This document shows positions 1 through 64,000 of a stretch of DNA of 64,000 bases, one piece after another. Under the pieces are notes generated by a model. The model did no database searches. It worked only from the letters and a program-made list of their open reading frames with translations, and was not told the origin of the DNA. Position 1 is the first letter of the stretch. Every line of letters begins with the position of its first letter. This stretch comes from Modestobacter sp. Leaf380 (GTDB lineage: Bacteria > Actinomycetota > Actinomycetes > Mycobacteriales > Geodermatophilaceae), in the NCBI RefSeq assembly GCF_001424485.1, contig NZ_LMQC01000022.1:1-64000 (forward strand). Direction: 5' to 3'. A program made the position numbers and the translations under genes.

Positions 1-63
1 CAACAGCGCCACCGAGAGCCGCCGACAGATCTCAGCCAAGACAGCAACCGCGTCGGTCAGCAC
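1..63 (-). CDS. Possible start of a gene running off the left edge
   Basis: On the minus strand a GTG at 63 opens a frame reading VLTDAVAVLAEICRRLSVALL that stays open to the window edge. It has the look of an amphipathic N-terminal helix and lies 44 nt after the stop of the next gene on the same strand, so it could be the following gene of an operon. No ribosome site stands out and 21 residues are too few to name a family. This may be chance. Confidence 0.2.
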   Translation of the reverse strand, partial: MLTDAVAVLAEICRRLSVALL

Positions 64-107
64 ACCGGGTCAGACGACCCCCGATGACGCCACCCCCATC
101 CTCACTG

Positions 108-749
108 TCAGCGGCGGGCGGGGGCCCGGCCGGACAGCACGGCGTCGGCCTCCGCGGCGGCCCGCCGCAGGGCCTCCCGCTCGCTGGCGTACCCGCCGAC
201 GACCCCGACGACGGGGAAGGCGGACAGGAAGCGGTGCCGCAGCTTGCCCTGGGGGCGGGCGTCGAGGGCGTCGTCGACCCGGGACAGCAGCCGGGCCATC
301 CGCCAGACGGTGCGCGCCGTGCCCTTCACGCCGCCGCGTTCGCCCTTGCGGCCCAGCGCCTCCTCGGCGTACGCGCCCTTCTGCCGGTCCAGCAGCGGCT
401 GGACGGCCTCGGGCGACAGGGGCCGGTCCAGCAGCACCTCCGACAGCAGGCCCACCCGGCGGGCCGGGTCGGTGACGCCGTGCTCACCGGCCACCCCGAG
501 GACGACGACGGCCTGCACGGCCGAGCCCACGGTGTTCTGCAGCGGCAGCAGGTCGGCCAGCTTGCCGGCGAACCGGGGTGCGGCCGAGACCGCGGCGCCG
601 ACCCGGCTGGCCCGGTCGGCCCACCAGGCGGCCCGCGCGTCGGCGGCCAGCGTGGGCGGGCGGCCCAGCTTGGCGACCACCGGGGTGCTGAGCCGGTCGA
701 CCCGGCGGAGGACGTCGACGACGACGGCGTCGGAGATCGGGGGCGCCAT
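108..749 (-). CDS. Hypothetical protein, 213 aa
   Basis: I do not recognise the family. The ATG at 749 (MAPPISDAVVVDVLRR) is preferred over an upstream extension to 995, because that extension is Arg/Thr/Pro-rich shadow sequence and would run into the divergent gene at 886. The protein has a mostly helical look, with two hydrophobic patches (AVQAVVVLGVAGEHG near residue 90 and FPVVGVVGGYA near residue 178) and many Arg and Ala residues. It has no signal peptide, Cys pattern or nucleotide-binding motif. The 136-nt interval to the divergent gene presumably holds both promoters. Confidence 0.7.
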   Translation of the reverse strand: MAPPISDAVVVDVLRRVDRLSTPVVAKLGRPPTLAADARAAWWADRASRVGAAVSAAPRFAGKLADLLPLQNTVGSAVQAVVVLGVAGEHGVTDPARRVGLLSEVLLDRPLSPEAVQPLLDRQKGAYAEEALGRKGERGGVKGTARTVWRMARLLSRVDDALDARPQGKLRHRFLSAFPVVGVVGGYASEREALRRAAAEADAVLSGRAPARR

Positions 750-874
750 GGCCGGGACGGTAGCGGCGGCCCGTGGACCTCGCCCGGCGACGCCTGCCCG
801 CTGACGTCCGCCCGGCGACGTGTGAGGACGCTGTGCGATCTGCTTGAACCGTGCAGCACCCCCGTGGCCGGTCG

Positions 875-880
875 TACGGT
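875..880 (+). promoter_or_regulatory. Candidate -10 box (TACGGT)
   Basis: TACGGT fits the actinobacterial -10 pattern TANNNT and ends 5 nt before the GTG at 886, the layout of a leaderless transcript. The match is weak by itself; similar hexamer-to-start distances recur elsewhere in the window (before 4392, 23547, 43950 and 60314). Confidence 0.3.
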
Positions 881-885
881 GGGTC

Positions 886-1992
886 GTGGCCAGCGGGGGA
901 CGACGGTTCGGTTGGCGCTGGGTCGTCGTCGCGCTCGGCCTCGCCGTCCTGGTGGCCCTGCCGGTCGCCGTGGCCGCCCTGCCGGCCGACGACACGGACG
1001 TCTCCGCGGCCGACCTGCGGGCCCGTGCCCTGGCCAGTGACGACGTGGCCTTCTCCGGCTACGCGATCTCCACCGGCGGGCTCACGCTGCCGTTGGGCGA
1101 CGCGCTCACCCCGGTCGCGGACCTGCTGAGCGACCAGACGACCATGCGCGCCTGGTACCGCGGGGCGGAGGACTGGCGGGTCGACGTCGTCACCGCGACC
1201 GGGGAGACCGGCACGCACCGCGACACCGACGGCACCTGGACCTGGGACTACGCCGACCAGCGGGCCACCCGCGGCGACGAACCCCCGCTCGCGCTGCCCA
1301 CCGCACCGGACCTGCTGCCCAGCGCGCTGGGCCGGCGGCTGCTCTCCGAGGCGACCGACGCCGAGGTCACCCGCACCGCCCCCGCCCGGGTCGCCGGCCG
1401 GGACGCCGTCGGCCTGCGGTACACCCCGGCCGACGGGGCCGCCTCGGTGAGCGCCGTCGACGTGTGGCTGGACGCGGACACCGGCCTGCCGCTGCAGGTG
1501 GTCGTCCGCAGCGCGGACACGACGATCCCGGCGCTGGACACCCGGTTCCTGGACCTGGACACCACCGAGCCCACCGCCGCGACGACGTCCTTCACCCCGC
1601 CCACGGACGCCTCCCTCGGGCAGGACCAGGACCTCACCGACCTCGACCTGGGCCGCCGGCTGGCCGACGTGGACCTGCCCGACGGGCTGGCCGGACTGAT
1701 CCGCCGCGAGGCCGAGGGCGTCCCCGGGGCGATCGGGGTCTACGGCACCGGGATCACCGTGCTGGCCGTCACCCCGTTGCCCGGGCAGGCCGCCCGCAGC
1801 CTGCGGTCCCAGCTGCAGGCCACCCCCGGCGCCGTCGTCGACGACCTCGGCGTCCGGATCTCGGCCGGGCCGCTGGGCCTGATGCTCATCGGCAGCCGGG
1901 AGACCGGCGCGTTTTTGCTCGCCGGCACGGTCACCCTCGACGCGCTGGCCACCGCCGCGCAACAGCTCAGCGACACGACAGGAGTCCGATGA
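886..1992 (+). CDS. Membrane-anchored LolA/RseB-like protein
   Basis: A 368-aa protein with a short basic N terminus, one hydrophobic segment (residues about 10-28, WVVVALGLAVLVALPVAVAA) that serves as signal anchor or signal peptide, and a long exported domain. The exported part (residues about 50-230) has the feel of the LolA/RseB beta fold (DWRVDVVTATGETGTHRD, DVWLDADTGLPLQVVV), a family that binds lipid or hydrophobic ligands outside the membrane. GTG at 886 is chosen over TTG at 844 because it directly precedes the basic/hydrophobic start. The stop overlaps the next ATG (ATGA), so it is co-translated with the ABC ATPase and is probably a partner of that transporter. The family call is from pattern recognition only. 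Confidence 0.75.
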   Translation: MASGGRRFGWRWVVVALGLAVLVALPVAVAALPADDTDVSAADLRARALASDDVAFSGYAISTGGLTLPLGDALTPVADLLSDQTTMRAWYRGAEDWRVDVVTATGETGTHRDTDGTWTWDYADQRATRGDEPPLALPTAPDLLPSALGRRLLSEATDAEVTRTAPARVAGRDAVGLRYTPADGAASVSAVDVWLDADTGLPLQVVVRSADTTIPALDTRFLDLDTTEPTAATTSFTPPTDASLGQDQDLTDLDLGRRLADVDLPDGLAGLIRREAEGVPGAIGVYGTGITVLAVTPLPGQAARSLRSQLQATPGAVVDDLGVRISAGPLGLMLIGSRETGAFLLAGTVTLDALATAAQQLSDTTGVR

Positions 1993-2912
1993 CCGAGACG
2001 GTGATCGCCACGCGGGGGCTCCGCAAGCGCTACGGCGCGCTGCGCGCCGTCGACGGCATCGACCTCGACGTGCGGGCCGGTGACGTCTACGGCTTCCTCG
2101 GCGCCAACGGCTCGGGCAAGACCACGACCGTGCGGATGCTGCTGGGCCTGGTGCTGCCCACCGAGGGCGAGGTCGAGGTGCTCGGCCGGCCGATGCCGAA
2201 GGCCGCCCGGGAGGTGCTGCCCCGGGTGGGTGCGCTGATCGAGGGCCCGGCGGCCTACGGGCACCTGTCCGGGCGGGCGAACCTGGCCCTGCTGGACGCC
2301 GCAGGCCCCGGCGGGTCCCGGCGCAGCCGGAGGCAGCGGGTCGGTGACGTGCTCGACCAGGTCGGGCTCGGCGGGGTCGGCAAGCGGCCGGTCAAGGCCT
2401 ACTCGCTGGGCATGCGGCAGCGGCTGGGCCTGGCCGGGGCGCTGCTGCGGCGCCCGGACCTGCTGGTCCTGGACGAGCCCACCAACGGGCTTGACCCGCA
2501 GGGCATCCACGAGATCCGCACCCTGCTGCTGGACCTGAACTCCACCGGCACCACCGTCTTCCTCTCCAGCCACCTGCTGGCCGAGATCGAGCAGCTGGCC
2601 ACCCGGGTCGGCGTGCTGGACCGCGGGCGGGTGGTGCTCCAGGACGACCTGACCACCCTCACCGCGCCCACCGGGGCCACCGTCGTCCAGACGCCGGACC
2701 CCGCGCGGGTCCGGGCGGTGCTGGGCGACCGGGTGCTGTCCACCGACGCGGACAGCGCGGTCGTCCGGGGCACCGACCCGGCCGAGGTGAACGCCGCGCT
2801 GGTGTCGGCCGGCGTCCCGGTCCACGGGCTGCGGCTGCAGCGCCCCTCGCTGGAGGAGGTCGTGCTCGCCGCGGCCTCGACCAGCGCCGACCGGGTGGGG
2901 GTGCCGGCGTGA
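1989..2912 (+). CDS. ABC transporter ATP-binding protein
   Basis: A 307-aa cytoplasmic ATPase of the drug/lantibiotic export (BcrA/NatA-like) class. Walker A is GANGSGKTT (residues 38-46), the signature is SLGMRQRLG, Walker B is LLVLDEPTNGLD (about 157-168) and the H-loop is SSHLL (about 192). A roughly 80-residue C-terminal extension after the nucleotide-binding domain is typical of exporters working with a separate ABC-2 permease. ATG at 1989 overlaps the upstream stop, and its own stop overlaps the permease GTG by 4 nt. It powers the permease encoded next; the substrate is unknown. Confidence 0.93.
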   Translation: MTETVIATRGLRKRYGALRAVDGIDLDVRAGDVYGFLGANGSGKTTTVRMLLGLVLPTEGEVEVLGRPMPKAAREVLPRVGALIEGPAAYGHLSGRANLALLDAAGPGGSRRSRRQRVGDVLDQVGLGGVGKRPVKAYSLGMRQRLGLAGALLRRPDLLVLDEPTNGLDPQGIHEIRTLLLDLNSTGTTVFLSSHLLAEIEQLATRVGVLDRGRVVLQDDLTTLTAPTGATVVQTPDPARVRAVLGDRVLSTDADSAVVRGTDPAEVNAALVSAGVPVHGLRLQRPSLEEVVLAAASTSADRVGVPA

Positions 2913-3721
2913 TCGGCGTCGAGCTGAGGAAGCTCTTCCGCCGTCCCCGGACCTGGGTGACGATCGCGCTGCTCAACGCCCTGCCGGTGCTCGTCGCCGT
3001 CCTGCTGGTGCTCACCGACCTCGCCCCGCGGCCGGGGGAGGGGCCGGCGTTCCTGTCGGCGGTGCTCACCAATGGCACGCTCTTCCCGCTCGCCGCGCTG
3101 GCGATCGTGCTGCCGTTGTTCCTGCCGATCGCGGTCGCCGTCGTCGCCGGGGACTCCATCGCCGGGGAGGCGCAGGGCGGCACGCTGCGCTACCTGCTGG
3201 CCCGCCCGGCCGGTCGCACCCGGCTGCTGGTGGCCAAGCTGGTCGCCGTCATCGCGTTCGTGCTGGTCACCGTCGTGATCGTCGCCGCGGTCGGCTACGT
3301 CGTGGGGACGACGCTGTTCGACGTCCAGCCGCTGGCCACCTCGACCGGGCTGTCGGGCACCGTGCTCACCCCCGAGCAGGTCGCCGGCCGCACGCTGCTG
3401 GCGATCGGCTACGTGACGATCTCGATGCTCGGCGTCGCCGCGTTCGCGTTGTTCTTCTCCACGCTCACCGACTCCCCGCAGCTGGCCACCCTGGGCGCGC
3501 TGGCGGTGCTGATCGGCTCCTCGCTGCTGTTCACCCTGGACGCCGCCTCGGCCATCGCGCCCTACCTGCCCACCCGGTACTGGCTCAGCTTCGTGGACTT
3601 CTTCCGGGACCCGGTCCTGTGGCGCGACGTCACCCGGGGCATCGGGCTGCAGGCGGTCTACGTCGTGGTCCTGCTGGGTGCGGCGTGGGCGAACTTCACC
3701 ACCAAGGACGTCACCAGCTGA
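2909..3721 (+). CDS. ABC-2 type permease
   Basis: A 270-aa membrane protein with about six hydrophobic helices (for instance residues 19-38, 55-80, 108-132, 172-193, 203-220 and 248-265) and the ABC-2 hallmark GDSIAGEAQGGTLRYLLARP after helix 2. The N-terminal basic stretch (ELRKLFRRPRTW) is the usual cytoplasmic start. GTG at 2909 overlaps the ATPase stop (GTGA), so the three genes 886-3721 form one operon. It forms the membrane channel of the exporter with the ATPase. A strong hairpin follows immediately. Confidence 0.92.
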   Translation: MIGVELRKLFRRPRTWVTIALLNALPVLVAVLLVLTDLAPRPGEGPAFLSAVLTNGTLFPLAALAIVLPLFLPIAVAVVAGDSIAGEAQGGTLRYLLARPAGRTRLLVAKLVAVIAFVLVTVVIVAAVGYVVGTTLFDVQPLATSTGLSGTVLTPEQVAGRTLLAIGYVTISMLGVAAFALFFSTLTDSPQLATLGALAVLIGSSLLFTLDAASAIAPYLPTRYWLSFVDFFRDPVLWRDVTRGIGLQAVYVVVLLGAAWANFTTKDVTS

Positions 3722-3722
3722 C

Positions 3723-3751
3723 CGGCTCCCGGGTCGGTGACCCGGGAGCCG
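3723..3751. terminator. Bidirectional terminator hairpin
   Basis: Perfect 13-bp stem CGGCTCCCGGGTC / GACCCGGGAGCCG with a 3-nt loop, in the 32-nt gap between convergent genes ending at 3721 and 3754. It has no clear U tract on either side, as is usual in such GC-rich genomes. Confidence 0.8.
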
Positions 3752-3753
3752 CG

Positions 3754-4263
3754 TCAGAGGCCGGCAGGGGTGAGTGCTCCACGGGCCTCGTCGACGAAGG
3801 CCCGGCGGGCGGTGAGGACGAGGTCCTCGGCTTCCGCGCCCCTCCATCGTCCTGACGCGAGGCAGGAGTCGACGAAGCCGCTGTACACGGTCGCGGCGTT
3901 GTACAGGTCTGCTGCCCGCTGGGCCGTTGCGGGGCTGTTGGTCAGTTGGACGTCTGCGAGCCCGGTGGTGAGCGCCGTCCACGCCGTGAGGTACTCCGCC
4001 GTGCGCTGGTCGAGGTCGGAACCGGTCGCGGGCCCGTCAGCCCGAGTGGCGAGTGCCGCTCGGGCCGACTCGTGGAACTGGTCCACCGTCCGGAGGTAGG
4101 ACGACGACGCCTCTCGGCGCGCGTCCTGCCAACGATCTGCACGGTCGGCGATGCGCGTCGCTGTCTCACGGCGCTGGGCGAGGAAGGGAGCCACCTGCTG
4201 GGCCAGTCCTCCCAGCACGGTTCCTGCCACGCCGACCACTCCTACGAGAACCGCGGTATCCAC
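3754..4263 (-). CDS. Hypothetical membrane-anchored protein, 169 aa
   Basis: GTG at 4263 starts MDTAVLVGVVGVAGTVLGGL, a hydrophobic anchor of about 20 residues, followed by a mainly helical, charged domain (QRRETATRIADRADRWQDARREASS). Small proteins of this plan are frequent in actinobacteria without known function. Codon choice is looser than in its neighbours, with more A and T at third positions, which hints at later acquisition. It shares the terminator at 3723 with the ABC operon and is transcribed alone. Confidence 0.75.
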   Translation of the reverse strand: MDTAVLVGVVGVAGTVLGGLAQQVAPFLAQRRETATRIADRADRWQDARREASSSYLRTVDQFHESARAALATRADGPATGSDLDQRTAEYLTAWTALTTGLADVQLTNSPATAQRAADLYNAATVYSGFVDSCLASGRWRGAEAEDLVLTARRAFVDEARGALTPAGL

Positions 4264-4378
4264 ATCTCGGTCTTCGGTGCGGAGGCCCGACCACTTGACG
4301 GCTCGCCGGGGCGTCCATCCCTTCGAGCGAGGGGTCCGTGGGAGGCGGTCGGCCCTCCGCCGGAGGGCTGCCGGTCAC

Positions 4379-4384
4379 TAACCT
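4379..4384 (+). promoter_or_regulatory. Candidate -10 box (TAACCT)
   Basis: TAACCT fits TANNNT and ends 7 nt before the ATG at 4392, the spacing expected for leaderless transcription. A 7-bp hairpin (GCCCTCC/GGAGGGC, 4352-4368) sits just upstream. Confidence 0.4.
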
Positions 4385-4391
4385 CCCGCGC

Positions 4392-5219
4392 ATGCGCATC
4401 CGTCCCACCGAGCTCGACGCGATCGTCGGCGGCACCCTCGACCTGGCCTTCCGCCGCTGGGACCGGCCGCGGCTGCTCGTCGGGACCCGGATGCGGACCC
4501 GGGTCGGCCTGGTGGAGGTCACCTCCCTGGACCGGGTGGACCCCGACGACCTGACCGAGGACGACGCCCGCCGGGCCGGGGCGGCGTCCCTGGAGGCGCT
4601 GCGCCACGGGTTGGCAGACGACGACCGGCCGGTGTTCCGGGTGGGCCTGCGGTTCGCCGGGGAGGACCCGCGCGCGGTGCTGCGCCGCACCCCGCCCACG
4701 CCGGCCGAGGTGGGCGAGCTGCAGGCCCGGCTCGACCGGCTGGACCGGGCGTCGGCGACCGGCCCGTGGACGGCGCAGGCCCTGCAGCTCGTCGACGCCC
4801 ACCCCGAGCGGCGGGCCCCCGAACTGGCGGCCGAGGCGGGTCGGCCGACGGCGGACTTCAAGCGCGACGTCCGCAAGCTCAAGGAGCTGGGGCTCACCGA
4901 GTCCCTGGACATCGGCTACCGGCTGTCCGCCCGGGGGGAGGCCGTCGTCGACGCCGCCCGGCGGGCTGCCGGGGGCCGGGCCCGGCGGCGCGCGGCGCGG
5001 CCTGCGGGCACCCCGCTGCCCAGCATCGGCGCCCCGGCCACCCGGGCGCTGCGGGCGGCCGGGCTGGCCACGCTGGAGGCGGTGGCCGGGCTGTCCGACG
5101 CCGAGCTGCTCGCGATGCACGGCGTGGGTCCGATCGCGGTCACGCGGCTGCGGGCTGCTCTCGCGGGGCCTCAGCCCGACAGCCGCGCGCAGTCCGCGGG
5201 GCCCAGCGCCACGGGCTGA
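4392..5219 (+). CDS. ASCH-like protein with C-terminal helix-hairpin-helix
   Basis: 275 aa. The N-terminal part (MRIRPTELDAIVGGTLDLAFRRW, then VGTRMRTRVGLVEVTSLDRVD) resembles the actinobacterial ASCH/PUA-like fold that binds RNA. The C-terminal 50 residues (SIGAPATRALRAAGLATLEA...LLAMHGVGPIAVTRLRAAL) form a clear helix-hairpin-helix DNA-binding unit with the GVGP turn. The middle (AQALQLVDAHPERRAPELA...FKRDVRKLKELGLTES) looks like a winged-helix segment. ATG at 4392 is chosen over an upstream start at 4338 because the family begins at MRIRP. A nucleic-acid role is likely; the exact function is unknown. Its last 49 nt overlap the convergent lipase gene. Confidence 0.75.
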   Translation: MRIRPTELDAIVGGTLDLAFRRWDRPRLLVGTRMRTRVGLVEVTSLDRVDPDDLTEDDARRAGAASLEALRHGLADDDRPVFRVGLRFAGEDPRAVLRRTPPTPAEVGELQARLDRLDRASATGPWTAQALQLVDAHPERRAPELAAEAGRPTADFKRDVRKLKELGLTESLDIGYRLSARGEAVVDAARRAAGGRARRRAARPAGTPLPSIGAPATRALRAAGLATLEAVAGLSDAELLAMHGVGPIAVTRLRAALAGPQPDSRAQSAGPSATG

Positions 5220-6004
5220 CCCGACGCCAGCTCAGCGATCACGATGCCCTGCACCAGCGGGTCCGAGGGCAGCTGCCCGTGCTGCACCCGGCTGTCGGCG
5301 CACACCGACTGCACGGTGAGCTCCAGCGCACCGTCGAGGCGGGCGGAGTCCGGCGGGGTCACGGTGGTGTCGACGTCGGTCCACACCGACACCCAGGTCG
5401 GGCCCGCGGGGGTCTCGTCACCGGCGTTCAGCCCGCGCAGCACCTCGCTGTCGGTGCGCAGCTGCTGGCAGCCCTCGGGGCACTGGTCGGGGGCGAAGGA
5501 GCCGGCCAGGTCGGCGACCGTCGTGCCGTGGTGCGGCGAGCCCAGGGTGACGATCCGCCGGGCCTGCTCGGCACCGCCGTCCGCCGCCCAGATCCGGGTG
5601 ACGACGCCGCCGGCGGAGTAGCCGACGACGTCCACGCTGTCGGCGCCGGTGCGGGCCAGGGCCTCGTCCACGGCGGTGGCCAGCACGGCGGCGGACTCCC
5701 GCAGGTCCCCCGTCCCCTCACCGGGCACCGGCACCACGGTGGCGTCCCGGCCCACGGCGGTCAGCGCCTCGGCCAGGGTCTGCAGCGACCGGGTCGAGCC
5801 GCCGTAGCCGGGGACCAGCAGCACCGGACCGGGTTCGGCCTGGGAGACCGGCGCCGGGTCGCCGGCGGTCAGCCGCGGCACGAGCACGGCCGCGCCGACG
5901 GCGAGGACCGCGACGACCAGCGCCGCCAGCAGCCCGAGCACGAGGCGGCGGCGGGCGGGAGCGAGTCCGGCGAGCACGACACCACTGTCCCTGGTGGACT
6001 GCAC
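5171..6004 (-). CDS. Secreted or membrane-anchored lipase/esterase-like hydrolase
   Basis: 277 aa, alpha/beta hydrolase of the class 2 lipase type. An N-terminal anchor (about residues 20-43) is followed by the oxyanion-side motif LLVPGYGGS, the nucleophile elbow GYSAGG with Ser130, an acidic candidate in VWTDVDTTVTPP, and a C-terminal His in VQHGQL. Four Cys in the exported part (QCPEGCQQL, SVCAD, ADCARL) suggest disulfides. It is predicted to hydrolyse ester bonds of lipids at the cell surface. GTG at 6004 leaves only 2 nt to the divergent start at 6007, so the true start may lie a few codons inside (GTG at 5980 also precedes the anchor). Confidence 0.85.
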   Translation of the reverse strand: MQSTRDSGVVLAGLAPARRRLVLGLLAALVVAVLAVGAAVLVPRLTAGDPAPVSQAEPGPVLLVPGYGGSTRSLQTLAEALTAVGRDATVVPVPGEGTGDLRESAAVLATAVDEALARTGADSVDVVGYSAGGVVTRIWAADGGAEQARRIVTLGSPHHGTTVADLAGSFAPDQCPEGCQQLRTDSEVLRGLNAGDETPAGPTWVSVWTDVDTTVTPPDSARLDGALELTVQSVCADSRVQHGQLPSDPLVQGIVIAELASGQPVALGPADCARLSG

Positions 6005-6006
6005 CC

Positions 6007-6669
6007 GTGCCGCCGTTCCTGTCCCGGGAGGACTACTTCACAGCCTGGTCACAGTGGCACGGCGGGACGGACCCGCGAGCCAGCGGCGTGGTCCGCGGCT
6101 GGCTGACCATCGCCCACACCCTGGCCCGCCCGCTGGCCGGCGTCCCACCGCTCGCGGTCACCCTGCTGGGTCTCGCCGTCGCCGGGGCCGCGGTGGGCCC
6201 GGCCGCGGCCGGGGGCCCCTGGCTGGTGCTGGCCGGCGTGCTGGTCGGGCTCTCCGGGCTGCTGGACTCCCTGGACGGCGCGCTGGCCATCGCCGGCGGC
6301 CGGGCCGGGCGGCGGGGGTTCGTGCTGGACTCGGCGGTCGACCGGCTCACCGAGGTGGCCTACGCGCTGGCCTTCTGGGCCGCCGGGGCCCCGGCCTGGC
6401 TGGCCGTCGCCTTCGGCGCGCTGTGCTGGTTCCCCGACTACCTGCGCGCCCGGGCCGGCCAGGCCGGGGTGGACGAGACCGGGGCCATCTCGGTGTGGGA
6501 GAGGCCGACCCGGGTGGCGATGGCGGGCATGACGCTGGGCGGGGCCGGGGTGGTGTCCGGGGTGGGTCTCGCAGAGCTGGTGGTCACCGCCGGCGCCGCG
6601 GTCGGGGTCGCTCTGGGGGTGGTCGGCACCGCGCAGCTCGGGGTCCAGCTGCGGCGCGCGCTGGGCTGA
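6007..6669 (+). CDS. CDP-alcohol phosphatidyltransferase family protein
   Basis: 220 aa, five or six membrane helices. The family motif D-x2-D-G-x2-A-R-x8-G-x3-D-x3-D is seen at residues 87-112 (DSLDGALAI ... GFVLDSAVD). All four Asp are kept, but the Arg position is Ile95. The enzyme class moves a phosphoalcohol from CDP-diacylglycerol or CDP-alcohol onto an acceptor in the membrane; the substrate cannot be told. The N terminus (PPFLSREDYFTAWSQWHGG) is retained by family pattern, supporting the GTG at 6007. Its promoter must lie inside the divergent lipase gene. Confidence 0.85.
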   Translation: MPPFLSREDYFTAWSQWHGGTDPRASGVVRGWLTIAHTLARPLAGVPPLAVTLLGLAVAGAAVGPAAAGGPWLVLAGVLVGLSGLLDSLDGALAIAGGRAGRRGFVLDSAVDRLTEVAYALAFWAAGAPAWLAVAFGALCWFPDYLRARAGQAGVDETGAISVWERPTRVAMAGMTLGGAGVVSGVGLAELVVTAGAAVGVALGVVGTAQLGVQLRRALG

Positions 6670-6795
6670 GCACGCCCGGCGCCCGGTGGACCACGCCGTT
6701 ACGCTGGGGTGAACCCCGGACGGCCTGGACGTCGAACGCCGGTTCACCCGCGCGTCTGCGCGCCCCCTCGTCCCCCACCTCCCGGGAGCCCCACC

Positions 6796-7773
6796 GTGTC
6801 CGTCGCCGTGACCGGTTCGATCGCCACCGACCACCTGATGACCTTCCCGGGGAAGTTCACCGAGCAGTTCGTCGAGGGCCAGATGGAGAACGTCTCGCTC
6901 TCCTTCCTCGTCGACGACCTGGTGCAGCACCGCGGCGGCGCCGGCGCCAACATGGCCTACGGCATGGGCCTGCTGGGCCTCACCCCGGTGCTGGTCGGCG
7001 CCGTGGGCAGCGACTTCGACGACTACGAGTCCTGGCTGAACCGGCACGGCGTGGACACCGAGTCCGTGCACTGGTCCAAGCTCAAGCACACCGCCCGCTT
7101 CACCTGCACGACCGACGCCGCGAACAACCAGATCGCGTCCTTCTACTCCGGCGCCATGGCCGAGGCCTCGCTGATCGAGCTGGCCCCCGTGGAGAAGCGG
7201 GTGGGCAGCCTGGACCTGGTCATCGTCGGCCCGAACGACCCCACGGCGATGGTCCAGCACACCCAGGAGTGCCGGGAGCGCGGCTACGCGTTCATGGCCG
7301 ACCCGTCCCAGCAGCTCGCGTGGGCCGACGGCGAGATGATCCGCACCCTGGTCGACGGCGCCGAGCTGCTGTTCACCAACGAGTACGAGGCCGCCCTGCT
7401 CAAGCAGAAGACCGGCTGGAGCCACGCCGAGGTCCTCGACCGGGTCGGCACCTGGGTCACCACCCGGGCCGCCGCCGGGGTGCGCGTGGAGGCCAAGGAC
7501 GCCGAGACCCTCGAGGTCATCGCCGTCCCCGAGACCCACCCGGTGGAGCCCACCGGCGGCGGTGACGCGCTGCGCGCCGGGTTCGTCGCCGCCCGCACCT
7601 GGGGCCTGGGCCTGCAGCGCGCCACCCAGGTCGGCTCGGCCGTGGCCACCGCCGCCGTCGAGGTCGTCGGCACCCAGGAGTACTCGCTGCCCCGGGAGTC
7701 GTTCCTGGAGCGGTTCGCCTCCGCCTTCGGTGCCGACGCCGCCGACGAGGTGGCCCCGCACCTGCCCGCCTAG
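6796..7773 (+). CDS. adoK: Adenosine kinase, PfkB family
   Basis: 325 aa. It closely follows the mycobacterial adenosine kinase pattern throughout: AVTGSIATDHLMTFPG at the start, VSLSFLVDDLV then HRGGAGANMAYG for substrate binding, TARFTCTTD, and the anion-hole and catalytic stretch PTGGGDALRAGF (residues about 251-262) with the catalytic Asp. It phosphorylates adenosine to AMP in the cytoplasm (purine salvage). The usual GAGD or GVGD turn is GGGD here. GTG at 6796 is chosen because the family starts at this point. Its stop shares CTAG with the convergent gene's stop. Confidence 0.93.
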   Translation: MSVAVTGSIATDHLMTFPGKFTEQFVEGQMENVSLSFLVDDLVQHRGGAGANMAYGMGLLGLTPVLVGAVGSDFDDYESWLNRHGVDTESVHWSKLKHTARFTCTTDAANNQIASFYSGAMAEASLIELAPVEKRVGSLDLVIVGPNDPTAMVQHTQECRERGYAFMADPSQQLAWADGEMIRTLVDGAELLFTNEYEAALLKQKTGWSHAEVLDRVGTWVTTRAAAGVRVEAKDAETLEVIAVPETHPVEPTGGGDALRAGFVAARTWGLGLQRATQVGSAVATAAVEVVGTQEYSLPRESFLERFASAFGADAADEVAPHLPA

Positions 7774-8429
7774 TCCGAGGTGCTGTCCCCGCGCAGCGCC
7801 TGACCGATCGAGGGGTCCTCGGACCACTGGCTGAAGGGGATCCGGCGGATCTCCTTCAGCTCCCCGATCGTGGACCACTCGTTGCCGCCCAGGCGGGCCA
7901 GCGGCTGCAGCTCCTCGATCCGCGGCCGACCGTCGCGGACGGCGCTGGTCCACGCCGTGGCGTGCACGACGCGGCCGAACACCACGGTGCTGTCGCCCAG
8001 CCGCAGCGTCGAGTGCAGCACGCACTCCAGGCTCACCGGGGACTGGGCGACCCGCTTGACCGACACGACCGCGCTGTCCTCCAGGACGACGCCGGTGTGC
8101 TCGGCCTCGTCGTGGCCGGGCGGGAAGTCGGTGCCGGTGGCGTTGACCTGCTCGAACATCGACTCCGGCGTCAGGCTCACGGTGAACTCACCGGTGGCCT
8201 CCACGTTGTCCAGGGAGTCCTTGCGGCCCACCGAGGTGAACTGCACGATCGGCGGGTCCACGCAGGCCACGGTGTAGAAGCTGTGCGGGGCCAGGTTGTG
8301 CACGCCCTCGGCGGATCGGCTGGCCACCCAGGCGATCGGGCGGGGGACGACGACGGAGTTCAGCACCCGGTAGAAGGACCCGGCGCCCATCTGCGCCGGG
8401 TCGAAGTGCGTGCGTTCGGGAGAGGTCAC
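7770..8429 (-). CDS. Flavin reductase-like FMN-binding protein
   Basis: 219 aa. The pattern GSFYRVLNSVVVPRPIAWVA, then NLAPHSFYTVACVDPPIVQF and KDSLDNVEATGEFTVSL, is that of the flavin reductase-like domain, an FMN-binding split barrel. Such proteins reduce free flavin or act as flavin-dependent oxidoreductases in the cytoplasm. GTG at 8429 overlaps the stop of the upstream glycosyltransferase (GTGA), so it is the last gene of the carotenoid operon and could supply electrons there; that link is inference. Confidence 0.88.
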   Translation of the reverse strand: MTSPERTHFDPAQMGAGSFYRVLNSVVVPRPIAWVASRSAEGVHNLAPHSFYTVACVDPPIVQFTSVGRKDSLDNVEATGEFTVSLTPESMFEQVNATGTDFPPGHDEAEHTGVVLEDSAVVSVKRVAQSPVSLECVLHSTLRLGDSTVVFGRVVHATAWTSAVRDGRPRIEELQPLARLGGNEWSTIGELKEIRRIPFSQWSEDPSIGQALRGDSTSD

Positions 8430-9508
8430 CCGACCAGTGTGCGGTCCCGCCAGCGCAGGGTGCCCCGGCGCCTGCCGCGGACCGACCGGACCAGCAGCAG
8501 GTCCAGCAGCAGCACGCTCAACGGGTGCGCCAGGCTGTCGGGCCACACCCGCCCGCCGGTGCGGTGTGCGGTGACCGCCCGTCCGGCCACGCCGGCCGCG
8601 TAGCCGACCAGCCCGGCCCGCCCGCCGGCCAGCGGCGGCAGCACCCACACCGCGGTCAGGGCCGCGCCGGCGGCCAGGCTGCCCAGCGACGAGCCGCCCA
8701 GGGCCGACCACAGCGACTTCTCGTACCCGGCGGCCAGCGCCGGCCAGCCGTCGTACATCCGGGTGGTGGCCAGCATCGACCCGTCGACGACGACGCCCCG
8801 CCCGCCCGCCCGCTTCACCGCCCGCAGCAGCCCGATGTCCTCGAGCACCTCAGCGCGCACCGCCCCGTGCCCGCCGGCCCGTTCGTAGGCCTCCCGGCGC
8901 ACCACCAGGAACTGCCCGTTCGCCGCGGCCATCGAGGGCCGGCCGGCCCGCTCGGCCAGCCGCAGCGGCAGCGTGGTGGCCCACAGCCACTGCTGCAGGG
9001 GCTGCACCAGCCGCTCGGCGGCGGTCTCGGCCCGCTGCCGGGGCCAGGGGGAGACCAGGTCCAGCCCCTGGGCGTCCAGCACCGCGACGGCGGCCGCGAC
9101 CGCGTGTGGCTCCAGCCGGACGTCGGCGTCCAGGAAGACCAGCACGTCGGCGTCGGACCCGGCGGCGCCCTGGGCGCAGGCGTTCGGCTTGCCCAGCCAG
9201 CCCACCGGCGGTGGGGTAGCGGTCCGCAGCTCGACGGGGTGCGCGGCCACGAGCTGCGCGGTGCGGTCGGTGGAGCCGTCGTCGACGACCACGACCTCCA
9301 TGCGCGCGACACCCCGCTGGGCGGCCAACCCACCCAGGCAACCCTCGACCTCGGCCTCCTCGTCGCGCACCGGCAGCACGACCCGGACCCGCCTCGTGGT
9401 CGCCGGCGGGTCGGCCGGGGGTGTGCGCAGCAGCCGGGTGTTGACCGCGGCGTGGACGGCCCCGGCGACGGCGGCACCGGCCAGCACCCGCACCGCCCGG
9501 CGGCTCAC
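8426..9508 (-). CDS. Family 2 glycosyltransferase next to CruF (CruG-like)
   Basis: 360 aa GT2. It has an N-terminal hydrophobic segment, VVLPVRDEEAEVEGCL, the nucleotide-binding DDGSTDRT, the metal-binding FLDADV, and a C-terminal membrane region (SLAAGAALTAVWVLPPLAGG and LLLDLLLVRS). Adjacent cruF and GT genes make glycosylated carotenoids such as myxoxanthophyll in cyanobacteria, so this protein may glycosylate a hydroxylated carotenoid end. It overlaps both neighbours by 4 nt. The carotenoid acceptor is inferred from context. Confidence 0.85.
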   Translation of the reverse strand: MSRRAVRVLAGAAVAGAVHAAVNTRLLRTPPADPPATTRRVRVVLPVRDEEAEVEGCLGGLAAQRGVARMEVVVVDDGSTDRTAQLVAAHPVELRTATPPPVGWLGKPNACAQGAAGSDADVLVFLDADVRLEPHAVAAAVAVLDAQGLDLVSPWPRQRAETAAERLVQPLQQWLWATTLPLRLAERAGRPSMAAANGQFLVVRREAYERAGGHGAVRAEVLEDIGLLRAVKRAGGRGVVVDGSMLATTRMYDGWPALAAGYEKSLWSALGGSSLGSLAAGAALTAVWVLPPLAGGRAGLVGYAAGVAGRAVTAHRTGGRVWPDSLAHPLSVLLLDLLLVRSVRGRRRGTLRWRDRTLVG

Positions 9509-10308
9509 CGGGACCGGGTCCGGTGCCGAGACAGGGACCGGGCCCGCAGCGCCAGGGCGGCCAGGAACGGCACGGCCAGGGCGACGCCCCAGGCGGCCGA
9601 GCCGGGCAGGTCCAGGAAGGCCGCGTGCGCCAGCGCGCCACCCAGGGTCATCCAGGCCAGCGTCAGCATCGGGGCGCCGTCGCCCAGCCGGACCGGGGCC
9701 CCGGCGGCGAGCAGGTCGACCACCGTCATCAGCACCAGCCCGGCCAGCAGCCAGCCGGCCAGGTTGGTCAGCGGCACGGTGTCGATCCCGGGCAGCCCGG
9801 GGGAGGGGTGCGCCCAGGTCCAGTAGCCGGCCTGCACCAGCTGGGGGTCCAGCACGACGTCCCAGGCGGCGAACGCGGCCGCCGCGACGACGACCCGGCC
9901 CACCCGGTGCCCGGGGACCAGGCGGGCGGCCAGCAGCCAGCTGGGCCAGACCATCATCAGCCAGGCCAGCGGCACCAGGAACGGGACGCCGAGCAGCGTC
10001 GGGCCCAGCGCGTCGCTGTAGGTGTAGGTGCCGTACGGGAAGCCGGTGGCCAGCCCGACCGACTCGAAGAGCACCGCGGCCAGCGCGGTCACGCCCAGCA
10101 CGCCCAGCCCGACGCGCGCGCCCCGGGACAGCCCCGCGTGCACCACCGACAGGGCCGAGCCCAGCAGCACGATCGTCCAGCTGACGACGTCCCGGGCGTC
10201 GCCGGCGGTCAGCGGGTAGGCGATCGCGGTGAGCACCACCCCGCCGGACAGCAGCCAGGGGACCCGGCGGAGCGCGCCGTGCTCCTGCTGCCGGGGCGGT
10301 GCCGTCAC
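9505..10308 (-). CDS. cruF: Carotenoid biosynthesis protein CruF (1',2'-hydratase family)
   Basis: 267 aa integral membrane protein with about seven helices. Family landmarks are FESVGLATGFPYGTYTYSDALG, LAWLMMVWPSW and AAWDVVLDPQLVQAGYWTW, the last with conserved Asp and Trp. CruF adds water across the 1',2' double bond of an acyclic carotenoid end and is used in myxoxanthophyll and deinoxanthin synthesis. It is coupled by 4-nt overlaps to the FAD oxidoreductase upstream and the glycosyltransferase downstream. Confidence 0.9.
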   Translation of the reverse strand: MTAPPRQQEHGALRRVPWLLSGGVVLTAIAYPLTAGDARDVVSWTIVLLGSALSVVHAGLSRGARVGLGVLGVTALAAVLFESVGLATGFPYGTYTYSDALGPTLLGVPFLVPLAWLMMVWPSWLLAARLVPGHRVGRVVVAAAAFAAWDVVLDPQLVQAGYWTWAHPSPGLPGIDTVPLTNLAGWLLAGLVLMTVVDLLAAGAPVRLGDGAPMLTLAWMTLGGALAHAAFLDLPGSAAWGVALAVPFLAALALRARSLSRHRTRSR

Positions 10309-11945
10309 CGGCGGCTCAACCGCTGCTGCACACGGCCCTTGAGCCGGCCCAGCCCGGAGCGGTCGGCGAGCACCACCCGGGCGGCCGTCCGGCCGCTGTT
10401 GCCGCTGACCCCGCCACCGGGGTGCATCGAGGCACCGGACAGGTACAGCCCGGGCAGTCCCGGCACCTTGTGGCCGGACAGCTCCGGGGTGGGCCGGAAG
10501 GCGAACATGCTGGCCAGCGACATCTCCACGTGCATGACGTTGCCGCGCGGCAGCCGCAGCTCCTGCTCCAGCGTGAGCGGCGTCTGCACGTACAGCCGCT
10601 GTACCGAGGCGGCGAAGCCGGGGGCGAACCGGTCGACGGCGTCCACCAGTCGCTGGGCCTCACCGGCGGCCAGGGAGTCCCAGTCGCGGCCGTCGGCGAG
10701 CGTGTACGGGTACCACTGGCCCCAGATGGTGACGACGTGCTGGCCCGCCGGGGCGAGGGTGTCGTCGCTCGCGGAGAAGCTCATCGCCAGCGGCACCGGC
10801 TCGCGGGGCAGCTCGCCGGCCAGCCAGTCACCGTGCGCCCGGGCGAGCTGGGCCCGGTCGGTGCACAGCAGTTGCAGTCCCTGTAGCGAGTCGGCTTGGC
10901 TGACCCCGGGGTAGCTGGGCAGTGCGTCGGTCTGGCAGCGGACCACCAGGCCGAAGCCGTTGCCCAGCGGCGGGGCGGCGTCCCGCAGGGCGGGCGGGGC
11001 GTGCTCCCCGGCGATGGTGCGGGTGGCCCCGACGTGGCACGCCGCGACGACGGTGTCGGTGCGGACCCGCCGCCCCGACGCGGTGACGACGCCGGCGACG
11101 CGGCCGTCCTCCACCAGCAGGCTCGCGGCGCCGTCCCCGAGGACGACGCGGCCACCGTGCGACTCCAGCTTGCGGGCCAGGGCCTGGGTGAGCCCGCCGG
11201 AGCCCCCGACCGGGTGGCCGGGCGGCGTGGTGTGCAGCAGGGCGGCCCAGCCGACCATGGCCGCGGTGCCCGGCTCGGACATCGGCGGGCCGGACTGGGC
11301 GCCGAACCAGGCCAGTGCGGCCTTGAGCCGCTCGCTGCCGAACCACCGGTCCAGGAGGGCGTCACCGGAGCCCAGGAAGTCGGTGGCCAGCTCGCCGCCG
11401 GGGGTGCGCGCGCGGCCCTTGCCCGGGGCGCCCAGCGGCCACAGGTGGCGGACCAGCCGGGCCGGGCTGGGCCGGTCGCCGAAGGCCTGCACGACCTGTG
11501 CGCTGCGCGGGCCCCACACCTCGACGAACCGGCGGTAGGCGGCGGCGTCCTCGGGCCCGCAGGCGGCCTCGATCGAGGCGCAGGTGGCGTCCAGGTCGAC
11601 GGAGAAGACCAGCGGCCGGCCTTCGGGACCGTCGCTGCCCGGCTGCGGGGCCGGGGCGAAGCCCCACGGGTCGCAGTCGACGTAGCGCAGCCCGTGGGCG
11701 GCCAGGTCGAGCTCCTCGACGATCCCGGAGTGCCGGATGATCACGTGCGCGCTCGACCCGCGGTCGACCCGCACGCCGGGCCAGCGCTCGACGGTGGACA
11801 CGGCGCCGCCGAGCACCTCGTCGGCCTCGAGCACCTCCACGGTGAGCCCGGAGGCGGCCAGGTGGCAGGCCGCGACCATGCCGTTGTGCCCGGAGCCGAT
11901 GACGACGGCGTCCACGGTGCGCTCGGGCTCAGCCACGCGCGGCAC
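10305..11945 (-). CDS. CrtI/CrtO-like FAD-dependent carotenoid oxidoreductase
   Basis: 546 aa. The Rossmann FAD motif is VVIGSGHNGM (residues 14-23) with the acidic end of beta 2 in LEADEVLGG. The C-terminal FAD signature GLYLSGASMHPGGGVSGNSG is diagnostic of the phytoene desaturase/CrtO group. Members desaturate carotenoids or add the 4-keto group; which reaction applies cannot be decided here. GTG at 11945 overlaps GNAT by 17 nt; GTG at 11936, giving an 8-nt overlap GTGGCTGA, is a good alternative start. It sits in the cruF operon. Confidence 0.88.
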   Translation of the reverse strand: MPRVAEPERTVDAVVIGSGHNGMVAACHLAASGLTVEVLEADEVLGGAVSTVERWPGVRVDRGSSAHVIIRHSGIVEELDLAAHGLRYVDCDPWGFAPAPQPGSDGPEGRPLVFSVDLDATCASIEAACGPEDAAAYRRFVEVWGPRSAQVVQAFGDRPSPARLVRHLWPLGAPGKGRARTPGGELATDFLGSGDALLDRWFGSERLKAALAWFGAQSGPPMSEPGTAAMVGWAALLHTTPPGHPVGGSGGLTQALARKLESHGGRVVLGDGAASLLVEDGRVAGVVTASGRRVRTDTVVAACHVGATRTIAGEHAPPALRDAAPPLGNGFGLVVRCQTDALPSYPGVSQADSLQGLQLLCTDRAQLARAHGDWLAGELPREPVPLAMSFSASDDTLAPAGQHVVTIWGQWYPYTLADGRDWDSLAAGEAQRLVDAVDRFAPGFAASVQRLYVQTPLTLEQELRLPRGNVMHVEMSLASMFAFRPTPELSGHKVPGLPGLYLSGASMHPGGGVSGNSGRTAARVVLADRSGLGRLKGRVQQRLSRR

Positions 11946-12504
11946 CGGCCAGGGGGAGCTCGGCGCCGAGGATGGCGAAGGGCCGGGCGTCGCCGGGGAA
12001 GTGGTAGCCGCGGGCCAGGTCGACGAACCCGTCGGCCCGGTACAGCTTGAAGGCCTTGGTCTCCGAGTCCGGGGTGCTCAGCAGCGCCGCCGGGTGCGGC
12101 AGCCCCTCGACCAGGGCGTGCAGCAGCTGCCGGCCCAGGCCCCGGCTCTGGTGGGTGGGGTGCACGTGCAGCTCGCAGACCTCGAAGGCGCCGGGCAGCC
12201 AGCGCTTGGCGGTCCGGCGGTCCAGGGCGTGCCGGACCTGGTCGTGCCACCACTGGCCCGGCGCCACCAGGTAGCCGTAGCCGAACCCGACCAGCTCCTC
12301 GCCGTCCGGGGTCTCGGCGAACGCCCCGACCGCGCGGAAGCCCGCGCGTTCGGTGTGCTGGACGGCGTAGCCGTACCGGCCGGCGACGACGGAGTCGCCG
12401 TAGCCCATGGCGGCGCCGTAGACGGCGAGTGCCTCGTGGAGGTGGTCGCGCATCCAGGGGGTCGGGAGCTCGGTCACCCGGGTGGCGGGGGCGGTGTCGG
12501 TCAC
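11929..12504 (-). CDS. GNAT family N-acetyltransferase
   Basis: 191 aa. The acetyl-CoA binding motif is ELHVHPTHQSRGLGRQLL (QSRGLG pyrophosphate loop), preceded by a beta strand in ELVGFGYGYLV and followed by TKAFKLYRADGFVD, the usual C-terminal GNAT strand. It transfers an acetyl group from acetyl-CoA to an unknown amine. GTG at 12504 overlaps the stop of the upstream ybaK-type gene (GTGA). Confidence 0.9.
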   Translation of the reverse strand: MTDTAPATRVTELPTPWMRDHLHEALAVYGAAMGYGDSVVAGRYGYAVQHTERAGFRAVGAFAETPDGEELVGFGYGYLVAPGQWWHDQVRHALDRRTAKRWLPGAFEVCELHVHPTHQSRGLGRQLLHALVEGLPHPAALLSTPDSETKAFKLYRADGFVDLARGYHFPGDARPFAILGAELPLAGAARG

Positions 12505-12998
12505 AGGGCCTCTTCGGGGACGGCGTCGACCTCGGCAGCGGTGCCGGCGGTGATCCGCAGCAGCTCGTCGTAGGTCGTCGGGAAGACGGTGTGCGGGTGG
12601 CCGGCGGCGGCCCAGACGCGCTCGTGGCGGGCCAGGGTGACGTCGACCAGGGTGCCGATGGGCTCGGGGTGACCCACGGGGGCGACCCCGCCGATCGCCT
12701 GGCCGGTGTGCTCGCGGACGAACTCCGGGGACGCGCGGCGCACCTCGGGGACGCCGAGCAGGCCGGCGACCTTCGCGGTGTCCACCCGGTGGGCGCCACT
12801 GGTGAGCACCAGCAGCGGGTTGCCGTCGACCTCGAAGACCAGGCTGTTGGCGATCGCGCCCACCGGCACGCCGAGGGCCTGCGCGGCCTGGGCCGCGGTG
12901 CGGGCGCTGTCGGCGAGCTCGTGCACGTCGGCGTCGACGCCGGCCGCCCGCAGCTCCCGGACGACCGCGGCCACCCGGGGGTGGTCGGGGAGGGTCAT
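12501..12998 (-). CDS. YbaK/EbsC-family aminoacyl-tRNA deacylase
   Basis: 165 aa, the normal length. Family landmarks are AQALGVPVGAIANSLVF (the conserved Lys of editing members is not evident here), LVLTSGAHRVDTAKVAGLLG, IGGVAPVGHPEPIGTLVD and HERVWAAAGHPHTVFPTTYDEL. It is expected to hydrolyse mischarged tRNA in trans (for example Cys- or Ala-tRNAPro) in the cytoplasm. ATG at 12998 is the only sensible start. Confidence 0.9.
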   Translation of the reverse strand: MTLPDHPRVAAVVRELRAAGVDADVHELADSARTAAQAAQALGVPVGAIANSLVFEVDGNPLLVLTSGAHRVDTAKVAGLLGVPEVRRASPEFVREHTGQAIGGVAPVGHPEPIGTLVDVTLARHERVWAAAGHPHTVFPTTYDELLRITAGTAAEVDAVPEEAL

Positions 12999-13052
12999 GT
13001 CCCCGAGTCTCCCACCGGTGCCGGGGGCCCTGCTCGGTGCGGGCGGCCCGGG

Positions 13053-14411
13053 TCAGCCCGCCGCGCGCTCGACCGTCCGGTCCGCGGTGTTCTCCTCGCG
13101 GGGCAGGGGCGCGGACCGGGCCGGCGTCCGCGGGGCCAGCCGGAAGGACAGGGCCGTGTGGTCCAGCGTGCGGGGCAGCAGCGTCCCGGTGACGGCGGCG
13201 GTGCCCGCGGTCTGCGCGAGGCTGCGGTCGGCCAGCAGTGCGGCCAGCACCGTGCTGGTGGTGAAGAGCACCAGGTCCCGCCCCGGGCACCGGCCGGGTC
13301 CACCGCTGAAGGGGACCAGCGCCTCCGCGGTCCGGTCCCGCCCGTCCAGCCAGCCCGCCGGGTCGAAGGCGTCGGCGGCGGGCAGCGTGCGCTCGTCGCG
13401 GTGGAAGAAGGAGCTGACCACGACGAACGTGGTGCCGGCCGGGGCGCGACGGCCCCGCCAGTCCGTCTCCTGGGTCGACTCGCGCAGCACGGCCAGCGTC
13501 GTCGGCCACAGCCGGACCGACTCCAGCACCGTGGCGCGCAGCAGCGGCAGCTCCTGCGGGGTGTCCAGGTCCCGGCCGGCCAGCTCGTGGCGGACGTCGT
13601 CGAGGGCGGCGGGGTGCCCGGCCAGCAGGGACAGCGCCCGCCAGACCGCGATGCCCGCCGCGTCGTAGGCGAAGAGCCAGTGCGCCACCTGGGACGCCGC
13701 GGCGACCCGCCCCGAGGGGTGGCCGGCGCGGACCTCGGCGGCCAGGCTGCCGGGCTCGGCCCGGTCCAGCCACCCGTCGATGCCGTCCAGCAGCTGCCGG
13801 CGGCCCGCGTCGTCGGTGCGGTGCAGGTAGGCCCAGTTGGCGTGCGCCCGCAGGCGGCCGAGCAGGTCGATCAGCTCCGCGTCGTCCCGGGCGCCGTCGC
13901 CGAGCACGACCCGGCGCACCGCCCGCCACCACCCGACGGCGAAGCGGTCCCAGTCCAGCTCCCCGCCGTCCGCCCCGTCAGCCCCGGCCACCTCGCCCAG
14001 CAGCCTGGTGACCTCCTCGCGGACCACGGGCACCAGGTGCGCGCCGACCGCGTGCAGCGGTCGGTCCATCTGGAGGACGGACTCGTTCCAGGCCCGGCGC
14101 TGTGCCCTGTCCTCGCCGCGGCTGATCAGCACGCCCTGGGGCTGGAAGTGCGCCAGTGCGGCCCGCTTCTCCCGGGTGGCCGGGGCGAAGGGCTCCGGTG
14201 ACCCGTCGAGCAGCCGGACGACGTCCTCCCGGTCCAGCACCAGCGCGACCTCCCGGAACGGGATGCGCAGCCGCAGCGGTCCGGGCCCGTGGGCCTCGCG
14301 CGCCCGGTGCAGGGCATCGGCGGCGCGCCGGTCCACCTCCAGGCGTCCGGCCGGTCCCAGGACCCGCGGCCGGCGCAGGATGATGCCCTGGGCCAGCATC
14401 GGGGCGAGCAC
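13053..14411 (-). CDS. Cytochrome P450
   Basis: 452 aa from the GTG at 14411. ESVR (Glu297-Arg300) is the K-helix ExxR and FSGGPGRCPGRDL holds the heme-thiolate Cys375. The I helix reads FAYDAAGIAVWRAL, so the usual acid-alcohol pair (AGxDT) is missing. The frame is open upstream and reads in protein-like fashion from a CTG at 14495 (LSQHRTTPS...) that has AGGGAG 8 nt before it, so the true protein may be 28 residues longer. Given the carotenoid operon that starts 54 nt downstream, a carotenoid or terpenoid hydroxylase is possible; that is inference. Confidence 0.88.
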   Translation of the reverse strand: MLAPMLAQGIILRRPRVLGPAGRLEVDRRAADALHRAREAHGPGPLRLRIPFREVALVLDREDVVRLLDGSPEPFAPATREKRAALAHFQPQGVLISRGEDRAQRRAWNESVLQMDRPLHAVGAHLVPVVREEVTRLLGEVAGADGADGGELDWDRFAVGWWRAVRRVVLGDGARDDAELIDLLGRLRAHANWAYLHRTDDAGRRQLLDGIDGWLDRAEPGSLAAEVRAGHPSGRVAAASQVAHWLFAYDAAGIAVWRALSLLAGHPAALDDVRHELAGRDLDTPQELPLLRATVLESVRLWPTTLAVLRESTQETDWRGRRAPAGTTFVVVSSFFHRDERTLPAADAFDPAGWLDGRDRTAEALVPFSGGPGRCPGRDLVLFTTSTVLAALLADRSLAQTAGTAAVTGTLLPRTLDHTALSFRLAPRTPARSAPLPREENTADRTVERAAG

Positions 14412-14531
14412 GCCGGTGGCCAGGCGCAGGGTCTCCCGGGCCGAGGCCCGAGGGAGTCCGGCGGGGGTGCTGGGTGTCGTGCGGTGCTGGCTCAGAGCTG
14501 CTCCCTGCGGTCGGGACGGCGGGCCGTCCGC

Positions 14532-14569
14532 GGGGGTGCCCGACCCTCCGTGGGGGGTCGGGCACCCCC
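14532..14569 (-). terminator. Terminator hairpin after the POT transporter
   Basis: Perfect 15-bp stem GGGGGTGCCCGACCC / GGGTCGGGCACCCCC with an 8-nt loop, 91 nt past the stop of the minus-strand transporter and before the P450. The rest of the 248-nt interval 14412-14659 holds no other clear element. Confidence 0.75.
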
Positions 14570-14659
14570 GTCCGGGGTGGGTGGCGGCGGGCTCGGCCAG
14601 CCCCGGGACTCGGGGTCACCGTGCCCCGGGGCGGCCGGGACCATGCGTGGGCAGGTGCC

Positions 14660-16123
14660 TCAGCGCACCCCGCTCATCAGCCTGCTGATGCCCGGCGCGG
14701 CCACCGCCAGGACCACGCCGAAGACGATCGCGACCCCGCCGAGCACGCCGAAGTACGTCGTCTGGCCCTCGACCGTGTAGTTCCCGGCGAGCACACCGGC
14801 CAGTGACGTGCCGATCGCCGTCGACAGGAACCACAACGCCACCATCTGGGTCCGGTAGGCCGCCGGGGCCAGCTTGGTGGACAGCGACAGGCCCACCGGG
14901 GACAGCAGCAGCTCGGCCACGGTGAAGACCAGCAGGACCCCGACCAGTCCCAGCAGCGGTGCGCTGTTCGGGGTGGAGCTGGCCATCGGCAGGAAGAGCA
15001 GGAACGCCACGCCCATGACCGCGGTCCCGGCCGCGAACTTCACCGGGGTGGCGGGCTGGCGGCGGCCCAGCTTCGTCCACAGCGCCGCGAAGACGCCGGA
15101 CAGCGCGATGATGAAGACCGGGTTGATCGACTGCACCCACGACGCCGGCACCGTCCACCCGAAGAGGTCCCGGTCCAGCTGGTCGTCGGCGTAGAGCGCG
15201 ACCACCGTCGACTGCTGCTGGTACAGCGACCAGAAGGCGACGCTGGCGGCGAACATCGGGATGAACGCCAGCACCCGGCGCCGCTCGGTGCGGTCGATAC
15301 GGGAGCTGCGCAGCAGCTGCGCGAAGTAGCCGACCGAGACCACCACGCAGACCCAGACGACGACCGTGGCCAGCCGCTCGGCCCGCAGCACCCCGGTCGT
15401 GGCCAGCGCGACCACCGCCAGGACGGCGACCACCAGCCCGGCGAGCCACCGGCCGCGCTCGGCCGCGGGCAGCGGCGAGGGCACCTCCCGGCCGGTGCCG
15501 GCCAGGCCGCGCCGCCCCCAGGCGTACTGGGCCAGGCCGGCGGCCATGCCGATCGCGGCCAGCCCGAAGCCCAGGTGGAACCCGACGGTCGACTGGGCCA
15601 GCCCGGTGAGCAGCGGCCCGACCAGCGCCCCCACGTTGATGCCGAGGTAGAACAGCGAGAACCCGGCGTCCCGGCGGACGTCGTCGGCGCTGTAGAGCAG
15701 CCCGACCAGCGTCGTGGCGGTCGCCTTCACCCCGCCACTGCCCAGCGCGATGAGCACCAGGCCGGTGCCGACGCCGCCCGGTCCGGGCACCACCGACAGC
15801 GCCAGGTGGCCGACCATCACCACGACCGCGGACCAGAAGAGCACCCGCTCGGGGCCCAGCAGCCGGTCGGCCACCCAGCCCCCGACGATGGTCGAGAGGT
15901 AGACGGTCCCGCCGTAGGCGCCCACGATGCTGGCCGCGGTCGAGGTGTCGATGCCCAGGCCGCCGTCGCGGACGGAGTAGGAGAGGTAGTACAGCAGGAT
16001 CGCCTGCATCCCGTAGAAGCTGAACCGCTCCCACATCTCCACGCCGAACAGGTGTGCCAGGCCGCGCGGTTGCCCGACGAACGTCTTCTCCTCGGTGGCC
16101 CGTCCCGGGACTGTGGTTGTCAC
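14660..16123 (-). CDS. POT-family proton-coupled peptide transporter
   Basis: 487 aa with about 14 hydrophobic helices. The helix 1 signature ExxERF appears as EMWERFSFYGMQAILLYYL (residues 29-47), and FYLGINVGALVGPLLTG is the second POT signature. It imports di- and tripeptides with protons through the inner membrane. GTG at 16123 (VTTTVPGRATEEKTF) is chosen; an extension to 16165 would add an unlikely leader. Its upstream region holds 18-bp tandem repeats, each carrying its own AGGAG-GTG. Confidence 0.92.
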   Translation of the reverse strand: MTTTVPGRATEEKTFVGQPRGLAHLFGVEMWERFSFYGMQAILLYYLSYSVRDGGLGIDTSTAASIVGAYGGTVYLSTIVGGWVADRLLGPERVLFWSAVVVMVGHLALSVVPGPGGVGTGLVLIALGSGGVKATATTLVGLLYSADDVRRDAGFSLFYLGINVGALVGPLLTGLAQSTVGFHLGFGLAAIGMAAGLAQYAWGRRGLAGTGREVPSPLPAAERGRWLAGLVVAVLAVVALATTGVLRAERLATVVVWVCVVVSVGYFAQLLRSSRIDRTERRRVLAFIPMFAASVAFWSLYQQQSTVVALYADDQLDRDLFGWTVPASWVQSINPVFIIALSGVFAALWTKLGRRQPATPVKFAAGTAVMGVAFLLFLPMASSTPNSAPLLGLVGVLLVFTVAELLLSPVGLSLSTKLAPAAYRTQMVALWFLSTAIGTSLAGVLAGNYTVEGQTTYFGVLGGVAIVFGVVLAVAAPGISRLMSGVR

Positions 16124-16190
16124 GAGCAACCAGTGTCCACCTGCCCGGGTGGCCGCGCACCCCACCCCGGGTGGTCGTCCTGCTCCCGCC

Positions 16191-16250
16191 GGTCACCCCA
16201 CTCCTGCTGGTCACCCCACTCCTGCTGGTCACTCCACTCCTGCTGGTCAC
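16191..16250. repeat. 18-bp tandem repeat, 3.3 copies
   Basis: GGTCACCCCACTCCTGCT occurs at 16191 and 16209, with one change at 16227 and a decayed partial copy at 16245 that includes the stop of the next minus-strand gene. Read on the minus strand each unit is AGCAGGAGTGGGGTGACC, a ribosome-site-like AGGAG followed 4 nt later by GTG. It lies between the methyltransferase pseudogene and the POT transporter start. Confidence 0.9.
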
Positions 16251-16965
16251 TCTGCGCAGGCCAGCAGGGCGGCCTGGGGCGTGGTCTCCGGCCCGGTGGC
16301 CGGGCGCTCCCACCGCCGGCGGACGACGAACCCGGCGTCGGCCAGCTGGTCGGCCAGCTCGTCCGGGTCCAGTCGCCACAGCTCCAGGTCGACCGGGTGG
16401 CCGTAGGCGCGGTCCCGGCGGACGTGCTCGGTGCCCGCCTGGCAGGCGATCACCAGGTGGCCGCCGGGCACCAGCACCCGGCGCAGCCCGGCGAGCACCC
16501 CGGCCCGGTCGGGCGGGGCGACGTGGATGAGGGAGTACCAGGCCAGCGCGCCGGCCAGCGACGCGTCCGGGCCCGGCAGGGCGGTCAGGGTGCTGACGCC
16601 GAAGCGCAGCTCCGGGTGGGCCCGCCGGGCGACCGCGACCATGCCGGGGGAGAGGTCCAGGCCGTGGGCGTCGAGCCCGAGGGCCTGCAGGTGGGCGGTC
16701 ACCCGGCCCGGACCGCACCCGGCGTCCAGCACCGGGCGGGCCGCGACCCCTGCTGAGGCCCCTGCTGCCGTCCCTGCCGTGGCCCCTGCTCCCGTCCCCG
16801 CTCCCGATCCCGGCCGGACCCGCGGTCCGTCGCGGACGGCTGCGGCGAAGGCGGCGAGGACCTCGCGTCCCACGGCTGGGCGGCCAGGTCGTCGGCGAGC
16901 AAGCGGGCGTAGTCGTCGGCGACGGTGTCGTACGCCGCGCGCACCCGGGTCTCCAGATCGGTCAC
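16247..16965 (-). pseudogene. Frameshifted class I SAM-dependent methyltransferase
   Basis: The N terminus VTDLETRVRAAYDTVADDYARLL...QPWD starts at GTG 16965. The rest, REVLAAFAAAVRD then VLDAGCGPGRVTAHL (SAM motif I) to the C terminus LLACAE, continues in another frame. One base is missing near 16866, where QPWD meets REV, and the total of 719 nt is not a multiple of three. A Gly/Ala/Thr/Ser-rich insert (about 16735-16815) also separates the helix from motif I. The intact parent would be a small-molecule methyltransferase. A sequencing error is possible, but the next gene upstream is broken too. Confidence 0.8.
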
Positions 16966-17039
16966 CCGCGCAGGGTGGCGCAGGGGTACGACGTTCCCGG
17001 CGCGGGTGGCGGAGGCCGTCCCGGACTGGTCCACCGGGC

Positions 17040-17424
17040 CGACCCCGGGCAGCCCGGTGCGCGGACGTCAGGCGAGCGGGCCGAAGAGCGTGGTCGTGCT
17101 GCAGCTGGTCCAGCACGCCGGCCAGGTCCGGTCGGGCGCGCCGGACCCCGGGGAACAGCGCGCCGTCCTCGCCCCGGGTGGTGGCCGGTCGGCGCGGCGC
17201 AGGACCCCTGGCAGGAGAGCGGCAGGTCCCCACGGAGCCCTGGTGAGGCGTCTGGTGAGGCGTCCGGCGGGGCACTCGGTGGGGCACTCGGCGGGGCACC
17301 TGTCGGGTGGTCGTCGACCGCGTCGGGCTTCGTCCCCTCGTCGGGGGGGGTCCCGGGCGACCTGCAGCGCGCGGCGCAGGCGTCCGTGGACGGCGCGCAG
17401 CTCGCTGGACAGTGCCCGGGTGCG
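17040..17424 (-). pseudogene. Decayed hemerythrin-like domain gene
   Basis: Three pieces in successive minus-strand frames line up with one hemerythrin-like protein. RTRALSSELRAVHGRLRRAL (from 17424) comes first, then GDLPLSCQGSCAAPTGHHP, then GEDGALFPGVRRARPDLAG followed by LDQLQHDHAL. Shifts fall at a run of eight G (17343-17350) and at an extra G near 17175. The frame before the first piece has a stop and no start codon. The expected C-terminal helix with its HxxxE is not recognisable. The remaining parts of 16966-17653 hold no gene I can support. Confidence 0.65.
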
Positions 17425-17551
17425 GTCTGTCGGTCAGTGGTCGATGGGGCAGCAGGGCAGGGGTCCCGGGAGTGCGGCGACAGGGCCCGGCGCCCGCGTC
17501 GGTGGCTCCCGCGCGTCGTGCGGCGCGCCGTCCACACCCCGGCCGGTCGGC

Positions 17552-17580
17552 TTGACGCCTCCTCCGCACTCCGGTCTACT
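17552..17580 (+). promoter_or_regulatory. Promoter of the SOS operon
   Basis: TTGACG (17552-17557) and TCTACT (17575-17580) with exactly 17 bp between them, followed 9 nt later by a perfect LexA site. This is the best -35/-10 pair in the window and drives the three-gene operon from 17654. Confidence 0.7.
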
Positions 17581-17585
17581 CGTCC

Positions 17586-17609
17586 CTGTTCGAACACGTG
17601 TTCGAACAG
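17586..17609. promoter_or_regulatory. LexA-binding SOS box
   Basis: A 24-bp perfect palindrome whose core TCGAACACGTGTTCGA (17590-17605) matches the Gram-positive/actinobacterial SOS consensus TCGAAC-N4-GTTCGA exactly. It lies just past the -10 box, where LexA would block initiation. The same 16-bp core precedes dinB at 31907. Confidence 0.92.
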
Positions 17610-17653
17610 CTGGCGAGGGGATGCCGGTTGCGTCGCGGGGAGCGGAGTGTGTC

Positions 17654-17986
17654 ATGAGCCGGGTGCTGGTCGGTGCGGGTGGCCGCGTCGGTGAACAGGT
17701 GCAGGTCGAGCGGGGACCCGTGGGGCCGGTCCAGTTCTGGCGCGGGGAGAGCCGCTACGAGGTGGGCGAGCTGCTCGACCACTGGGTGGAGACCTCCCCC
17801 TGGTGGCAGCGCGGGCCGGCCGCCGGTGGCGGCGGGGGCGCCTCGGCCGACCTGGTCGCCACCCGGCAGGTGTGGCGGGTGGAGGCGGTGCGTGCCGGGC
17901 GGTCCCGGATGAGCTTCGCCGGGGTGTTCGACCTGTCCTGGGAACCGGCCGAGAACTGCTGGCTGCTCGTCCGGGTGCACGACTGA
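17654..17986 (+). CDS. DUF6504 family protein
   Basis: 110 aa. The stretch GPVQFWRGESRYEVGELLDHWVETSPWW, then VWRVEAVRAGRSRMSFAGVFDLSW and ENCWLLVRVHD, matches the small DUF6504 family that travels with actinobacterial error-prone polymerase genes. It is rich in Trp and probably a single beta domain. Its molecular role is unknown. It is first in the LexA-controlled operon, and the stop and the next start share one base (TGATG). Confidence 0.8.
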   Translation: MSRVLVGAGGRVGEQVQVERGPVGPVQFWRGESRYEVGELLDHWVETSPWWQRGPAAGGGGGASADLVATRQVWRVEAVRAGRSRMSFAGVFDLSWEPAENCWLLVRVHD

Positions 17987-18492
17987 TGGGCGCCGTCCGG
18001 GTGCTCTCGCCCCGTCAGCTCGAGCTGGTCCCCCCGCTGCCCCCGGCGGCATCCCAGCTGCTGGGTCAGGCCCACCGCGGCCTGGCCGAGGCGGCCGCCT
18101 GCCCCGACGCGGGCTGGCGGTACGCCACCGCGCACCTGGCCGCGTTGCGTGCCGCGGCGGCGGTGCTGGCCGCCCGCACCCGTCCCGAGTCCGGGCGCCG
18201 CCGGCCGCGCAGCGCCTGGGTGCTGATCGGGCAGGTCGCCCCGGAGCTGGGGGAGTGGGCCTCGTTCTTCGCCGCCGGTGCGGCCAAGCGGGCCGCGGCC
18301 GAGGCCGGGCTGACGCACGCGGTCACCGAGCGGGAGGCCGACGACCTGGTGCGCGACGTCGGTGCCTTCCTGGCCGTGGTCGAGGCCACCATGGCCCGGC
18401 CGGTGTCCGACACGGCTGCCCACCCGGCCCCGCCGACAGGAGACGCGACCCCGGCCCCCACGGCCGTGGTCACCCGACTGCGGACGACGTGA
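17986..18492 (+). CDS. SAV_6107-type HEPN domain protein
   Basis: 168 aa, all helical, with the SAV_6107 HEPN pattern SPRQLELVPPLPP, then a long helix GWRYATAHLAALRAAAAVLAA, and WASFFAAGAAKRAAAE. The segment RYATAH (Arg45-His50) fits the HEPN ribonuclease motif R-x4-6-H. HEPN proteins often cleave RNA as toxins or immunity effectors, but members of this subfamily have no established activity known to me. The C-terminal 40 residues are Pro/Thr/Ala-rich and disordered. It lies between DUF6504 and the polymerase, under the SOS box. Confidence 0.85.
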   Translation: MGAVRVLSPRQLELVPPLPPAASQLLGQAHRGLAEAAACPDAGWRYATAHLAALRAAAAVLAARTRPESGRRRPRSAWVLIGQVAPELGEWASFFAAGAAKRAAAEAGLTHAVTEREADDLVRDVGAFLAVVEATMARPVSDTAAHPAPPTGDATPAPTAVVTRLRTT

Positions 18493-18538
18493 GCGGGGTC
18501 CCCCGACCGGGGACGACGGACGGTACGGAGGGGTCGGC

Positions 18539-21500
18539 GTGAGCGACCCCTTCGTCCACCTGCACGTCGCCTCCGGGTACTCGATGCGCCACGGCGCGAA
18601 CCACCCGGCCGACCTGGTCGCCCGGGCGGCCGACCACGGCATGGGCGCGCTCGCGCTCACCGACCGGGACGGTCTCTACGGCGCGGTCAAGTTCGCGCTG
18701 GCCTGCCGGGCGGCCGACGTCCGACCGCTGTTCGGCGTCGACCTCGCCGTGGACCCGCTGGCCGGTGGGGAACCGGCCGGTCTGCGGTCGGTGCCCGACG
18801 CGGTGTCCGGCCCCGGTCGGCCGGGTGGTGGTGGTCGCCCCGGTGGGCGGGTGCCGCCCACCGCCGCCCGCCCCTCGGGCCCGCTGCGCGGGCGCGCCAC
18901 GAACACCGCCGACCGCGCTGGGCACCCCTCCGCCGGTGCCCGCCGGTCCCCGGCGCGCGGGGGCGCCGCGGTCGACCCCCGGCACCCCCGGGTCGTCTTC
19001 CTGGCCCGTGACGGGGCCGGCTGGCGGTCGCTGTGCCGGCTCACCAGCGCCACCCACCTGGGCGGCACCCGGGGTGAGCCGGTGAGCTCGCTGCGGCTGG
19101 CCGCCGAGCACGCCACCGGTCTGCTCGCCGTGCTGGGGCCGGGGTCCTCGGTGGGCCGCGCGCTCATCGAGGGCCGGGCCGACCTGGCCCGGGCCCGGCT
19201 GGACGCCTGGCGGGAGGTCTTCGGGCCCGGTCAGCTGGTCCTGGAGGTCGTGCACCACCGCGGTCGCGGCGACCGGCTGCGCGCCCAGGCGATGCTGCGG
19301 TTCGCCGCGGAGACCGGGGTGCCGGCCGTGCTGACCAACGCGGTCCGCTACGTCGACGCCCTCGACGCCCCCACGGCCGACGTGCTGGACGCGACCCGCC
19401 GGCTGGTGCCGCTGGGAGAACGGCACGTCGACCGGCGCACCGCCGAGGGTCACCTGAAGTCGGGCAAGGAGATGGCCGAGGTCGTCGAGGACCTGGTCGG
19501 CCCCGACCGGGACGCGGGGCTGCGACTGCTGGAGACCACCGCCCGGGTGGCCGAGCAGTGCGTCGTCGACGTGCGCGCCGACCTGGGCATCGGCACCGTC
19601 CGCTACCCCGAGCTGGACGTCGTCACCACCCCTGCCGAGCGCGGCATGGGGCCCTCCCAGGTGCTGCGGGCCCGCTGCGAGGCCGGCATCGGGCGGCGCG
19701 GCATGCACGACTCCGCGCTGGTCCGGGAACGGCTGGACGACGAGCTCGGGGTCATCGACCAGCTGGGCTACCCCTCCTACTTCCTCACCGTCGCCGACGT
19801 GGTCGAGCTGATCAAGGGCCTGCGGGTCCGGGCCGCCGCCCGCGGGTCCGGCGCCGGCAGCCTGGTCACCTACCTGCTGGGCATCTCCGACGTCGACCCG
19901 ATCCGCTACGGCCTGCTGATGGAGCGCTTCCTGTCCCCGCTGCGGCACCAGCTGCCCGACGTGGACATCGACGTGGAGTCCGCCCGGCGGATGGAGGTCT
20001 ACGACGCCGTCATCGACCGGTTCGGGGCCGACCGGGTCAGCTGCATCTCGATGATGGACACCTACCGGGTCCGGCACGCCATCCGTGACGTCGGCGCCGC
20101 GCTGGGGCTGCCGCCGGCCGAGATCGACGCCATCGCCAAGGCCTTCCCGCACATCCGGGCCAACCAGGTGCACGCCGCGCTGCGCGACCTGCCGGAGCTG
20201 CGGGCCAGCCGGATGGGGTCCAAGCGGTCGGGGGGCAGCGGAGACCTCGACCTGGTCTTCGACCTGGTCGCCCGGCTCGACGGGTTGCCCCGGCACATCG
20301 CGCTGCACCCGTGCGGGGTGCTGCTGTCCGACGCCACCCTGCTGGACCGCACCCCGGTCGAGCAGAGCTACCTGGGCTACCCGATGAGCCAGTTCGACAA
20401 GGACGACGTGGAGGAGCTGGGGCTGCTCAAGCTGGACCTGCTGGGCATCCGGATGCAGTCCTCCATCGCGCACGCCATGGACGAGGTGGCCCGGGTCGAG
20501 GGCGTGCAGGTCGACATCGACGCGGTCCCGCGCGACGACCCGACGACCTTCGAGCTGATCCGCAGCACCCGCACGCTGGGCATGTTCCAGATCGAGTCCC
20601 CGGGCCAGCGGGAGCTGGTGGGCAAGTTCGGGCCGCGGACCTTCGAGGACATCGTCATCGACATCTCGCTGTTCCGGCCCGGGCCGGTCAAGAGCGACAT
20701 GGTGACCCCGTTCCTGATGGCCAAGAACGGCTGGCGGGACCCGGTCTACCTGCACCCGCGGCTGCAGCCCGCACTGGAGGAGACCGCCGGGGTGGTGGTC
20801 TTCCACGAGCAGGTGCTGCGGATCGTCGCGGAGATGACCGGTTGCGACCTGGCCAGCGCCGATGAGGTGCGGCGGGCGCTGGGGGAGAAGGACGCCCACC
20901 CCGAGGTGCGGGCCTGGTTCATGCCCCGGGCGCTGGCCGAGGGCTTCGACCACGACGTGGCCGAGCGGGTCTGGGAGGTGCTGGTCGCCTTCGGGTCCTT
21001 CGGGTTCTGCAAGGCCCACGCGGCCGCCTTCGCCCTGCCCACCTACCAGTCGGCCTGGCTCAAGACCCACCACACCGCGGCGTTCCTGGCCGGGGTGCTC
21101 ACCCACGACCCCGGCATGTACCCCAAGCGGCTGATCCTCGACGACGCCCGCAACTTCGGGATCACCGTGCTCGGCCTGGACGTCAACGCCTCCACCGGCA
21201 CCTACCGGGTGGAGCGGCTCGACACCGGAGCCGGCGACGGCGGGTACGGCGACGGCAGGGACGGCGACGGCGGGGACGGCGACGGCGGGGACGGCGGGGA
21301 GGGCGACGGCAGGGACGGCGACGGCAGGGACGGACCCACCGTCGAGGATCCCGACGACACCGGTCGGGCACGCCCGGAGTGGATGCCAGCGACGATGCCC
21401 GACCCGGCGCGGCACGGCATCCGGCTGTCCCTCGCCGACGTCAAGGGCATCTCCGTCGAGGAGGTGGCCCGGGTGGTGGCCGGGCAGCCGTACCGGTCGC

Positions 21501-22531
21501 TGGCCGACTTCTGGCAGCGGGCCTCGGTGTCCCGCCCGGTGGTGGAGCGGCTGGTGGTGGCCGGGGGATTCGACTCGGTCTACGGGTTCGGGGTCCGGGA
21601 CAGCGAGGGCGGCCGCCCGACCCGGGGTCGGCAGGAGGTCACCCGTCGGGACCTGCTGCTCCAGGTCAACGAGCTGGACCGGTGGAGCCGCAGTGGCGCG
21701 CGCGCCGGTGCCGGCGGGCAGCTCAGCCTGGACCTGCTGGGCCTGGGCGCCGACGAGACCGAGGAGCCGGCCGGCCTGTTCGACCTGCCCACCGGGGAAG
21801 GCCCCGGGGACGGGGACGACGGGCCGCTGCCGGGACCACGGGCCGGGTCCGCGCCGGCCTTCGGCGGGTCCAGCGGCCTGCCGGAGTTCACCGACGCCGA
21901 GCGGGTCCGGGCCGAGCTGGAGGTGCTCGGGCTGGACGCCAGCCGGCACGTCGTCGAGGACTACCGGGAGTTCCTCGCCGCGCTGGGCGCGGTCCCGGCG
22001 GGGGAGCTGCTGGGCTGCCGGTCCGGGTCCGAGGTGCTGGTCGGCGGGGTCAAGGTGGCCACCCAGACCCCGCCCATCCGCTCCGGCCGGCGGGTGGTCT
22101 TCGTGACCCTGGACGACGGCACCGGCTGCTCGGACTCCACCTTCTTCGAAGACGTCCAGGGCCCCTACGCCGCGACCGTCTTCCACTCCTGGCTGCTGGT
22201 CGTGCGCGGCGTGCTGCGGCGCACCGGTCCGCGCGGGGTGTCCATGCGGGCCACCGGGGCCTGGGAGCTGCCCGCGCTGCACGAGGCCTGGGAGGCCGGC
22301 GGGCTCGGCGCGGTCGCGGACCTGATGGCCACCCCGGCCGGGTTCACCGAGCAGGCCATCGCCGGGGCCGCCGCCTCGCACGGTCCGCGTCCGGTGGTGG
22401 TGCGGCCGGTGCTGGTGCACCCCACCGGCTTCCGGCTGTCCCCCTACGCCGACATCAAGCCCGCGGGTGAGGACTCGAAGGCCGCCCCCCGCAAGCTCTG
22501 GCACTCCAGCCAGGGCAGCTCGGGGCACTGA
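18539..22531 (+). CDS. dnaE2: DNA polymerase III alpha subunit, DnaE2-type error-prone polymerase
   Basis: 1330 aa, longer than typical DnaE2 (about 1050-1150). PHP domain from residue 1 (FVHLHVASGYSMRHGA). Catalytic Asp474 and Asp476 lie in PDVDID, and Asp633 in LKLDLLGI. A candidate beta-clamp motif is QLSLDLL (1061-1067), and an OB fold follows (GGVKVATQTPPIRSGRRVVF). Two low-complexity inserts explain the length: residues 73-149 inside the PHP domain and a Gly/Asp tract at about 897-931. LexA control and the DUF6504/HEPN neighbours favour translesion synthesis over replication. GTG at 18539 follows GGAGGGG. Naming DnaE2 is by family pattern and context. Confidence 0.88.
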   Translation: MSDPFVHLHVASGYSMRHGANHPADLVARAADHGMGALALTDRDGLYGAVKFALACRAADVRPLFGVDLAVDPLAGGEPAGLRSVPDAVSGPGRPGGGGRPGGRVPPTAARPSGPLRGRATNTADRAGHPSAGARRSPARGGAAVDPRHPRVVFLARDGAGWRSLCRLTSATHLGGTRGEPVSSLRLAAEHATGLLAVLGPGSSVGRALIEGRADLARARLDAWREVFGPGQLVLEVVHHRGRGDRLRAQAMLRFAAETGVPAVLTNAVRYVDALDAPTADVLDATRRLVPLGERHVDRRTAEGHLKSGKEMAEVVEDLVGPDRDAGLRLLETTARVAEQCVVDVRADLGIGTVRYPELDVVTTPAERGMGPSQVLRARCEAGIGRRGMHDSALVRERLDDELGVIDQLGYPSYFLTVADVVELIKGLRVRAAARGSGAGSLVTYLLGISDVDPIRYGLLMERFLSPLRHQLPDVDIDVESARRMEVYDAVIDRFGADRVSCISMMDTYRVRHAIRDVGAALGLPPAEIDAIAKAFPHIRANQVHAALRDLPELRASRMGSKRSGGSGDLDLVFDLVARLDGLPRHIALHPCGVLLSDATLLDRTPVEQSYLGYPMSQFDKDDVEELGLLKLDLLGIRMQSSIAHAMDEVARVEGVQVDIDAVPRDDPTTFELIRSTRTLGMFQIESPGQRELVGKFGPRTFEDIVIDISLFRPGPVKSDMVTPFLMAKNGWRDPVYLHPRLQPALEETAGVVVFHEQVLRIVAEMTGCDLASADEVRRALGEKDAHPEVRAWFMPRALAEGFDHDVAERVWEVLVAFGSFGFCKAHAAAFALPTYQSAWLKTHHTAAFLAGVLTHDPGMYPKRLILDDARNFGITVLGLDVNASTGTYRVERLDTGAGDGGYGDGRDGDGGDGDGGDGGEGDGRDGDGRDGPTVEDPDDTGRARPEWMPATMPDPARHGIRLSLADVKGISVEEVARVVAGQPYRSLADFWQRASVSRPVVERLVVAGGFDSVYGFGVRDSEGGRPTRGRQEVTRRDLLLQVNELDRWSRSGARAGAGGQLSLDLLGLGADETEEPAGLFDLPTGEGPGDGDDGPLPGPRAGSAPAFGGSSGLPEFTDAERVRAELEVLGLDASRHVVEDYREFLAALGAVPAGELLGCRSGSEVLVGGVKVATQTPPIRSGRRVVFVTLDDGTGCSDSTFFEDVQGPYAATVFHSWLLVVRGVLRRTGPRGVSMRATGAWELPALHEAWEAGGLGAVADLMATPAGFTEQAIAGAAASHGPRPVVVRPVLVHPTGFRLSPYADIKPAGEDSKAAPRKLWHSSQGSSGH

Positions 22532-22615
22532 GGGGTGGGGCGCAGCGACGGGCGCGGGTTGCCGGACCGGCAAGGACGCTGGATCCCGCCGGGGTGCCGG
22601 TCCCAGGGTGGGGAC

Positions 22616-23467
22616 GTGGACGACAGCACCCGACCCGACGGCCCGGGCACCGAGCAGGACCCCGAGCCCGGACAGCAGCACGGGCAGCAGCCCGGACAGC
22701 AGCACGGGCCTCAACACGGTCAGGGCCACCAGCACGGCCACCAGCACGGTGCCGAGGGCCAGGAGCAGCGGCACCAGCACGGCGACCAGCCCGGCGGCCC
22801 CGCACAACGCGGTCTCGGCGCCGAGGCCTTCGAGGCCGACCCCTCGACCTGGTTCACCCAGGAGTTCTGGGACCTGCACTACGGCGCGGGCACCGTCTGG
22901 TCCGGCGACCCCAACCCGGTCCTGGTCCAGCACGCCACCGCCCTGACCCCGGGCAGCGCGCTGGACGTGGGCTGCGGTGAGGGCGCCGACGCGATCTGGC
23001 TGGCCCGCGCCGGGTGGACAGTCACCGGGGCCGACGTCAGCCAGGTGGTGCTGGACCGGTGCGCCGCCCTGGCCCGCGACGCCGGCCCGGACGTTGCCGC
23101 CCGCACCCGCTGGCAGCAGGCCGACGCACTCACCTGGGCACCGCCCGCGCTCACCCACGACCTGGTGTCCGCCCAGTTCCTGCACCTGCCCCGGCCCGCC
23201 CTGCACGCGCTGCACCGCCGTCTGGCCGCTGCCGTCCGCCCCGGAGGCACCCTGCTCGTGGTCAGCCACGACCCCGCCGACGCCCACGAGCACGCCCACC
23301 GGCCCGACACCCCGGACATGTTCGTCAGCGCCGCGGACATGGCCGGCGTCCTGGACCCGGCCCACTGGGACGTCGAGGTCGGCAGCCCGCAGCGGCAGGC
23401 GCCGGGCCCCGACGGCACCCCGGTCACCGTCCGCGACGCCGTCCTCCGCGCGGTCCGCCGCAGCTGA
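22616..23467 (+). CDS. Class I SAM-dependent methyltransferase with His-rich N terminus
   Basis: 283 aa. Residues 1-60 form a Gln/His/Gly tract with nine His between positions 22 and 55 (for example GHQHGHQHG), a likely divalent-metal binder or flexible tail. The catalytic part begins at FWDLHYGAGTVWSGDPNP and has SAM motif I ALDVGCGEGADAIWLA and acidic motif II VTGADVS, in the TehB/thiopurine-methyltransferase-like group. The substrate is unknown. GTG at 22616 is preferred; an in-frame start at 22535 would add a weak leader. Confidence 0.85.
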   Translation: MDDSTRPDGPGTEQDPEPGQQHGQQPGQQHGPQHGQGHQHGHQHGAEGQEQRHQHGDQPGGPAQRGLGAEAFEADPSTWFTQEFWDLHYGAGTVWSGDPNPVLVQHATALTPGSALDVGCGEGADAIWLARAGWTVTGADVSQVVLDRCAALARDAGPDVAARTRWQQADALTWAPPALTHDLVSAQFLHLPRPALHALHRRLAAAVRPGGTLLVVSHDPADAHEHAHRPDTPDMFVSAADMAGVLDPAHWDVEVGSPQRQAPGPDGTPVTVRDAVLRAVRRS

Positions 23468-23533
23468 GCAGGTGCGGCGCGGGGGCTCCCGGCACCGCCC
23501 GCCGCCGGCCCGGTGGGCCACCGGCGTCGCCAC

Positions 23534-23539
23534 TAGGCT
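23534..23539 (+). promoter_or_regulatory. -10 box TAGGCT, leaderless layout
   Basis: TAGGCT ends 7 nt before the GTG at 23547. The same hexamer precedes the start at 60314 and the dinB SOS box, so it is probably the housekeeping -10 sequence in this genome. Confidence 0.5.
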
Positions 23540-23546
23540 CGGTCGG

Positions 23547-24374
23547 GTGCCGCCGTCTGAGACCCCGCCCGCCAGCCCGTCCGGCACCCCCGACGGCCCC
23601 AGCGGTCCCCGCGGCACCCGCCCCGCCGGCGCCGAGCCCCCGGTCCGCAGCGCCGCGGTCTGGGCCGCGCTGGACCCGCTGATCCACAGCGGCCCGCTGC
23701 AGGTGCTCGACGTGGGCGGCGGTGCCGGGGTCTTCGCCGTGCCGCTGGCCCAGCTCGGGCACCGGGTCACCGTCGTCGACACCTCGGCCGACGCCCTGGC
23801 CACCCTGCGCCGCCGGGCCGACCTGGCCGGCGTCGGCGACCTGGTGCACGGCGTCCAGGGCGATGCCGACCAGCTGGCCGCCGTCCTCGCCGACGACACC
23901 CTCGACGCCCCGGCCGCCGGCTACGACCTGGTCCTGGTGCACTCGGTCCTCGAGGTCGTCGACGACCCCGCGGCCACCCTCGCCGGCATCGCCGCGGCGC
24001 TGCGCCCCGGCGGCCGGCTCAGCGTCACCGCCGCCAACCGGGCCGGCGCCGTCCTGGCCCGGGCCCTGGGCGGCCACCCGGTCGAGGCCCGCGCCCTGCT
24101 CGGTGACCGGGACCCCGCACCGTCCCGCTCCCGCACGCGCCCGGCGCGCCGCCGGTACAGCCCCGACGAGCTGCTCGCACTGGTCCGCGACGCCGGCCTG
24201 CAGGCGGGGGAGTGGCGCGGGGTCTCCGTCGTCGCCGACCTGCTGGAGTCCACCTCCGGTGCCGACCCCGCCGCCCTGCGTGCCCTGGAGCTCCAGCTGG
24301 CCAGCACCTCGCCCTACCGGGACGTCGCCACCGGCCTGCACCTGCTGGCCAGCCGGGGCGCGGGCCCGGCGTGA
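23547..24374 (+). CDS. Class I SAM-dependent methyltransferase
   Basis: 275 aa. After a Pro/Ser-rich N-terminal 35 residues, LQVLDVGGGAGVFAVPLA is SAM motif I, VTVVDTSADAL motif II and YDLVLVHSVLEVVDDP motif IV. The C-terminal part (RYSPDELLALVRDAGL, GVSVVADLL) is like SmtA/CmoM-type methyltransferases. The substrate is unknown. GTG at 23547 lies right after a -10 box; the next gene starts 7 nt after its stop. Confidence 0.88.
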   Translation: MPPSETPPASPSGTPDGPSGPRGTRPAGAEPPVRSAAVWAALDPLIHSGPLQVLDVGGGAGVFAVPLAQLGHRVTVVDTSADALATLRRRADLAGVGDLVHGVQGDADQLAAVLADDTLDAPAAGYDLVLVHSVLEVVDDPAATLAGIAAALRPGGRLSVTAANRAGAVLARALGGHPVEARALLGDRDPAPSRSRTRPARRRYSPDELLALVRDAGLQAGEWRGVSVVADLLESTSGADPAALRALELQLASTSPYRDVATGLHLLASRGAGPA

Positions 24375-24381
24375 GCCGCTG

Positions 24382-25602
24382 ATGACCCCGCCGACGACAC
24401 GGTCCCCGGGCACCGGGCCGCAGGGCCTGCCAGCCGACCTGCAGCGCCCGGCCTACGGCACCGCGACCCTCGCCGACGTGCTCCCCGGGGTGGCCACCGC
24501 CCTCGGGGTCCCCCTCCAGCGCGGCACTGACCTCACCGCCGACCCGCTGGGCCTGGCCGACACCCTGCGCGGGGCCCGCAGCGTCGCGGTGCTGCTCGTC
24601 GACGGCCTGGGCGCCGACCTGGTCCGGGCGCACGCCGACCTGGCCCCCACCCTGGCCGGGCTGCTGAGCCCCGTCGGCGACCTGCAGGCGCCCTGCCCCA
24701 GCACCACGCCGGTCAGCCTCACCACGCTGGGCACCGGCCTGCCGCCGGGCAGCCACGGCGTCCTGGGCTTCGTCACCGACGTGCCCGGCGAGGACCGCAC
24801 CGTCACCCACACGCACTGGACCGACGACCCCGACCCGGACACCTGGCAGGCCAGGCCCACGGTGTTCCAGCAGCTGGCCGCCGCCGACGTCGCCAGCACC
24901 GTCGTCGGGCCGTACGCCTACGCCGGGTCCGGGCTGACCCGGGCGGCCTACCGCGGGGCCCGCTACACCTCGGCGGTCAGCCCCGGGGACCTCGCCGCCG
25001 TCCTCGCGCACGCCCTCGGCGGCCGGGACCGGTCGCTGGTCTACGGCTACCACGCCGAGCTCGACCTGACCGGGCACGTCCGGGGCGTCGACTCCGACAG
25101 CTGGCGACACCAGCTGGCCGCGGTGGACCTGATGGTCGCCCAGCTGGTCGACGCCCTCCCCGCGGACGCCGCCCTGCTGGTCACCGCCGACCACGGGATG
25201 CTCGACGTCCCCGCCGACACCCGCCTGGACGTCGACGCCGAGGTCGCGCTGCAGGAGGGCGTGCGGGTGCTGGCCGGGGAGCCCCGGGCCCGGTACGTGC
25301 ACGCCCGACCAGGCGCCGAGGCCGACGTGCTCGCCGCCTGGCAGGGCGTGCTCGCGCACCGCGCCTGGGTCGTCAGCCGGGAGGAGGCCGTCGCCAGCGG
25401 GGTCTTCGGCCCGGTCGACGACGGCCTGGTCGCCCGGATCGGCGACGTCGTCGCGCTCGCCCGGGGCAGCTGGGCGCTCACCGCCACCCGGCGCGAACCG
25501 GTGCCCTCGATGCTGGCCGCCTACCACGGCTCGCTGACCGCGACCGAGCTCGCGATCCCGCTGCTGCTGGCCCGCGGCCGGGCCCTGGACGGCGCGGCGT
25601 GA
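24382..25602 (+). CDS. Alkaline phosphatase-superfamily nucleotide pyrophosphatase/phosphodiesterase
   Basis: 406 aa. VAVLLVDGLGADLV holds the first metal-binding Asp, CPSTTPVSLTTLGTGL has the nucleophile Thr/Ser, and GSHGVLGF follows. YGYHAELDLTGHVRG and LLVTADHGMLDVP carry the second set of metal ligands (D, H, D, H). Such enzymes cleave phosphodiester or pyrophosphate bonds with two zinc ions. There is no clear signal peptide, so it acts in the cytoplasm or at the membrane face. ATG at 24382 lies 7 nt after the methyltransferase stop. Confidence 0.88.
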   Translation: MTPPTTRSPGTGPQGLPADLQRPAYGTATLADVLPGVATALGVPLQRGTDLTADPLGLADTLRGARSVAVLLVDGLGADLVRAHADLAPTLAGLLSPVGDLQAPCPSTTPVSLTTLGTGLPPGSHGVLGFVTDVPGEDRTVTHTHWTDDPDPDTWQARPTVFQQLAAADVASTVVGPYAYAGSGLTRAAYRGARYTSAVSPGDLAAVLAHALGGRDRSLVYGYHAELDLTGHVRGVDSDSWRHQLAAVDLMVAQLVDALPADAALLVTADHGMLDVPADTRLDVDAEVALQEGVRVLAGEPRARYVHARPGAEADVLAAWQGVLAHRAWVVSREEAVASGVFGPVDDGLVARIGDVVALARGSWALTATRREPVPSMLAAYHGSLTATELAIPLLLARGRALDGAA

Positions 25603-25985
25603 GCCGCCGCACGGAGGACCGCGGACCCGCGACGCCGATGCTCACCGTCTGCCGCGGCTGCTGCTGCGGGCGCACCGAGAAGCACCCCGACGTCGACCAC
25701 CGGGCGCAGCTGGAGACGCTGCAGCGGGCCGGCGCCCGGGTGCGGGTGGTGGACTGCCTGGACGCCTGCGAGCGGTCCAACGTGGTCGTCGTCAGCCCCA
25801 CCCCGGCCGGCCGCGCCGCCGGGGCCCGACCGGTCTGGCTGGGCGGGGTGCTGGACGAGGAGACCACCGCCGAGGTCGTGCAGTGGGTCGCCGACGGCGG
25901 CCCCGGCGTGGCCGAGCCGCCGGGCTTCCTGGACATCCAGGTCTTCAGCCCGTCGCGGCGGACCCGCGCGGAGGCCGAGCTCTAG
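25599..25985 (+). CDS. Thioredoxin-like [2Fe-2S] ferredoxin domain protein
   Basis: 128 aa. Cysteines at 18, 21, 22, 23, 53 and 57 (CRGCCCG and DCLDACERSN) match the thioredoxin-like ferredoxin plan in which four of them hold a [2Fe-2S] cluster. Electron transfer in the cytoplasm is likely, partner unknown. GTG at 25599 overlaps the upstream stop (GTGA). Its TAG stop overlaps the stop of the convergent sucrase/ferredoxin-like gene within one CTAG. Confidence 0.85.
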   Translation: MSRRTEDRGPATPMLTVCRGCCCGRTEKHPDVDHRAQLETLQRAGARVRVVDCLDACERSNVVVVSPTPAGRAAGARPVWLGGVLDEETTAEVVQWVADGGPGVAEPPGFLDIQVFSPSRRTRAEAEL

Positions 25986-27028
25986 ACCGGGGGCGCGACG
26001 GGGGCGAGGGGCCCCACCGGGTGCCAGGTACGCCACCGGCCCGGCCGGAGCGCGGCGCAGGTCAGCAGCCGGGACTCGGCCGAGAGCCGCGCGTCCAGGG
26101 TGAGCACCAGGTCGCCGTCGGGGCCGCCCAGGGTGACCGCCCAGCGCTCACCGCCGGTGTCGGGCGCGGGCAGGGCACGCACCGAGCGGACCGGCAGGTC
26201 CTCCACCCCGAGCAGACCCAGCTCGGCGCGGGCCAGCTGCTGGGCGGCCTGGGCCGGCGGGGTCAGGCCGGCGCGGCCGCGCAGGTGGTCCAGCAGCACC
26301 TCGCCGCGGCCGTGCGCCCCGACCAGGTCGGCGCCGTCGCCGGGGACCTGGCCGTAGACGTGCCCGGTGGGCAGCACGAGCACGTTGGCGGCGAACCGGT
26401 CCCCGCCCAGGTGGCTGGTCTCCCAGACGTCGGCCGGACCGGCGGCCGGGAGGGCCCGGGCCAGCGGTCGTCCGCGCACGGCGCAGCAGGCGTCGTGGCC
26501 GCCGTGGGTGCACACCAGGTAGGTCGGGTCGGTGTGGTCGACCCCGACCGAGCCGTCCAGGGGCGCGTCCAGGAGCTCGGCGTCGGTCTCCCGGGTGGAC
26601 CAGCGCAGCCAGGTGCCCCCCGGGGTGACGTCGGCGACGGCCCAGCGTCGGCCGGAGTCGCTGAGCCGGTCCCCGGGGCGGCGCACCATCTGGATCCGCA
26701 GCCCGGCGTCCCGGGCGCGGGCGGCCAGCAGCGGGGCCACGGCGGCGTCGAAGCGGGACTGCAGCAGTGCGTCCCGGCCCCAGGGTCCGGGCTGCTCGAC
26801 CAGCAGCCACCGGCGGGCCGGCGGGGCGGTGGCCATGGGGGAGTCACCCGCGGCCAGGGCGCGGACCGAGCACCGCCCCTCGTCGAGGCGGCCGACCGGG
26901 GTGGACCGGTCGGCCGCGACGAGGGGCGGGGCGTCGTCGGGGACCAGGCAGAAGTCGTCCGCCGGGTCAGGCACCTGCTGCGTGCTCGCCACCTCGGGGT
27001 GACCGGCCTGGGGACTCATCGTCCCCAT
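25982..27028 (-). CDS. Sucrase/ferredoxin-like family protein
   Basis: 348 aa. The core CTHGGHDACCAVRGRPLA followed by VWETSHLGGDRFAANVLVLP is the family signature: a thioredoxin-like fold with Cys and His ligands for a [2Fe-2S] cluster, related to Apd1. The function in bacteria is unclear, with redox or metal handling suggested. ATG at 27028 has GGAGG 11 nt upstream. It overlaps the cupin gene by 62 nt, and GTG at 26974, with an 8-nt overlap, is a fair alternative start. Confidence 0.85.
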   Translation of the reverse strand: MGTMSPQAGHPEVASTQQVPDPADDFCLVPDDAPPLVAADRSTPVGRLDEGRCSVRALAAGDSPMATAPPARRWLLVEQPGPWGRDALLQSRFDAAVAPLLAARARDAGLRIQMVRRPGDRLSDSGRRWAVADVTPGGTWLRWSTRETDAELLDAPLDGSVGVDHTDPTYLVCTHGGHDACCAVRGRPLARALPAAGPADVWETSHLGGDRFAANVLVLPTGHVYGQVPGDGADLVGAHGRGEVLLDHLRGRAGLTPPAQAAQQLARAELGLLGVEDLPVRSVRALPAPDTGGERWAVTLGGPDGDLVLTLDARLSAESRLLTCAALRPGRWRTWHPVGPLAPVAPPV

Positions 27029-28271
27029 GGTGCACAGGTCCTCCGGCGACCGCGTCGGGGACGACGGCGACGGACTCCACCACGAGCCGGCGGGCCAGGG
27101 TCAGCTGCTCCTCGGCGTCCAGCCCGGGCAGGTCGCCCACCTCCAGCTCGCCCGCGGCGAGCAGCTCGGCCAGCGCCGGGCGGGTGGCGGCGGGCAGGTC
27201 GTGGTGCCGGCGTCCGGCGACCAGGGTGACCCGCTCCCCGACGACGTCGCGCAGCTGCACCCGCAGGCGCGGACGCAACCGCAGCACGGTGTCGGCCGAC
27301 AGCGCGGCGGCGGCGGCGGACTGGGCCAGCGGGGCGACCGGCTCGGGTCGCACCTGGGCCCAGGTCCGTGAGCGCAGCCGGTCGGACACCACGGCGGGGT
27401 CGACGCGGTCCAGCCAGGAGTGCAGCCCGGCGATCACCGCGGCGACGTCCTCGGCGGTGGTGCCGGGGTCGGCGAGGTCGACGCCCAGGGGCAGCGACCG
27501 GCGCAGCTCGGGGTCCTCGACGGCCAGGGTGCGCACCAGGTCCAGCGCCGACTCCACGGCGCCCCAGCGGGTCACCGGGTGCACGCCGATGGTCAGGTGG
27601 GCGCTGATCTCGCCCAGTGCGGTCGCCGAGTGCAGGTAGCCGCGGGGCAGGTAGAGGGCGTCACCGGGACGCAGCACGGTGTCGATGACCGGCTCGCGCT
27701 CCGCGGCGGCAGCCACGGCCTCGGCCCGGTCACCCCAGGGCTGGGTGCGCAGCGGGTCGGTGAGCACCGGCTCGTGGATGGTCCAGTGCTTCTCCCCGGC
27801 GACCTGCAAGACGAACACGTCGTGCACGTCGTAGTGCGGGGAGAACCCGCGCGAGGACGGCGGGGTGATGTAGGCGTTGACCTGGGTGGGGTGCCCGAGG
27901 TCGGCGGCGAGGGAGTCGGCGAACTCGACCAGCGGCGGCCACAGCCGGTGCAGGCCCTGCAGGACGACGGTGCTGCCCTCGCTGAACAGGCGCAGCACGG
28001 AGTCCGAGGAGACCTGGTCGGCCACCTCGGCCCCGGCGCCGCCGGAGGTGGTGAAGCGCTTGGGGTCCACCACGGCGCCGTCCTTGGCGATCCGCAGGAA
28101 CGGGGTGCGCAGGCCGCGGGTGGACAGCAGCTCGTCCACGTCGGCGAGGGTCAGCAGGTCGGCGAAGCCGCCGGGGCCGGTGGGGGAGGACGAGTCGAGC
28201 TCCGCAGCGCTGGACAGCAGGGGCCGGCGCGACCAGTGCTGCTCGGCGAAGACCTGCGGGTCCACGCGCAC
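26967..28271 (-). CDS. JmjC/cupin oxygenase (ribosomal oxygenase-like)
   Basis: 434 aa. The Fe(II)/2-oxoglutarate facial triad is seen as HYD (His146, Asp148) and His214 in LPRGYLHSAT, with HWSRRPLL at the N terminus and VLQGLHRLWPPL before the core. This is the JmjC group that hydroxylates His or Arg in proteins (RoxA/ycfD-like). The first in-frame GTG is at 28271, but family-like sequence (PALRRCVRVDPQVFA) continues upstream to a CTG at 28337 that overlaps the preceding stop as CTGA, so a 456-aa protein is possible. Confidence 0.88.
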   Translation of the reverse strand: MRVDPQVFAEQHWSRRPLLSSAAELDSSSPTGPGGFADLLTLADVDELLSTRGLRTPFLRIAKDGAVVDPKRFTTSGGAGAEVADQVSSDSVLRLFSEGSTVVLQGLHRLWPPLVEFADSLAADLGHPTQVNAYITPPSSRGFSPHYDVHDVFVLQVAGEKHWTIHEPVLTDPLRTQPWGDRAEAVAAAAEREPVIDTVLRPGDALYLPRGYLHSATALGEISAHLTIGVHPVTRWGAVESALDLVRTLAVEDPELRRSLPLGVDLADPGTTAEDVAAVIAGLHSWLDRVDPAVVSDRLRSRTWAQVRPEPVAPLAQSAAAAALSADTVLRLRPRLRVQLRDVVGERVTLVAGRRHHDLPAATRPALAELLAAGELEVGDLPGLDAEEQLTLARRLVVESVAVVPDAVAGGPVHHGDDESPGRSPRGGEHAAGA

Positions 28272-28277
28272 GCAGCG

Positions 28278-28319
28278 CCGCAGGGCCGGACGGAGGTCGC
28301 CCTCCGTCCGGCCCTGCGG
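28278..28319 (-). terminator. Perfect 19-bp hairpin between repeat-protein gene and cupin gene
   Basis: Arms 28278-28296 and 28301-28319 pair without mismatch around a TCGC loop. It begins 15 nt after the repeat-protein stop on the minus strand, so it looks like its terminator. It also lies within the possible CTG-started N terminus of the cupin protein, so it may act as an attenuator instead. Confidence 0.65.
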
Positions 28320-28333
28320 GGTCGTGGTCTGGC

Positions 28334-28681
28334 TCAGGCCGAACCGTCCGCGCCGCCGTCGCTCTGGCCCGGGGTGCCCTCGCCGGCACCGCTGTCCGCG
28401 GGGCCCTCGGCGGAGCCGTCGGCGCCGTCGTCGTGCTGGCCGGGGGTGCCGGAGCCGGCACCGCTGTCGGCCGGGCCCTCGGCGCCACCGTCGGCACCGC
28501 CGTCAGCGCCACCGTCGGCGCCACCGTCCTGCTGGCCCGGGGTGCCGGAGCCGGCACCGCTGTCCGCGGGGCCCTCGGCCGAACCGTCGGCGCCACCGTC
28601 GTGCTGGCCCGGGGTGCCCTCGCCGGCGCCGCTGTCCGCGGGGCCCTCCACGCTGGTCATGTCGTCGTCGTCGAACGCCAC
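28334..28681 (-). CDS. Small acidic protein of four 24-residue repeats
   Basis: 115 aa. A short leader MAFDDDDMTSV is followed by four copies of one unit (residues 12-35, 36-67, 68-91, 92-115). Each begins EGPADSGAG, continues with GTPGQ and ends DGGADGSA; copy 2 is lengthened by extra GGAD steps. The last copy ends exactly at the C terminus. There are no Cys and no aromatic residues except Phe3. GTG at 28681 has GGAGG 4 nt upstream, so translation is credible. The family is unknown to me. It is followed by the JmjC oxygenase gene. Confidence 0.75.
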   Translation of the reverse strand: MAFDDDDMTSVEGPADSGAGEGTPGQHDGGADGSAEGPADSGAGSGTPGQQDGGADGGADGGADGGAEGPADSGAGSGTPGQHDDGADGSAEGPADSGAGEGTPGQSDGGADGSA

Positions 28682-28825
28682 GGTTCCTCCATCAGGTCGT
28701 CGTACGGCCGCCGATCAGCGGCCCCGGACCTGTCGTACCGCGGTGATCGACTCCCTAACCATCCCCCGCGGTGACGTCGGCCGGGCGCGCGTAGAGCCCC
28801 GGGTGGGCGGGGTAGGTGGGGCCTC

Positions 28826-29812
28826 GTGCACGACACCCCCAGACCCGGGGTCCTCGCCCGCGAGGACGCTGTCCAGACCACCGCCTCCGCCTTCACCCGG
28901 CTGCTCGACGCCGGCTGGTCCGCACCGCTCCCCGGCAGCGGCGCCACCGCCGAGCGGTGGCGCGCCCTCCACGACCTGGGTGCGACCGACCTGCCGCTGG
29001 CCCGGCTGGCCGAGGGCCACGCCGACGCGGTCGCGGTGCTCGCCGAGCTCGACGGCCCGGCACCCGGGGCCGGCGAGCGGCTCGGCGTGTGGGCCGCGGA
29101 ACCGCCGTCGGGCCGGGTGGGCGCCGAGCGTGCGGGTGGCGGCTGGCGCCTGTCGGGGGTCAAGCAGTGGTGCTCGGGTGCGCGGGTCTGCACCTCGGCC
29201 CTGGTGACCGCGCACGCCGACGACGGCCGACGGCTGTTCCTCGTCGACCTCGGAGTCCGGGGTGTCGCGCCGTCCCCGGGTGCCTGGGCGGCCCCCGGGA
29301 TGGCCGGCAGCGACACCGCCGACGTGCTGCTGGACGACGTCCCGGCGCTGGCCGTCGGGGGCCCGCGGGCCTACCTGGACCGGCCCGGCTTCTGGCACGG
29401 CGGCATCGGGGTCGCCGCCGTCTGGGCCGGGGGAGCGGCGGGCGTGGCACGGGCGCTGGCAGACGTCGTCGCCACCGCCCCCGAGGACCCGCACCGCGAC
29501 GCCGCCTGGGGTGCGGTGGACGTCGCGCTCGCCGCTGTGGACGCCGCCCTCGCGGTGGCCGCCGCCGAGGTGGACGCCGACCCGGCCGACACCGCCGGCA
29601 CCGCGCAGCGGCGGGCCCACCGGGTCCGCGGGCTGGCCGCGCGCACCGGGGACGAGGTGCTGGCCACCGTCGCCCGCGCCCTGGGGGCCGGTCCGGCCGC
29701 GCACGACGCGCGGTACCTCGGGCACGCCGCCGACCTCGCCGTCTACCTGCGCCAGCACCACGGCGAGCGCGACCTGGCCGCGCTGGCCGCACCGCTGCGG
29801 GCCGCCCGGTGA
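28826..29812 (+). CDS. Acyl-CoA dehydrogenase-like protein
   Basis: 328 aa, about 50 shorter than ordinary acyl-CoA dehydrogenases. The central segment GGWRLSGVKQWCSGARVCTSALVTA is the beta-domain flavin-binding stretch (W-x-SGxKxWxSGA), and the C-terminal helices (RAHRVRGLAARTGDEVLATVARALG) form the last bundle. It may oxidise an acyl thioester or be non-catalytic; the base Glu is not obvious. GTG at 28826 starts a four-gene operon with 4-nt overlaps. Confidence 0.8.
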   Translation: MHDTPRPGVLAREDAVQTTASAFTRLLDAGWSAPLPGSGATAERWRALHDLGATDLPLARLAEGHADAVAVLAELDGPAPGAGERLGVWAAEPPSGRVGAERAGGGWRLSGVKQWCSGARVCTSALVTAHADDGRRLFLVDLGVRGVAPSPGAWAAPGMAGSDTADVLLDDVPALAVGGPRAYLDRPGFWHGGIGVAAVWAGGAAGVARALADVVATAPEDPHRDAAWGAVDVALAAVDAALAVAAAEVDADPADTAGTAQRRAHRVRGLAARTGDEVLATVARALGAGPAAHDARYLGHAADLAVYLRQHHGERDLAALAAPLRAAR

Positions 29813-30561
29813 GCGCCCCGGCCGCCGGGCACACCCCGGACGCCACCCCCGAGGAGGACTGGGCCGGGTGGCTGCCCGGGCAGGACTGGCCCGCCTGGGT
29901 GCCCGACCCGACCTGGCGGCGGGTCGCGGTCTGCGCCGCCCACCCCGACGACGAGGTGCTCGGCGTCGGCGGCACCCTCGCGCTGCTGTCCGGGGCGGGC
30001 GTCGAGGTCGAGCTGGTCGCCGTCACCGACGGCGACGCCAGCCACCCCGGGAGCACCGTGCTCAGCCCCGCGCAGCTCGCCGTCGCCCGGGTCGCCGAGT
30101 CCGGGCACGCGCTGCGCGCCCTGTGTGCCGGGTCCACCCGGACCACCCGGCTGGGCCTGCCCGACGGCCGGGTCGCCGAGCACGAGGCCGGACTGGGCGT
30201 GGCGCTGGCCGCCGCGTTCGCCGGGGTCGACGCCGTGCTCACCACCTGGAGCGGGGACGGCCACCCCGACCACGAGGCGGTCGGCCGGGCCGCGGTCGCC
30301 GCGGGTGCGCGGGCCGGCGTCCCGGTCTGGCAGTACCCGGTGTGGACCTGGCACTGGGCCGTGCCCGGCGACCCACGCGTGCCCTGGGAGCGGGCCCACC
30401 GGGTCGACCTGCCGCCCTCGGTGCAGGACGCCAAGGCGGCCGCGATCGCCTGCTTCCGCACCCAGGTCGCCCCGCTGGGTCCCGACCCGGCCGACGCCGT
30501 CGTGCTCCCCCCGGAGTTCCTGGCCCACTCCGCCCGACCGACCGAGGTGCTCTGGACGTGA
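29809..30561 (+). CDS. PIG-L family deacetylase
   Basis: 250 aa. The zinc motif AHPDDE is in VAVCAAHPDDEVLGVGGTLA, and the partner His lies in GDGHPDHEAVGRAA. These enzymes remove N-acetyl groups from GlcNAc-type sugars in glycolipids, mycothiol or antibiotics. Here it is joined by GTGA overlaps to the acyl-CoA dehydrogenase-like gene and a NodS-like methyltransferase, so its substrate is probably a sugar processed by that operon. Confidence 0.9.
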   Translation: MSAPAAGHTPDATPEEDWAGWLPGQDWPAWVPDPTWRRVAVCAAHPDDEVLGVGGTLALLSGAGVEVELVAVTDGDASHPGSTVLSPAQLAVARVAESGHALRALCAGSTRTTRLGLPDGRVAEHEAGLGVALAAAFAGVDAVLTTWSGDGHPDHEAVGRAAVAAGARAGVPVWQYPVWTWHWAVPGDPRVPWERAHRVDLPPSVQDAKAAAIACFRTQVAPLGPDPADAVVLPPEFLAHSARPTEVLWT

Positions 30562-31172
30562 CCCTGCCCGCGTCGTTCTTCGACGACATGTACGCCGCCG
30601 CCGAGGACCCCTGGTCGATGCGGTCGCGCTGGTACGAGCGCCGCAAGTACGCCCTGACCACCGCGGTGCTCCCGCGCGAGCGGTACGCCGACGCCCTGGA
30701 GGTCGGCTGCTCGGTCGGCGAGCTGACCGCGGCGCTGGCCCCGCGCTGCGAGCGGCTCACCGGCTGGGACGCCAGCGCCGCAGCGGTCGAGCGGGCCCGC
30801 GCCCGGGTCGCCGGCACCCCCGGGGTCGCCGTCGAGCAGCGGACGGTGCCCGGTGACGCGCTGCCCGGCGTCGACCTGCTGGTGGTCTCCGAGGTCCTCT
30901 ACTACCTGTCCCCGGCCGACCTCGCCGTCTTCCTGCACCAGGTGCGGACGGCGGTCCGCCCCGGCGGCACCCTGCTCGCGGTGCACTGGCGGCACGAGGT
31001 GCCCGAGTACCCGCAGACCGGGGACGCCGTCCACGAGGCCCTGCGGTCGGAGCTGGACTGGCCCCTGGTCGCCACGCACGCCGAGACCGACCTGCTGCTG
31101 GGCTGCTGGGTGCGGGCGCCGGCGGACGACGTCCGCGCGGCGTCGGTGGCGGCGGCGGAGCAGCTGTGGTGA
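30558..31172 (+). CDS. NodS-like SAM-dependent methyltransferase
   Basis: 204 aa. The start FFDDMYAAAEDPWSMRSRWYERRKYALT is the N-terminal pattern of the NodS group. ALEVGCSVGELTAAL is SAM motif I, LTGWDAS motif II, VDLLVVSEVLYYL motif IV, and LLLGCWVR near the C terminus. NodS N-methylates a deacetylated glucosamine unit in rhizobial Nod factors. Following a PIG-L deacetylase, N-methylation of a freed amine is a reasonable guess. GTG at 30558 overlaps the upstream stop. Confidence 0.85.
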   Translation: MTLPASFFDDMYAAAEDPWSMRSRWYERRKYALTTAVLPRERYADALEVGCSVGELTAALAPRCERLTGWDASAAAVERARARVAGTPGVAVEQRTVPGDALPGVDLLVVSEVLYYLSPADLAVFLHQVRTAVRPGGTLLAVHWRHEVPEYPQTGDAVHEALRSELDWPLVATHAETDLLLGCWVRAPADDVRAASVAAAEQLW

Positions 31173-31894
31173 CCGGGCTGCTGGGCGTCGTGGTCCCCGC
31201 GCGGGACGAGGCGGAGCTGCTGCCCGGCTGCCTGGCGGCACTGGCCCGGGCCGCGGCGCACCCCGACCTGGCCGGCGTCCCGGTGCTGGTCGTCGTGGTC
31301 GCCGACCTGTGCACCGACGACACCGCCGACCTGGCCCGGGCCGGGGGTGCCCGGGTGGTGGAGACCGGCGGGGGCAACGTCGGCGACGCCCGGCACGCCG
31401 GGGTGCTGGCGGTGCTGGCCGAGGCCACGCACACCGGGGTGCCCGCCGACCGGGTGTGGGTGGCCACCACCGACGCCGACAGCCGGGTGCCCGCGGACTG
31501 GCTCGCGGTGCAGGCCCTGGGTGCGGCCTCGGGCGTGGACGCCGTCGTCGGCACGGTCGCCGTCGAGGACTGGACCGGGCACCCGCCGCACGTCCCGGCC
31601 GCCTTCGCCGCGGCCTACGACGCGTGGCGTGCCGGTGGTCTGGACGCCGTCCACCCGCACGTGCACGGGGCCTCCCTCGGGGTGCGGGGGAGCGCGTACA
31701 CCGCGGTCGGCGGGTTCCCGCCGCTGGTGGTGTCGGAGGACGAGGCGCTGGTCGGGGCGCTGCTGCTGGCCGGTCGCACCGTGCTGCGGACACCGGCGGC
31801 GCCGGTGGTCACCTCGGCCCGCCGGGTGCCGCGCGCCGGCGGCGGCTTCGGCGCGGACCTGGACGGGCTGGCCACCGGGGGGCAGGAGGACTGA
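31169..31894 (+). CDS. Family 2 glycosyltransferase
   Basis: 241 aa. LGVVVPARDEAELLPGCL is the N-terminal GT2 strand, VVVADLCTDDTADL the nucleotide-binding region, TTDADSRVPADWL the metal-binding DxD, and GASLGVRGSAYTAVGGFPPLVVSEDEALV the acceptor loop with the ED base. No membrane helix, so it is cytoplasmic. GTG at 31169 gives the same GTGA overlap as the other joins in this operon; GTG at 31166 is equally in frame. Confidence 0.88.
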   Translation: MTGLLGVVVPARDEAELLPGCLAALARAAAHPDLAGVPVLVVVVADLCTDDTADLARAGGARVVETGGGNVGDARHAGVLAVLAEATHTGVPADRVWVATTDADSRVPADWLAVQALGAASGVDAVVGTVAVEDWTGHPPHVPAAFAAAYDAWRAGGLDAVHPHVHGASLGVRGSAYTAVGGFPPLVVSEDEALVGALLLAGRTVLRTPAAPVVTSARRVPRAGGGFGADLDGLATGGQED

Positions 31895-31899
31895 ACCGC

Positions 31900-31905
31900 T
31901 AGGCT
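31900..31905 (+). promoter_or_regulatory. -10 box of dinB (TAGGCT)
   Basis: TAGGCT lies one base before the SOS box at 31907, so LexA bound there would cover the transcription start. No -35 element is evident. Confidence 0.5.
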
Positions 31906-31906
31906 G

Positions 31907-31922
31907 TCGAACACGTGTTCGA
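31907..31922. promoter_or_regulatory. LexA-binding SOS box of dinB
   Basis: TCGAACACGTGTTCGA, identical over 16 bp to the core of the box at 17590, 19 nt before the dinB start. Both boxes fit TCGAAC-N4-GTTCGA exactly, including the same central ACGT. Confidence 0.92.
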
Positions 31923-31940
31923 ACCGAGCGAGGGGTGTGG

Positions 31941-33245
31941 GTGGACCGGGCCGAGGGCTGCACCGTGCTGCACGTGGACATGGACGCCTTCTTCGCCAGC
32001 GTCGAGGTCCGCCGGGACCCCTCGCTGCGGGGGAGGCCGGTCATCGTCGGCGGGGCCGGCAACCGCGGGGTGGTCACCTCGGCCACCTACGAGGCCCGCG
32101 CGTACGGCGTGCACAGCGCGATGCCCACCTCCCGGGCGCTGCGGCTGTGCCCGACCGCGGTCGTCGTCCCGGGGGACATGGCGCTCTACGCCGAGGTCTC
32201 CCGGGGGGTCATGGCCGTCTTCCGCACCATCACCCCGCTGGTGGAGCCGCTGAGCCTGGACGAGGCGTTCCTGGACGTCTCCGGGGCCGGCCGCAGGCTG
32301 GGGGACCCCGTCGACGTCGCCGAGCTGGTCCGCGCCCGGGTGTTCGACGAGCAGGGCATCACCTGCTCGGTGGGCGTGGCCGGCACCAAGTTCGTCGCGA
32401 AGCTGGCCTCCACCCGCAGCAAGCCCGACGGGCTGATGGTGGTCCGGCCCGCGGAGGTCATGGGCTTCCTGCACCCGCTGCCGGTGGGCGCGCTGTGGGG
32501 CGTGGGTGCCAAGACCGAGGAGGTGCTGGTCCGGCTGGGCCTGCGCACCGTGGGCGACCTGGCGCACGTGCCGGCCCGGACCCTGCAGCGTGCGCTGGGC
32601 CACGCCGCGGGCGGCCACCTGCACGAGCTGGCCTGGGGCCGGGACCCGCGCCGGGTGGTGCCCGACGAGCCGGAGAAGTCCACCGGCGCGGAGGAGACCT
32701 TCGGCGTCGACGTCGACGACCCGGTGGTCATCCACCGTGAGCTGCTGCACCTGTCCGAGCGCACCGCGGGGCGGCTGCGCTCCACCGGGCACCTGGCCCG
32801 CACCGTCACCCTCAAGGTGCGGTTCTCCGACTTCCACACCATCACCCGCTCCCGCACCCTCAAGGTGCCCACCGACGTCGCCCAGGAGCTCTACGACACC
32901 GCCCGCGACCTCTTCGACGCCCTCGGCCTGGACCGGGCCCGGATCCGGCTGGTCGGGGTGCGCGCCGAGGGGCTCACCGACGCCGACGGCACGCCCACCC
33001 AGCTGGTGCTCGGGGCCCGCGAGCACGGCCGCCGGGACGCCGAGCTGGCCGCCGACCGGGCCGCCCGCCGGTTCGGTGCCGGCGCGGTGCGCCCGGCCAC
33101 CCTGCTGCGCCGCGACGGCGTCACCGGTCGCTCCCAGGCGGTGCCCCGCCCGGGCAGTCCGGCACCCCGCCGGAGCCCGGACGACGGACGCCGTGCCGCC
33201 GGACCCCGCAGTCCCAGCCCGGGACCCGACGGGGACGCGGCGTGA
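31941..33245 (+). CDS. dinB: DNA polymerase IV (Y family)
   Basis: 434 aa. Metal-binding Asp13 lies in HVDMDAFFASVE and Asp107-Glu108 in SLDEAFLD. The helix-hairpin-helix part is VGALWGVGAKTEEVLVRLGL, and the little-finger domain runs ETFGVDVDDP to VGVRAEGL. QLVLG near residue 360 could be a weak clamp contact. The 40-residue C-terminal tail is Pro/Arg-rich. It performs translesion synthesis. GTG at 31941 has GAGGGG at good spacing; GTG at 31935 is possible. A perfect SOS box precedes it. Confidence 0.93.
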   Translation: MDRAEGCTVLHVDMDAFFASVEVRRDPSLRGRPVIVGGAGNRGVVTSATYEARAYGVHSAMPTSRALRLCPTAVVVPGDMALYAEVSRGVMAVFRTITPLVEPLSLDEAFLDVSGAGRRLGDPVDVAELVRARVFDEQGITCSVGVAGTKFVAKLASTRSKPDGLMVVRPAEVMGFLHPLPVGALWGVGAKTEEVLVRLGLRTVGDLAHVPARTLQRALGHAAGGHLHELAWGRDPRRVVPDEPEKSTGAEETFGVDVDDPVVIHRELLHLSERTAGRLRSTGHLARTVTLKVRFSDFHTITRSRTLKVPTDVAQELYDTARDLFDALGLDRARIRLVGVRAEGLTDADGTPTQLVLGAREHGRRDAELAADRAARRFGAGAVRPATLLRRDGVTGRSQAVPRPGSPAPRRSPDDGRRAAGPRSPSPGPDGDAA

Positions 33246-33429
33246 CGGGGACGCGGCGTGACGGGGCAGACAGTGCGTCCCGGCGCGCTCCGGGGAACGT
33301 CCTGGAGGGCCGGTTCGTCCTCCTGGAGGAGCCGGTCCACCCCCGAGAGGGTGATCGGTGCCAAGTCGCAACCGTGTCGGGGGCCACTCGCCTTTCGCAC
33401 CCTGCGCAAGGCTCGTATCCTCGTCACCA

Positions 33430-33453
33430 CCGCCGGTGGAGAGCCACCGGCGG
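33430..33453 (+). other. 5' hairpin before the DUF3040 gene
   Basis: Perfect 10-bp stem CCGCCGGTGG / CCACCGGCGG with loop AGAG. A candidate -10 TATCCT (33416-33421) with TTTCGC 17 bp upstream lies just before it, so the hairpin would sit at the start of the mRNA leader. The rest of 33246-33480 shows only a 16-bp tandem duplication at the dinB stop. Confidence 0.5.
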
Positions 33454-33480
33454 CCAGAGCTCGGACCTCAGGAGGTCGTC

Positions 33481-33891
33481 GTGCCGCTCTCCGAGCACGA
33501 GCAGAAACTGCTGGAGCAGATCGAGCGTGCGCTCGTCGACGACGACCCGAAGTTCGCCTCCCAGGTGCGTACCGGTGACCGTCGGCAGAAGGCCCGCCGC
33601 AAGCTCCAGCTCGGTGCGCTCGCCGTCGTCGTCGGTCTCGCCGTGCTCGTCGGCGGGGTGGCACTGCCCAGCACCCCCGTCGGGGTCGTCGGCTTCCTGC
33701 TGATGTTCGGCGGCGCCGCACTCGGCGTGCTGAACTACTCGGCCGCCACCGGGGCCGTCGAGGTCGGTGGTCCCGAGGGCAGCGCGCCGGCCGGTGGCTC
33801 GTCCCGCGCGAAGGGCGGCAAGGCCAAGGCCCGCCGCCAGCCCCTCAAGGACCGCCTCGAGGAGCGCTTCCGCCGCCGCTACGACCAGTAG
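33481..33891 (+). CDS. DUF3040 family membrane protein
   Basis: 136 aa. The start VPLSEHEQKLLEQIERALVDDDPKFAS is the DUF3040 signature, followed by two hydrophobic helices (about residues 44-60 and 63-84) and a basic C-terminal tail (KGGKAKARRQPLKDRLEERFRRR). The family is specific to actinobacteria and of unknown role. GTG at 33481 has AGGAGG 5 nt upstream. Confidence 0.9.
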   Translation: MPLSEHEQKLLEQIERALVDDDPKFASQVRTGDRRQKARRKLQLGALAVVVGLAVLVGGVALPSTPVGVVGFLLMFGGAALGVLNYSAATGAVEVGGPEGSAPAGGSSRAKGGKAKARRQPLKDRLEERFRRRYDQ

Positions 33892-33906
33892 CGGTCCCCA
33901 GCCCAC

Positions 33907-33944
33907 CAGCAGCCGCCGTCCCCGCCCGGGGACGGCGGCTGCTG
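33907..33944 (+). terminator. Terminator after the DUF3040 gene
   Basis: 18-bp perfect stem (arms 33907-33924 and 33927-33944) 15 nt past the DUF3040 stop, in a convergent interval. Confidence 0.85.
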
Positions 33945-33953
33945 TCGTCGGTG

Positions 33954-33997
33954 CTGACGGTCGGTGCGGTGGCCGGGGCACCCGCACCGACCGTCAG
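33954..33997 (-). terminator. Terminator of the transglutaminase/DUF58/MoxR operon
   Basis: 16-bp perfect stem (arms 33954-33969 and 33982-33997); one arm includes the stop codon of the minus-strand transglutaminase gene. Together with the previous hairpin it separates the two convergent units. Confidence 0.75.
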
Positions 33998-36300
33998 GCG
34001 GTGCGGGTGCCCCGGCGGCGTGGGGCGTGGGCGGTGACCCAGCCGGTCACGGCGGTCAGCACCGAGGCCGGGGCCAGCCGGGCGCGCCACCGGTCCCGGC
34101 GTCCCACCCCGGCCCGCAGCGCCCGGTCCGCTGCCGCGGAGGCCGCCGACAGGTCGCGGACCGGGTGGTCGCCGGGCGGCCCGTAGACCGCCCCCTCCAG
34201 GGCGGCGGCCAGGGCACGCAGCGCTGCGGCCGCGGACCCGTCGACCGCGGCCACCTCGGTCAACCGGGCAGCCACCTGCCGCGACGAACCGGTGGTGGTC
34301 ACCGGCAGCCCCAGGTCGGTGCTGGTGGCCAGCAGCTCGTCCCACACGGCGCCCGGGCTCCCGTCGGCCAGCCGCCGCCGGCGCTGCAGCACCCGGGTCA
34401 GCCCGGGGGCGGCGAGCAGCGCCAGCAGCACGGCGGTGCCACCACCCACGCCCAGCCAGCGGCCCCACGCCGTCCCGGCGTCGGCCGCACCGGGCGCCAG
34501 CGGGGTGAACTGGTCGTCGCGGTCCAGCTCGGCGGTGGGCACCCCCGGCGCCGCGGTGGGTGCCGCCGATCCGGTCGGCACGGCGGGGGCCCGGTCGTCG
34601 GCACGCTGCGCCCACGGCAGGTCGACCTGGCGGGTCTCGGCGATCGGCGTCGGGTCGTAGGGCACCCAGCCCAGGCCGGCGAAGTAGACCTCGACCCAGG
34701 CGTGGGCATCGGCGGTGGTGACCAGCCGGCTGCCGTCGGTCTGCGGCTGACCGGGGGTGTAGCCCAGCACCACCCGGGCGGGCACCCCGGCGGCCCGCAC
34801 CAGCACCGCCATCGCCCCGGCGTACTGCTCGCAGTAGCCGCGGCGGCGCTCCAGGAAGTCGGCCAGGTCGTCCCCGGTGGTGCCCGGGGTGGTGGCCAGG
34901 CTGTAGACGAAGCCGTTGGCCCGGTCGCTGAGGTGGCCGAAGACCGCCTCCACGCGCTGGTAGGGCGACTGCTCCGGGCCGGTCAGCTCCTCGACCAGCG
35001 CGGTGACCGAGGGGTCCAGCGGCGGCAGTGCGGTGGCCGACTGCTGCAGCGGGTCCGCGGCCGGCAGCGGCCGGCTGGCCGCCAGCTGCTGCGGGGTGGG
35101 CCGGGCCTCCTGGGAGACCACGTCCCAGCTCGCGCCGGCCGTCCGGGTGCCGTCGCGGCCGAAGACGGTGTCGTTGCGGTCGTCGATGCGCCAGGCGCCG
35201 TCCTCCGCACCGTCGACGACGACGGACTGGACGGAGGCGAACACCGGCAGGAAGCGGTCGTCGTGGGCCAGGGCCGTCACCCGGGAGTCGACCTCCCGGC
35301 TGTCCACCGTGCCCGGCAGCGGCGCCAGCGCCTCCGAGGACGACACGGGCAGGCTGCCGTCCAGGGCGGCGATGCCCCAGCCCTCGTCGGTGTACTCGTC
35401 CAGGGCCACCGTGCGCAGGTACTCGGGGTCGGGGACGTCGGTCTCCAGCCGCAGCAGGTCGATCGGCTCGGGTTGGGTCAGCTGGCCCTGCAGGGCTGCA
35501 GCCGGGTCCAGGGCGGTGCCGGTGCTGGACCCGCCGGGGCCGTCCCCGCCGCCGCCCAGACCCGAGGTGAAGCTGCCCTCGGCCAGCGTCGGCACGAAGG
35601 CCGGGAGCACCAGCGCGACCAGCACCGCCAGCGCGCCGGTCCGCAGCGCCGGCAACGTGCCGGTGCCCAGCGGGGCCCCCGGGCCCGAGCGGTCCCGGTC
35701 GGCGAGGCGGCCCCGCTGGTCGGCCCACAGCAGCACGGCGAAGCCCACCGCGGGCCCCAGGAAGGCCGCCGGCGATACGTCCCCGCGGGTGGTCGCGACC
35801 GGGATGCAGGCCAGCACCAGCAGGGTCAGCCCGGCCAGCGCCGGCTGGCGGGCGGCGACGGCGAGCAGGTCGGCGCCCAGTGCGAGGACGCCGAGGAGCA
35901 GGGCCACCAGGGCGACCAGACCGGTCAGCGGCAGGGCCGGGGTGACCTGCTCGCGGACGTCGTCCCCGCCCTCGGCGAGGAGTGCCGCCAGGTCGCCGAC
36001 CGAGGACGGCGTCGGCAGGAACCCGGCGGTGGCGTCCCCGGGCACGAAGACGACGGTCAGCGCGGTCAGCAGCGCCAGCACCTGCACGGCGGGGACGGCA
36101 ACCACGACCCAGCCCGACCCGGCGAGGCCCTGCCGGCCGGCGAGCGCGCGGACCACCAGGCCGGCGCCGGCGACCGCCACGACCGCGACCGCGACGGGCG
36201 GCGCCCAGCCGCCGGTGGCGAAGACCGGCACCAGGGCCAGCGAGCCCAGCAGGAGGGCGACCGCCGTCGCCACCGTGGTGCCCAGCGTGCCCGCGCGCAT
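33994..36300 (-). CDS. Transglutaminase-like membrane protein (TgpA type)
   Basis: 768 aa. The N-terminal 210 residues contain about six membrane helices; then comes an exported region with a transglutaminase-like core. The catalytic Cys lies in [20 protein letters not shown], the His in [13 protein letters not shown] and the Asp in GWVPYDPTP. One more helix ([16 protein letters not shown]) and a cytoplasmic DUF4129-like tail follow. The family works outside the membrane on unknown protein targets. ATG at 36300 overlaps the DUF58 stop by one base; with MoxR it forms a conserved three-gene unit. Confidence 0.92.
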
Positions 36301-37688
36301 CAGCCGGCCAGTCCGGCGGCGGCGGTGCTCGTTCGGCTGCTGGTCGAGGTGGTCGACCCGGCGCCGCCCAGCCGCGCCCAGGTGGCCTCCACGCTGTCCT
36401 GCGGCCCGGCGACGACGACCCGCCAGCCGGCGGCCCGCAGCAGCGCCGCGGCGTCCTCGCGCTGGCCGTCGAGCTCCGCGCGGGCCCCGGCGGTGAGCCC
36501 GGCCCGGCGGCTGCGCCGGGCGCCCGCGTCGTGCCAGGCGACGACGTCGACCAGCACGGCGACGTCGGTGCCCGGCCCGGACCGGGCCCGGACCAGGGTG
36601 CCGACGTCGTCGGGGCCGACGGCACCCAGCAGGCAGACGACCGGGCCCTCGGCGGCGGCCCGGCGCAGCGCCTGCACCCCGGTGTCCAGGTCGGTGTGCC
36701 GGGAGGGCGTCAACGCGGCGAGTCGCTCCGCGAGCTCGCCGCGGTCCAGCCCGCCGCGACCGCCGGCCGGGGTCAGCTCGCCGACGTCGGTGACCACGCG
36801 CAGGTCCGCGCCGCGGCCCAGCAGGTGGTCGCCGATGCTGGCGGCGGCCTCGACGACCCACTCCAGGGTGTCCGGCGGGGGAGCGGGGTCCCCGGCCGCT
36901 CCGGTGCCGACGGCGGTGCCCAGCAGGTGCGCCCGCTGCCGGGTGTCCACCAGCAGGGTCGCCGAGGAGCGCCAGGGCTTCTCCTCCAGCCGGACCATCA
37001 GCTCCCCGGTCCGGGCGGTGGCCCGCCAGTGCACCTTGCGGAGGTCGTCGCCGCGCCGGTACTCCCGGGTGCTGACGTCGTCCTCACCGTGGACGGCGAA
37101 CGAGCGGCGCGCGCCCTCGACGCCGCCGCCGGTGCCCCCGGACAGCGCCAGCGGGCCCAGCGGACGGACCCGGGGGACGACGAGCAGGGTGGCGGTGTCG
37201 GTGCCGGCCGTGCTGCGCAGCACCAGGCCGAAGGGGTCCACCAGCCGCAGTCGCAGCGGGCCCAGCGGGTGCCGGCCACGCCGGGCGCCGTGCACCCGGT
37301 AACGCAGTGCCGCGGTGGCACCGCTGGGCAGCTGCTCGACCAGGAACCGCGGCCGGACGCCGAGGTCGGCGGGCAGCTGCTCGGACAGCATCCACATGCC
37401 CCCGGCCCGCCGGTCGGTGTTGGTGACCTCGAGCAGCACCTCGGCGTCCTGGCCGCGGGGGACCCGGCCGGGGGTGACCGTCCGCCGGGAGGCCAGCCGG
37501 AACCGGGCCCGCACGACGCCGACGGCCGAGAGCACCGGCAGGGCCAGGACGAAGAGCGCCAGCTGGACCAGGGACCGCTCGCCGAGCAGGGCGCCGAGCC
37601 CGACCAGCGTCAGCCCGGCCGCGACAAGGCAGGACCCGCGCAGGGTCAGGGAGGAGGTGAGGTCGGCCAGCCGGCCACGACGCGGCAC
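36300..37688 (-). CDS. DUF58 domain protein
   Basis: 462 aa. Two N-terminal membrane helices (about residues 19-55) precede a beta-rich part and the DUF58 signature [32 protein letters not shown] vWA-like C-terminal half ([15 protein letters not shown]) follows. These proteins act with MoxR AAA+ ATPases, probably in assembly or activation of envelope complexes. GTG at 37688 lies 13 nt after the MoxR stop. Confidence 0.92.
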
Positions 37689-37701
37689 GCGGACGCCCGG
37701 C

Positions 37702-38718
<1,017 letters not shown>

Positions 38719-38873
38719 CCGGCCCACGGTACGTGGCCGGCGTTCCGGACCCCGGCGTTCTCGCCCCGGGCCTGCAGACGCCCCCACCGCGCCCTCCCCG
38801 GCGGCCTCGACGACGCATCGACCGTGCCTCCCACGGCGCACCGGCCGTGCCCTCCGCGGCCGCGCGACCGTGG

Positions 38874-38913
38874 CCTCCACCCCGCCTCCAACCCGCCTCC
38901 ACCCCGCCTCCCC
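38874..38913. repeat. 11-bp pyrimidine-rich tandem repeat
   Basis: CCTCCACCCCG at 38874 and 38896, CCTCCAACCCG at 38885 and a partial copy from 38907. It lies in the 409-nt interval between divergent moxR and mraZ. That interval otherwise holds the mraZ promoter and operator and nothing else I can support. Confidence 0.75.
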
Positions 38914-39018
38914 AGCGCCCCACCGCACCCCTCGGCGCCGCCCTGCGCCACCCGGTCGGCGGGGCCCGGGACACAACCCGTGGGGGCGCCACGCCGCCAG
39001 AGGGGACACGGGGTGTGA

Positions 39019-39053
39019 AGTGGTGCCCAGTGGGGGCCAGTGGGTTACTGTGG
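39019..39053 (+). promoter_or_regulatory. MraZ operator: four GTGG boxes at 10-bp spacing
   Basis: GTGG starts at 39020, 39030, 39040 and 39050, one helical turn apart, the first three inside AGTGG and the last inside TGTGG. Repeats of this kind and spacing are the binding sites of MraZ before its own operon in other bacteria. A TACTGT -10-like hexamer (39046-39051) lies inside the array, so binding would block the promoter. The mraZ start is 75 nt downstream. Confidence 0.85.
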
Positions 39054-39127
39054 CGCCGGATGGAGAGCCAGGGTCCGCAGGGGGTCCTGCGAGGTCCACG
39101 GGAAGACGAGGTGGGGGTGGTGGTCCG

Positions 39128-39562
39128 GTGTTCCTCGGCAGCCACGCGCTCCGCCTCGACGAGAAGGGCCGCATGGCCCTCCCCGTCCGCTTCCGCGAGC
39201 TCACCGCGAGCGGCGTCGTGCTGACCAAGGGCAAGGAGCGCTGCATCTACGCGCTCACCCACCAGCGCGTCGCCGAGATCCAGCGCCAGCGCGCCGCCGC
39301 CATGCCCGCGGACACCGTCCAGGGCCGCGCGTTCAGCCGACTGGGCTTCGGCTCGATGGTCGAGCTGGAGCCGGACAAGGCCGGCCGCATCACGCTCCCC
39401 GCCGGTCTGCGCGCCTACGCCGGCCTGGACCGCGACGTCGTCGTGGTCGGGGTCGACACCCGCTTCGAGATCTGGGACGCCGTCACCTGGGACGCCTACG
39501 TGGAGGAGCAGGAGGCCGCGTTCGCGGCGAGCGAGAGCGAGGGGATGCCGACCCTGTCCTGA
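39128..39562 (+). CDS. mraZ: Transcriptional regulator MraZ
   Basis: 144 aa, two AbrB-like halves. The first is FLGSHALRLDEKGRMALPVRFRE, the second LGFGSMVELEPDKAGRITLPAGLRAYAGL, each with the D-x-x-G-R motif. It forms a ring that binds direct repeats in its promoter and represses the dcw operon. GTG at 39128 is chosen because the family begins (M/V)FLG. It is the first gene of the cluster, with four-box operator upstream and an unusually long 934-nt interval before rsmH. Confidence 0.95.
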   Translation: MFLGSHALRLDEKGRMALPVRFRELTASGVVLTKGKERCIYALTHQRVAEIQRQRAAAMPADTVQGRAFSRLGFGSMVELEPDKAGRITLPAGLRAYAGLDRDVVVVGVDTRFEIWDAVTWDAYVEEQEAAFAASESEGMPTLS

Positions 39563-39671
39563 GCCGGCGTCCGGGACGTCCGTCGTCCCCACCGGCCCCC
39601 ACCCCGACCCCCGCGCCCCACTCGGCACCACCGCACACAGCACCACCGCACCCAGCACGACCGAGCCCCAC

Positions 39672-39696
39672 CCGAGCCGACTTCCCCGCGGCTCGG
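39672..39696 (+). ncRNA. mraW RNA motif, hairpin 1
   Basis: 8-bp stem CCGAGCCG / CGGCTCGG around the 9-nt loop ACTTCCCCG. The loop carries the CUUCCCC sequence that defines the mraW RNA motif, a conserved structure in actinobacteria upstream of mraW (rsmH). First of three here. Confidence 0.8.
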
Positions 39697-39706
39697 ACCC
39701 GGACCG

Positions 39707-39729
39707 CCAGCCGACTTCCCCGCGGCTGG
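39707..39729 (+). ncRNA. mraW RNA motif, hairpin 2
   Basis: 7-bp stem CCAGCCG / CGGCTGG around the identical ACTTCCCCG loop. Compared with hairpin 1, the stem differs by paired change (GAGCCG/CGGCTC to CAGCCG/CGGCTG), which supports structure in RNA. Confidence 0.8.
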
Positions 39730-39860
39730 AGACCGGCGGAGCACGGAGGCGGTGCCACCCGGGACGCGACAGCCCGACCAGCCCGACCAGTCCGATCAGC
39801 ACCACCCGCACGACGGCAGCACCTGCTCCCTGACCCCGAGCAGCAGCGGACCTCGGTGCG

Positions 39861-39900
39861 GGGCCCCTCCTGGCGCACTTCCCCGGCGCCAGGCGGGCCC
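39861..39900 (+). ncRNA. mraW RNA motif, hairpin 3
   Basis: 8-bp inner stem CCTGGCGC / GCGCCAGG (39869-39893) around ACTTCCCCG, with an outer GGCCC/GGGCC stem after a small internal loop. The stem sequence is unrelated to hairpins 1 and 2 while the loop is identical. Confidence 0.8.
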
Positions 39901-39952
39901 CGCCCGCGAGGACCACGGGACGCGACACCAGATCGACGCGAGACCAGCGAGA

Positions 39953-40014
39953 CCAGCAGGACGGCAGTGCAGCAGGACGGCAGTGCAGCAGGACGGCAGT
40001 GCAGCAGGACGGCA
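39953..40014. repeat. 16-bp tandem repeat, about 3.9 copies
   Basis: ACGGCAGTGCAGCAGG is repeated exactly at 39961, 39977 and 39993, with partial copies on both sides. Head-to-tail copies without spacers, so not a CRISPR. Confidence 0.9.
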
Positions 40015-40496
40015 CAGCACCGAGTCGCGGCCCCGGTCGCCGACCGGGACGGCACACGCAGGACCCGAACGACTCCCGGGACTCCCCGGACACCCCGCAC
40101 GACCACGCACCAGGCCCGACCCGGCTCTCCGGAGTCCCACCAGCACCTGGGGCCACGCGAGTCACACCAGCACCACCGTTGGGGCAGCCCGCGGGGACAC
40201 CGCGGCACACCACCGCAGAGCAGCACCGCACGGCAGCACCGCACCGCACCGCAGCACCGCAGCTCCACCCGGCTCCACGCCGGGCGTCGTCCCGGCACCT
40301 CGGGCCGGCGACACCCAGGTCATCGGCAGTCCGCAGGGCCGTCGGTACCGCCTGACCAGCAGTTGCGCACCTAAACACCGATCCCGAGTCGATCCCGGGC
40401 CCACCGCGGCCGAGAACGACAGCAGCACCCGCACTGACCGTCGGCCCACGGCCGGACCGACGACCTCACGCACGGACAGCACCGAGAGGACGCGTC

Positions 40497-41474
40497 ATGA
40501 GCGCAGACGAGCCGCGCGAGCCCGCGCTGCACGTCCCCGTGCTGCTCGACCGGGTCGTGGAGCTGCTCGGCCCCGCCTGCAGCACCGACGGCGCGGTCCT
40601 CGTGGACTGCACGCTGGGCCTGGCCGGCCACACGCTGGCCATGCTGGACGCGCACCCCGGCCTGCGCGTGATCGGCCTGGACCGCGACCCCGACGCCCGC
40701 GCCGAGGCCGCCCGCCGGATCGCCGCCGCCGGGCACGGCGACCGGGTCACCCTGGTCCCCGCCGTCTTCGACGAGCTCCCCGAGGTGCTCGCCGAGCTCG
40801 GGGTCACCGAGGTGCAGGGCGTGCTGCTGGACCTCGGGGTCTCCTCGCTGCAGCTCGACCGGCCCAGCCGGGGCTTCAGCTACTCCGCCGACGCGCCGCT
40901 GGACATGCGGATGGACCCCAGTGGCCCGCTGACCGCCGCCGACGTCGTCAACACCTACCCGCACGGCCAGCTGGCCCGGGTCCTGTCCACCTACGGCGAG
41001 GAGCGCTTCGCCGGCAGGATCGCCTCGGCGATCCTCCGGGAGCGCGAGAAGCAGCCCTTCACCACCACCGGCCGCCTGGCCGAGCTGGTCCGCGACTCCA
41101 TCCCCGCCGCCACCCGGCGGACCGGCGGACACCCCGCCAAGCGCACCTTCCAGGCGCTGCGGATCGAGGTCAACGACGAGCTGGGCGTGCTGACCCGGGT
41201 GCTCCCCGCCGCCGTCGACGCGCTGGCCGTGGGCGGCCGGATCGTCGTCATCACCTTCCACTCCCTCGAGGACCGGATCACCAAGCAGGCCCTCGCCGTC
41301 GGCACCACCGACTCCACGCCGCACGGGATGCCGGTGCCGATGCCCGAGCACGCCCCGACCATGCGGCTGCTCACCCGCGGCGGCGAGGCCCCGAGCGAGG
41401 CCGAGACCACCGTCAACCCCCGCGCGGCCTCGGCCCGGGTCCGCGCCGCTGAACGCACCCGGAGGGCTGCCTGA
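40497..41474 (+). CDS. rsmH: 16S rRNA (cytosine1402-N4)-methyltransferase
   Basis: 325 aa, normal length. HVPVLLDRVVELL at the start, VDCTLGLAGHTLAML (SAM motif I, with Leu-Ala for the usual Gly-Gly), IGLDRDPDA, GVLLDLGVSSLQLDRPSRGFSY, and KRTFQALRIEVNDEL with the C-terminal VITFHSLEDRITK are all family marks. It methylates C1402 of 16S rRNA. ATG at 40497 has GAGAGGA upstream. Its stop overlaps the ftsL start by one base. Confidence 0.95.
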   Translation: MSADEPREPALHVPVLLDRVVELLGPACSTDGAVLVDCTLGLAGHTLAMLDAHPGLRVIGLDRDPDARAEAARRIAAAGHGDRVTLVPAVFDELPEVLAELGVTEVQGVLLDLGVSSLQLDRPSRGFSYSADAPLDMRMDPSGPLTAADVVNTYPHGQLARVLSTYGEERFAGRIASAILREREKQPFTTTGRLAELVRDSIPAATRRTGGHPAKRTFQALRIEVNDELGVLTRVLPAAVDALAVGGRIVVITFHSLEDRITKQALAVGTTDSTPHGMPVPMPEHAPTMRLLTRGGEAPSEAETTVNPRAASARVRAAERTRRAA

Positions 41475-42001
41475 TGAGTGCCACCGCACGCGTGCACACC
41501 GGGGCCCTGCGGTCCCGGTCGGCCACCGCACCCCGGACCACCCCTCGGACCACCCCCCGCACCAGCCCGACCCGGCGCACCGGACCCGTCCAGGTCCGCC
41601 CGCAGCTGCGCCTGGTCACCGCCCCCGTCGGCACCCCGACCCGCACCCGCCGCACCGCTGCACCGGCCCGGCGCCGGGCGCCCTTCGTCGTCCTGGTCGT
41701 GTCCCTGCTGGCCGCCACCGCGCTGTCCCTGCTGGCGCTGAACACGGCCATCGCCGTGGACTCGCTGCAGGCCAGCCAGCAGCGTGCGGCCAACGCCGAG
41801 CTCGCGCAGCAGGTGGAGCGGCTCGAGCAGCAGGTCACCGACGCCCGCACCCCGGCCCAGCTCGCCGCTGCGGCAACGGCCGCCGGACTGGTCCCCGCCG
41901 GCGCCGCCGGCCACGTCGTCCTCGGCCCGGACGGCACCTCCGTCGTCCGTGGCACCCCCGTCCCGGCACCCGTGCCCGGCGCCGACCCGGCCGGAGGCTG
42001 A
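41474..42001 (+). CDS. ftsL: Cell division protein FtsL-like
   Basis: 175 aa. A Thr/Arg/Pro-rich cytoplasmic tail (residues 1-70) is followed by one membrane helix (APFVVLVVSLLAATALSLLALN, about 69-90) and a short coiled coil (SLQASQQRAANAELAQQVERLEQQV). The position between rsmH and ftsI and this topology identify FtsL, which links FtsQ/DivIC with FtsW-FtsI at the septum. Sequence conservation is naturally low. Confidence 0.85.
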   Translation: MSATARVHTGALRSRSATAPRTTPRTTPRTSPTRRTGPVQVRPQLRLVTAPVGTPTRTRRTAAPARRRAPFVVLVVSLLAATALSLLALNTAIAVDSLQASQQRAANAELAQQVERLEQQVTDARTPAQLAAAATAAGLVPAGAAGHVVLGPDGTSVVRGTPVPAPVPGADPAGG

Positions 42002-42003
42002 CC

Positions 42004-43860
42004 GTGAGCACCCGCAGCAACGACCCCTCCCGCCGTCCGGCGCGCTCCGGGGACCGTCGTCCCGGCACGGCCGGCCGTGACGTACTGCGTCCGCGCCGCG
42101 AGCCCGGCACCCGCCGTGCCCGCGGGCTGACCCCCACGGTCCGGGCCCGGCGCAACCGCTTCGGGCTGATCGCGATGGTCACCCTGCTGGTCGCCGTCGT
42201 CGTCAAGCTCGTCGTGCTCCAGGGCATCGACGGCAGCGCCTACGCCCAGGCTGCCGAGGACGACCGGATGCGGGTCTTCGACATCTCCGCCATCCGCGGC
42301 GAGATCGTCGACCGCGACGGCAACCGGCTGGCCTACTCCGTGGAGGCCAGCCGGGTCGTCGCCGACCCGACGATCGTGCCCGACCCCGAGCGCACCGCGC
42401 TGGCGCTGACCACGCTGCTGGACGTGCCGGCCGGCGAGCTCACCGAGCAGCTGTCCGGCGAGGGCCGCTACGTGGTGCTCGCCGAGCAGGTCGACACCGC
42501 CACCACCGACGCGATCAGCGAGCTGGCACTGGACGGCATCTCCTTCCAGGACGACCCGGTGCGGCTGTACCCGGCCGGTGTCGTCGGCGGGCAGATCGTC
42601 GGTTTCGTGGGCCGCGACGGCGACGGCCTGGCCGGCATCGAACAGCGCTACGAGGACGTCCTGGCCGGCACCGACGGCGAGCGCCGGGTGGAGGTGGGCG
42701 CCGGCGGGCTGCCCATCCCCTCCGGGATCGACGCCTCCACCCCGGCGGTGGACGGCGGCTCGGTGCAGCTGACCATCGACGAGGACCTGCAGTACACGGT
42801 GCAGCAGCGCCTGGACGTCGAGTGCGCCAACGGCCTCACCACCCGCGGCTCGGCCGTGGTCCAGGAGGTGGCCACCGGCGAGATCGTCGCGATGGCCACC
42901 TGCCCCGGCTACGACCCGGCGCAGGCCCGCAACACCGACCCCGAGCTGCTGGGCAACCCGGCGGTCTCCGACGTCTTCGAGCCCGGCTCGGTGATGAAGG
43001 CCGTCACGCTGGCCGCCGCCATCGAGGAGGGCCACGCCACCCCCGACACCGTGCTCAGCGTCCCCGGGCACATCCAGGCCGGGGACCGGGTCGTCACCGA
43101 CGCCCACGACCACGCGCCGATCGACTGGACGGTGACCGGCATCCTGGCCAAGTCCAGCAACGTCGGCACGATCATGCTGGCCCGCGAGGTCGGTGACCAG
43201 CGGCTGGAGGAGTACCTGCGGGCCTTCGGCATCGGCTCCACCACCGGCATCGAGCTGCCCGGGGAGAGCGCCGGCATCCTGCAGGACTCGGCGGACTGGA
43301 CCCAGAGCAGGGCCGCCAACATCCCGATCGGGCAGGGCGTCTCGGTGACGGCGCTGCAGATGGCGTCGGTCTACCAGACCATCGCCAACGGCGGCGTCCG
43401 GATCGAGCCCCGCCTGGTCAGCTCGGTCACCGCCGCCGACGGCACCGTCACCACCGAGCCCCGCCCCGAGGGCACCCGGGTGGTCAGTGAGTCCACCGCC
43501 GACCAGCTGGCCTACATGCTGGAGGCCGTCGTCGGCCCCGGCGGCACCGCGCCGCTGGGCGAGGTCGACGGGTTCCGGGTCGCCGGCAAGACCGGGACGG
43601 CGCAGCGCGCCAACCCCGAGTGCGGCTGCTACGACGGCGGCGGGTACTTCACCACCTTCGTCGGCTTCGCCCCGGCCGACGCCCCCCGCTACGTCATCGC
43701 CGTCGACCTGGAGCGGCCCACCAGCTCGGCCGAGGGCGGCCAGGTCGCAGCGCCGGTGTTCGCCGACCTGATGCAGTACGCGCTCACGTCCTCCGACGTG
43801 GTCCCCTCGGGCACCGCCCGGCCGGAGTTCCAGCTCACCGGCACCGCCCCCACGAACTGA
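42004..43860 (+). CDS. ftsI: Septal penicillin-binding protein 3 / transpeptidase
   Basis: 618 aa, class B PBP. Basic N terminus, one membrane helix (RFGLIAMVTLLVAVVVKLVVL), dimerisation domain from RGEIVDRDGNRLAYSV. In the transpeptidase domain the active site Ser329-x-x-Lys332 lies in EPGSVMKAV, the SxN motif at 384-386 (SSN), and KTG at 529-531. It cross-links septal peptidoglycan with FtsW. GTG at 42004 is 2 nt after the ftsL stop. No PASTA domain. Confidence 0.95.
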   Translation: MSTRSNDPSRRPARSGDRRPGTAGRDVLRPRREPGTRRARGLTPTVRARRNRFGLIAMVTLLVAVVVKLVVLQGIDGSAYAQAAEDDRMRVFDISAIRGEIVDRDGNRLAYSVEASRVVADPTIVPDPERTALALTTLLDVPAGELTEQLSGEGRYVVLAEQVDTATTDAISELALDGISFQDDPVRLYPAGVVGGQIVGFVGRDGDGLAGIEQRYEDVLAGTDGERRVEVGAGGLPIPSGIDASTPAVDGGSVQLTIDEDLQYTVQQRLDVECANGLTTRGSAVVQEVATGEIVAMATCPGYDPAQARNTDPELLGNPAVSDVFEPGSVMKAVTLAAAIEEGHATPDTVLSVPGHIQAGDRVVTDAHDHAPIDWTVTGILAKSSNVGTIMLAREVGDQRLEEYLRAFGIGSTTGIELPGESAGILQDSADWTQSRAANIPIGQGVSVTALQMASVYQTIANGGVRIEPRLVSSVTAADGTVTTEPRPEGTRVVSESTADQLAYMLEAVVGPGGTAPLGEVDGFRVAGKTGTAQRANPECGCYDGGGYFTTFVGFAPADAPRYVIAVDLERPTSSAEGGQVAAPVFADLMQYALTSSDVVPSGTARPEFQLTGTAPTN

Positions 43861-43935
43861 CCCGGCTCCCGGCCCGGCCCGGTCCCCGCCACGCGCCGAG
43901 CCGGGTCGTCGACGGGGGCCGGGCGGCCACGCCGG

Positions 43936-43941
43936 TAGATT
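43936..43941 (+). promoter_or_regulatory. Candidate internal promoter before murE (TAGATT)
   Basis: TAGATT ends 8 nt before the murE GTG in the 89-nt gap after ftsI, the largest gap between rsmH and ftsQ. The gap also contains an inverted CCGGCTC/GAGCCGG pair. An internal leaderless transcript start is likely. Confidence 0.45.
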
Positions 43942-43949
43942 GGAGCCCC

Positions 43950-45452
43950 GTGAGCACCGCCCTGTCGCAGCTGGCCGACCTCATCGGCCCCGCCGTCCAG
44001 GGAGACCCCACGGTGCCGGTGACCGGGGTGTCCCTCGCCTCGGGCGAGGTCCGGCCCGGTGACCTGTACGCCGCGCTGCCCGGCGCGCGCACCCACGGCG
44101 CCGCCCACGCGGCCCAGGCCGTGGACGCCGGCGCGGTCGCCGTCCTCACCGACCCCGAGGGGGCGCAGCGGCTGCGTGACCTGCCGGTGGCCGTGTGCGT
44201 CGTGGACGACCCGCGCGCGGTGGTCGGCGCCGTCGCCTCCCGGGTGTATGACCGGCCCAGCGGGTCCCTGACCGTCCTGGGCATCACCGGCACCAACGGC
44301 AAGACGACGACCGCCTACCTCGTGGAGGCCGGCCTCGCCGCGGCCGGCTGGACCAGCGGCCTGATCGGCACCGTGCAGACCCGCACCCGCGGCACCGGGC
44401 CCGACGGCGCCCCGGTGGTCACCGAGCTCCCCAGCGTCCGGACGACGCCCGAGGCCCCCGCGCTGCACGCGCTGCTGGCCGGCATGCGGGCCGACGGCGT
44501 GCGCGCGGTGGTGATGGAGGTGTCCAGCCACGCGCTGGTGCTGGGCCGGGTCAACGGCGTCGCCTTCGCCGCCGCCGGGTTCACCAACCTCTCCCGCGAC
44601 CACCTGGACTTCCACGGCGACGTCGAGACCTACTTCCAGGCCAAGGCCCGGCTCTTCGACGGTCGCGCCGCGCACGAGGTGGTCGACGTCGACGACGAGC
44701 ACGGCCGGCGGCTGGTGGGCGCCTCGACCACCACGGTGAGCGGTACCGGCGCGCCCGCGGACTGGCGGGCCACCGACGTGGCCACCGGGCCCGACGGCGG
44801 GTCGGTGTTCACCCTGCACCTGCCCGACGGGTCCACCCGGCCGGCGTCGCTGCGACTGCCCGGGTCCTTCAACGTCTCCAACGCGGTGCTCGCGGTCGCC
44901 CTGCTGGACGCCGTCGGCGTGCCGGTGGACGCCGCGCTGGTCGGCATCGCAGCCACCGTGGTCCCGGGGCGGATGGAGCCGGTCGAGGCCGGCCAGCCCT
45001 TCGTGGCGGTCGTGGACTACGCGCACACCCCCGACGCCGTCGCCACCGCCCTCGCGGCGCTGCGCGCCACCGGCCGCGGACGGGTCCTCACCGTGCTGGG
45101 CTGCGGCGGCGACCGCGACCCCGGCAAGCGGGCCGGGATGGGTGCGGCGGCGGCCGCGGGCAGCGACCTGCTGGTCGTCACCGACGACAACCCGCGCTCG
45201 GAGGACCCGGCGGCGATCCGCGCCGCGATGCTCGCCGGGGTCCCCGCGGACAGCGCCTGCGAGGTCCTGGAGGTGGGGGACCGGCGCGCCGCCATCGAGG
45301 CGGCGGTGCGTCGCGCCCGCCCGGGTGACACCCTGCTCCTCGCCGGCAAGGGCCACGAGACCGGTCAGGACGTCGGCGGGGTCGTGACGCCCTTCGACGA
45401 CCGGGTCGAGCTGCGCCGCGCACTCCAGGCCGCACCGGACAGAGAGGCCTGA
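43950..45452 (+). CDS. murE: UDP-MurNAc-tripeptide synthetase (meso-DAP adding)
   Basis: 500 aa. ATP loop GITGTNGKTTTAYL, the EVSSHALVLGRV stretch, the carbamylated-Lys region (FQAKARLFDG), and DDNPRSEDP. The DNPR motif marks specificity for meso-diaminopimelate, so the wall is of the A1-gamma type. It adds DAP to UDP-MurNAc-Ala-Glu in the cytoplasm. GTG at 43950 follows a -10-like box; murF starts 2 nt after its stop. Confidence 0.95.
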   Translation: MSTALSQLADLIGPAVQGDPTVPVTGVSLASGEVRPGDLYAALPGARTHGAAHAAQAVDAGAVAVLTDPEGAQRLRDLPVAVCVVDDPRAVVGAVASRVYDRPSGSLTVLGITGTNGKTTTAYLVEAGLAAAGWTSGLIGTVQTRTRGTGPDGAPVVTELPSVRTTPEAPALHALLAGMRADGVRAVVMEVSSHALVLGRVNGVAFAAAGFTNLSRDHLDFHGDVETYFQAKARLFDGRAAHEVVDVDDEHGRRLVGASTTTVSGTGAPADWRATDVATGPDGGSVFTLHLPDGSTRPASLRLPGSFNVSNAVLAVALLDAVGVPVDAALVGIAATVVPGRMEPVEAGQPFVAVVDYAHTPDAVATALAALRATGRGRVLTVLGCGGDRDPGKRAGMGAAAAAGSDLLVVTDDNPRSEDPAAIRAAMLAGVPADSACEVLEVGDRRAAIEAAVRRARPGDTLLLAGKGHETGQDVGGVVTPFDDRVELRRALQAAPDREA

Positions 45453-45454
45453 CC

Positions 45455-46879
45455 GTGATCGAGCTCAGCCTCACCGAGATCGCCGCCGCCGTCGGCGGCG
45501 AGCTCGTCGGACCCGACGCCGTCGTCACCGGGGCGGTGACGGTGGACAGCCGCACGGTCGGTGCCGGAGACCTGTACGTCGCGCTGCCCGGGGAACGGGT
45601 CGACGGGCACGACTACGTCGGTGCCGCGGTCGCCGCCGGGGCCGTCGGGGCGCTGTCCACGCGCGCCCACGACGGCGGCCCCGTGGTCGTCGTCGATGAC
45701 CCGGTCGTGGCCCTGGGACGGTTGGCGCACGCCGTGCACGAGCGGCTGACCGGCCTGACCACCGTGGGGATCACCGGGTCCTCGGGCAAGACCTCCACCA
45801 AGGACCTCCTCGGCCAGGTGCTGGACGCGGTCGCCCCCACGGTCAGCCCGCCCGGGTCCTTCAACAACGACATCGGCCTGCCGCTGACGGTCCTCTCGGC
45901 CGACGCCGGCACCCGGTACCTGGTCCTGGAGATGGGCTCGCGCGGCCCCGGGCACATCGCCCGGCTGTGCGCCGTGGCCCGGCCCGACGTCGGAGTGGTG
46001 CTCAACGTGGGCTCCGCGCACCTGGGGGAGTTCGGCAGCGCCGAGGTCATCGCCACCGCCAAGGGCGAGCTGGTGGAGGCCCTGGCCCCCGAGGGCACCG
46101 CCGTGCTCAACGCCGACGACGCCCGGGTCGCCGGCATGGCCCCCCGCACCCGCGGCCGGGTGCTGCTCACCGGCACCGGCCCGACCGCGCAGGTGCGGGC
46201 CACCGACGTCGTCCTGGACGCCGCCGCCCGTGCCACGTTCACCCTGCACGCCGGTGGGGAGACCCACGAGGTGTCCCTGCAGGTCGTCGGCGCCCACCAG
46301 GTGGCCAACGCGCTGTCGGCCGCCGGTGCCGCGCTGGCCGCCGGGCTCACCCCCGGCCAGGTCGCCGCCGGGCTCTCCGCCGCCGCCACCCGCAGCCGCT
46401 GGCGGATGGAGGTCACCGCACGCGCCGACGGCGTCACGGTGGTCAACGACGCCTACAACGCCAACCCCGAGTCCATGCGCGCCGCGCTCGCCGCCCTGAC
46501 GACGATGACCGGCACCCGCCGGGTCGCGGTCCTGGGCGCGATGGGCGAGCTGGGCCCCGGTGCCGACGACGAGCACGCCCGGCTCGGTGAGCACGCCGCC
46601 GGCGTGGTCGACCTGCTGGTGGCCGTCGGACCCGATGCACGCCAGATCGTGGCGGGAGCCGCCTCGGCGACCGCCACCGGGGCCGTGGCAGCACGGCCCC
46701 ACCGAGAGGAGTCGGTGCACGTGCCGGACCGGGCTGCCGCCCGCCAGCTGCTCGCGGGGGTGCTGCGCCCGGGCGACGTCGTCCTGGTGAAGGCCTCCCG
46801 CTCCTACGGGTTCGAGCTGCTGGCCGCCGACCTCATCGCCGACGGCGGGGGAGCAGGCGACGAGGTGGGCGCGCAGTGA
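45455..46879 (+). CDS. murF: UDP-MurNAc-pentapeptide synthetase (D-Ala-D-Ala adding)
   Basis: 474 aa. ATP loop GITGSSGKTSTKDLL, PGSFNNDIGLPLTVL, EMGSRGPGHIARL, and the C-terminal VVNDAYNANPESMRAAL are MurF marks. It adds D-Ala-D-Ala to the UDP-MurNAc tripeptide. GTG at 45455; its stop overlaps the mraY GTG (GTGA). Confidence 0.95.
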   Translation: MIELSLTEIAAAVGGELVGPDAVVTGAVTVDSRTVGAGDLYVALPGERVDGHDYVGAAVAAGAVGALSTRAHDGGPVVVVDDPVVALGRLAHAVHERLTGLTTVGITGSSGKTSTKDLLGQVLDAVAPTVSPPGSFNNDIGLPLTVLSADAGTRYLVLEMGSRGPGHIARLCAVARPDVGVVLNVGSAHLGEFGSAEVIATAKGELVEALAPEGTAVLNADDARVAGMAPRTRGRVLLTGTGPTAQVRATDVVLDAAARATFTLHAGGETHEVSLQVVGAHQVANALSAAGAALAAGLTPGQVAAGLSAAATRSRWRMEVTARADGVTVVNDAYNANPESMRAALAALTTMTGTRRVAVLGAMGELGPGADDEHARLGEHAAGVVDLLVAVGPDARQIVAGAASATATGAVAARPHREESVHVPDRAAARQLLAGVLRPGDVVLVKASRSYGFELLAADLIADGGGAGDEVGAQ

Positions 46880-47958
46880 AGTCCGTCCTCGTCGCGGCCG
46901 CCTTCGGCCTGATCATCTCCATCCTGCTGACCCCGGTGGCCATCAAGGCCTTCCGCGGCCGCGGGTTCGGGCAGGAGATCCGGGACGACGGCCCGGAGAG
47001 CCACCTGTCCAAGAAGGGCACGCCCACGATGGGCGGCACCGTCATCGTCTTCGCCACGGTGGCCGGCTACTTCATCTCCCACCTGTTCCTGCTCGGCCAG
47101 GAGGGGCGCGGGGTCACGACCACGGCGTTGCTGCTGCTGTTCCTGTTCGTCGGGCTGGGCACGGTCGGGTTCCTCGACGACTACCTCAAGATCCGGCACC
47201 GGCGCAGCCTGGGCCTCAACAGCACCGCCAAGCTGGTCGGTCAGCTGGTCGTCGGGCTGGTCTTCGCCGTCCTCGCGCTGGTGGAGACCGGTGGACCGGG
47301 CGGGCAGGCGGTGGCCTCCACCACGGTGTCCTTCGTCCGGGAGATCGCCCCGCTGGCCATGCCCGCGGTGCTCTTCGTGGCGCTGGCCTACCTGTTCATC
47401 GCCGGGTTCTCCAACGCCGTCAACCTCACCGACGGCCTGGACGGGCTGGCCGCGGGCTGCTCGGCGATGGTCTTCGGTGCCTACGTCGTCATCTCCTTCT
47501 GGCAGTTCGGGCACGACTGCAGCACCGCCGTCGTCGCCGGCTGCTACACCGTCCGGGACCCCCTGGACGTCACGCTGGTCGCGGCCGCGGCGATGGGCGC
47601 CTGCCTGGGCTTCCTGTGGTGGAACACCTCGCCGGCCCGGATCTTCATGGGCGACACCGGCTCCCTGGCCCTCGGTGGCCTGATGGCCGGCATCGCGATC
47701 GTCACCCGCACCGAGCTGCTGCTGGTCGTGCTGGGCGGCCTCTTCGTCGCCGTCACCCTGTCGGTGGTCATCCAGGTGGCCTTCTTCAAGGCGACCCGGC
47801 GGCGGGTGTTCCGGATGGCGCCGCTGCACCACCACTTCGAGCTCGCCGGCTGGGCGGAGAACACCGTCATCGTGCGGTTCTGGTTGGTGACCGGGATGGC
47901 GGTCGCCTTCGGCATCGGCGCCTTCTACGCCGACTGGCTCTCCCTCACGGGGCTGTGA
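46876..47958 (+). CDS. mraY: Phospho-N-acetylmuramoyl-pentapeptide transferase
   Basis: 360 aa, ten membrane helices. Catalytic Asp-rich motifs GFLDDYLKI, NLTDGLDGLAAG and FMGDTGSLALGG, the HHHFEL motif (PLHHHFELAGW), and the KGTPTMGG loop are complete. It makes lipid I from UDP-MurNAc-pentapeptide and undecaprenyl phosphate at the inner face of the membrane. Confidence 0.96.
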   Translation: MKSVLVAAAFGLIISILLTPVAIKAFRGRGFGQEIRDDGPESHLSKKGTPTMGGTVIVFATVAGYFISHLFLLGQEGRGVTTTALLLLFLFVGLGTVGFLDDYLKIRHRRSLGLNSTAKLVGQLVVGLVFAVLALVETGGPGGQAVASTTVSFVREIAPLAMPAVLFVALAYLFIAGFSNAVNLTDGLDGLAAGCSAMVFGAYVVISFWQFGHDCSTAVVAGCYTVRDPLDVTLVAAAAMGACLGFLWWNTSPARIFMGDTGSLALGGLMAGIAIVTRTELLLVVLGGLFVAVTLSVVIQVAFFKATRRRVFRMAPLHHHFELAGWAENTVIVRFWLVTGMAVAFGIGAFYADWLSLTGL

Positions 47959-49376
47959 TGGCCGCCCTGGGGCGGGTGCTGGTCTGCGGGCTGGGTGTCT
48001 CGGGGGCCGCCGCCGCACGGGTGCTGCTGGCCCGCGGGGACACCGTGCTGCTCGCCGACGCCGGCACCCCGTCGGTGCGCGCCGAGCTCGAGGAGGCCGG
48101 CGCGACCTGGCTGGGCGCGGTCACCGAGTGCCCGGACGACGTCGACCTGGTGGTCACCTCGCCGGGCTGGCGGCCGGACTCGCCGCTGCTGCGCTCGGCG
48201 GCCCGGGCCGGCGTCGAGGTGGTGGGGGAGCCCGAGCTCGCCTGGCGGCTGCGCCTGCCGCTGGCCGACGGGCGGCCCGCGCCCTGGTACGCCGTCACCG
48301 GCACCAACGGCAAGACCACCACGGTCACCATGCTGGAGGCCCTGCTGCTGGCCGGGGGACGCCGCGCGGTCGCCGCCGGCAACGTCGGCCGCCCGCTGGT
48401 CGAGGTGGTCACCGCCACCGACCCCGACGGCACGCCCACCTTCGACGCGTTCGCGGTCGAGCTGTCCTCCTTCCAGCTGCACTGGTCCTCCTCGCTGGCC
48501 CCGGCGGCCGCCGCGGTGCTCAACGTCGCCGACGACCACGTCGACTGGCACGGCAGCGCCGAGGCCTACCGGGACGCCAAGGCCACGGTGCTGGCGCTGA
48601 CCCCGGTCGCGGTCGCCGACGCAGGCGACCCGGTGGCCGCCGCCCTGGTCCGCGAGCACCCGCACCCGGTCACCGTCACCCTCGACGAGCCGCAGCCCGG
48701 CCAGCTGGGGGTCCGGTCCGGGGCGCTGGTGGACCGGGCGTTCGCCGCCTCCCCGGCCGGCGACGTGCTGGTGGAGAGCTCGGCGTTGCAGGTCTCGGGC
48801 CCGCACAACACCGTCAACGCCCTGGTCGCCGCCGCACTGGCCCGGGTCGCGGGGGTGGGCGCCGAGGCCATCGGCCGCGGGCTGGCCGGTTTCCGGGGCG
48901 GCGCGCACCGCAACGTCCTGGTCGCCTCCGTCGACGGCGTCGACTGGGTGGACGACTCCAAGGCCACCAACCCGCACGCGGCCGGCGCCTCGCTGGCCGC
49001 CTACCCCCGGGTCGTCTGGGTCGCCGGCGGCCTGCTCAAGGGCGCCGACGTCGACCCGCTGGTCGCCGCGGTCGGCGCCCGCCTGGCCGGGGTGGTCCTG
49101 CTGGGCCGCGACCGCGAGGTGCTGGCCAGGTCCCTGGCGCGACACGCCCCCACCGTCCCCCGGATCGTCGTCCCCAGCGGTGATGATGCAGACGTGGCGG
49201 GTGTGACTGCTGTGACTGGCGAGGCCGTGATGACCCAGGTCGTCCGGGCCGCCGCACGGCTCGCCCAGCCGGGGGACACCGTCCTCCTCGCTCCCGCCGC
49301 CGCGTCCATGGACGTGTTCACCGACTACGCGCACCGCGGCCGCGCCTTCGCCGACGCGGTACGCCAGCTGCACTGA
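47958..49376 (+). CDS. murD: UDP-MurNAc-L-Ala:D-Glu ligase
   Basis: 472 aa. N-terminal Rossmann part VLVCGLGVSGAAAARVL, VVTSPGWRPDSPLL, ATP loop AVTGTNGKTTTVTML, ELSSFQLHWSSSL, and VDWVDDSKATNPHAA are MurD marks. It adds D-Glu to UDP-MurNAc-L-Ala. ATG at 47958 overlaps the mraY stop by one base; GTG at 47955 is also in frame. Confidence 0.95.
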   Translation: MAALGRVLVCGLGVSGAAAARVLLARGDTVLLADAGTPSVRAELEEAGATWLGAVTECPDDVDLVVTSPGWRPDSPLLRSAARAGVEVVGEPELAWRLRLPLADGRPAPWYAVTGTNGKTTTVTMLEALLLAGGRRAVAAGNVGRPLVEVVTATDPDGTPTFDAFAVELSSFQLHWSSSLAPAAAAVLNVADDHVDWHGSAEAYRDAKATVLALTPVAVADAGDPVAAALVREHPHPVTVTLDEPQPGQLGVRSGALVDRAFAASPAGDVLVESSALQVSGPHNTVNALVAAALARVAGVGAEAIGRGLAGFRGGAHRNVLVASVDGVDWVDDSKATNPHAAGASLAAYPRVVWVAGGLLKGADVDPLVAAVGARLAGVVLLGRDREVLARSLARHAPTVPRIVVPSGDDADVAGVTAVTGEAVMTQVVRAAARLAQPGDTVLLAPAAASMDVFTDYAHRGRAFADAVRQLH

Positions 49377-49387
49377 CGGGGGCCTCG

Positions 49388-51013
49388 ATGGCGAGCACGA
49401 CGACCGCCCGACCGCGCGCGACCGCGGACGGGGCACCCCGGACCACCCGCCGGGAGACCACGTCGACCGCCGCCCGCCGCCGGGGCGAGGCCGCCTCGCG
49501 CGGCCCGCTCTTCCGGGCCCCGGCCTGGCTGGACGGCCCGATGACCAGCTCGCACCTGGTCCTGGGCTCGGCCGGGCTGCTGCTGGCCATCGGACTGGTC
49601 ATGGTGTTCTCGGCCTCCAGCGTCGAGGCGGCCATCGACGGACAGCCCGCCTGGCTGCCCGGCGTCCGGCAGATCGCCTTCGCGGTGGTCGGCCTGGGCG
49701 CGATGCTGGTCGCGCTCCGCCTGCCGGTCGGCTACGTGCGCCGGTACTCCGGGGTGGGCCTGCTGCTGTCCGCGGTGCTGCTGGCCGCCGTGCTCGTGCC
49801 CGGCATCGGCAAGGAGCTCAACGGCGCCCGGCAGTGGATCCCGCTGGGCTTCGTGGACTTCCAGCCCTCCGAGCTGGCCAAGCTGGTGATGGCCCTGTGG
49901 GGCGCCCACGTCATCGCCCTGCGCGAGCGCTGGCTGACCACGAAGTCGCTGCTCGTGCCCGTCGTCCCGGTCTTCCTGGTCTTCGCCGCCCTGCTGCTGC
50001 TCGAACCCGACATGGGCGCCACCGTCGGGCTGGCCCTCGTCGTCGCCGGTCTGCTGTGGGCCGGTGGGCTGCCCGGCCGCTGGGTCGCCGGCCTCGCCCT
50101 GGTCGCCGCGGCCGCCATCGCCGTCATCGCGCTGAGCGCGTCCTACCGGGCGGCCCGGCTGTTCTCCTTCCTGGACCCCTTCGCCGACGCCGAGAGCGGT
50201 GGCTTCCAGGCCGTCAAGGGCCTGTACGCGCTGGCCACCGGCGGCTTCTGGGGCGTGGGGCTGGGCAACAGCCGGATGAAGTGGAACATCCTCCCGCACG
50301 CCGAGAGCGACTACATCTTCGCGATCATCGGCGAGGAGCTGGGCTTCCTGGGCTGCCTCGTCGTCGTCACCCTCTACGGGGTGCTCGCCTACGCCGGCTT
50401 CCGGATCGCCCGCCGGGCGGCCGACCGGTTCATCCAGCTGGCCAGCGTCGCCATCACCGTGTGGTTGATCGGGCAGGCCTCGATCAACATGGGCTACGTG
50501 GTCGGTCTGCTGCCGGTCACCGGTGTCACGCTGCCGCTGGTCTCCGCCGGTGGCACCTCGCTGGTGCTGACCCTCTTCATCGTCGGCCTGCTGGTCCGCT
50601 TCGCCCGCGCCGAGCCCGCCGCCATCGAGCACGAGCGCGCCCACCGCGCCGCGCACCCGGTCCGTGGGCTGGGCCGGCTCGCCCGCTGGCTGGTGCCGGT
50701 GCCCGCGCACGCCGTGGACCCGCTGCCGACCGTGGGACGCCGTCGGACCGGGCCCGGGCCGGCGCGGCCTCCGGCCGGCCGCACGCTGACCCGCACCGGA
50801 CGACCGGGGCCCCGGGCCGAGGAGCCCGAGGGCCCGCGGCGGGAGCGCCGGGTGCCCGCGGGAGCGCCGGGGCCGGCAGCCGGGCAGACTGCCCGGGACC
50901 GTGCGGCACCCCGTGACGGGGCCACCCGGGGGACCACCCCCGGCCGGACCCGTGAGCCGGGCCGCCCCCGGACGGACCGGCCGGAGCGCGAACGGCCCGG
51001 CCGGCCGCGGTGA
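49388..51013 (+). CDS. ftsW: Septal peptidoglycan polymerase FtsW
   Basis: 541 aa SEDS protein with about ten helices between residues 55 and 410. The catalytic loop lies in ELNGARQWIPLGFVDFQPSELAK, and the C-terminal SEDS part reads GLLPVTGVTLPLVSAGGTS. A Thr/Arg-rich N-terminal tail and a disordered Pro/Arg-rich C-terminal tail of about 115 residues are cytoplasmic and not part of the SEDS core; such tails often bind FtsZ or FtsI in actinobacteria. It polymerises lipid II at the septum. Confidence 0.94.
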   Translation: MASTTTARPRATADGAPRTTRRETTSTAARRRGEAASRGPLFRAPAWLDGPMTSSHLVLGSAGLLLAIGLVMVFSASSVEAAIDGQPAWLPGVRQIAFAVVGLGAMLVALRLPVGYVRRYSGVGLLLSAVLLAAVLVPGIGKELNGARQWIPLGFVDFQPSELAKLVMALWGAHVIALRERWLTTKSLLVPVVPVFLVFAALLLLEPDMGATVGLALVVAGLLWAGGLPGRWVAGLALVAAAAIAVIALSASYRAARLFSFLDPFADAESGGFQAVKGLYALATGGFWGVGLGNSRMKWNILPHAESDYIFAIIGEELGFLGCLVVVTLYGVLAYAGFRIARRAADRFIQLASVAITVWLIGQASINMGYVVGLLPVTGVTLPLVSAGGTSLVLTLFIVGLLVRFARAEPAAIEHERAHRAAHPVRGLGRLARWLVPVPAHAVDPLPTVGRRRTGPGPARPPAGRTLTRTGRPGPRAEEPEGPRRERRVPAGAPGPAAGQTARDRAAPRDGATRGTTPGRTREPGRPRTDRPERERPGRPR

Positions 51014-51040
51014 CCCCCCGACCCCTGTGAGACTGGACCC

Positions 51041-52183
51041 GTGACCCCTGCACCACCACCGCCCGCCGCCCCACGCGCCCGGCCGGTCAGCGTCGTGCTG
51101 GCCGGCGGGGGCACCGGAGGCCACATCGAGCCGATGCTGGCCCTCGCCGACGCCCTGGTGCGTCGCACCGACACCCCCGGCGGCCCCCCGCGGGTCACCT
51201 GCCTGGGCACCGCCCGCGGCATGGAGACCCGACTGGTCCCCGCCCGCGGCCACACCCTGCGGCTGATCCCCCCGGTGCCGCTGCCGCGCAAGCCCACGCC
51301 GGACCTGCTCCGGGTCCCCGGCCGGGTCCGCCGAGCGGTGTCCGAGACCCGCGCTCTCCTGCGCGAGCTGGAGGCCGACGTCGTCGTCGGCTTCGGCGGG
51401 TACGTCGCGCTGCCGGTGTACCTGGCCGCCCGGCGCGAGGGCGTGCCGTTCGTCGTGCACGAGCAGAACCCGCTGCCGGGCCTGGCCAACCGGGTCGGCG
51501 CCCGCGTCGCCGCCCGGGTCGCCGTCACCACGCCGGGGACGCCGCTGCGGGGCGCCGAGCACGTCGGCATGCCGCTGCGCCCGGCCATCACCGGCCTGGA
51601 CCGGGCCGGCCTGCGGGCGGAGGCCCGCGCGCACTTCGGCCTGGACGCCGACCGGCCCACGCTGCTGGTCTTCGGCGGATCCCAGGGTGCCCGGTCGCTG
51701 AACACCGCGGCCACCGCCGCTGCCGACGCGCTCACCGCCGCCGGGGTGCAGGTGCTGCACGCCCGCGGCCCCAAGAACACCGAGGTCGCCGTCCCCGAGC
51801 GGCCGGCCGGGTCGGCGCCCTACGTGGTCGTGGACTACCTGGAGCGGATGGACCTGGCCTACGCCGCCGCGGACCTCGCGCTGTGCCGCTCCGGGGCGGT
51901 CAGCGTCGCTGAGCTGTCCGCCGTCGGGCTGCCCGGTGCGTTCGTCCCGTTGCCCATCGGCAACGGCGAGCAGCGGCGCAACGCGCTCCCCGTCGTCGAG
52001 GCCGGCGGCGGCCTGCTCGTCGACGACGCCGACCTGACGCCCGCGTGGATCACCGGCACCCTGCTGCCCCTGCTCACCGACCCCGCCCGGCTAGCCGAGC
52101 TGTCCCGGCACGCGGCCGCCGCCGGCGTGCCCGACGCCGACGAGAAGCTGGCCGACATCACCCTGGAGGTGGCTCGTCCGTGA
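51041..52183 (+). CDS. murG: Undecaprenyl-PP-MurNAc-pentapeptide GlcNAc transferase
   Basis: 380 aa GT28. [22 protein letters not shown] is the lipid-facing G loop, [15 protein letters not shown] and [15 protein letters not shown] the acceptor domain, [15 protein letters not shown] loop 3, and [20 protein letters not shown] with NGEQRRNA the UDP-GlcNAc site. It makes lipid II. GTG at 51041; its stop overlaps the murC GTG (GTGA). Confidence 0.95.
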
Positions 52184-53625
52184 GCGCCGCTGACGTCGCC
52201 GCCTGGCGCGACCCGATCCCGCCGCTGGACTCCCTCGGTGCCGTCCACTTCATCGGCATCGGCGGGGCCGGCATGTCCGGCATCGCCCGGATCCTACTGG
52301 CCCGCGGGCTCACGGTCTCCGGGAGCGACCGCCGGGACACCCCGACGCTGCTCGCGCTGGGCGCCCTGGGTGCCCGCATCGAGGTCGGGCACGCCGCCGA
52401 CCACCTCGGCGACGCCGCCACCGTCGTCGTCTCCACCGCGATCCGCCCGGACAACCCCGAGCTCGCCACCGCCCGGGAGCGGGGTCTGCGGGTGCTGCCG
52501 CGCGCGGTCGCGCTGGCCGCGGTGATGGCCGACCGGCGCAGCGTCGCCGTCGCCGGCACCCACGGCAAGACCTCCACCACCTCGATGCTCACCGTCGCGG
52601 TGCAGGCCTGCGGCGCGGACCCCTCCTTCGCCATCGGCGGGGACCTCAACGAGTCCGGCTCCAACGCCCACTCCGGCACCGGGGACGTCTTCGTCGCCGA
52701 GGCCGACGAGAGCGACCGGTCCTTCCTGCTGCTGGCCCCCTTCGCCGGCATCGTCACCAACGTCGAGGCCGACCACCTGGACAACTACGGCGACCTCGCC
52801 GCGGTCGAGGCGGCCTTCGACACCTTCGTCGGCACCGTGCACCCCGAGGGCTTCCTCGTCGTGTGCGCCGACGACCCCGGTGCGGCCCGGCTGCGCTCGG
52901 TGCCCACCGGCGGCGCGCGCGTGCGCACCTACGGCACCGGCCCCGACGCCGACCTGCGGCTGCGCGACCTCGTCGTCGGCCCGGAGGGCACGAGCTGGAC
53001 CGCGGACCTGGACGGTGTGGAGATCGGCCGGGTGTCCATCCGGCTGCCCGGGGAGCACATGGCCCTCAACAGCGCCGCCGCCCTGCTGGCCGGCCTCGAG
53101 CTGGGCTTCCCGGCGCAGGGCCTGATGGCCGGGCTGGCCCGCTTCGGTGGCGTCCACCGCCGCTTCGAGCTCAAGGGCGTCGCGGCCGGGGTCCGGGTCT
53201 ACGACGACTACGCCCACCACCCCACCGAGGTGTCCGCCCAGCTGAAGGCGGCCCGCGCCGTCGTCGGCGACGGCCGGCTGGTGGTGCTCTTCCAGCCGCA
53301 CCTGTACAGCCGCACCGCGGAGTTCGCCACCGGCTTCGGCGAGGCCCTCGGGCTGGCCGACGAGGTCGTGCTGATGGACGTCTACGGCGCCCGCGAGGAC
53401 CCGGTGCCCGGCGTGACCGGGGCCCTCGTCGCCGACCGGGTCCCGCTCCCGGCCGGGCAGGTCCGCTTCGAGCCCTCCTGGTCCGCGGCCGCGCCGCTGG
53501 TGGCCGGCCTGGCCCGGCCCGGCGACCTGGTGCTCACCATGGGCGCCGGCGACGTCGTCATGGTCGGCCCGGAGATCCTCGCCGCCCTCGCCGCACCGCC
53601 CGGTGGGGACGGGACGCAGCGGTGA
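52180..53625 (+). CDS. murC: UDP-MurNAc:L-Ala ligase
   Basis: 481 aa. [31 protein letters not shown] loop [37 protein letters not shown] and [11 protein letters not shown] form the complete MurC set. It adds the first L-Ala to UDP-MurNAc. It overlaps murG and ftsQ by 4 nt on each side. Confidence 0.95.
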
Positions 53626-54416
53626 ACCGGACGGGGAGCACCACCCGGGACCGCACCCGCGGCGCCCGGCGCGGTGCCTCCCCGGCCCGGTCCGGGGTCA
53701 CCCGCATCCGACCGGCGCGACGGCTGGACCGCAGGCAGCGGCGGCTGCTGGTCGCCGGGTCGGTCCTGGTGCTGGTCGCCGTCGCCGCCTGGGTGGTGCT
53801 GGCCAGCCCGCTGCTCGCCGTCCGCACCGTGCAGGTCGACGGTGCGACCACGCTGTCCGCCGACCAGGTCCGCGAGGTCGCCGGGGTCGCCCTGGGCACC
53901 CCGCTGGTGCGGGTCGACACCGGGTCCGCCGCGGCCCGGGTGGCCGGCCTGCCCCAGGTGGCCGACGCCGAGGTGAGCCGCGGCTGGCCGGACCGGGTGG
54001 TGGTGACGCTGCGCGAGCGGGTGGCGGTGGCCGTGGTCGACCAGGCGGGCACCCGTTCGCTCGTCGACGCCGGCGGCACCCTCTTCGACACCATCACCGG
54101 CGACCCACCGGCCGGGGTGGTGCCGGTGCAGGTCACCGACCCCGGACCGGACGACGCGGCCACCAGGGCGGCGCTGGCGGCGCTGGTGTCCCTGCCGGGC
54201 AGTGTCCGCGGGCAGCTCGCCTCGGTCGCCGCCGGGACGCCCGACGACGTGACGCTGACCCTCGCCGACGGCACCAGCGTCCTGTGGGGGAGCGCCGAGC
54301 GGGCCGAGCGCAAGGCGGAGGTGCTCACCGCGCTGCTGGACCAGCTGGCCGCCGGCACCCTGGAGCCCGCCGCCCAGATCGACGTCAGCTCACCCGAGGC
54401 CGTCGTCCTGCGCTGA
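53622..54416 (+). CDS. ftsQ: Cell division protein FtsQ
   Basis: 264 aa. Arg-rich cytoplasmic tail, one membrane helix (RLLVAGSVLVLVAVAAWVVLA, about residues 44-64), then the POTRA domain (VRTVQVDGATTLSADQVREVAGVALGTPLVRVD) and the FtsQ beta domain (VVVTLRERVAVAVVD). It links FtsL/DivIC with the septal synthases. GTG at 53622 overlaps the murC stop. Confidence 0.92.
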   Translation: MNRTGSTTRDRTRGARRGASPARSGVTRIRPARRLDRRQRRLLVAGSVLVLVAVAAWVVLASPLLAVRTVQVDGATTLSADQVREVAGVALGTPLVRVDTGSAAARVAGLPQVADAEVSRGWPDRVVVTLRERVAVAVVDQAGTRSLVDAGGTLFDTITGDPPAGVVPVQVTDPGPDDAATRAALAALVSLPGSVRGQLASVAAGTPDDVTLTLADGTSVLWGSAERAERKAEVLTALLDQLAAGTLEPAAQIDVSSPEAVVLR

Positions 54417-54446
54417 GTCGTCCTGTGGTGGGTCGTCCTGTGGTGG
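54417..54446. repeat. 15-bp tandem duplication after ftsQ
   Basis: GTCGTCCTGTGGTGG occurs twice head to tail right after the ftsQ stop, followed by two decayed GTCGCC-type copies. It lies in the 88-nt gap before the AhpD-like gene. Confidence 0.85.
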
Positions 54447-54504
54447 GTCGCCGTGCACAGAGTCGCCCTGCGCGGGGGCGCCCGGCGGGTGCAGGGTGGC
54501 GGGC

Positions 54505-55092
54505 ATGACCGCAGCCGACCCGATCAGCCGCTTCCCGGTGCCCGCCCGCGCCGACCTGCCCGCGGACCTGCGCGAGCGCTTGGACACCGTGGAGGAGAAG
54601 TCCGGCTTCCTGCCCAACGTCTTCGCCGCGCTCTCGCACCGCCCCGAGGAGGCGCGCGCGTTCTTCGCGATGCACGACGCGCTGATGGACAAGGACACCC
54701 CGGGCCTGTCCAAGGCCGACCGGGAGGTCGTCGTGGTCGCCACCAGCGCGGCCAACGACTGCCTGTACTGCGTGGTCGCCCACGGGGCGATCGCCCGGGT
54801 CCGCGCCCGGGACCCGTACCTGGCCGACCAGGTGGCGGTGGACTGGCGCAAGGCCCCGGTGGACCCCCGGATGCACGCCGTCCTCGACGTCGCGGTGCGA
54901 CTGGCGGTCTCACCGGTGGAGGTGACCGCGGCGGACCTGGACCGGCTCCGGGGCCACGGCCTCAGCGAGGACGACGTCTGGGACGTCGGGATGATCGTGT
55001 CCTTCTTCGCGCTGTCCAACCGGTTGGCGCACTGGGCCGCCATCCCGCCCAACCCCGAGTTCTTCCTCATGGGACGGGTCCCGCGGGCCTGA
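54505..55092 (+). CDS. AhpD-like peroxidase-related protein between ftsQ and ftsZ
   Basis: 195 aa. EEKSGFLPNVFAALSHRPE, then the redox pair CLYC in SAANDCLYCVVAHGAIAR (Cys-x-x-Cys with nearby His), and FALSNRLAHWAAIPPNPEFFLMGR place it in the peroxidase-related branch of the AhpD/carboxymuconolactone decarboxylase family. It is thought to reduce peroxides. ATG at 54505 is preferred to GTG at 54496. It breaks the usual ftsQ-ftsZ adjacency and has its own terminator-like hairpin, so it looks like a later insertion. Confidence 0.88.
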   Translation: MTAADPISRFPVPARADLPADLRERLDTVEEKSGFLPNVFAALSHRPEEARAFFAMHDALMDKDTPGLSKADREVVVVATSAANDCLYCVVAHGAIARVRARDPYLADQVAVDWRKAPVDPRMHAVLDVAVRLAVSPVEVTAADLDRLRGHGLSEDDVWDVGMIVSFFALSNRLAHWAAIPPNPEFFLMGRVPRA

Positions 55093-55106
55093 GGAGACCG
55101 ATCCGG

Positions 55107-55131
55107 GCCCGGGTCGACGACACGCCCGGGC
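55107..55131 (+). terminator. Terminator-like hairpin before ftsZ
   Basis: 7-bp perfect stem GCCCGGG / CCCGGGC with an 11-nt loop, 15 nt past the AhpD-like stop, with a T run (55146-55150) a short way downstream. Confidence 0.45.
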
Positions 55132-55211
55132 GCCGAGCGGAGGTCTTTTTCTGGGGACGGCCCGCCGGGGCGGGCTCGACACCGGGATGAGACGCTGGGA
55201 GGGCGGGTCGT

Positions 55212-55231
55212 CACCAGCCGTGAGGCTGGTG
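55212..55231 (+). other. ftsZ upstream hairpin
   Basis: 8-bp perfect stem CACCAGCC / GGCTGGTG with GTGA loop; outer GGTC/GACC pairing extends it after a small internal loop. It lies in the 307-nt ftsZ upstream region. Its role is unknown. Confidence 0.4.
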
Positions 55232-55354
55232 TGACCGACGGGTCTGCAGAGACCGGTGAGGTCGACGTCCGTCGACACGCCACGCCGGGAGCAGGTGCCG
55301 GCAGGGGGCAGACTGCAGACCAACCGCCGGGCCAGCGACCGGCGGACAGACAAC

Positions 55355-55360
55355 CATAAT
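55355..55360 (+). promoter_or_regulatory. Candidate -10 box of ftsZ (CATAAT)
   Basis: CATAAT lies in the most AT-rich 20 nt of the region (CAACCATAATGCTTAACC), 39 nt before the ftsZ ATG. No good -35 is seen. A dedicated ftsZ promoter is expected here because of the 307-nt gap. Confidence 0.5.
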
Positions 55361-55399
55361 GCTTAACCTGAGGATGAGGGTCCAGTTGGGGAGCGCAGC

Positions 55400-56665
55400 A
55401 TGACACCTCCGCACAACTACCTCGCGGTCATCAAGGTCGTCGGCATCGGCGGCGGCGGGGTGAACGCGGTCAACCGCATGATTGAGGTCGGCCTCAAGGG
55501 GGTCGAGTTCATCGCGATCAACACCGACGCACAGGCACTGCTGATGAGCGACGCCGACGTCAAGCTCGACGTCGGCCGTGAGCTCACCCGCGGCCTGGGC
55601 GCCGGTGCGCAGCCCGACGTCGGGCGACAGGCCGCCGAGGACCACCGCGAGGAGATCGAAGAGGTGCTCAAGGGCGCCGACATGGTCTTCGTGACGGCCG
55701 GCGAGGGTGGTGGCACCGGTACCGGTGGCGCGCCCGTCGTGGCCTCGATCGCCCGCAAGCTCGGCGCGCTCACCATCGGCGTGGTCACCCGCCCGTTCTC
55801 CTTCGAGGGGAAGCGGAGGGCCGTCCAGGCCGAGTCGGGGATCGACGAGCTCCGCAACGAGTGCGACACGCTCATCGTGATCCCCAACGACCGGCTGCTG
55901 CAGCTCGGCGACCGGAACGTGTCCGTCATGGACGCCTTCCGCACCGCCGACCAGGTGCTGCTGTCCGGTGTCCAGGGCATCACCGACCTGATCACCACGC
56001 CCGGCCTGATCAACCTGGACTTCGCCGACGTCAAGTCGGTCATGTCCGGTGCGGGCTCGGCGCTGATGGGCATCGGCAGCGCCCGCGGGGACAACCGCGC
56101 GCTGCTGGCCGCCGAGCAGGCGATCGCCTCACCGCTGCTGGAGGCCTCGATGGAGGGCGCCCACGGCGTCCTGCTGTCGATCTCCGGCGGGTCGGACCTC
56201 GGCCTGTTCGAGATCAACGAGGCCGCCTCGCTGGTCTCCGACGCCGCGCACGCCGACGCCAACATCATCTTCGGCGCCGTCATCGACGACGCCCTGGGTG
56301 ACGAGGTCCGGGTGACCGTCATCGCCGCCGGCTTCGACGGCGGCAAGCCCAGCGGTACTGCCCGCAAGGACGCCCAGCCGACCCACCAGCAGGCGCCGGC
56401 CACGCAGAACCTGCCGGTCACCCCGCAGCGCCCGTCGCAGCCCGCGCCCCAGCAGACCGGCGAGCGGCTGGTCTCCCAGCCGCGCACCGGCTCGCAGGCC
56501 GCGCAGTCCTCGACGCCGCGACACGGCCAGTCGGCCCAGGGTGGTGGCATCACGGTGCCGCCGCTGCCGCCGATCCCGGGTCCGGTCTCCGGCCAGCGTC
56601 GTCCGCTGGCCTCGGAGGACTTCGAGGAGGAACTCGACATCCCCGAGTTCCTGCGGAGCCAGTGA
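55400..56665 (+). CDS. ftsZ: Cell division GTPase FtsZ
   Basis: 421 aa. [15 protein letters not shown], the tubulin signature GGGTGTG (103-109), [18 protein letters not shown] (T7 loop with catalytic Asp), and the C-terminal peptide DIPEFLRSQ that binds SepF and other partners. A Gln/Pro-rich linker of about 80 residues separates core and tail. It polymerises into the Z ring. ATG at 55400. Confidence 0.97.
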
Positions 56666-56669
56666 GGCG

Positions 56670-57419
56670 TTGAGCCCCATCGAACCGGCCGTCCCACCGA
56701 CCCGGTCCACCGCCCGTCCCCGACGGGTGGTGACCGACCGGCGGGGCGGCCGTTCGTCGTCCCCGTACCACCACTTCAACCTCGGTGACCACGTCGGCGA
56801 CGACCCGGCCGATGTGGCCGCCAACCGGGAGCGGCTGGCCCGCGAGCTGCGGGTCGAGGTGTCCTCGCTGGTCTGGATGCGCCAGGTGCACGGCACCGAG
56901 GTGCACGTGGTCACCGGACCGCAGACCGGTCCGCCACCCGAGGCCGACGCCCTGGTCACCGCCACCCCCGGTCTGGTGCTGTGCGTGCTGGTGGCCGACT
57001 GCGTGCCGGTGCTGCTGGCCGACCCGGTGGCCGGTGTCGTCGCCGCGGTGCACGCCGGTCGCGAGGGACTGCGCCAGGGGGTGGTGACCGCCGCGCTGGA
57101 CGCCATGGTCGGCCTCGGCGCCCGGGCCGGCGACGTGCAGGCGCTGCTGGGGCCGGCCGTCTGCGGCCTGGACTACGAGGTGCCGCGCGCGATGCAGGTC
57201 GAGGTCGCCCGGGTCGCCCCCGACGCCGCCGTCCGCAGCCGGACGGGCACGCCCGCGCTGGACCTCCGCGCCGGGGTGACCCAGGTGCTCCGCGGTGCCG
57301 GGGTCGGCCAGGTCGTGCAGGACCCGCGCTGCACCGTGGAGGACCGGGTGCTCTTCAGTCACCGCCGGGACGGCGTCACCGGCCGGCAGGCGGGTGTGGC
57401 GTGGCTGGACCCGAACTGA
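56670..57419 (+). CDS. pgeF: YfiH/PgeF-family polyphenol oxidase-like protein
   Basis: 249 aa from TTG at 56670, only 4 nt after the ftsZ stop; GTG at 56727 or 56730 are alternatives. The metal and active-site residues are in QVHGTEVHVV (His), VLVADCVPVLLADP (Cys) and AAVHAGREGLRQGVV (His). In other bacteria the family edits peptidoglycan precursors carrying wrong amino acids or acts as a purine nucleoside enzyme. It is a normal neighbour of ftsZ in actinobacteria. It overlaps yggS by 19 nt. Confidence 0.9.
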   Translation: MSPIEPAVPPTRSTARPRRVVTDRRGGRSSSPYHHFNLGDHVGDDPADVAANRERLARELRVEVSSLVWMRQVHGTEVHVVTGPQTGPPPEADALVTATPGLVLCVLVADCVPVLLADPVAGVVAAVHAGREGLRQGVVTAALDAMVGLGARAGDVQALLGPAVCGLDYEVPRAMQVEVARVAPDAAVRSRTGTPALDLRAGVTQVLRGAGVGQVVQDPRCTVEDRVLFSHRRDGVTGRQAGVAWLDPN

Positions 57420-58129
57420 CCCCCGACCGGCTGGCCCAGGCGCTGGAAGCCGTGCGCCGGCGCGTCGAGGACGCCGTGGCCGCTGCCGGGCGCGAGCCCG
57501 GGAGCGTCGCCCTGCTGGCGGTCAGCAAGACCTGGCCGGCCGCCGACGTCGCCGCGCTCGCCGCCCTCGGGCAGCGCGACTTCGCGGAGAACAAGGTGCA
57601 GGAGCTGGTCGGCAAGGCCGAGGAGCTCGCGGCACTGGAGCTGCGCTGGCACCTGGTCGGCCAGCTGCAGCGCAACAAGGCCACCGCGGTGGTCGGGGTG
57701 GGTGCCGTCGTCGAGTCGGTGGACCGGGCCTCGCTCGTCGAGCGGCTGGCCGGGGTGTCCGAGCGCGCCGGTGTGGTCACCGACGTCTTCGTCCAGGTCG
57801 ACCTCGGCGGTCCGCAGGGCCGGGAGGCCGCACGTGGGGGAGCGCTGCCCGAACACGTGCCGGAGCTGGCCGACACGGTCGCCGAGCACCCCGCGCTGCG
57901 ACTGTGCGGCCTGATGGCCGTCGCTCCCCGTGAGGGCGCCCCGCGGCCGGCGTTCGAGCGGCTGGCAGACGTGGCCGCGCGGGTCCGCAGTGACCACCCG
58001 GGCGCCCGGGAGCTCTCCGCCGGCATGAGCGCGGACCTGGAGGACGCGGTCGCCGCGGGTGCCACGGTCGTGCGTGTCGGAACCGCGCTCTTCGGCAGCC
58101 GGCCCCTAGCCTCCGGTGCAGGACCGTGA
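57401..58129 (+). CDS. YggS-family PLP homeostasis protein
   Basis: 242 aa. The PLP Lys is in [20 protein letters not shown], and [28 protein letters not shown] and [30 protein letters not shown] complete the single-domain TIM-barrel family. It binds and balances pyridoxal phosphate. GTG at 57401 is inside the end of pgeF. Confidence 0.94.
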
Positions 58130-58217
58130 GACCACCAGTCACACGAGCACCATCAGTCACACGTTGAGTCACAGGCCAGACACCACGGGTCACGACCACA
58201 GGAGAGGGGGCCTTCCG

Positions 58218-58937
58218 ATGGCCGGAGCCATGCGCAAGATGGGCATCTACCTCGGGCTCGTCGAGGACGACGACGCCCGCACCGCGTACGGCCGCTACGA
58301 CGCGCGCCAGTCCGGGTACGACGACGACGCCCGCGACGAGCGCCGCAGCGGCGACCGACGTGACCGCTACGGGTACGACGACGCGTACGCCGAGCCCGAG
58401 TACCCCTCGACCGAGTTCTCCGAGGAGGTCCCGGTGGAGGAGCTGGCGGTGTCCGAGCCCGCTCCGGTGCTCCCGCGTCGCACCAGCGCGCGCCGGCTGG
58501 ACCTGGCCCCCGCGACCGGCCTGGGTTCCCCCTCGGCCCCCCGGATCGGCAGCGCGGTGGCCTCCGGCCCGGTCGCGGCCACCGCGGTCAGCGTCGCCGT
58601 CCGGGAGCCCGTGGTGGCTGCCCAGCAGGCCCCCGCGCAGGCCCCGCCGGCGGCGAAGCCCTACCGGATCACCACGCTGCACCCGCGTACCTACAACGAG
58701 GCGCGGACCATCGGCGAGCGCTTCCGGGACGGCCAGCCGGTGATCATGAACCTCACCGAGATGGACGACCAGGACGCCAAGCGCCTGGTCGACTTCGCCG
58801 CCGGTCTGTCCTTCGGGCTGCACGGTAGTATCGAACGAGTCACGGCCAAGGTCTTCCTGCTCTCCCCGCGGGGGACCGACGTGACGGCTGAGGACAAGGC
58901 CCGCATCCGCGAGGTCGGGTTCTTCAACCAGTCCTGA
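58218..58937 (+). CDS. sepF: Cell division protein SepF
   Basis: 239 aa. N-terminal membrane-binding helix [19 protein letters not shown], an Asp/Arg/Tyr-rich linker, and the C-terminal SepF core ([53 protein letters not shown]). It tethers FtsZ to the membrane, replacing FtsA and ZipA in actinobacteria. ATG at 58218 has GGAGAGGGGG upstream. The 88-nt gap before it has short GTCACA(C/G) direct repeats. Confidence 0.95.
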
Positions 58938-58994
58938 CCACCGGTGGGGCCCGTGCAGACCAGCGCGAGCCCCGACCCCTGATGAGCGAGGACC

Positions 58995-59294
58995 GTGTCC
59001 CTTCTCCTGCAGATCGTGTCGTCGGTCCTGCTCGTCTTCCTGATCCTGCTGTTCGCCCGCTTCGTGGTCGACTGGGTGATGGTCCTGGCCCGCAGGTGGC
59101 GTCCCTCCGGGGTCGTCGCAGCCGGCTTGGAGGTCGTCTACGCGACCACGGACCCGCCCCTGAAGGCGGTCCGCAAGGTCATCCCGCCGCTGAACCTGGG
59201 CGGCATCCGGCTGGACCTCGGGTTTATGGTGCTCCTGATCGCCGTGGTGATCCTGCGGAACATCGTGAGCTCGCTGGCCGTGACCGCCGCGTGA
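58995..59294 (+). CDS. YggT family membrane protein
   Basis: 99 aa with two hydrophobic helices (about residues 5-28 and 74-95) joined by the conserved loop VYATTDPPLKAVRKVIPPLNLGGIRLDLG. Its role is unclear; it sits next to sepF in most actinobacterial clusters. GTG at 58995. Confidence 0.92.
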   Translation: MSLLLQIVSSVLLVFLILLFARFVVDWVMVLARRWRPSGVVAAGLEVVYATTDPPLKAVRKVIPPLNLGGIRLDLGFMVLLIAVVILRNIVSSLAVTAA

Positions 59295-59391
59295 TCAGCT
59301 CTCTGTCCAGAGGGCGCTCCCGTCGGACGCGGCTGGACCGCCGCCCGTCTGACTGCGCCCTCGTTCCATCCGTCCGACCCGAGGTGACCTG

Positions 59392-60117
59392 ATGCCACTC
59401 ACGCCCGCCGACGTGCACAACGTCGTCTTCAAGAAGCCGCCGATCGGCAAGCGTGGCTACGACGAGGACGAGGTCGACGCCTTCCTCGACGTGGTCGAGG
59501 CCGAGCTCGCCCGGCTGATCGAGGAGAACAACGAGCTCCGTAGCAACGGCGGGGGTGCCAAGACCGAGGAGCGTCCGGTCGAGCGCCCCGAGCCGGTGCA
59601 GACCCCGCCGCCCCCGCCGCCGGCCGCCGCGCCCTCTCGCGAGGACGACGGTGTGCGCGCCTCCCGGATGCTGACCCTGGCGACCGAGACGGCCGACCGG
59701 TACGTCAACGAGGCCAAGCAGCAGGCCGACCAGCTGGTGGGCAGCGCGAAGACCAACAGCGACCGGATGCTGTCCGAGGCCCGCGCCAAGAGCGAGCAGC
59801 AGCTCGCCGAGGCCAAGCAGCGCGCCGACTCGATGGTGGGCGACGCCCGCACCCGGGCCGACACGATGGAGCGCGAGGCGCGTGCCAAGGCCACCGCCCT
59901 GGACCAGGAGGCGGAGCGCAAGCACGTCGAGGTCATGGGGTCGCTGGAGGAGAAGCGCAGCAGCCTGGAGCGCAAGATCGAGGAGTTGCGCACCTTCGAG
60001 CGCGAGTACCGCACCCGCCTGCGGTCCTACCTCGAGTCCCACCTGCGCGACCTGGACAGCCGCGGTTCGGCCGAGCCGGCCGCGAACGCCCGGCAGAACC
60101 AGCACGCCGGGGCCTGA
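59392..60117 (+). CDS. wag31: Polar growth protein DivIVA/Wag31
   Basis: 241 aa. The N-terminal DivIVA domain [33 protein letters not shown] binds curved membrane. A Pro-rich linker ([12 protein letters not shown]) and a long coiled coil (residues about 95-220) follow. It marks cell poles and directs tip growth. ATG at 59392 has GAGGTGA upstream. A strong terminator follows, closing the dcw cluster. Confidence 0.95.
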
Positions 60118-60131
60118 CCCCCGAGCACGAC

Positions 60132-60169
60132 CAGAGCCCCCGCGGACCCCACGGTCCGCGGGGGCTCTG
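60132..60169 (+). terminator. Terminator at the end of the dcw cluster
   Basis: 17-bp perfect stem (arms 60132-60148 and 60153-60169) with loop CCAC, 15 nt after the wag31 stop, followed by TCGTTCC. Confidence 0.88.
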
Positions 60170-60190
60170 TCGTTCCCCCGGCGCCTCCTC

Positions 60191-60260
60191 GATCATCGTC
60201 ACACGGCTGTCCGCCACGCCGTCGTGCCGGCGTGGTGGACGACCACGGGACGATGATCAA
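60191..60260. repeat. 70-nt imperfect palindrome with GATCATCGTC ends
   Basis: Outer arms GATCATCGTC and GACGATGATC are perfect; inner parts (CCGCCACGCC against GGCGTGGTGG and others) pair with mismatches, about 23 of 30 positions in all. It lies alone between the wag31 terminator and the next gene. It may be a dispersed palindromic element. Confidence 0.6.
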
Positions 60261-60301
60261 CTGGAGGCCCGTTCTCGGGGCGAGGTCGCTGCGGCGGCGG
60301 T

Positions 60302-60307
60302 TAGGCT
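60302..60307 (+). promoter_or_regulatory. -10 box TAGGCT, leaderless layout
   Basis: TAGGCT ends 6 nt before the ATG at 60314, the same arrangement as at 23534. Confidence 0.5.
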
Positions 60308-60313
60308 GCGCGG

Positions 60314-61498
60314 ATGATCGTCCTGGCAGCGTTGCTGGTCCTGGTCGCGGTGGCGCTGCTCGTCGGTGGGCTGGGCAACGGGGACACCGGCATGCTGTGG
60401 GCCTCGGTCGGGGTCAGCGGACTGGCCGCCGTGGTGCTGGTCGTGCAGACCCTGCAGCGGAGCCGGGCGGCTGCCGCGCGGGCCGGGTCGTCGTCCTCGG
60501 CTGCACAGGAGCCCGTGGGTGGTGCGGCGGCCACAGCGACCGGACGACCTCCCGCGCCCGCGGCTGATGCGGGCGCCTCGGCGAGCGCCGGGGTGGGGTC
60601 GGCGCCAGAGACGAGCGAGGCTGCCACACCGGTTCCGCCGGTCGCGGTCCCGGCCGCCGTCCCCGTGGCCACTGCGGATCTGAACCCCTCCACGGCGGGG
60701 GAGCCTGCGGGTGCGACGTCCATGACCCCGGAGGCGGGGGAGACCCAGCGCCCCGCGATGACCCCGCCGGCGCCGGCTGACGAGGTGCCGGCACCGGCTG
60801 ACCTGGTGCCCGCCCCGGCTGACGAGATGTCTGCACCGGCTGACCTGGTGCCCGCCCCGGCTGGCGAGGTGTCCGCACCGGCTGACCTGGTGCCCGCCCC
60901 GGCTGACGAGATGTCTGCACCGGCTGGCGAGGTGTCCGCACCGGCGGCCCCGCCGGCTGCGACGGACGCACGGCCTGACGCGGCGCTCGAACCGGCGGCC
61001 CCGCCCGCTGCCGCGGACGTACCGGAGACCGGTGCCGCCGCCCCATCAGCAGACGGCGGCTCCCCGGGGTCGACGGCCGTGTCCCCGGCGACCGTGGACC
61101 AGCCGGTGGCCGCTGCGCCGGCGGTCGTCACGGGATCCGCAGTCGGGAGCGCGACGTCCCCCGGTGGCTCCACCGTGGCCGCCGTCCCGGTGGGGTCGCA
61201 CTCGGCCCGTCCGGTGGGTGCCGGCGGGCCTGGACCGTCCGACGACGGGGAGCCGCCGGAGGAGGAGGTCGAGGTCACCGACCTGCTCATCGTGCTGGAC
61301 CTGACCGACGAGGTGGTCGTGGTCGACGAGCGCCCCCGCTACCACCTGGCCGGCTGCTCCCAGAACGCCGGCCAGGAGGAGATCCCGCTCCCGCTGGACG
61401 AGGCCCGCGAGGACGGCTTCACCGCCTGCGGCGTCTGCGAGCCCGACCGGCACCTCGCCGAGCGCGAGCGCACCCGCCGCGCCACCGCCCGAGGCTGA
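60314..61498 (+). CDS. Membrane protein with Ala/Pro repeats and C-terminal Cys/His module
   Basis: 394 aa. Two N-terminal hydrophobic helices (residues 2-22 and 29-47), a disordered middle of about 240 residues with repeats of the kind PAPADE(V/M) and SAPADLV, and a compact C-terminal domain. That domain has LLIVLDLTDEVVVVDERPRYHLAGC then FTACGVCEPDR. The His and three Cys look like a zinc site. Only the C-terminal domain looks conserved. The function is unknown. It lies between wag31 and ileS. Confidence 0.8.
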   Translation: MIVLAALLVLVAVALLVGGLGNGDTGMLWASVGVSGLAAVVLVVQTLQRSRAAAARAGSSSSAAQEPVGGAAATATGRPPAPAADAGASASAGVGSAPETSEAATPVPPVAVPAAVPVATADLNPSTAGEPAGATSMTPEAGETQRPAMTPPAPADEVPAPADLVPAPADEMSAPADLVPAPAGEVSAPADLVPAPADEMSAPAGEVSAPAAPPAATDARPDAALEPAAPPAAADVPETGAAAPSADGGSPGSTAVSPATVDQPVAAAPAVVTGSAVGSATSPGGSTVAAVPVGSHSARPVGAGGPGPSDDGEPPEEEVEVTDLLIVLDLTDEVVVVDERPRYHLAGCSQNAGQEEIPLPLDEAREDGFTACGVCEPDRHLAERERTRRATARG

Positions 61499-61564
61499 CC
61501 CCGCGCCGCAGCTTTCTCGCGCAGTGCCGCCCACCCCGCCACACGCCCCGCCACACGCCCTCCG

Positions 61565-61816
61565 CTGGGTGGCTGAGCCACCGTGCTGGGGCAAGAGCCA
61601 CCGTCGATGGTGGCCCTCCCCCCAGCTGCGCGGCTGAGCCACCCAGCGGAGGCGGCTCAGCCACCCAGCGGAGGCTGCGGATCCGACCCAGCTGGGTGGC
61701 TGAGCCACCGTGCTGGGGGACAAGCCACCGTCGACGGTGGCCCACCCCCCAGCTGCGCGGCTGAGCCAGCCAGCGGAGGCGCGGAGTCGAGCCTGCTGGG
61801 TGGCTGAGCCACCCAG
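61565..61816. repeat. Palindrome-rich tandem repeat between convergent genes
   Basis: CTGGGTGGCTGAG begins copies at 61565, 61692 and 61796. Copies 1 and 2 also share a GCCACCGTCGA(C/T)GGTGGC palindrome (61597-61614, 61724-61741) and CCCCCCAGCTGCGCGGCTGAG. The third copy is itself a 21-nt palindrome. It fills most of the 349-nt gap 61499-61847 between the convergent genes and probably ends transcription from both sides. No gene here. Confidence 0.85.
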
Positions 61817-61847
61817 CTGGGGCGAATGCCGGGCCGGCCGGCCGGGG

Positions 61848-64000
61848 TCAGGCGCGGGCGACCCAGAAGCGGGAGCCGGCGGGGCCCTCGATGCCCTGGC
61901 CGTCGCCCGCGGTGCCGGGGTGCACCGACGTCGCCAGGACCTCGCCGGCCAGCTGGTCGCCGGCTTCGGTGAGCGCCTCGGCCAGCTGGCCGTCGGCGGT
62001 CCACCACAGCGCGATCCGGTCGCTGACGTCGAAGCCCGCGGCCTTGCGGGCGTCCTGCACCAGCCGCACGGCCTCGCGCACCAGGCCGGCCCGCTCCAGC
62101 TCCGGGGTCAGGGTGAGGTCCAGTGCGACGGTGAGCCCGCCTCCGGACGCCACGGTCCAGCCCTCGCGCGGGGTCTCGGTGACGACGAGGTCGCCGTCCT
62201 CCAGGGCCACGTCGGCACCGTCCACGGAGACGGTCGCCGTCCCGGCGCGGTAGGCGGTGACCAGGGTGGCGGCGTCGACGGCGGCGACGGCCTTGGCCAC
62301 GGCCTGGACCTGCTTGCCCATCCGGCGTCCGACGGCGCGGAAGTCGACCTTGACGCTGACGTCCACGAGGTCGCCCTCGACGGCCGACAGCGCGGTCAGC
62401 TCGGCGACGTTGAGCTCGTCGGCCACCTCGGCGACCAGGTCGCGGGGGAGGGAGGACCAGCCGGGGGCCGCGACGAGGGCGCGGGCCAGCGGCTGCCGGG
62501 TGCGCACCTTGGACGACGTCCGGGCGGAGCGGCCCAGCTCCACCAGACGGCGGACCAGGGCGACCTGGGCGACCAGCTCGTCGTCCCGGGCGGCGTCGTC
62601 GACGGCGGGCCAGGTCGACAGGTGCACCGAGTCCGGGGCACCGACCAGGCCGGGGGCCACGACCTGGCCCCACACCCGCTCGGTCACGAACGGCACGAAG
62701 GGCGCCATGAGCCGGGTCAGCCCGTCGAGCACCTCGTGCAGGGTGCCCAGCGCGGCCGGGTCGCCCTCCCAGAAGCGGCGGCGGGAGCGACGGACGTACC
62801 AGTTGGACAGGTCGTCGACGAACCCGGCGAGCAGCTTGCCCGCGGTGTGGGTGTCGAAGCCCTCCAGGGCGTCGGTGACCCCGGCGGTGACCTGGGCCAG
62901 CTCGGCCAGCGCCCAGCGGTCCAGCAGCGGGCGGTCGGCCGCTGCGGGGGCGGGGGAGGACGCCGGGTCCCAGCCGTTGGTGGAGGCGTAGAGGGAGAAG
63001 AAGCTCGCGGTGTTCCAGTAGGTCAGCAGGACCTTGCGGACCACCTCGGACAGCGTCTCGTGCCCGACCCGGCGGGCCTGCCACGGCGAGCCGCCGGCCA
63101 GCATGAACCAGCGGACGGCGTCGGCGCCGTGCCGGTCCATCAGCGGGATGGGCTCGATGGTGTTGCCCAGGTGCTTGCTCATCTTCCGGCCGTCCTCGGC
63201 CAGGATGTGGCCCAGGCACAGCACGTCCTCGTAGGAGGACTTCCCGAAGACCAGGGTGCCCACGGCCATCAGCGTGTAGAACCAGCCGCGGGTCTGGTCG
63301 ATGGCCTCGCAGATGAACTGTGCGGGGTAGGCGGCCTCGAACTCGGCCTGGTTGCGGTGCGGGGCGCCCCACTGGGCGAAGGGCATGGACCCGGAGTCGT
63401 ACCAGGCGTCGATGACCTGGCGGACCCGCCGGAAGGTGCCCTCGACCCCGGGCAGGGTGAAGGTGACCTCGTCGATGAAGGGCCGGTGCGGGTCCAGGTC
63501 GGTGAGGTCCCGGCCGGTCAGCTCGGACAGCTCGGCCAGCGAGCCGACGGCGACCAGGTGGGTCGGGTCGGCCTCGTTGCGCCAGATCGGCAGCGGGGTG
63601 CCCCAGTACCGGTCGCGGGACAGTGCCCAGTCCACGTTGTTGCGCAGCCAGTCGCCGTAGCGGCCCCACTGCACGTTCTCCGGGTGCCAGGTGGTGCCGG
63701 CGTTCTCGGCGAGCAGCTGGTCCTTGATCTCGCTGGTGCGGATGTACCAGGAGGGCTGGGCGTACTGGATCAGCGGGGTGTGGCAGCGCCAGCAGTGCGG
63801 GTAGGTGTGCTCGTAGCGGTACTCCCGCCACAGCACGCCCCGGTCGGCCAGGGCCTGGACCAGGGTGGGGTCGGCGGCCTTGAAGAAGTGCCCGCCCACC
63901 AGCGGGACGTCGGCCAGGAAGTGCCCGGTCGTGTCGATCGGGTTGACCACCGGCAGGCCGTAGGACCGGCAGGTCGCGAGGTCCTCGGCACCGAAGGCGG
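61848..64000 (-). CDS. ileS: Isoleucyl-tRNA synthetase, C-terminal 717 residues (partial)
   Basis: The frame stays open past the right edge (AFGAEDLATCRSYGLPVVNPIDTTGHF), so the start and the HIGH motif are outside the window. CWRCHTPLIQYAQPSWYI is the end of the editing region, WGTPLPIW and FICEAIDQTRGWFYTL the catalytic core, and DGRKMSKHLGN the KMSKS loop. The anticodon-binding domain and C-terminal part follow, without the zinc finger of the E. coli type. It charges tRNA-Ile. It runs against the dcw cluster. Confidence 0.96.
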   Translation of the reverse strand, partial: AFGAEDLATCRSYGLPVVNPIDTTGHFLADVPLVGGHFFKAADPTLVQALADRGVLWREYRYEHTYPHCWRCHTPLIQYAQPSWYIRTSEIKDQLLAENAGTTWHPENVQWGRYGDWLRNNVDWALSRDRYWGTPLPIWRNEADPTHLVAVGSLAELSELTGRDLTDLDPHRPFIDEVTFTLPGVEGTFRRVRQVIDAWYDSGSMPFAQWGAPHRNQAEFEAAYPAQFICEAIDQTRGWFYTLMAVGTLVFGKSSYEDVLCLGHILAEDGRKMSKHLGNTIEPIPLMDRHGADAVRWFMLAGGSPWQARRVGHETLSEVVRKVLLTYWNTASFFSLYASTNGWDPASSPAPAAADRPLLDRWALAELAQVTAGVTDALEGFDTHTAGKLLAGFVDDLSNWYVRRSRRRFWEGDPAALGTLHEVLDGLTRLMAPFVPFVTERVWGQVVAPGLVGAPDSVHLSTWPAVDDAARDDELVAQVALVRRLVELGRSARTSSKVRTRQPLARALVAAPGWSSLPRDLVAEVADELNVAELTALSAVEGDLVDVSVKVDFRAVGRRMGKQVQAVAKAVAAVDAATLVTAYRAGTATVSVDGADVALEDGDLVVTETPREGWTVASGGGLTVALDLTLTPELERAGLVREAVRLVQDARKAAGFDVSDRIALWWTADGQLAEALTEAGDQLAGEVLATSVHPGTAGDGQGIEGPAGSRFWVARA

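Follow-up and report, generated by a model that had tools for sequence, protein, structure and literature searches.

The closest described system to the locus studied here is the mraW RNA (Rfam RF01746), which lies in the interval 5' of rsmH (mraW) in actinobacteria, is typed by Rfam as Cis-reg, and is modelled as one long hairpin with an apical CCUGRCGC-ACUUCCCC-GCGCCAGG hairpin. It was described by Weinberg et al. 2010 (PMC2864571), and the relevant passage of a 2017 paper still called its function unknown (PMC5640933). Passages of papers on Corynebacterium report that the C. glutamicum motif is transcribed, with a mapped 5' end inside the motif (PMC3890552, PMC4046766), that the motif lies 5' of the mapped rsmH start in C. 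diphtheriae (PMC5784534), and, as a citation of Maeda 2016 in PMC8247434, that RNase III cleaves the C. glutamicum mraZ mRNA. Because these 5' ends and starts lie in or 3' of the motif, some rsmH messages may lack the hairpin. In the literature passages on the mraW motif, whose coverage leaves out most subscription journals, neither hairpin arrays nor the gene called X below are mentioned. New here, on the evidence of genome comparison, is the predicted hairpin before the unlinked gene X.

The window, by which we mean the whole stretch of 64,000 nucleotides analysed, has its best named match in Klenkia soli of the Geodermatophilaceae (RsmH 85%). It shares with the mraW RNA the position 5' of rsmH, the apical hairpin and, in its third hairpin, a candidate outer helix; unlike the single long hairpin modelled by Rfam, it has three loops, and in its relatives the same loop marks gene X too. 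The features of the locus are as follows.

39128..39563, + strand: mraZ, GTG start, 5' neighbour of the hairpins (Pfam PF02381 MraZ, 4.6e-29)
Stem 39672-39679, loop 39680-39688, stem 39689-39696, + strand: hairpin 1 (hp1), 8 bp CCGAGCCG/CGGCTCGG, loop ACTTCCCCG
Stem 39707-39713, loop 39714-39722, stem 39723-39729, + strand: hairpin 2 (hp2), 7 bp CCAGCCG/CGGCTGG, loop ACTTCCCCG
39848..39915, + strand: hairpin 3 (hp3) with its long candidate outer helix, a divergent RF01746 (mraW) match and inverted repeat (I1) with 29-nt arms, 76% complementary
Stem 39869-39876, loop 39877-39885, stem 39886-39893, + strand: apical part of hp3, 8 bp CCTGGCGC/GCGCCAGG, loop ACTTCCCCG, the stem of canonical mraW RNA
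40497..41474, + strand: open reading frame of rsmH (mraW), 16S rRNA methyltransferase, 3' neighbour of the hairpins, 85% identical to Klenkia soli (best segment)

Within the mraZ-rsmH leader (933-934 nt, 75% G+C), ACUUCCCCG caps all three perfect hairpins between 39672 and 39893. When the leader was scanned for perfect stems of at least 7 bp with a 9-nt loop, exactly hp1, hp2 and hp3 were returned, so the first-pass annotation was right in describing identical loops on three different perfect stems; 2000 dinucleotide shuffles of the leader contained on average 0.14 such hairpins each, and none had a CTTCCCC loop or two equal loops. Taken alone, CTTCCCC turns up in the window about as often as chance predicts (8 matches vs 6.87 expected), and its 3 matches on the + strand are all loops of hp1-hp3. 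The minimum-energy RNA fold of 39640-39925 includes the three hairpins (z -3.24, with 0/200 shuffles equally stable), and in this fold the C and G of each loop are also paired across UUCCCC. A 28-nt stretch of hp1 resembles hp2 at 86%, so that, judged from the window alone, the two could come from a single duplication event; the evidence for covariation is drawn from relatives. Other repeats were seen nearby: a perfect 16-nt tandem repeat CAGCAGGACGGCAGTG (3.8 copies) at 39954-40014 inside the long leader, and, 5' of mraZ at 39022-39056, repeated TGGG-type boxes which by eye resemble MraZ boxes. The window's leader, at 934 nt, is the longest of 27 Geodermatophilaceae leaders (324-934 nt, median 449), and those of seven other Klenkia measure 435-530 nt. 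The first-pass annotation had called this a good model locus, but with so long a leader the genome is hardly the best one.

The same annotation had assigned all three hairpins to the mraW motif, and the Rfam covariance model carries this assignment for hp3 only, aligning 39848-39915 with model positions 18-87 of 107 at 33.7 bits (E 5.3e-5 for the 941 bases searched), which is below the gathering score of 50 and hence short of membership by score. For this reason hp3 is absent from a default Rfam scan of the whole window at gathering score, which listed nothing, and hp1 and hp2 gave no match to RF01746 even at E <= 10. The apical hairpin with the CUUCCCC loop is nevertheless present in hp1, hp2 and hp3, and the location is that given for RF01746, before rsmH (here at 40497) in Actinomycetales. 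Only hp3 combines the CCTGGCGC/GCGCCAGG stem with the complementary 29-nt arms, whereas hp1 and hp2 have neither a CCUG/CAGG stem nor an outer helix. Low scores are common among relatives: RF01746 reaches its cut-off in 24 of 60 relatives and matches 55 at E <= 0.1, and in 394 genomes of the class 122 reach the cut-off and 256 match at E <= 0.001. We therefore classify hp3, by position and apical hairpin and in spite of its score, as a divergent mraW-type RNA, and hp1 and hp2, whose predicted structures have only the loop and the stem geometry in common with it, as mraW-loop hairpins outside RF01746.

To follow the loop through relatives, rsmH loci were taken from the best 80 named records among the matches listed and from 59 further relatives (rsmH was present in 60/60 relatives), which gave 136 distinct leaders when identical leaders were counted once. 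CTTCCCC is present in 120/136 of them and its most frequent non-overlapping permutation in 27, so that the exact loop is absent from 16. Over these leaders, with no hand choice, 176/190 CUUCCCC sites top a stem in which 7 or all 8 of the 8 pairs form, compared with 6/202 sites of 18 other permutations of the same letters, two permutations that overlap the motif (43/84 and 5/14 sites) being set apart from this control. Covariation was assessed in two alignments: 40 distinct 25-nt hairpins are 92.5% paired, and each of the 8 pairs has seen both of its partners replaced (covariation 0.727, shuffles 0.224), and 30 distinct 26-nt hairpins are 92.9% paired, with changes on both sides at 6/8 pairs (0.378 vs 0.171). 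These sets were gathered by exact loop, and the unbiased measure of loop constancy is the leader count above; they took in 70/99 distinct hairpin strings after near-duplicates and a few poorly pairing ones had been excluded by hand, and 11/201 sites had scored below 12 at collection, for which the permutation comparison serves as the hand-free recount. The stems range from CCUGGCGC/GCGCCAGG via CCGAGCCG/CGGCUCGG to UCUGGUGU/ACAUCAGA. The fifth pair, counted from the outer end, switches between G-C, A-U and non-standard forms, and since the non-standard ones (11/40 and 10/30 rows) are by inspection nearly all A.C, this position tolerates or prefers A.C. The alignments of relatives thereby bear out the proposal, made from the window, that the mraZ-rsmH interval carries selected RNA structure in which the loop is constant and the stems covary.

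Two models built from the collected hairpins, R1 and R2, extended the search to whole genomes. In the window R1 scores hp1 at 40.1, hp2 at 36.9 and hp3 at 42.2 bits, having been made from such hairpins; it matches 40/41 relatives at E <= 1 and 60/197 class genomes at E <= 0.01. R2 matches 152/197 class genomes at E <= 0.05 and leaves 45/197 without a match at that threshold, some of which are found by R1. The window's genome holds the three hairpins and two weaker R1 matches (26.2 and 22.2 bits), the former of which recurs at the same place in seven Geodermatophilaceae (L170) and has no CTTCCCC loop.

The constancy of the loop bears on what might read it. A pyrimidine loop that is short and unvarying, on a stem that can be exchanged, would suit kissing with a small RNA or another message that carries GGGGAAG, as has been proposed for the C-rich loops of 6C RNA in actinobacteria. 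A pairing partner would, however, let the loop co-change, and its retention in most leaders across the class makes a protein likelier than an RNA as its reader. In cis, the complement GGGGAAG is not conserved at loci with a located mraZ, in the stretch that opens 300 nt 5' of mraZ and takes in the first 60 nt of rsmH; it occurs 14 times over all these rsmH loci, to which the search was confined, and is rarer than other words of the same letters (GGGGAGG-type 62, GAAGGGG 27, duplicates kept). We consider RNA-RNA pairing an unlikely explanation that deserves to be kept in mind. Mimicry of 23S rRNA was rejected, as the genome's own 23S (L220) holds one sense CUUCCCC, presumably in helix 89, which is chance level.

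The number of copies separates the family from other lineages. In a core Geodermatophilaceae set, set by hand as the window and family relatives with RsmH at least 76% identical (n=28), 27 distinct leaders have a located mraZ, 25 of them with three paired copies and 2 with two; one further leader, in which mraZ was not located (L116), has three copies, which brings the total with three exact-loop copies to 26/28. R1 finds a looser copy in one two-copy leader (L137 617-641, 25.7 bits), which would give 27. Eight more genomes under the Geodermatophilaceae label have one CTTCCCC each, and the 83 other leaders in which mraZ and a paired hairpin are both present divide into 74 with one copy and 9 with two. 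Because nearly the whole core set has three copies, the array is, as far as leader comparison can tell, an old trait of the family Geodermatophilaceae. At one Rhodococcus and one Prescottella locus (L084 and L062), two hairpins seem by eye to lie within a single outer GGCCUCUGCCCGA/UCGGACAGGGACC helix.

Extra copies of CUUCCCC were rejected as a general signal: with the best hairpin masked, 108 other leaders hold 17 sites, and permutations give 22, 21, 21 and 16. The extra copies cluster just 3' of the best hairpin (15/91, next permutation 7), with true second hairpins among the 15. Separately, some Streptomyces and Nocardioides, together with two genomes derived from metagenomes, have a second, unpaired CUUCCCC that follows the main hairpin at 22-41 nt (L035, L045, L048, L067, L070, L072, L099).

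The position of the hairpins has to be considered together with the possibility that they are processing or stability elements, which would mark or protect an mRNA end in the mraZ-rsmH interval and so give the two parts different decay rates. Between the mraZ stop and the first loop there are 36-118 nt (median 57) in Geodermatophilaceae and 38-221 nt (median 68) in others. The last loop lies 45 to 619 nt from rsmH, and leader length tracks mainly the rsmH-side distance (r 0.97 and 0.95, vs 0.49 and 0.69 on the mraZ side), although these correlations are partly arithmetic. Such a placement, the mapped 5' end inside the motif and the cited RNase III cleavage of the mraZ mRNA in C. glutamicum would fit a processing role. 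Against it, both distances vary to a similar degree relative to their size (CV 0.34 and 0.36; 0.39 and 0.50), which means that anchoring to mraZ is not strong; the element is nearer to the mraZ end in absolute distance, and nothing beyond that. Moreover, stability calls for stems and would not require the loop to be fixed, RNase III usually needs longer stems than the 7-8 bp seen here, and the hairpin of X sits 5' of its gene. A pure processing element is therefore a minority option in our assessment.

The placement behind mraZ also raises the question of whether MraZ, the operon's own regulator, binds its own message. In nine Streptomyces genomes, five have no MraZ match and four have matches at 22.4-23.1 bits (three just above the 23-bit cut-off), which sit in frames of 648-1310 aa and are not MraZ-like. 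The hairpin before rsmH is retained in 6/9 of these genomes, of which three belong to the five without any MraZ match and three have the marginal matches in long frames. From this comparison the predicted hairpin does not need mraZ, and gene X is unlinked to mraZ. MraZ as the loop reader is thus disfavoured, being largely contradicted by Streptomyces with a hairpin and no MraZ match, and we regard autoregulation as highly improbable.

A second home of the hairpin was found in relatives. In Geodermatophilaceae, three genomes that represent two genera have R1 copies (36.4, 36.4 and 29.0 bits) 5' of homologous, uncharacterised genes ("X"), and RF01746 itself matches one X leader (G028:C1:398591-398687, 33.3 bits, adjoining X). 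The hairpin precedes X in 47/53 close homologues vs 0/31 distant ones, the latter being an imperfect control in that many align inside longer frames, with the 200-260 nt upstream partly coding. In the first set CTTCCCC lies about 49-61 nt 5' of the aligned start in 11/11 close and 0/24 distant homologues; the 225-bit line between close and distant was drawn after these first 11, and the second set, from 112 family genomes, tests it on new genomes (CTTCCCC at 41-66 nt in 36/42 close and 0/7 distant). Six close homologues lack the exact loop, of which four are about one base off and two have no recognisable loop. The stems covary here as well (34 distinct, covariation 0.394 vs a shuffle mean of 0.158 and maximum of 0.222). 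In the 46 measured cases the loop lies at -49 to -66, and a candidate in-frame start codon follows 19-28 nt 3' of the hairpin in 46/46, with SD-like bases between hairpin and start in 44/46 (loose pattern, no control). An element GCAACGATYC was also observed about 150 nt 5' of X in 37/46 X leaders (no control; L190-L200, L221-L262), and at one rsmH locus only (L071).

No Pfam family names X, comparison of two X proteins with NCBIfam gave nothing near a cut-off (for one of the two, 12.6 bits against 215), and PDB sequences gave no match better than E 1.2, the profile for the homologue and PDB work having been built from 9 of the first 11 X proteins. X was found in 0/9 genomes of Klenkia, to which we assign the window, and not in the window's genome; the recurrence of the loop at unlinked sites, as expected of a loop-reading regulon, is therefore seen in relatives through X and not in the window's genome.

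The X leaders bear on two further explanations. If a factor bound the double-stranded site as an operator or promoter part, with the palindrome secondary, the mapped start in or 3' of the motif in two Corynebacterium species would be accounted for, but stems that vary in sequence and yet stay paired are needless for a factor that reads DNA, and the X site lies 43-59 nt 3' of a promoter-like CTAYNNT in 33/46 leaders (loose pattern, no control); we judge a DNA-level role improbable. A small-molecule riboswitch would agree with the leader position and with the Rfam type of mraW, but hp1, hp2 and the X hairpins have only a short stem and a loop as common features, while copy number and spacing vary, so that there is very little to recommend it.

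Further members of a regulon were sought among 20 + 15 places in the matches listed, and those inspected, aside from rsmH and X, seem by eye to be coding, terminator-like or single cases (L284 left out), for which they were rejected. In two Klenkia genomes (L177, L179) a CTTCCCC hairpin (29.1 and 24.3 bits) lies 5' of a gene that by eye resembles an NrdJ-type ribonucleotide reductase gene, and in L179 this hairpin stands behind an nrdR-like gene.

On balance, we favour the explanation that a trans-acting factor, most likely an RNA-binding protein, reads the CUUCCCC loop and controls these mRNAs after transcription. The CUUCCCC loop is probably the recognition mark of this putative regulator, since the same hairpin precedes a second, unlinked gene in relatives, and reading in trans is what one would expect of a motif that recurs on the coding strand at two unlinked loci, on stems that can be exchanged and in one to three copies. 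The element is presumably transcribed in the window's species, and the stems would serve as display stands for the single-stranded loop, to which a factor, putatively a protein other than MraZ and possibly the same one at both loci, would bind and act on translation or message stability. In the mraZ-rsmH message, which concerns division and the cell wall, it would find the element behind the mraZ stop, usually once in the sampled actinobacteria and thrice in Geodermatophilaceae. In the X leader, a factor bound 19-28 nt above the candidate start would border on the 30S site, and this placement suggests control of ribosome entry. At mraZ-rsmH the distance from the last loop to rsmH is so variable that a direct block of the rsmH ribosome site is unlikely, which makes message stability, or mraZ, a better candidate for what is controlled than ribosome entry at rsmH; one mechanism for both loci is not assured. 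Points against a loop reader are the exact loop missing in 16/136 rsmH leaders and 6/53 X homologues, and the lack of X in the window's genus.

We also put forward, more tentatively and at less than even chances, that the mraW RNA is not private to rsmH and may be where a regulator shared by Actinomycetes reads the loop, its regulon comprising mraZ-rsmH and, in Geodermatophilaceae, X. Copy number would then set the dose, with one copy in most lineages, two (apparently in one outer helix) in Rhodococcus types and three in Geodermatophilaceae. If true, this would add a trans-acting layer of control at the RNA level at the head of the actinobacterial division cluster. The loop arrays and the second unlinked gene turn an orphan mraW RNA into a concrete claim, namely that the 7-nt loop is a predicted binding site, and they supply a bait (loop vs scrambled loop on the same stem) and two reporters (the mraZ-rsmH interval and the X leader). 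Lineages with one, two and three copies allow dosage to be tested where the operon for division and the cell wall begins.

Among known systems, the actinobacterial 6C RNA has C-rich hairpin loops, as here, but it is a small RNA in its own right, and its C runs are at least six long. Other parallels are CsrA/RsmE and the MS2 coat operator, in which RNA-binding proteins read loops, with several hairpins per message. Their loop sequences differ from CUUCCCC, and the reader protein is only putative here; as in the leaders described above, a fixed loop is carried on an exchangeable stem, sometimes repeated in the leader or placed beside the ribosome site.
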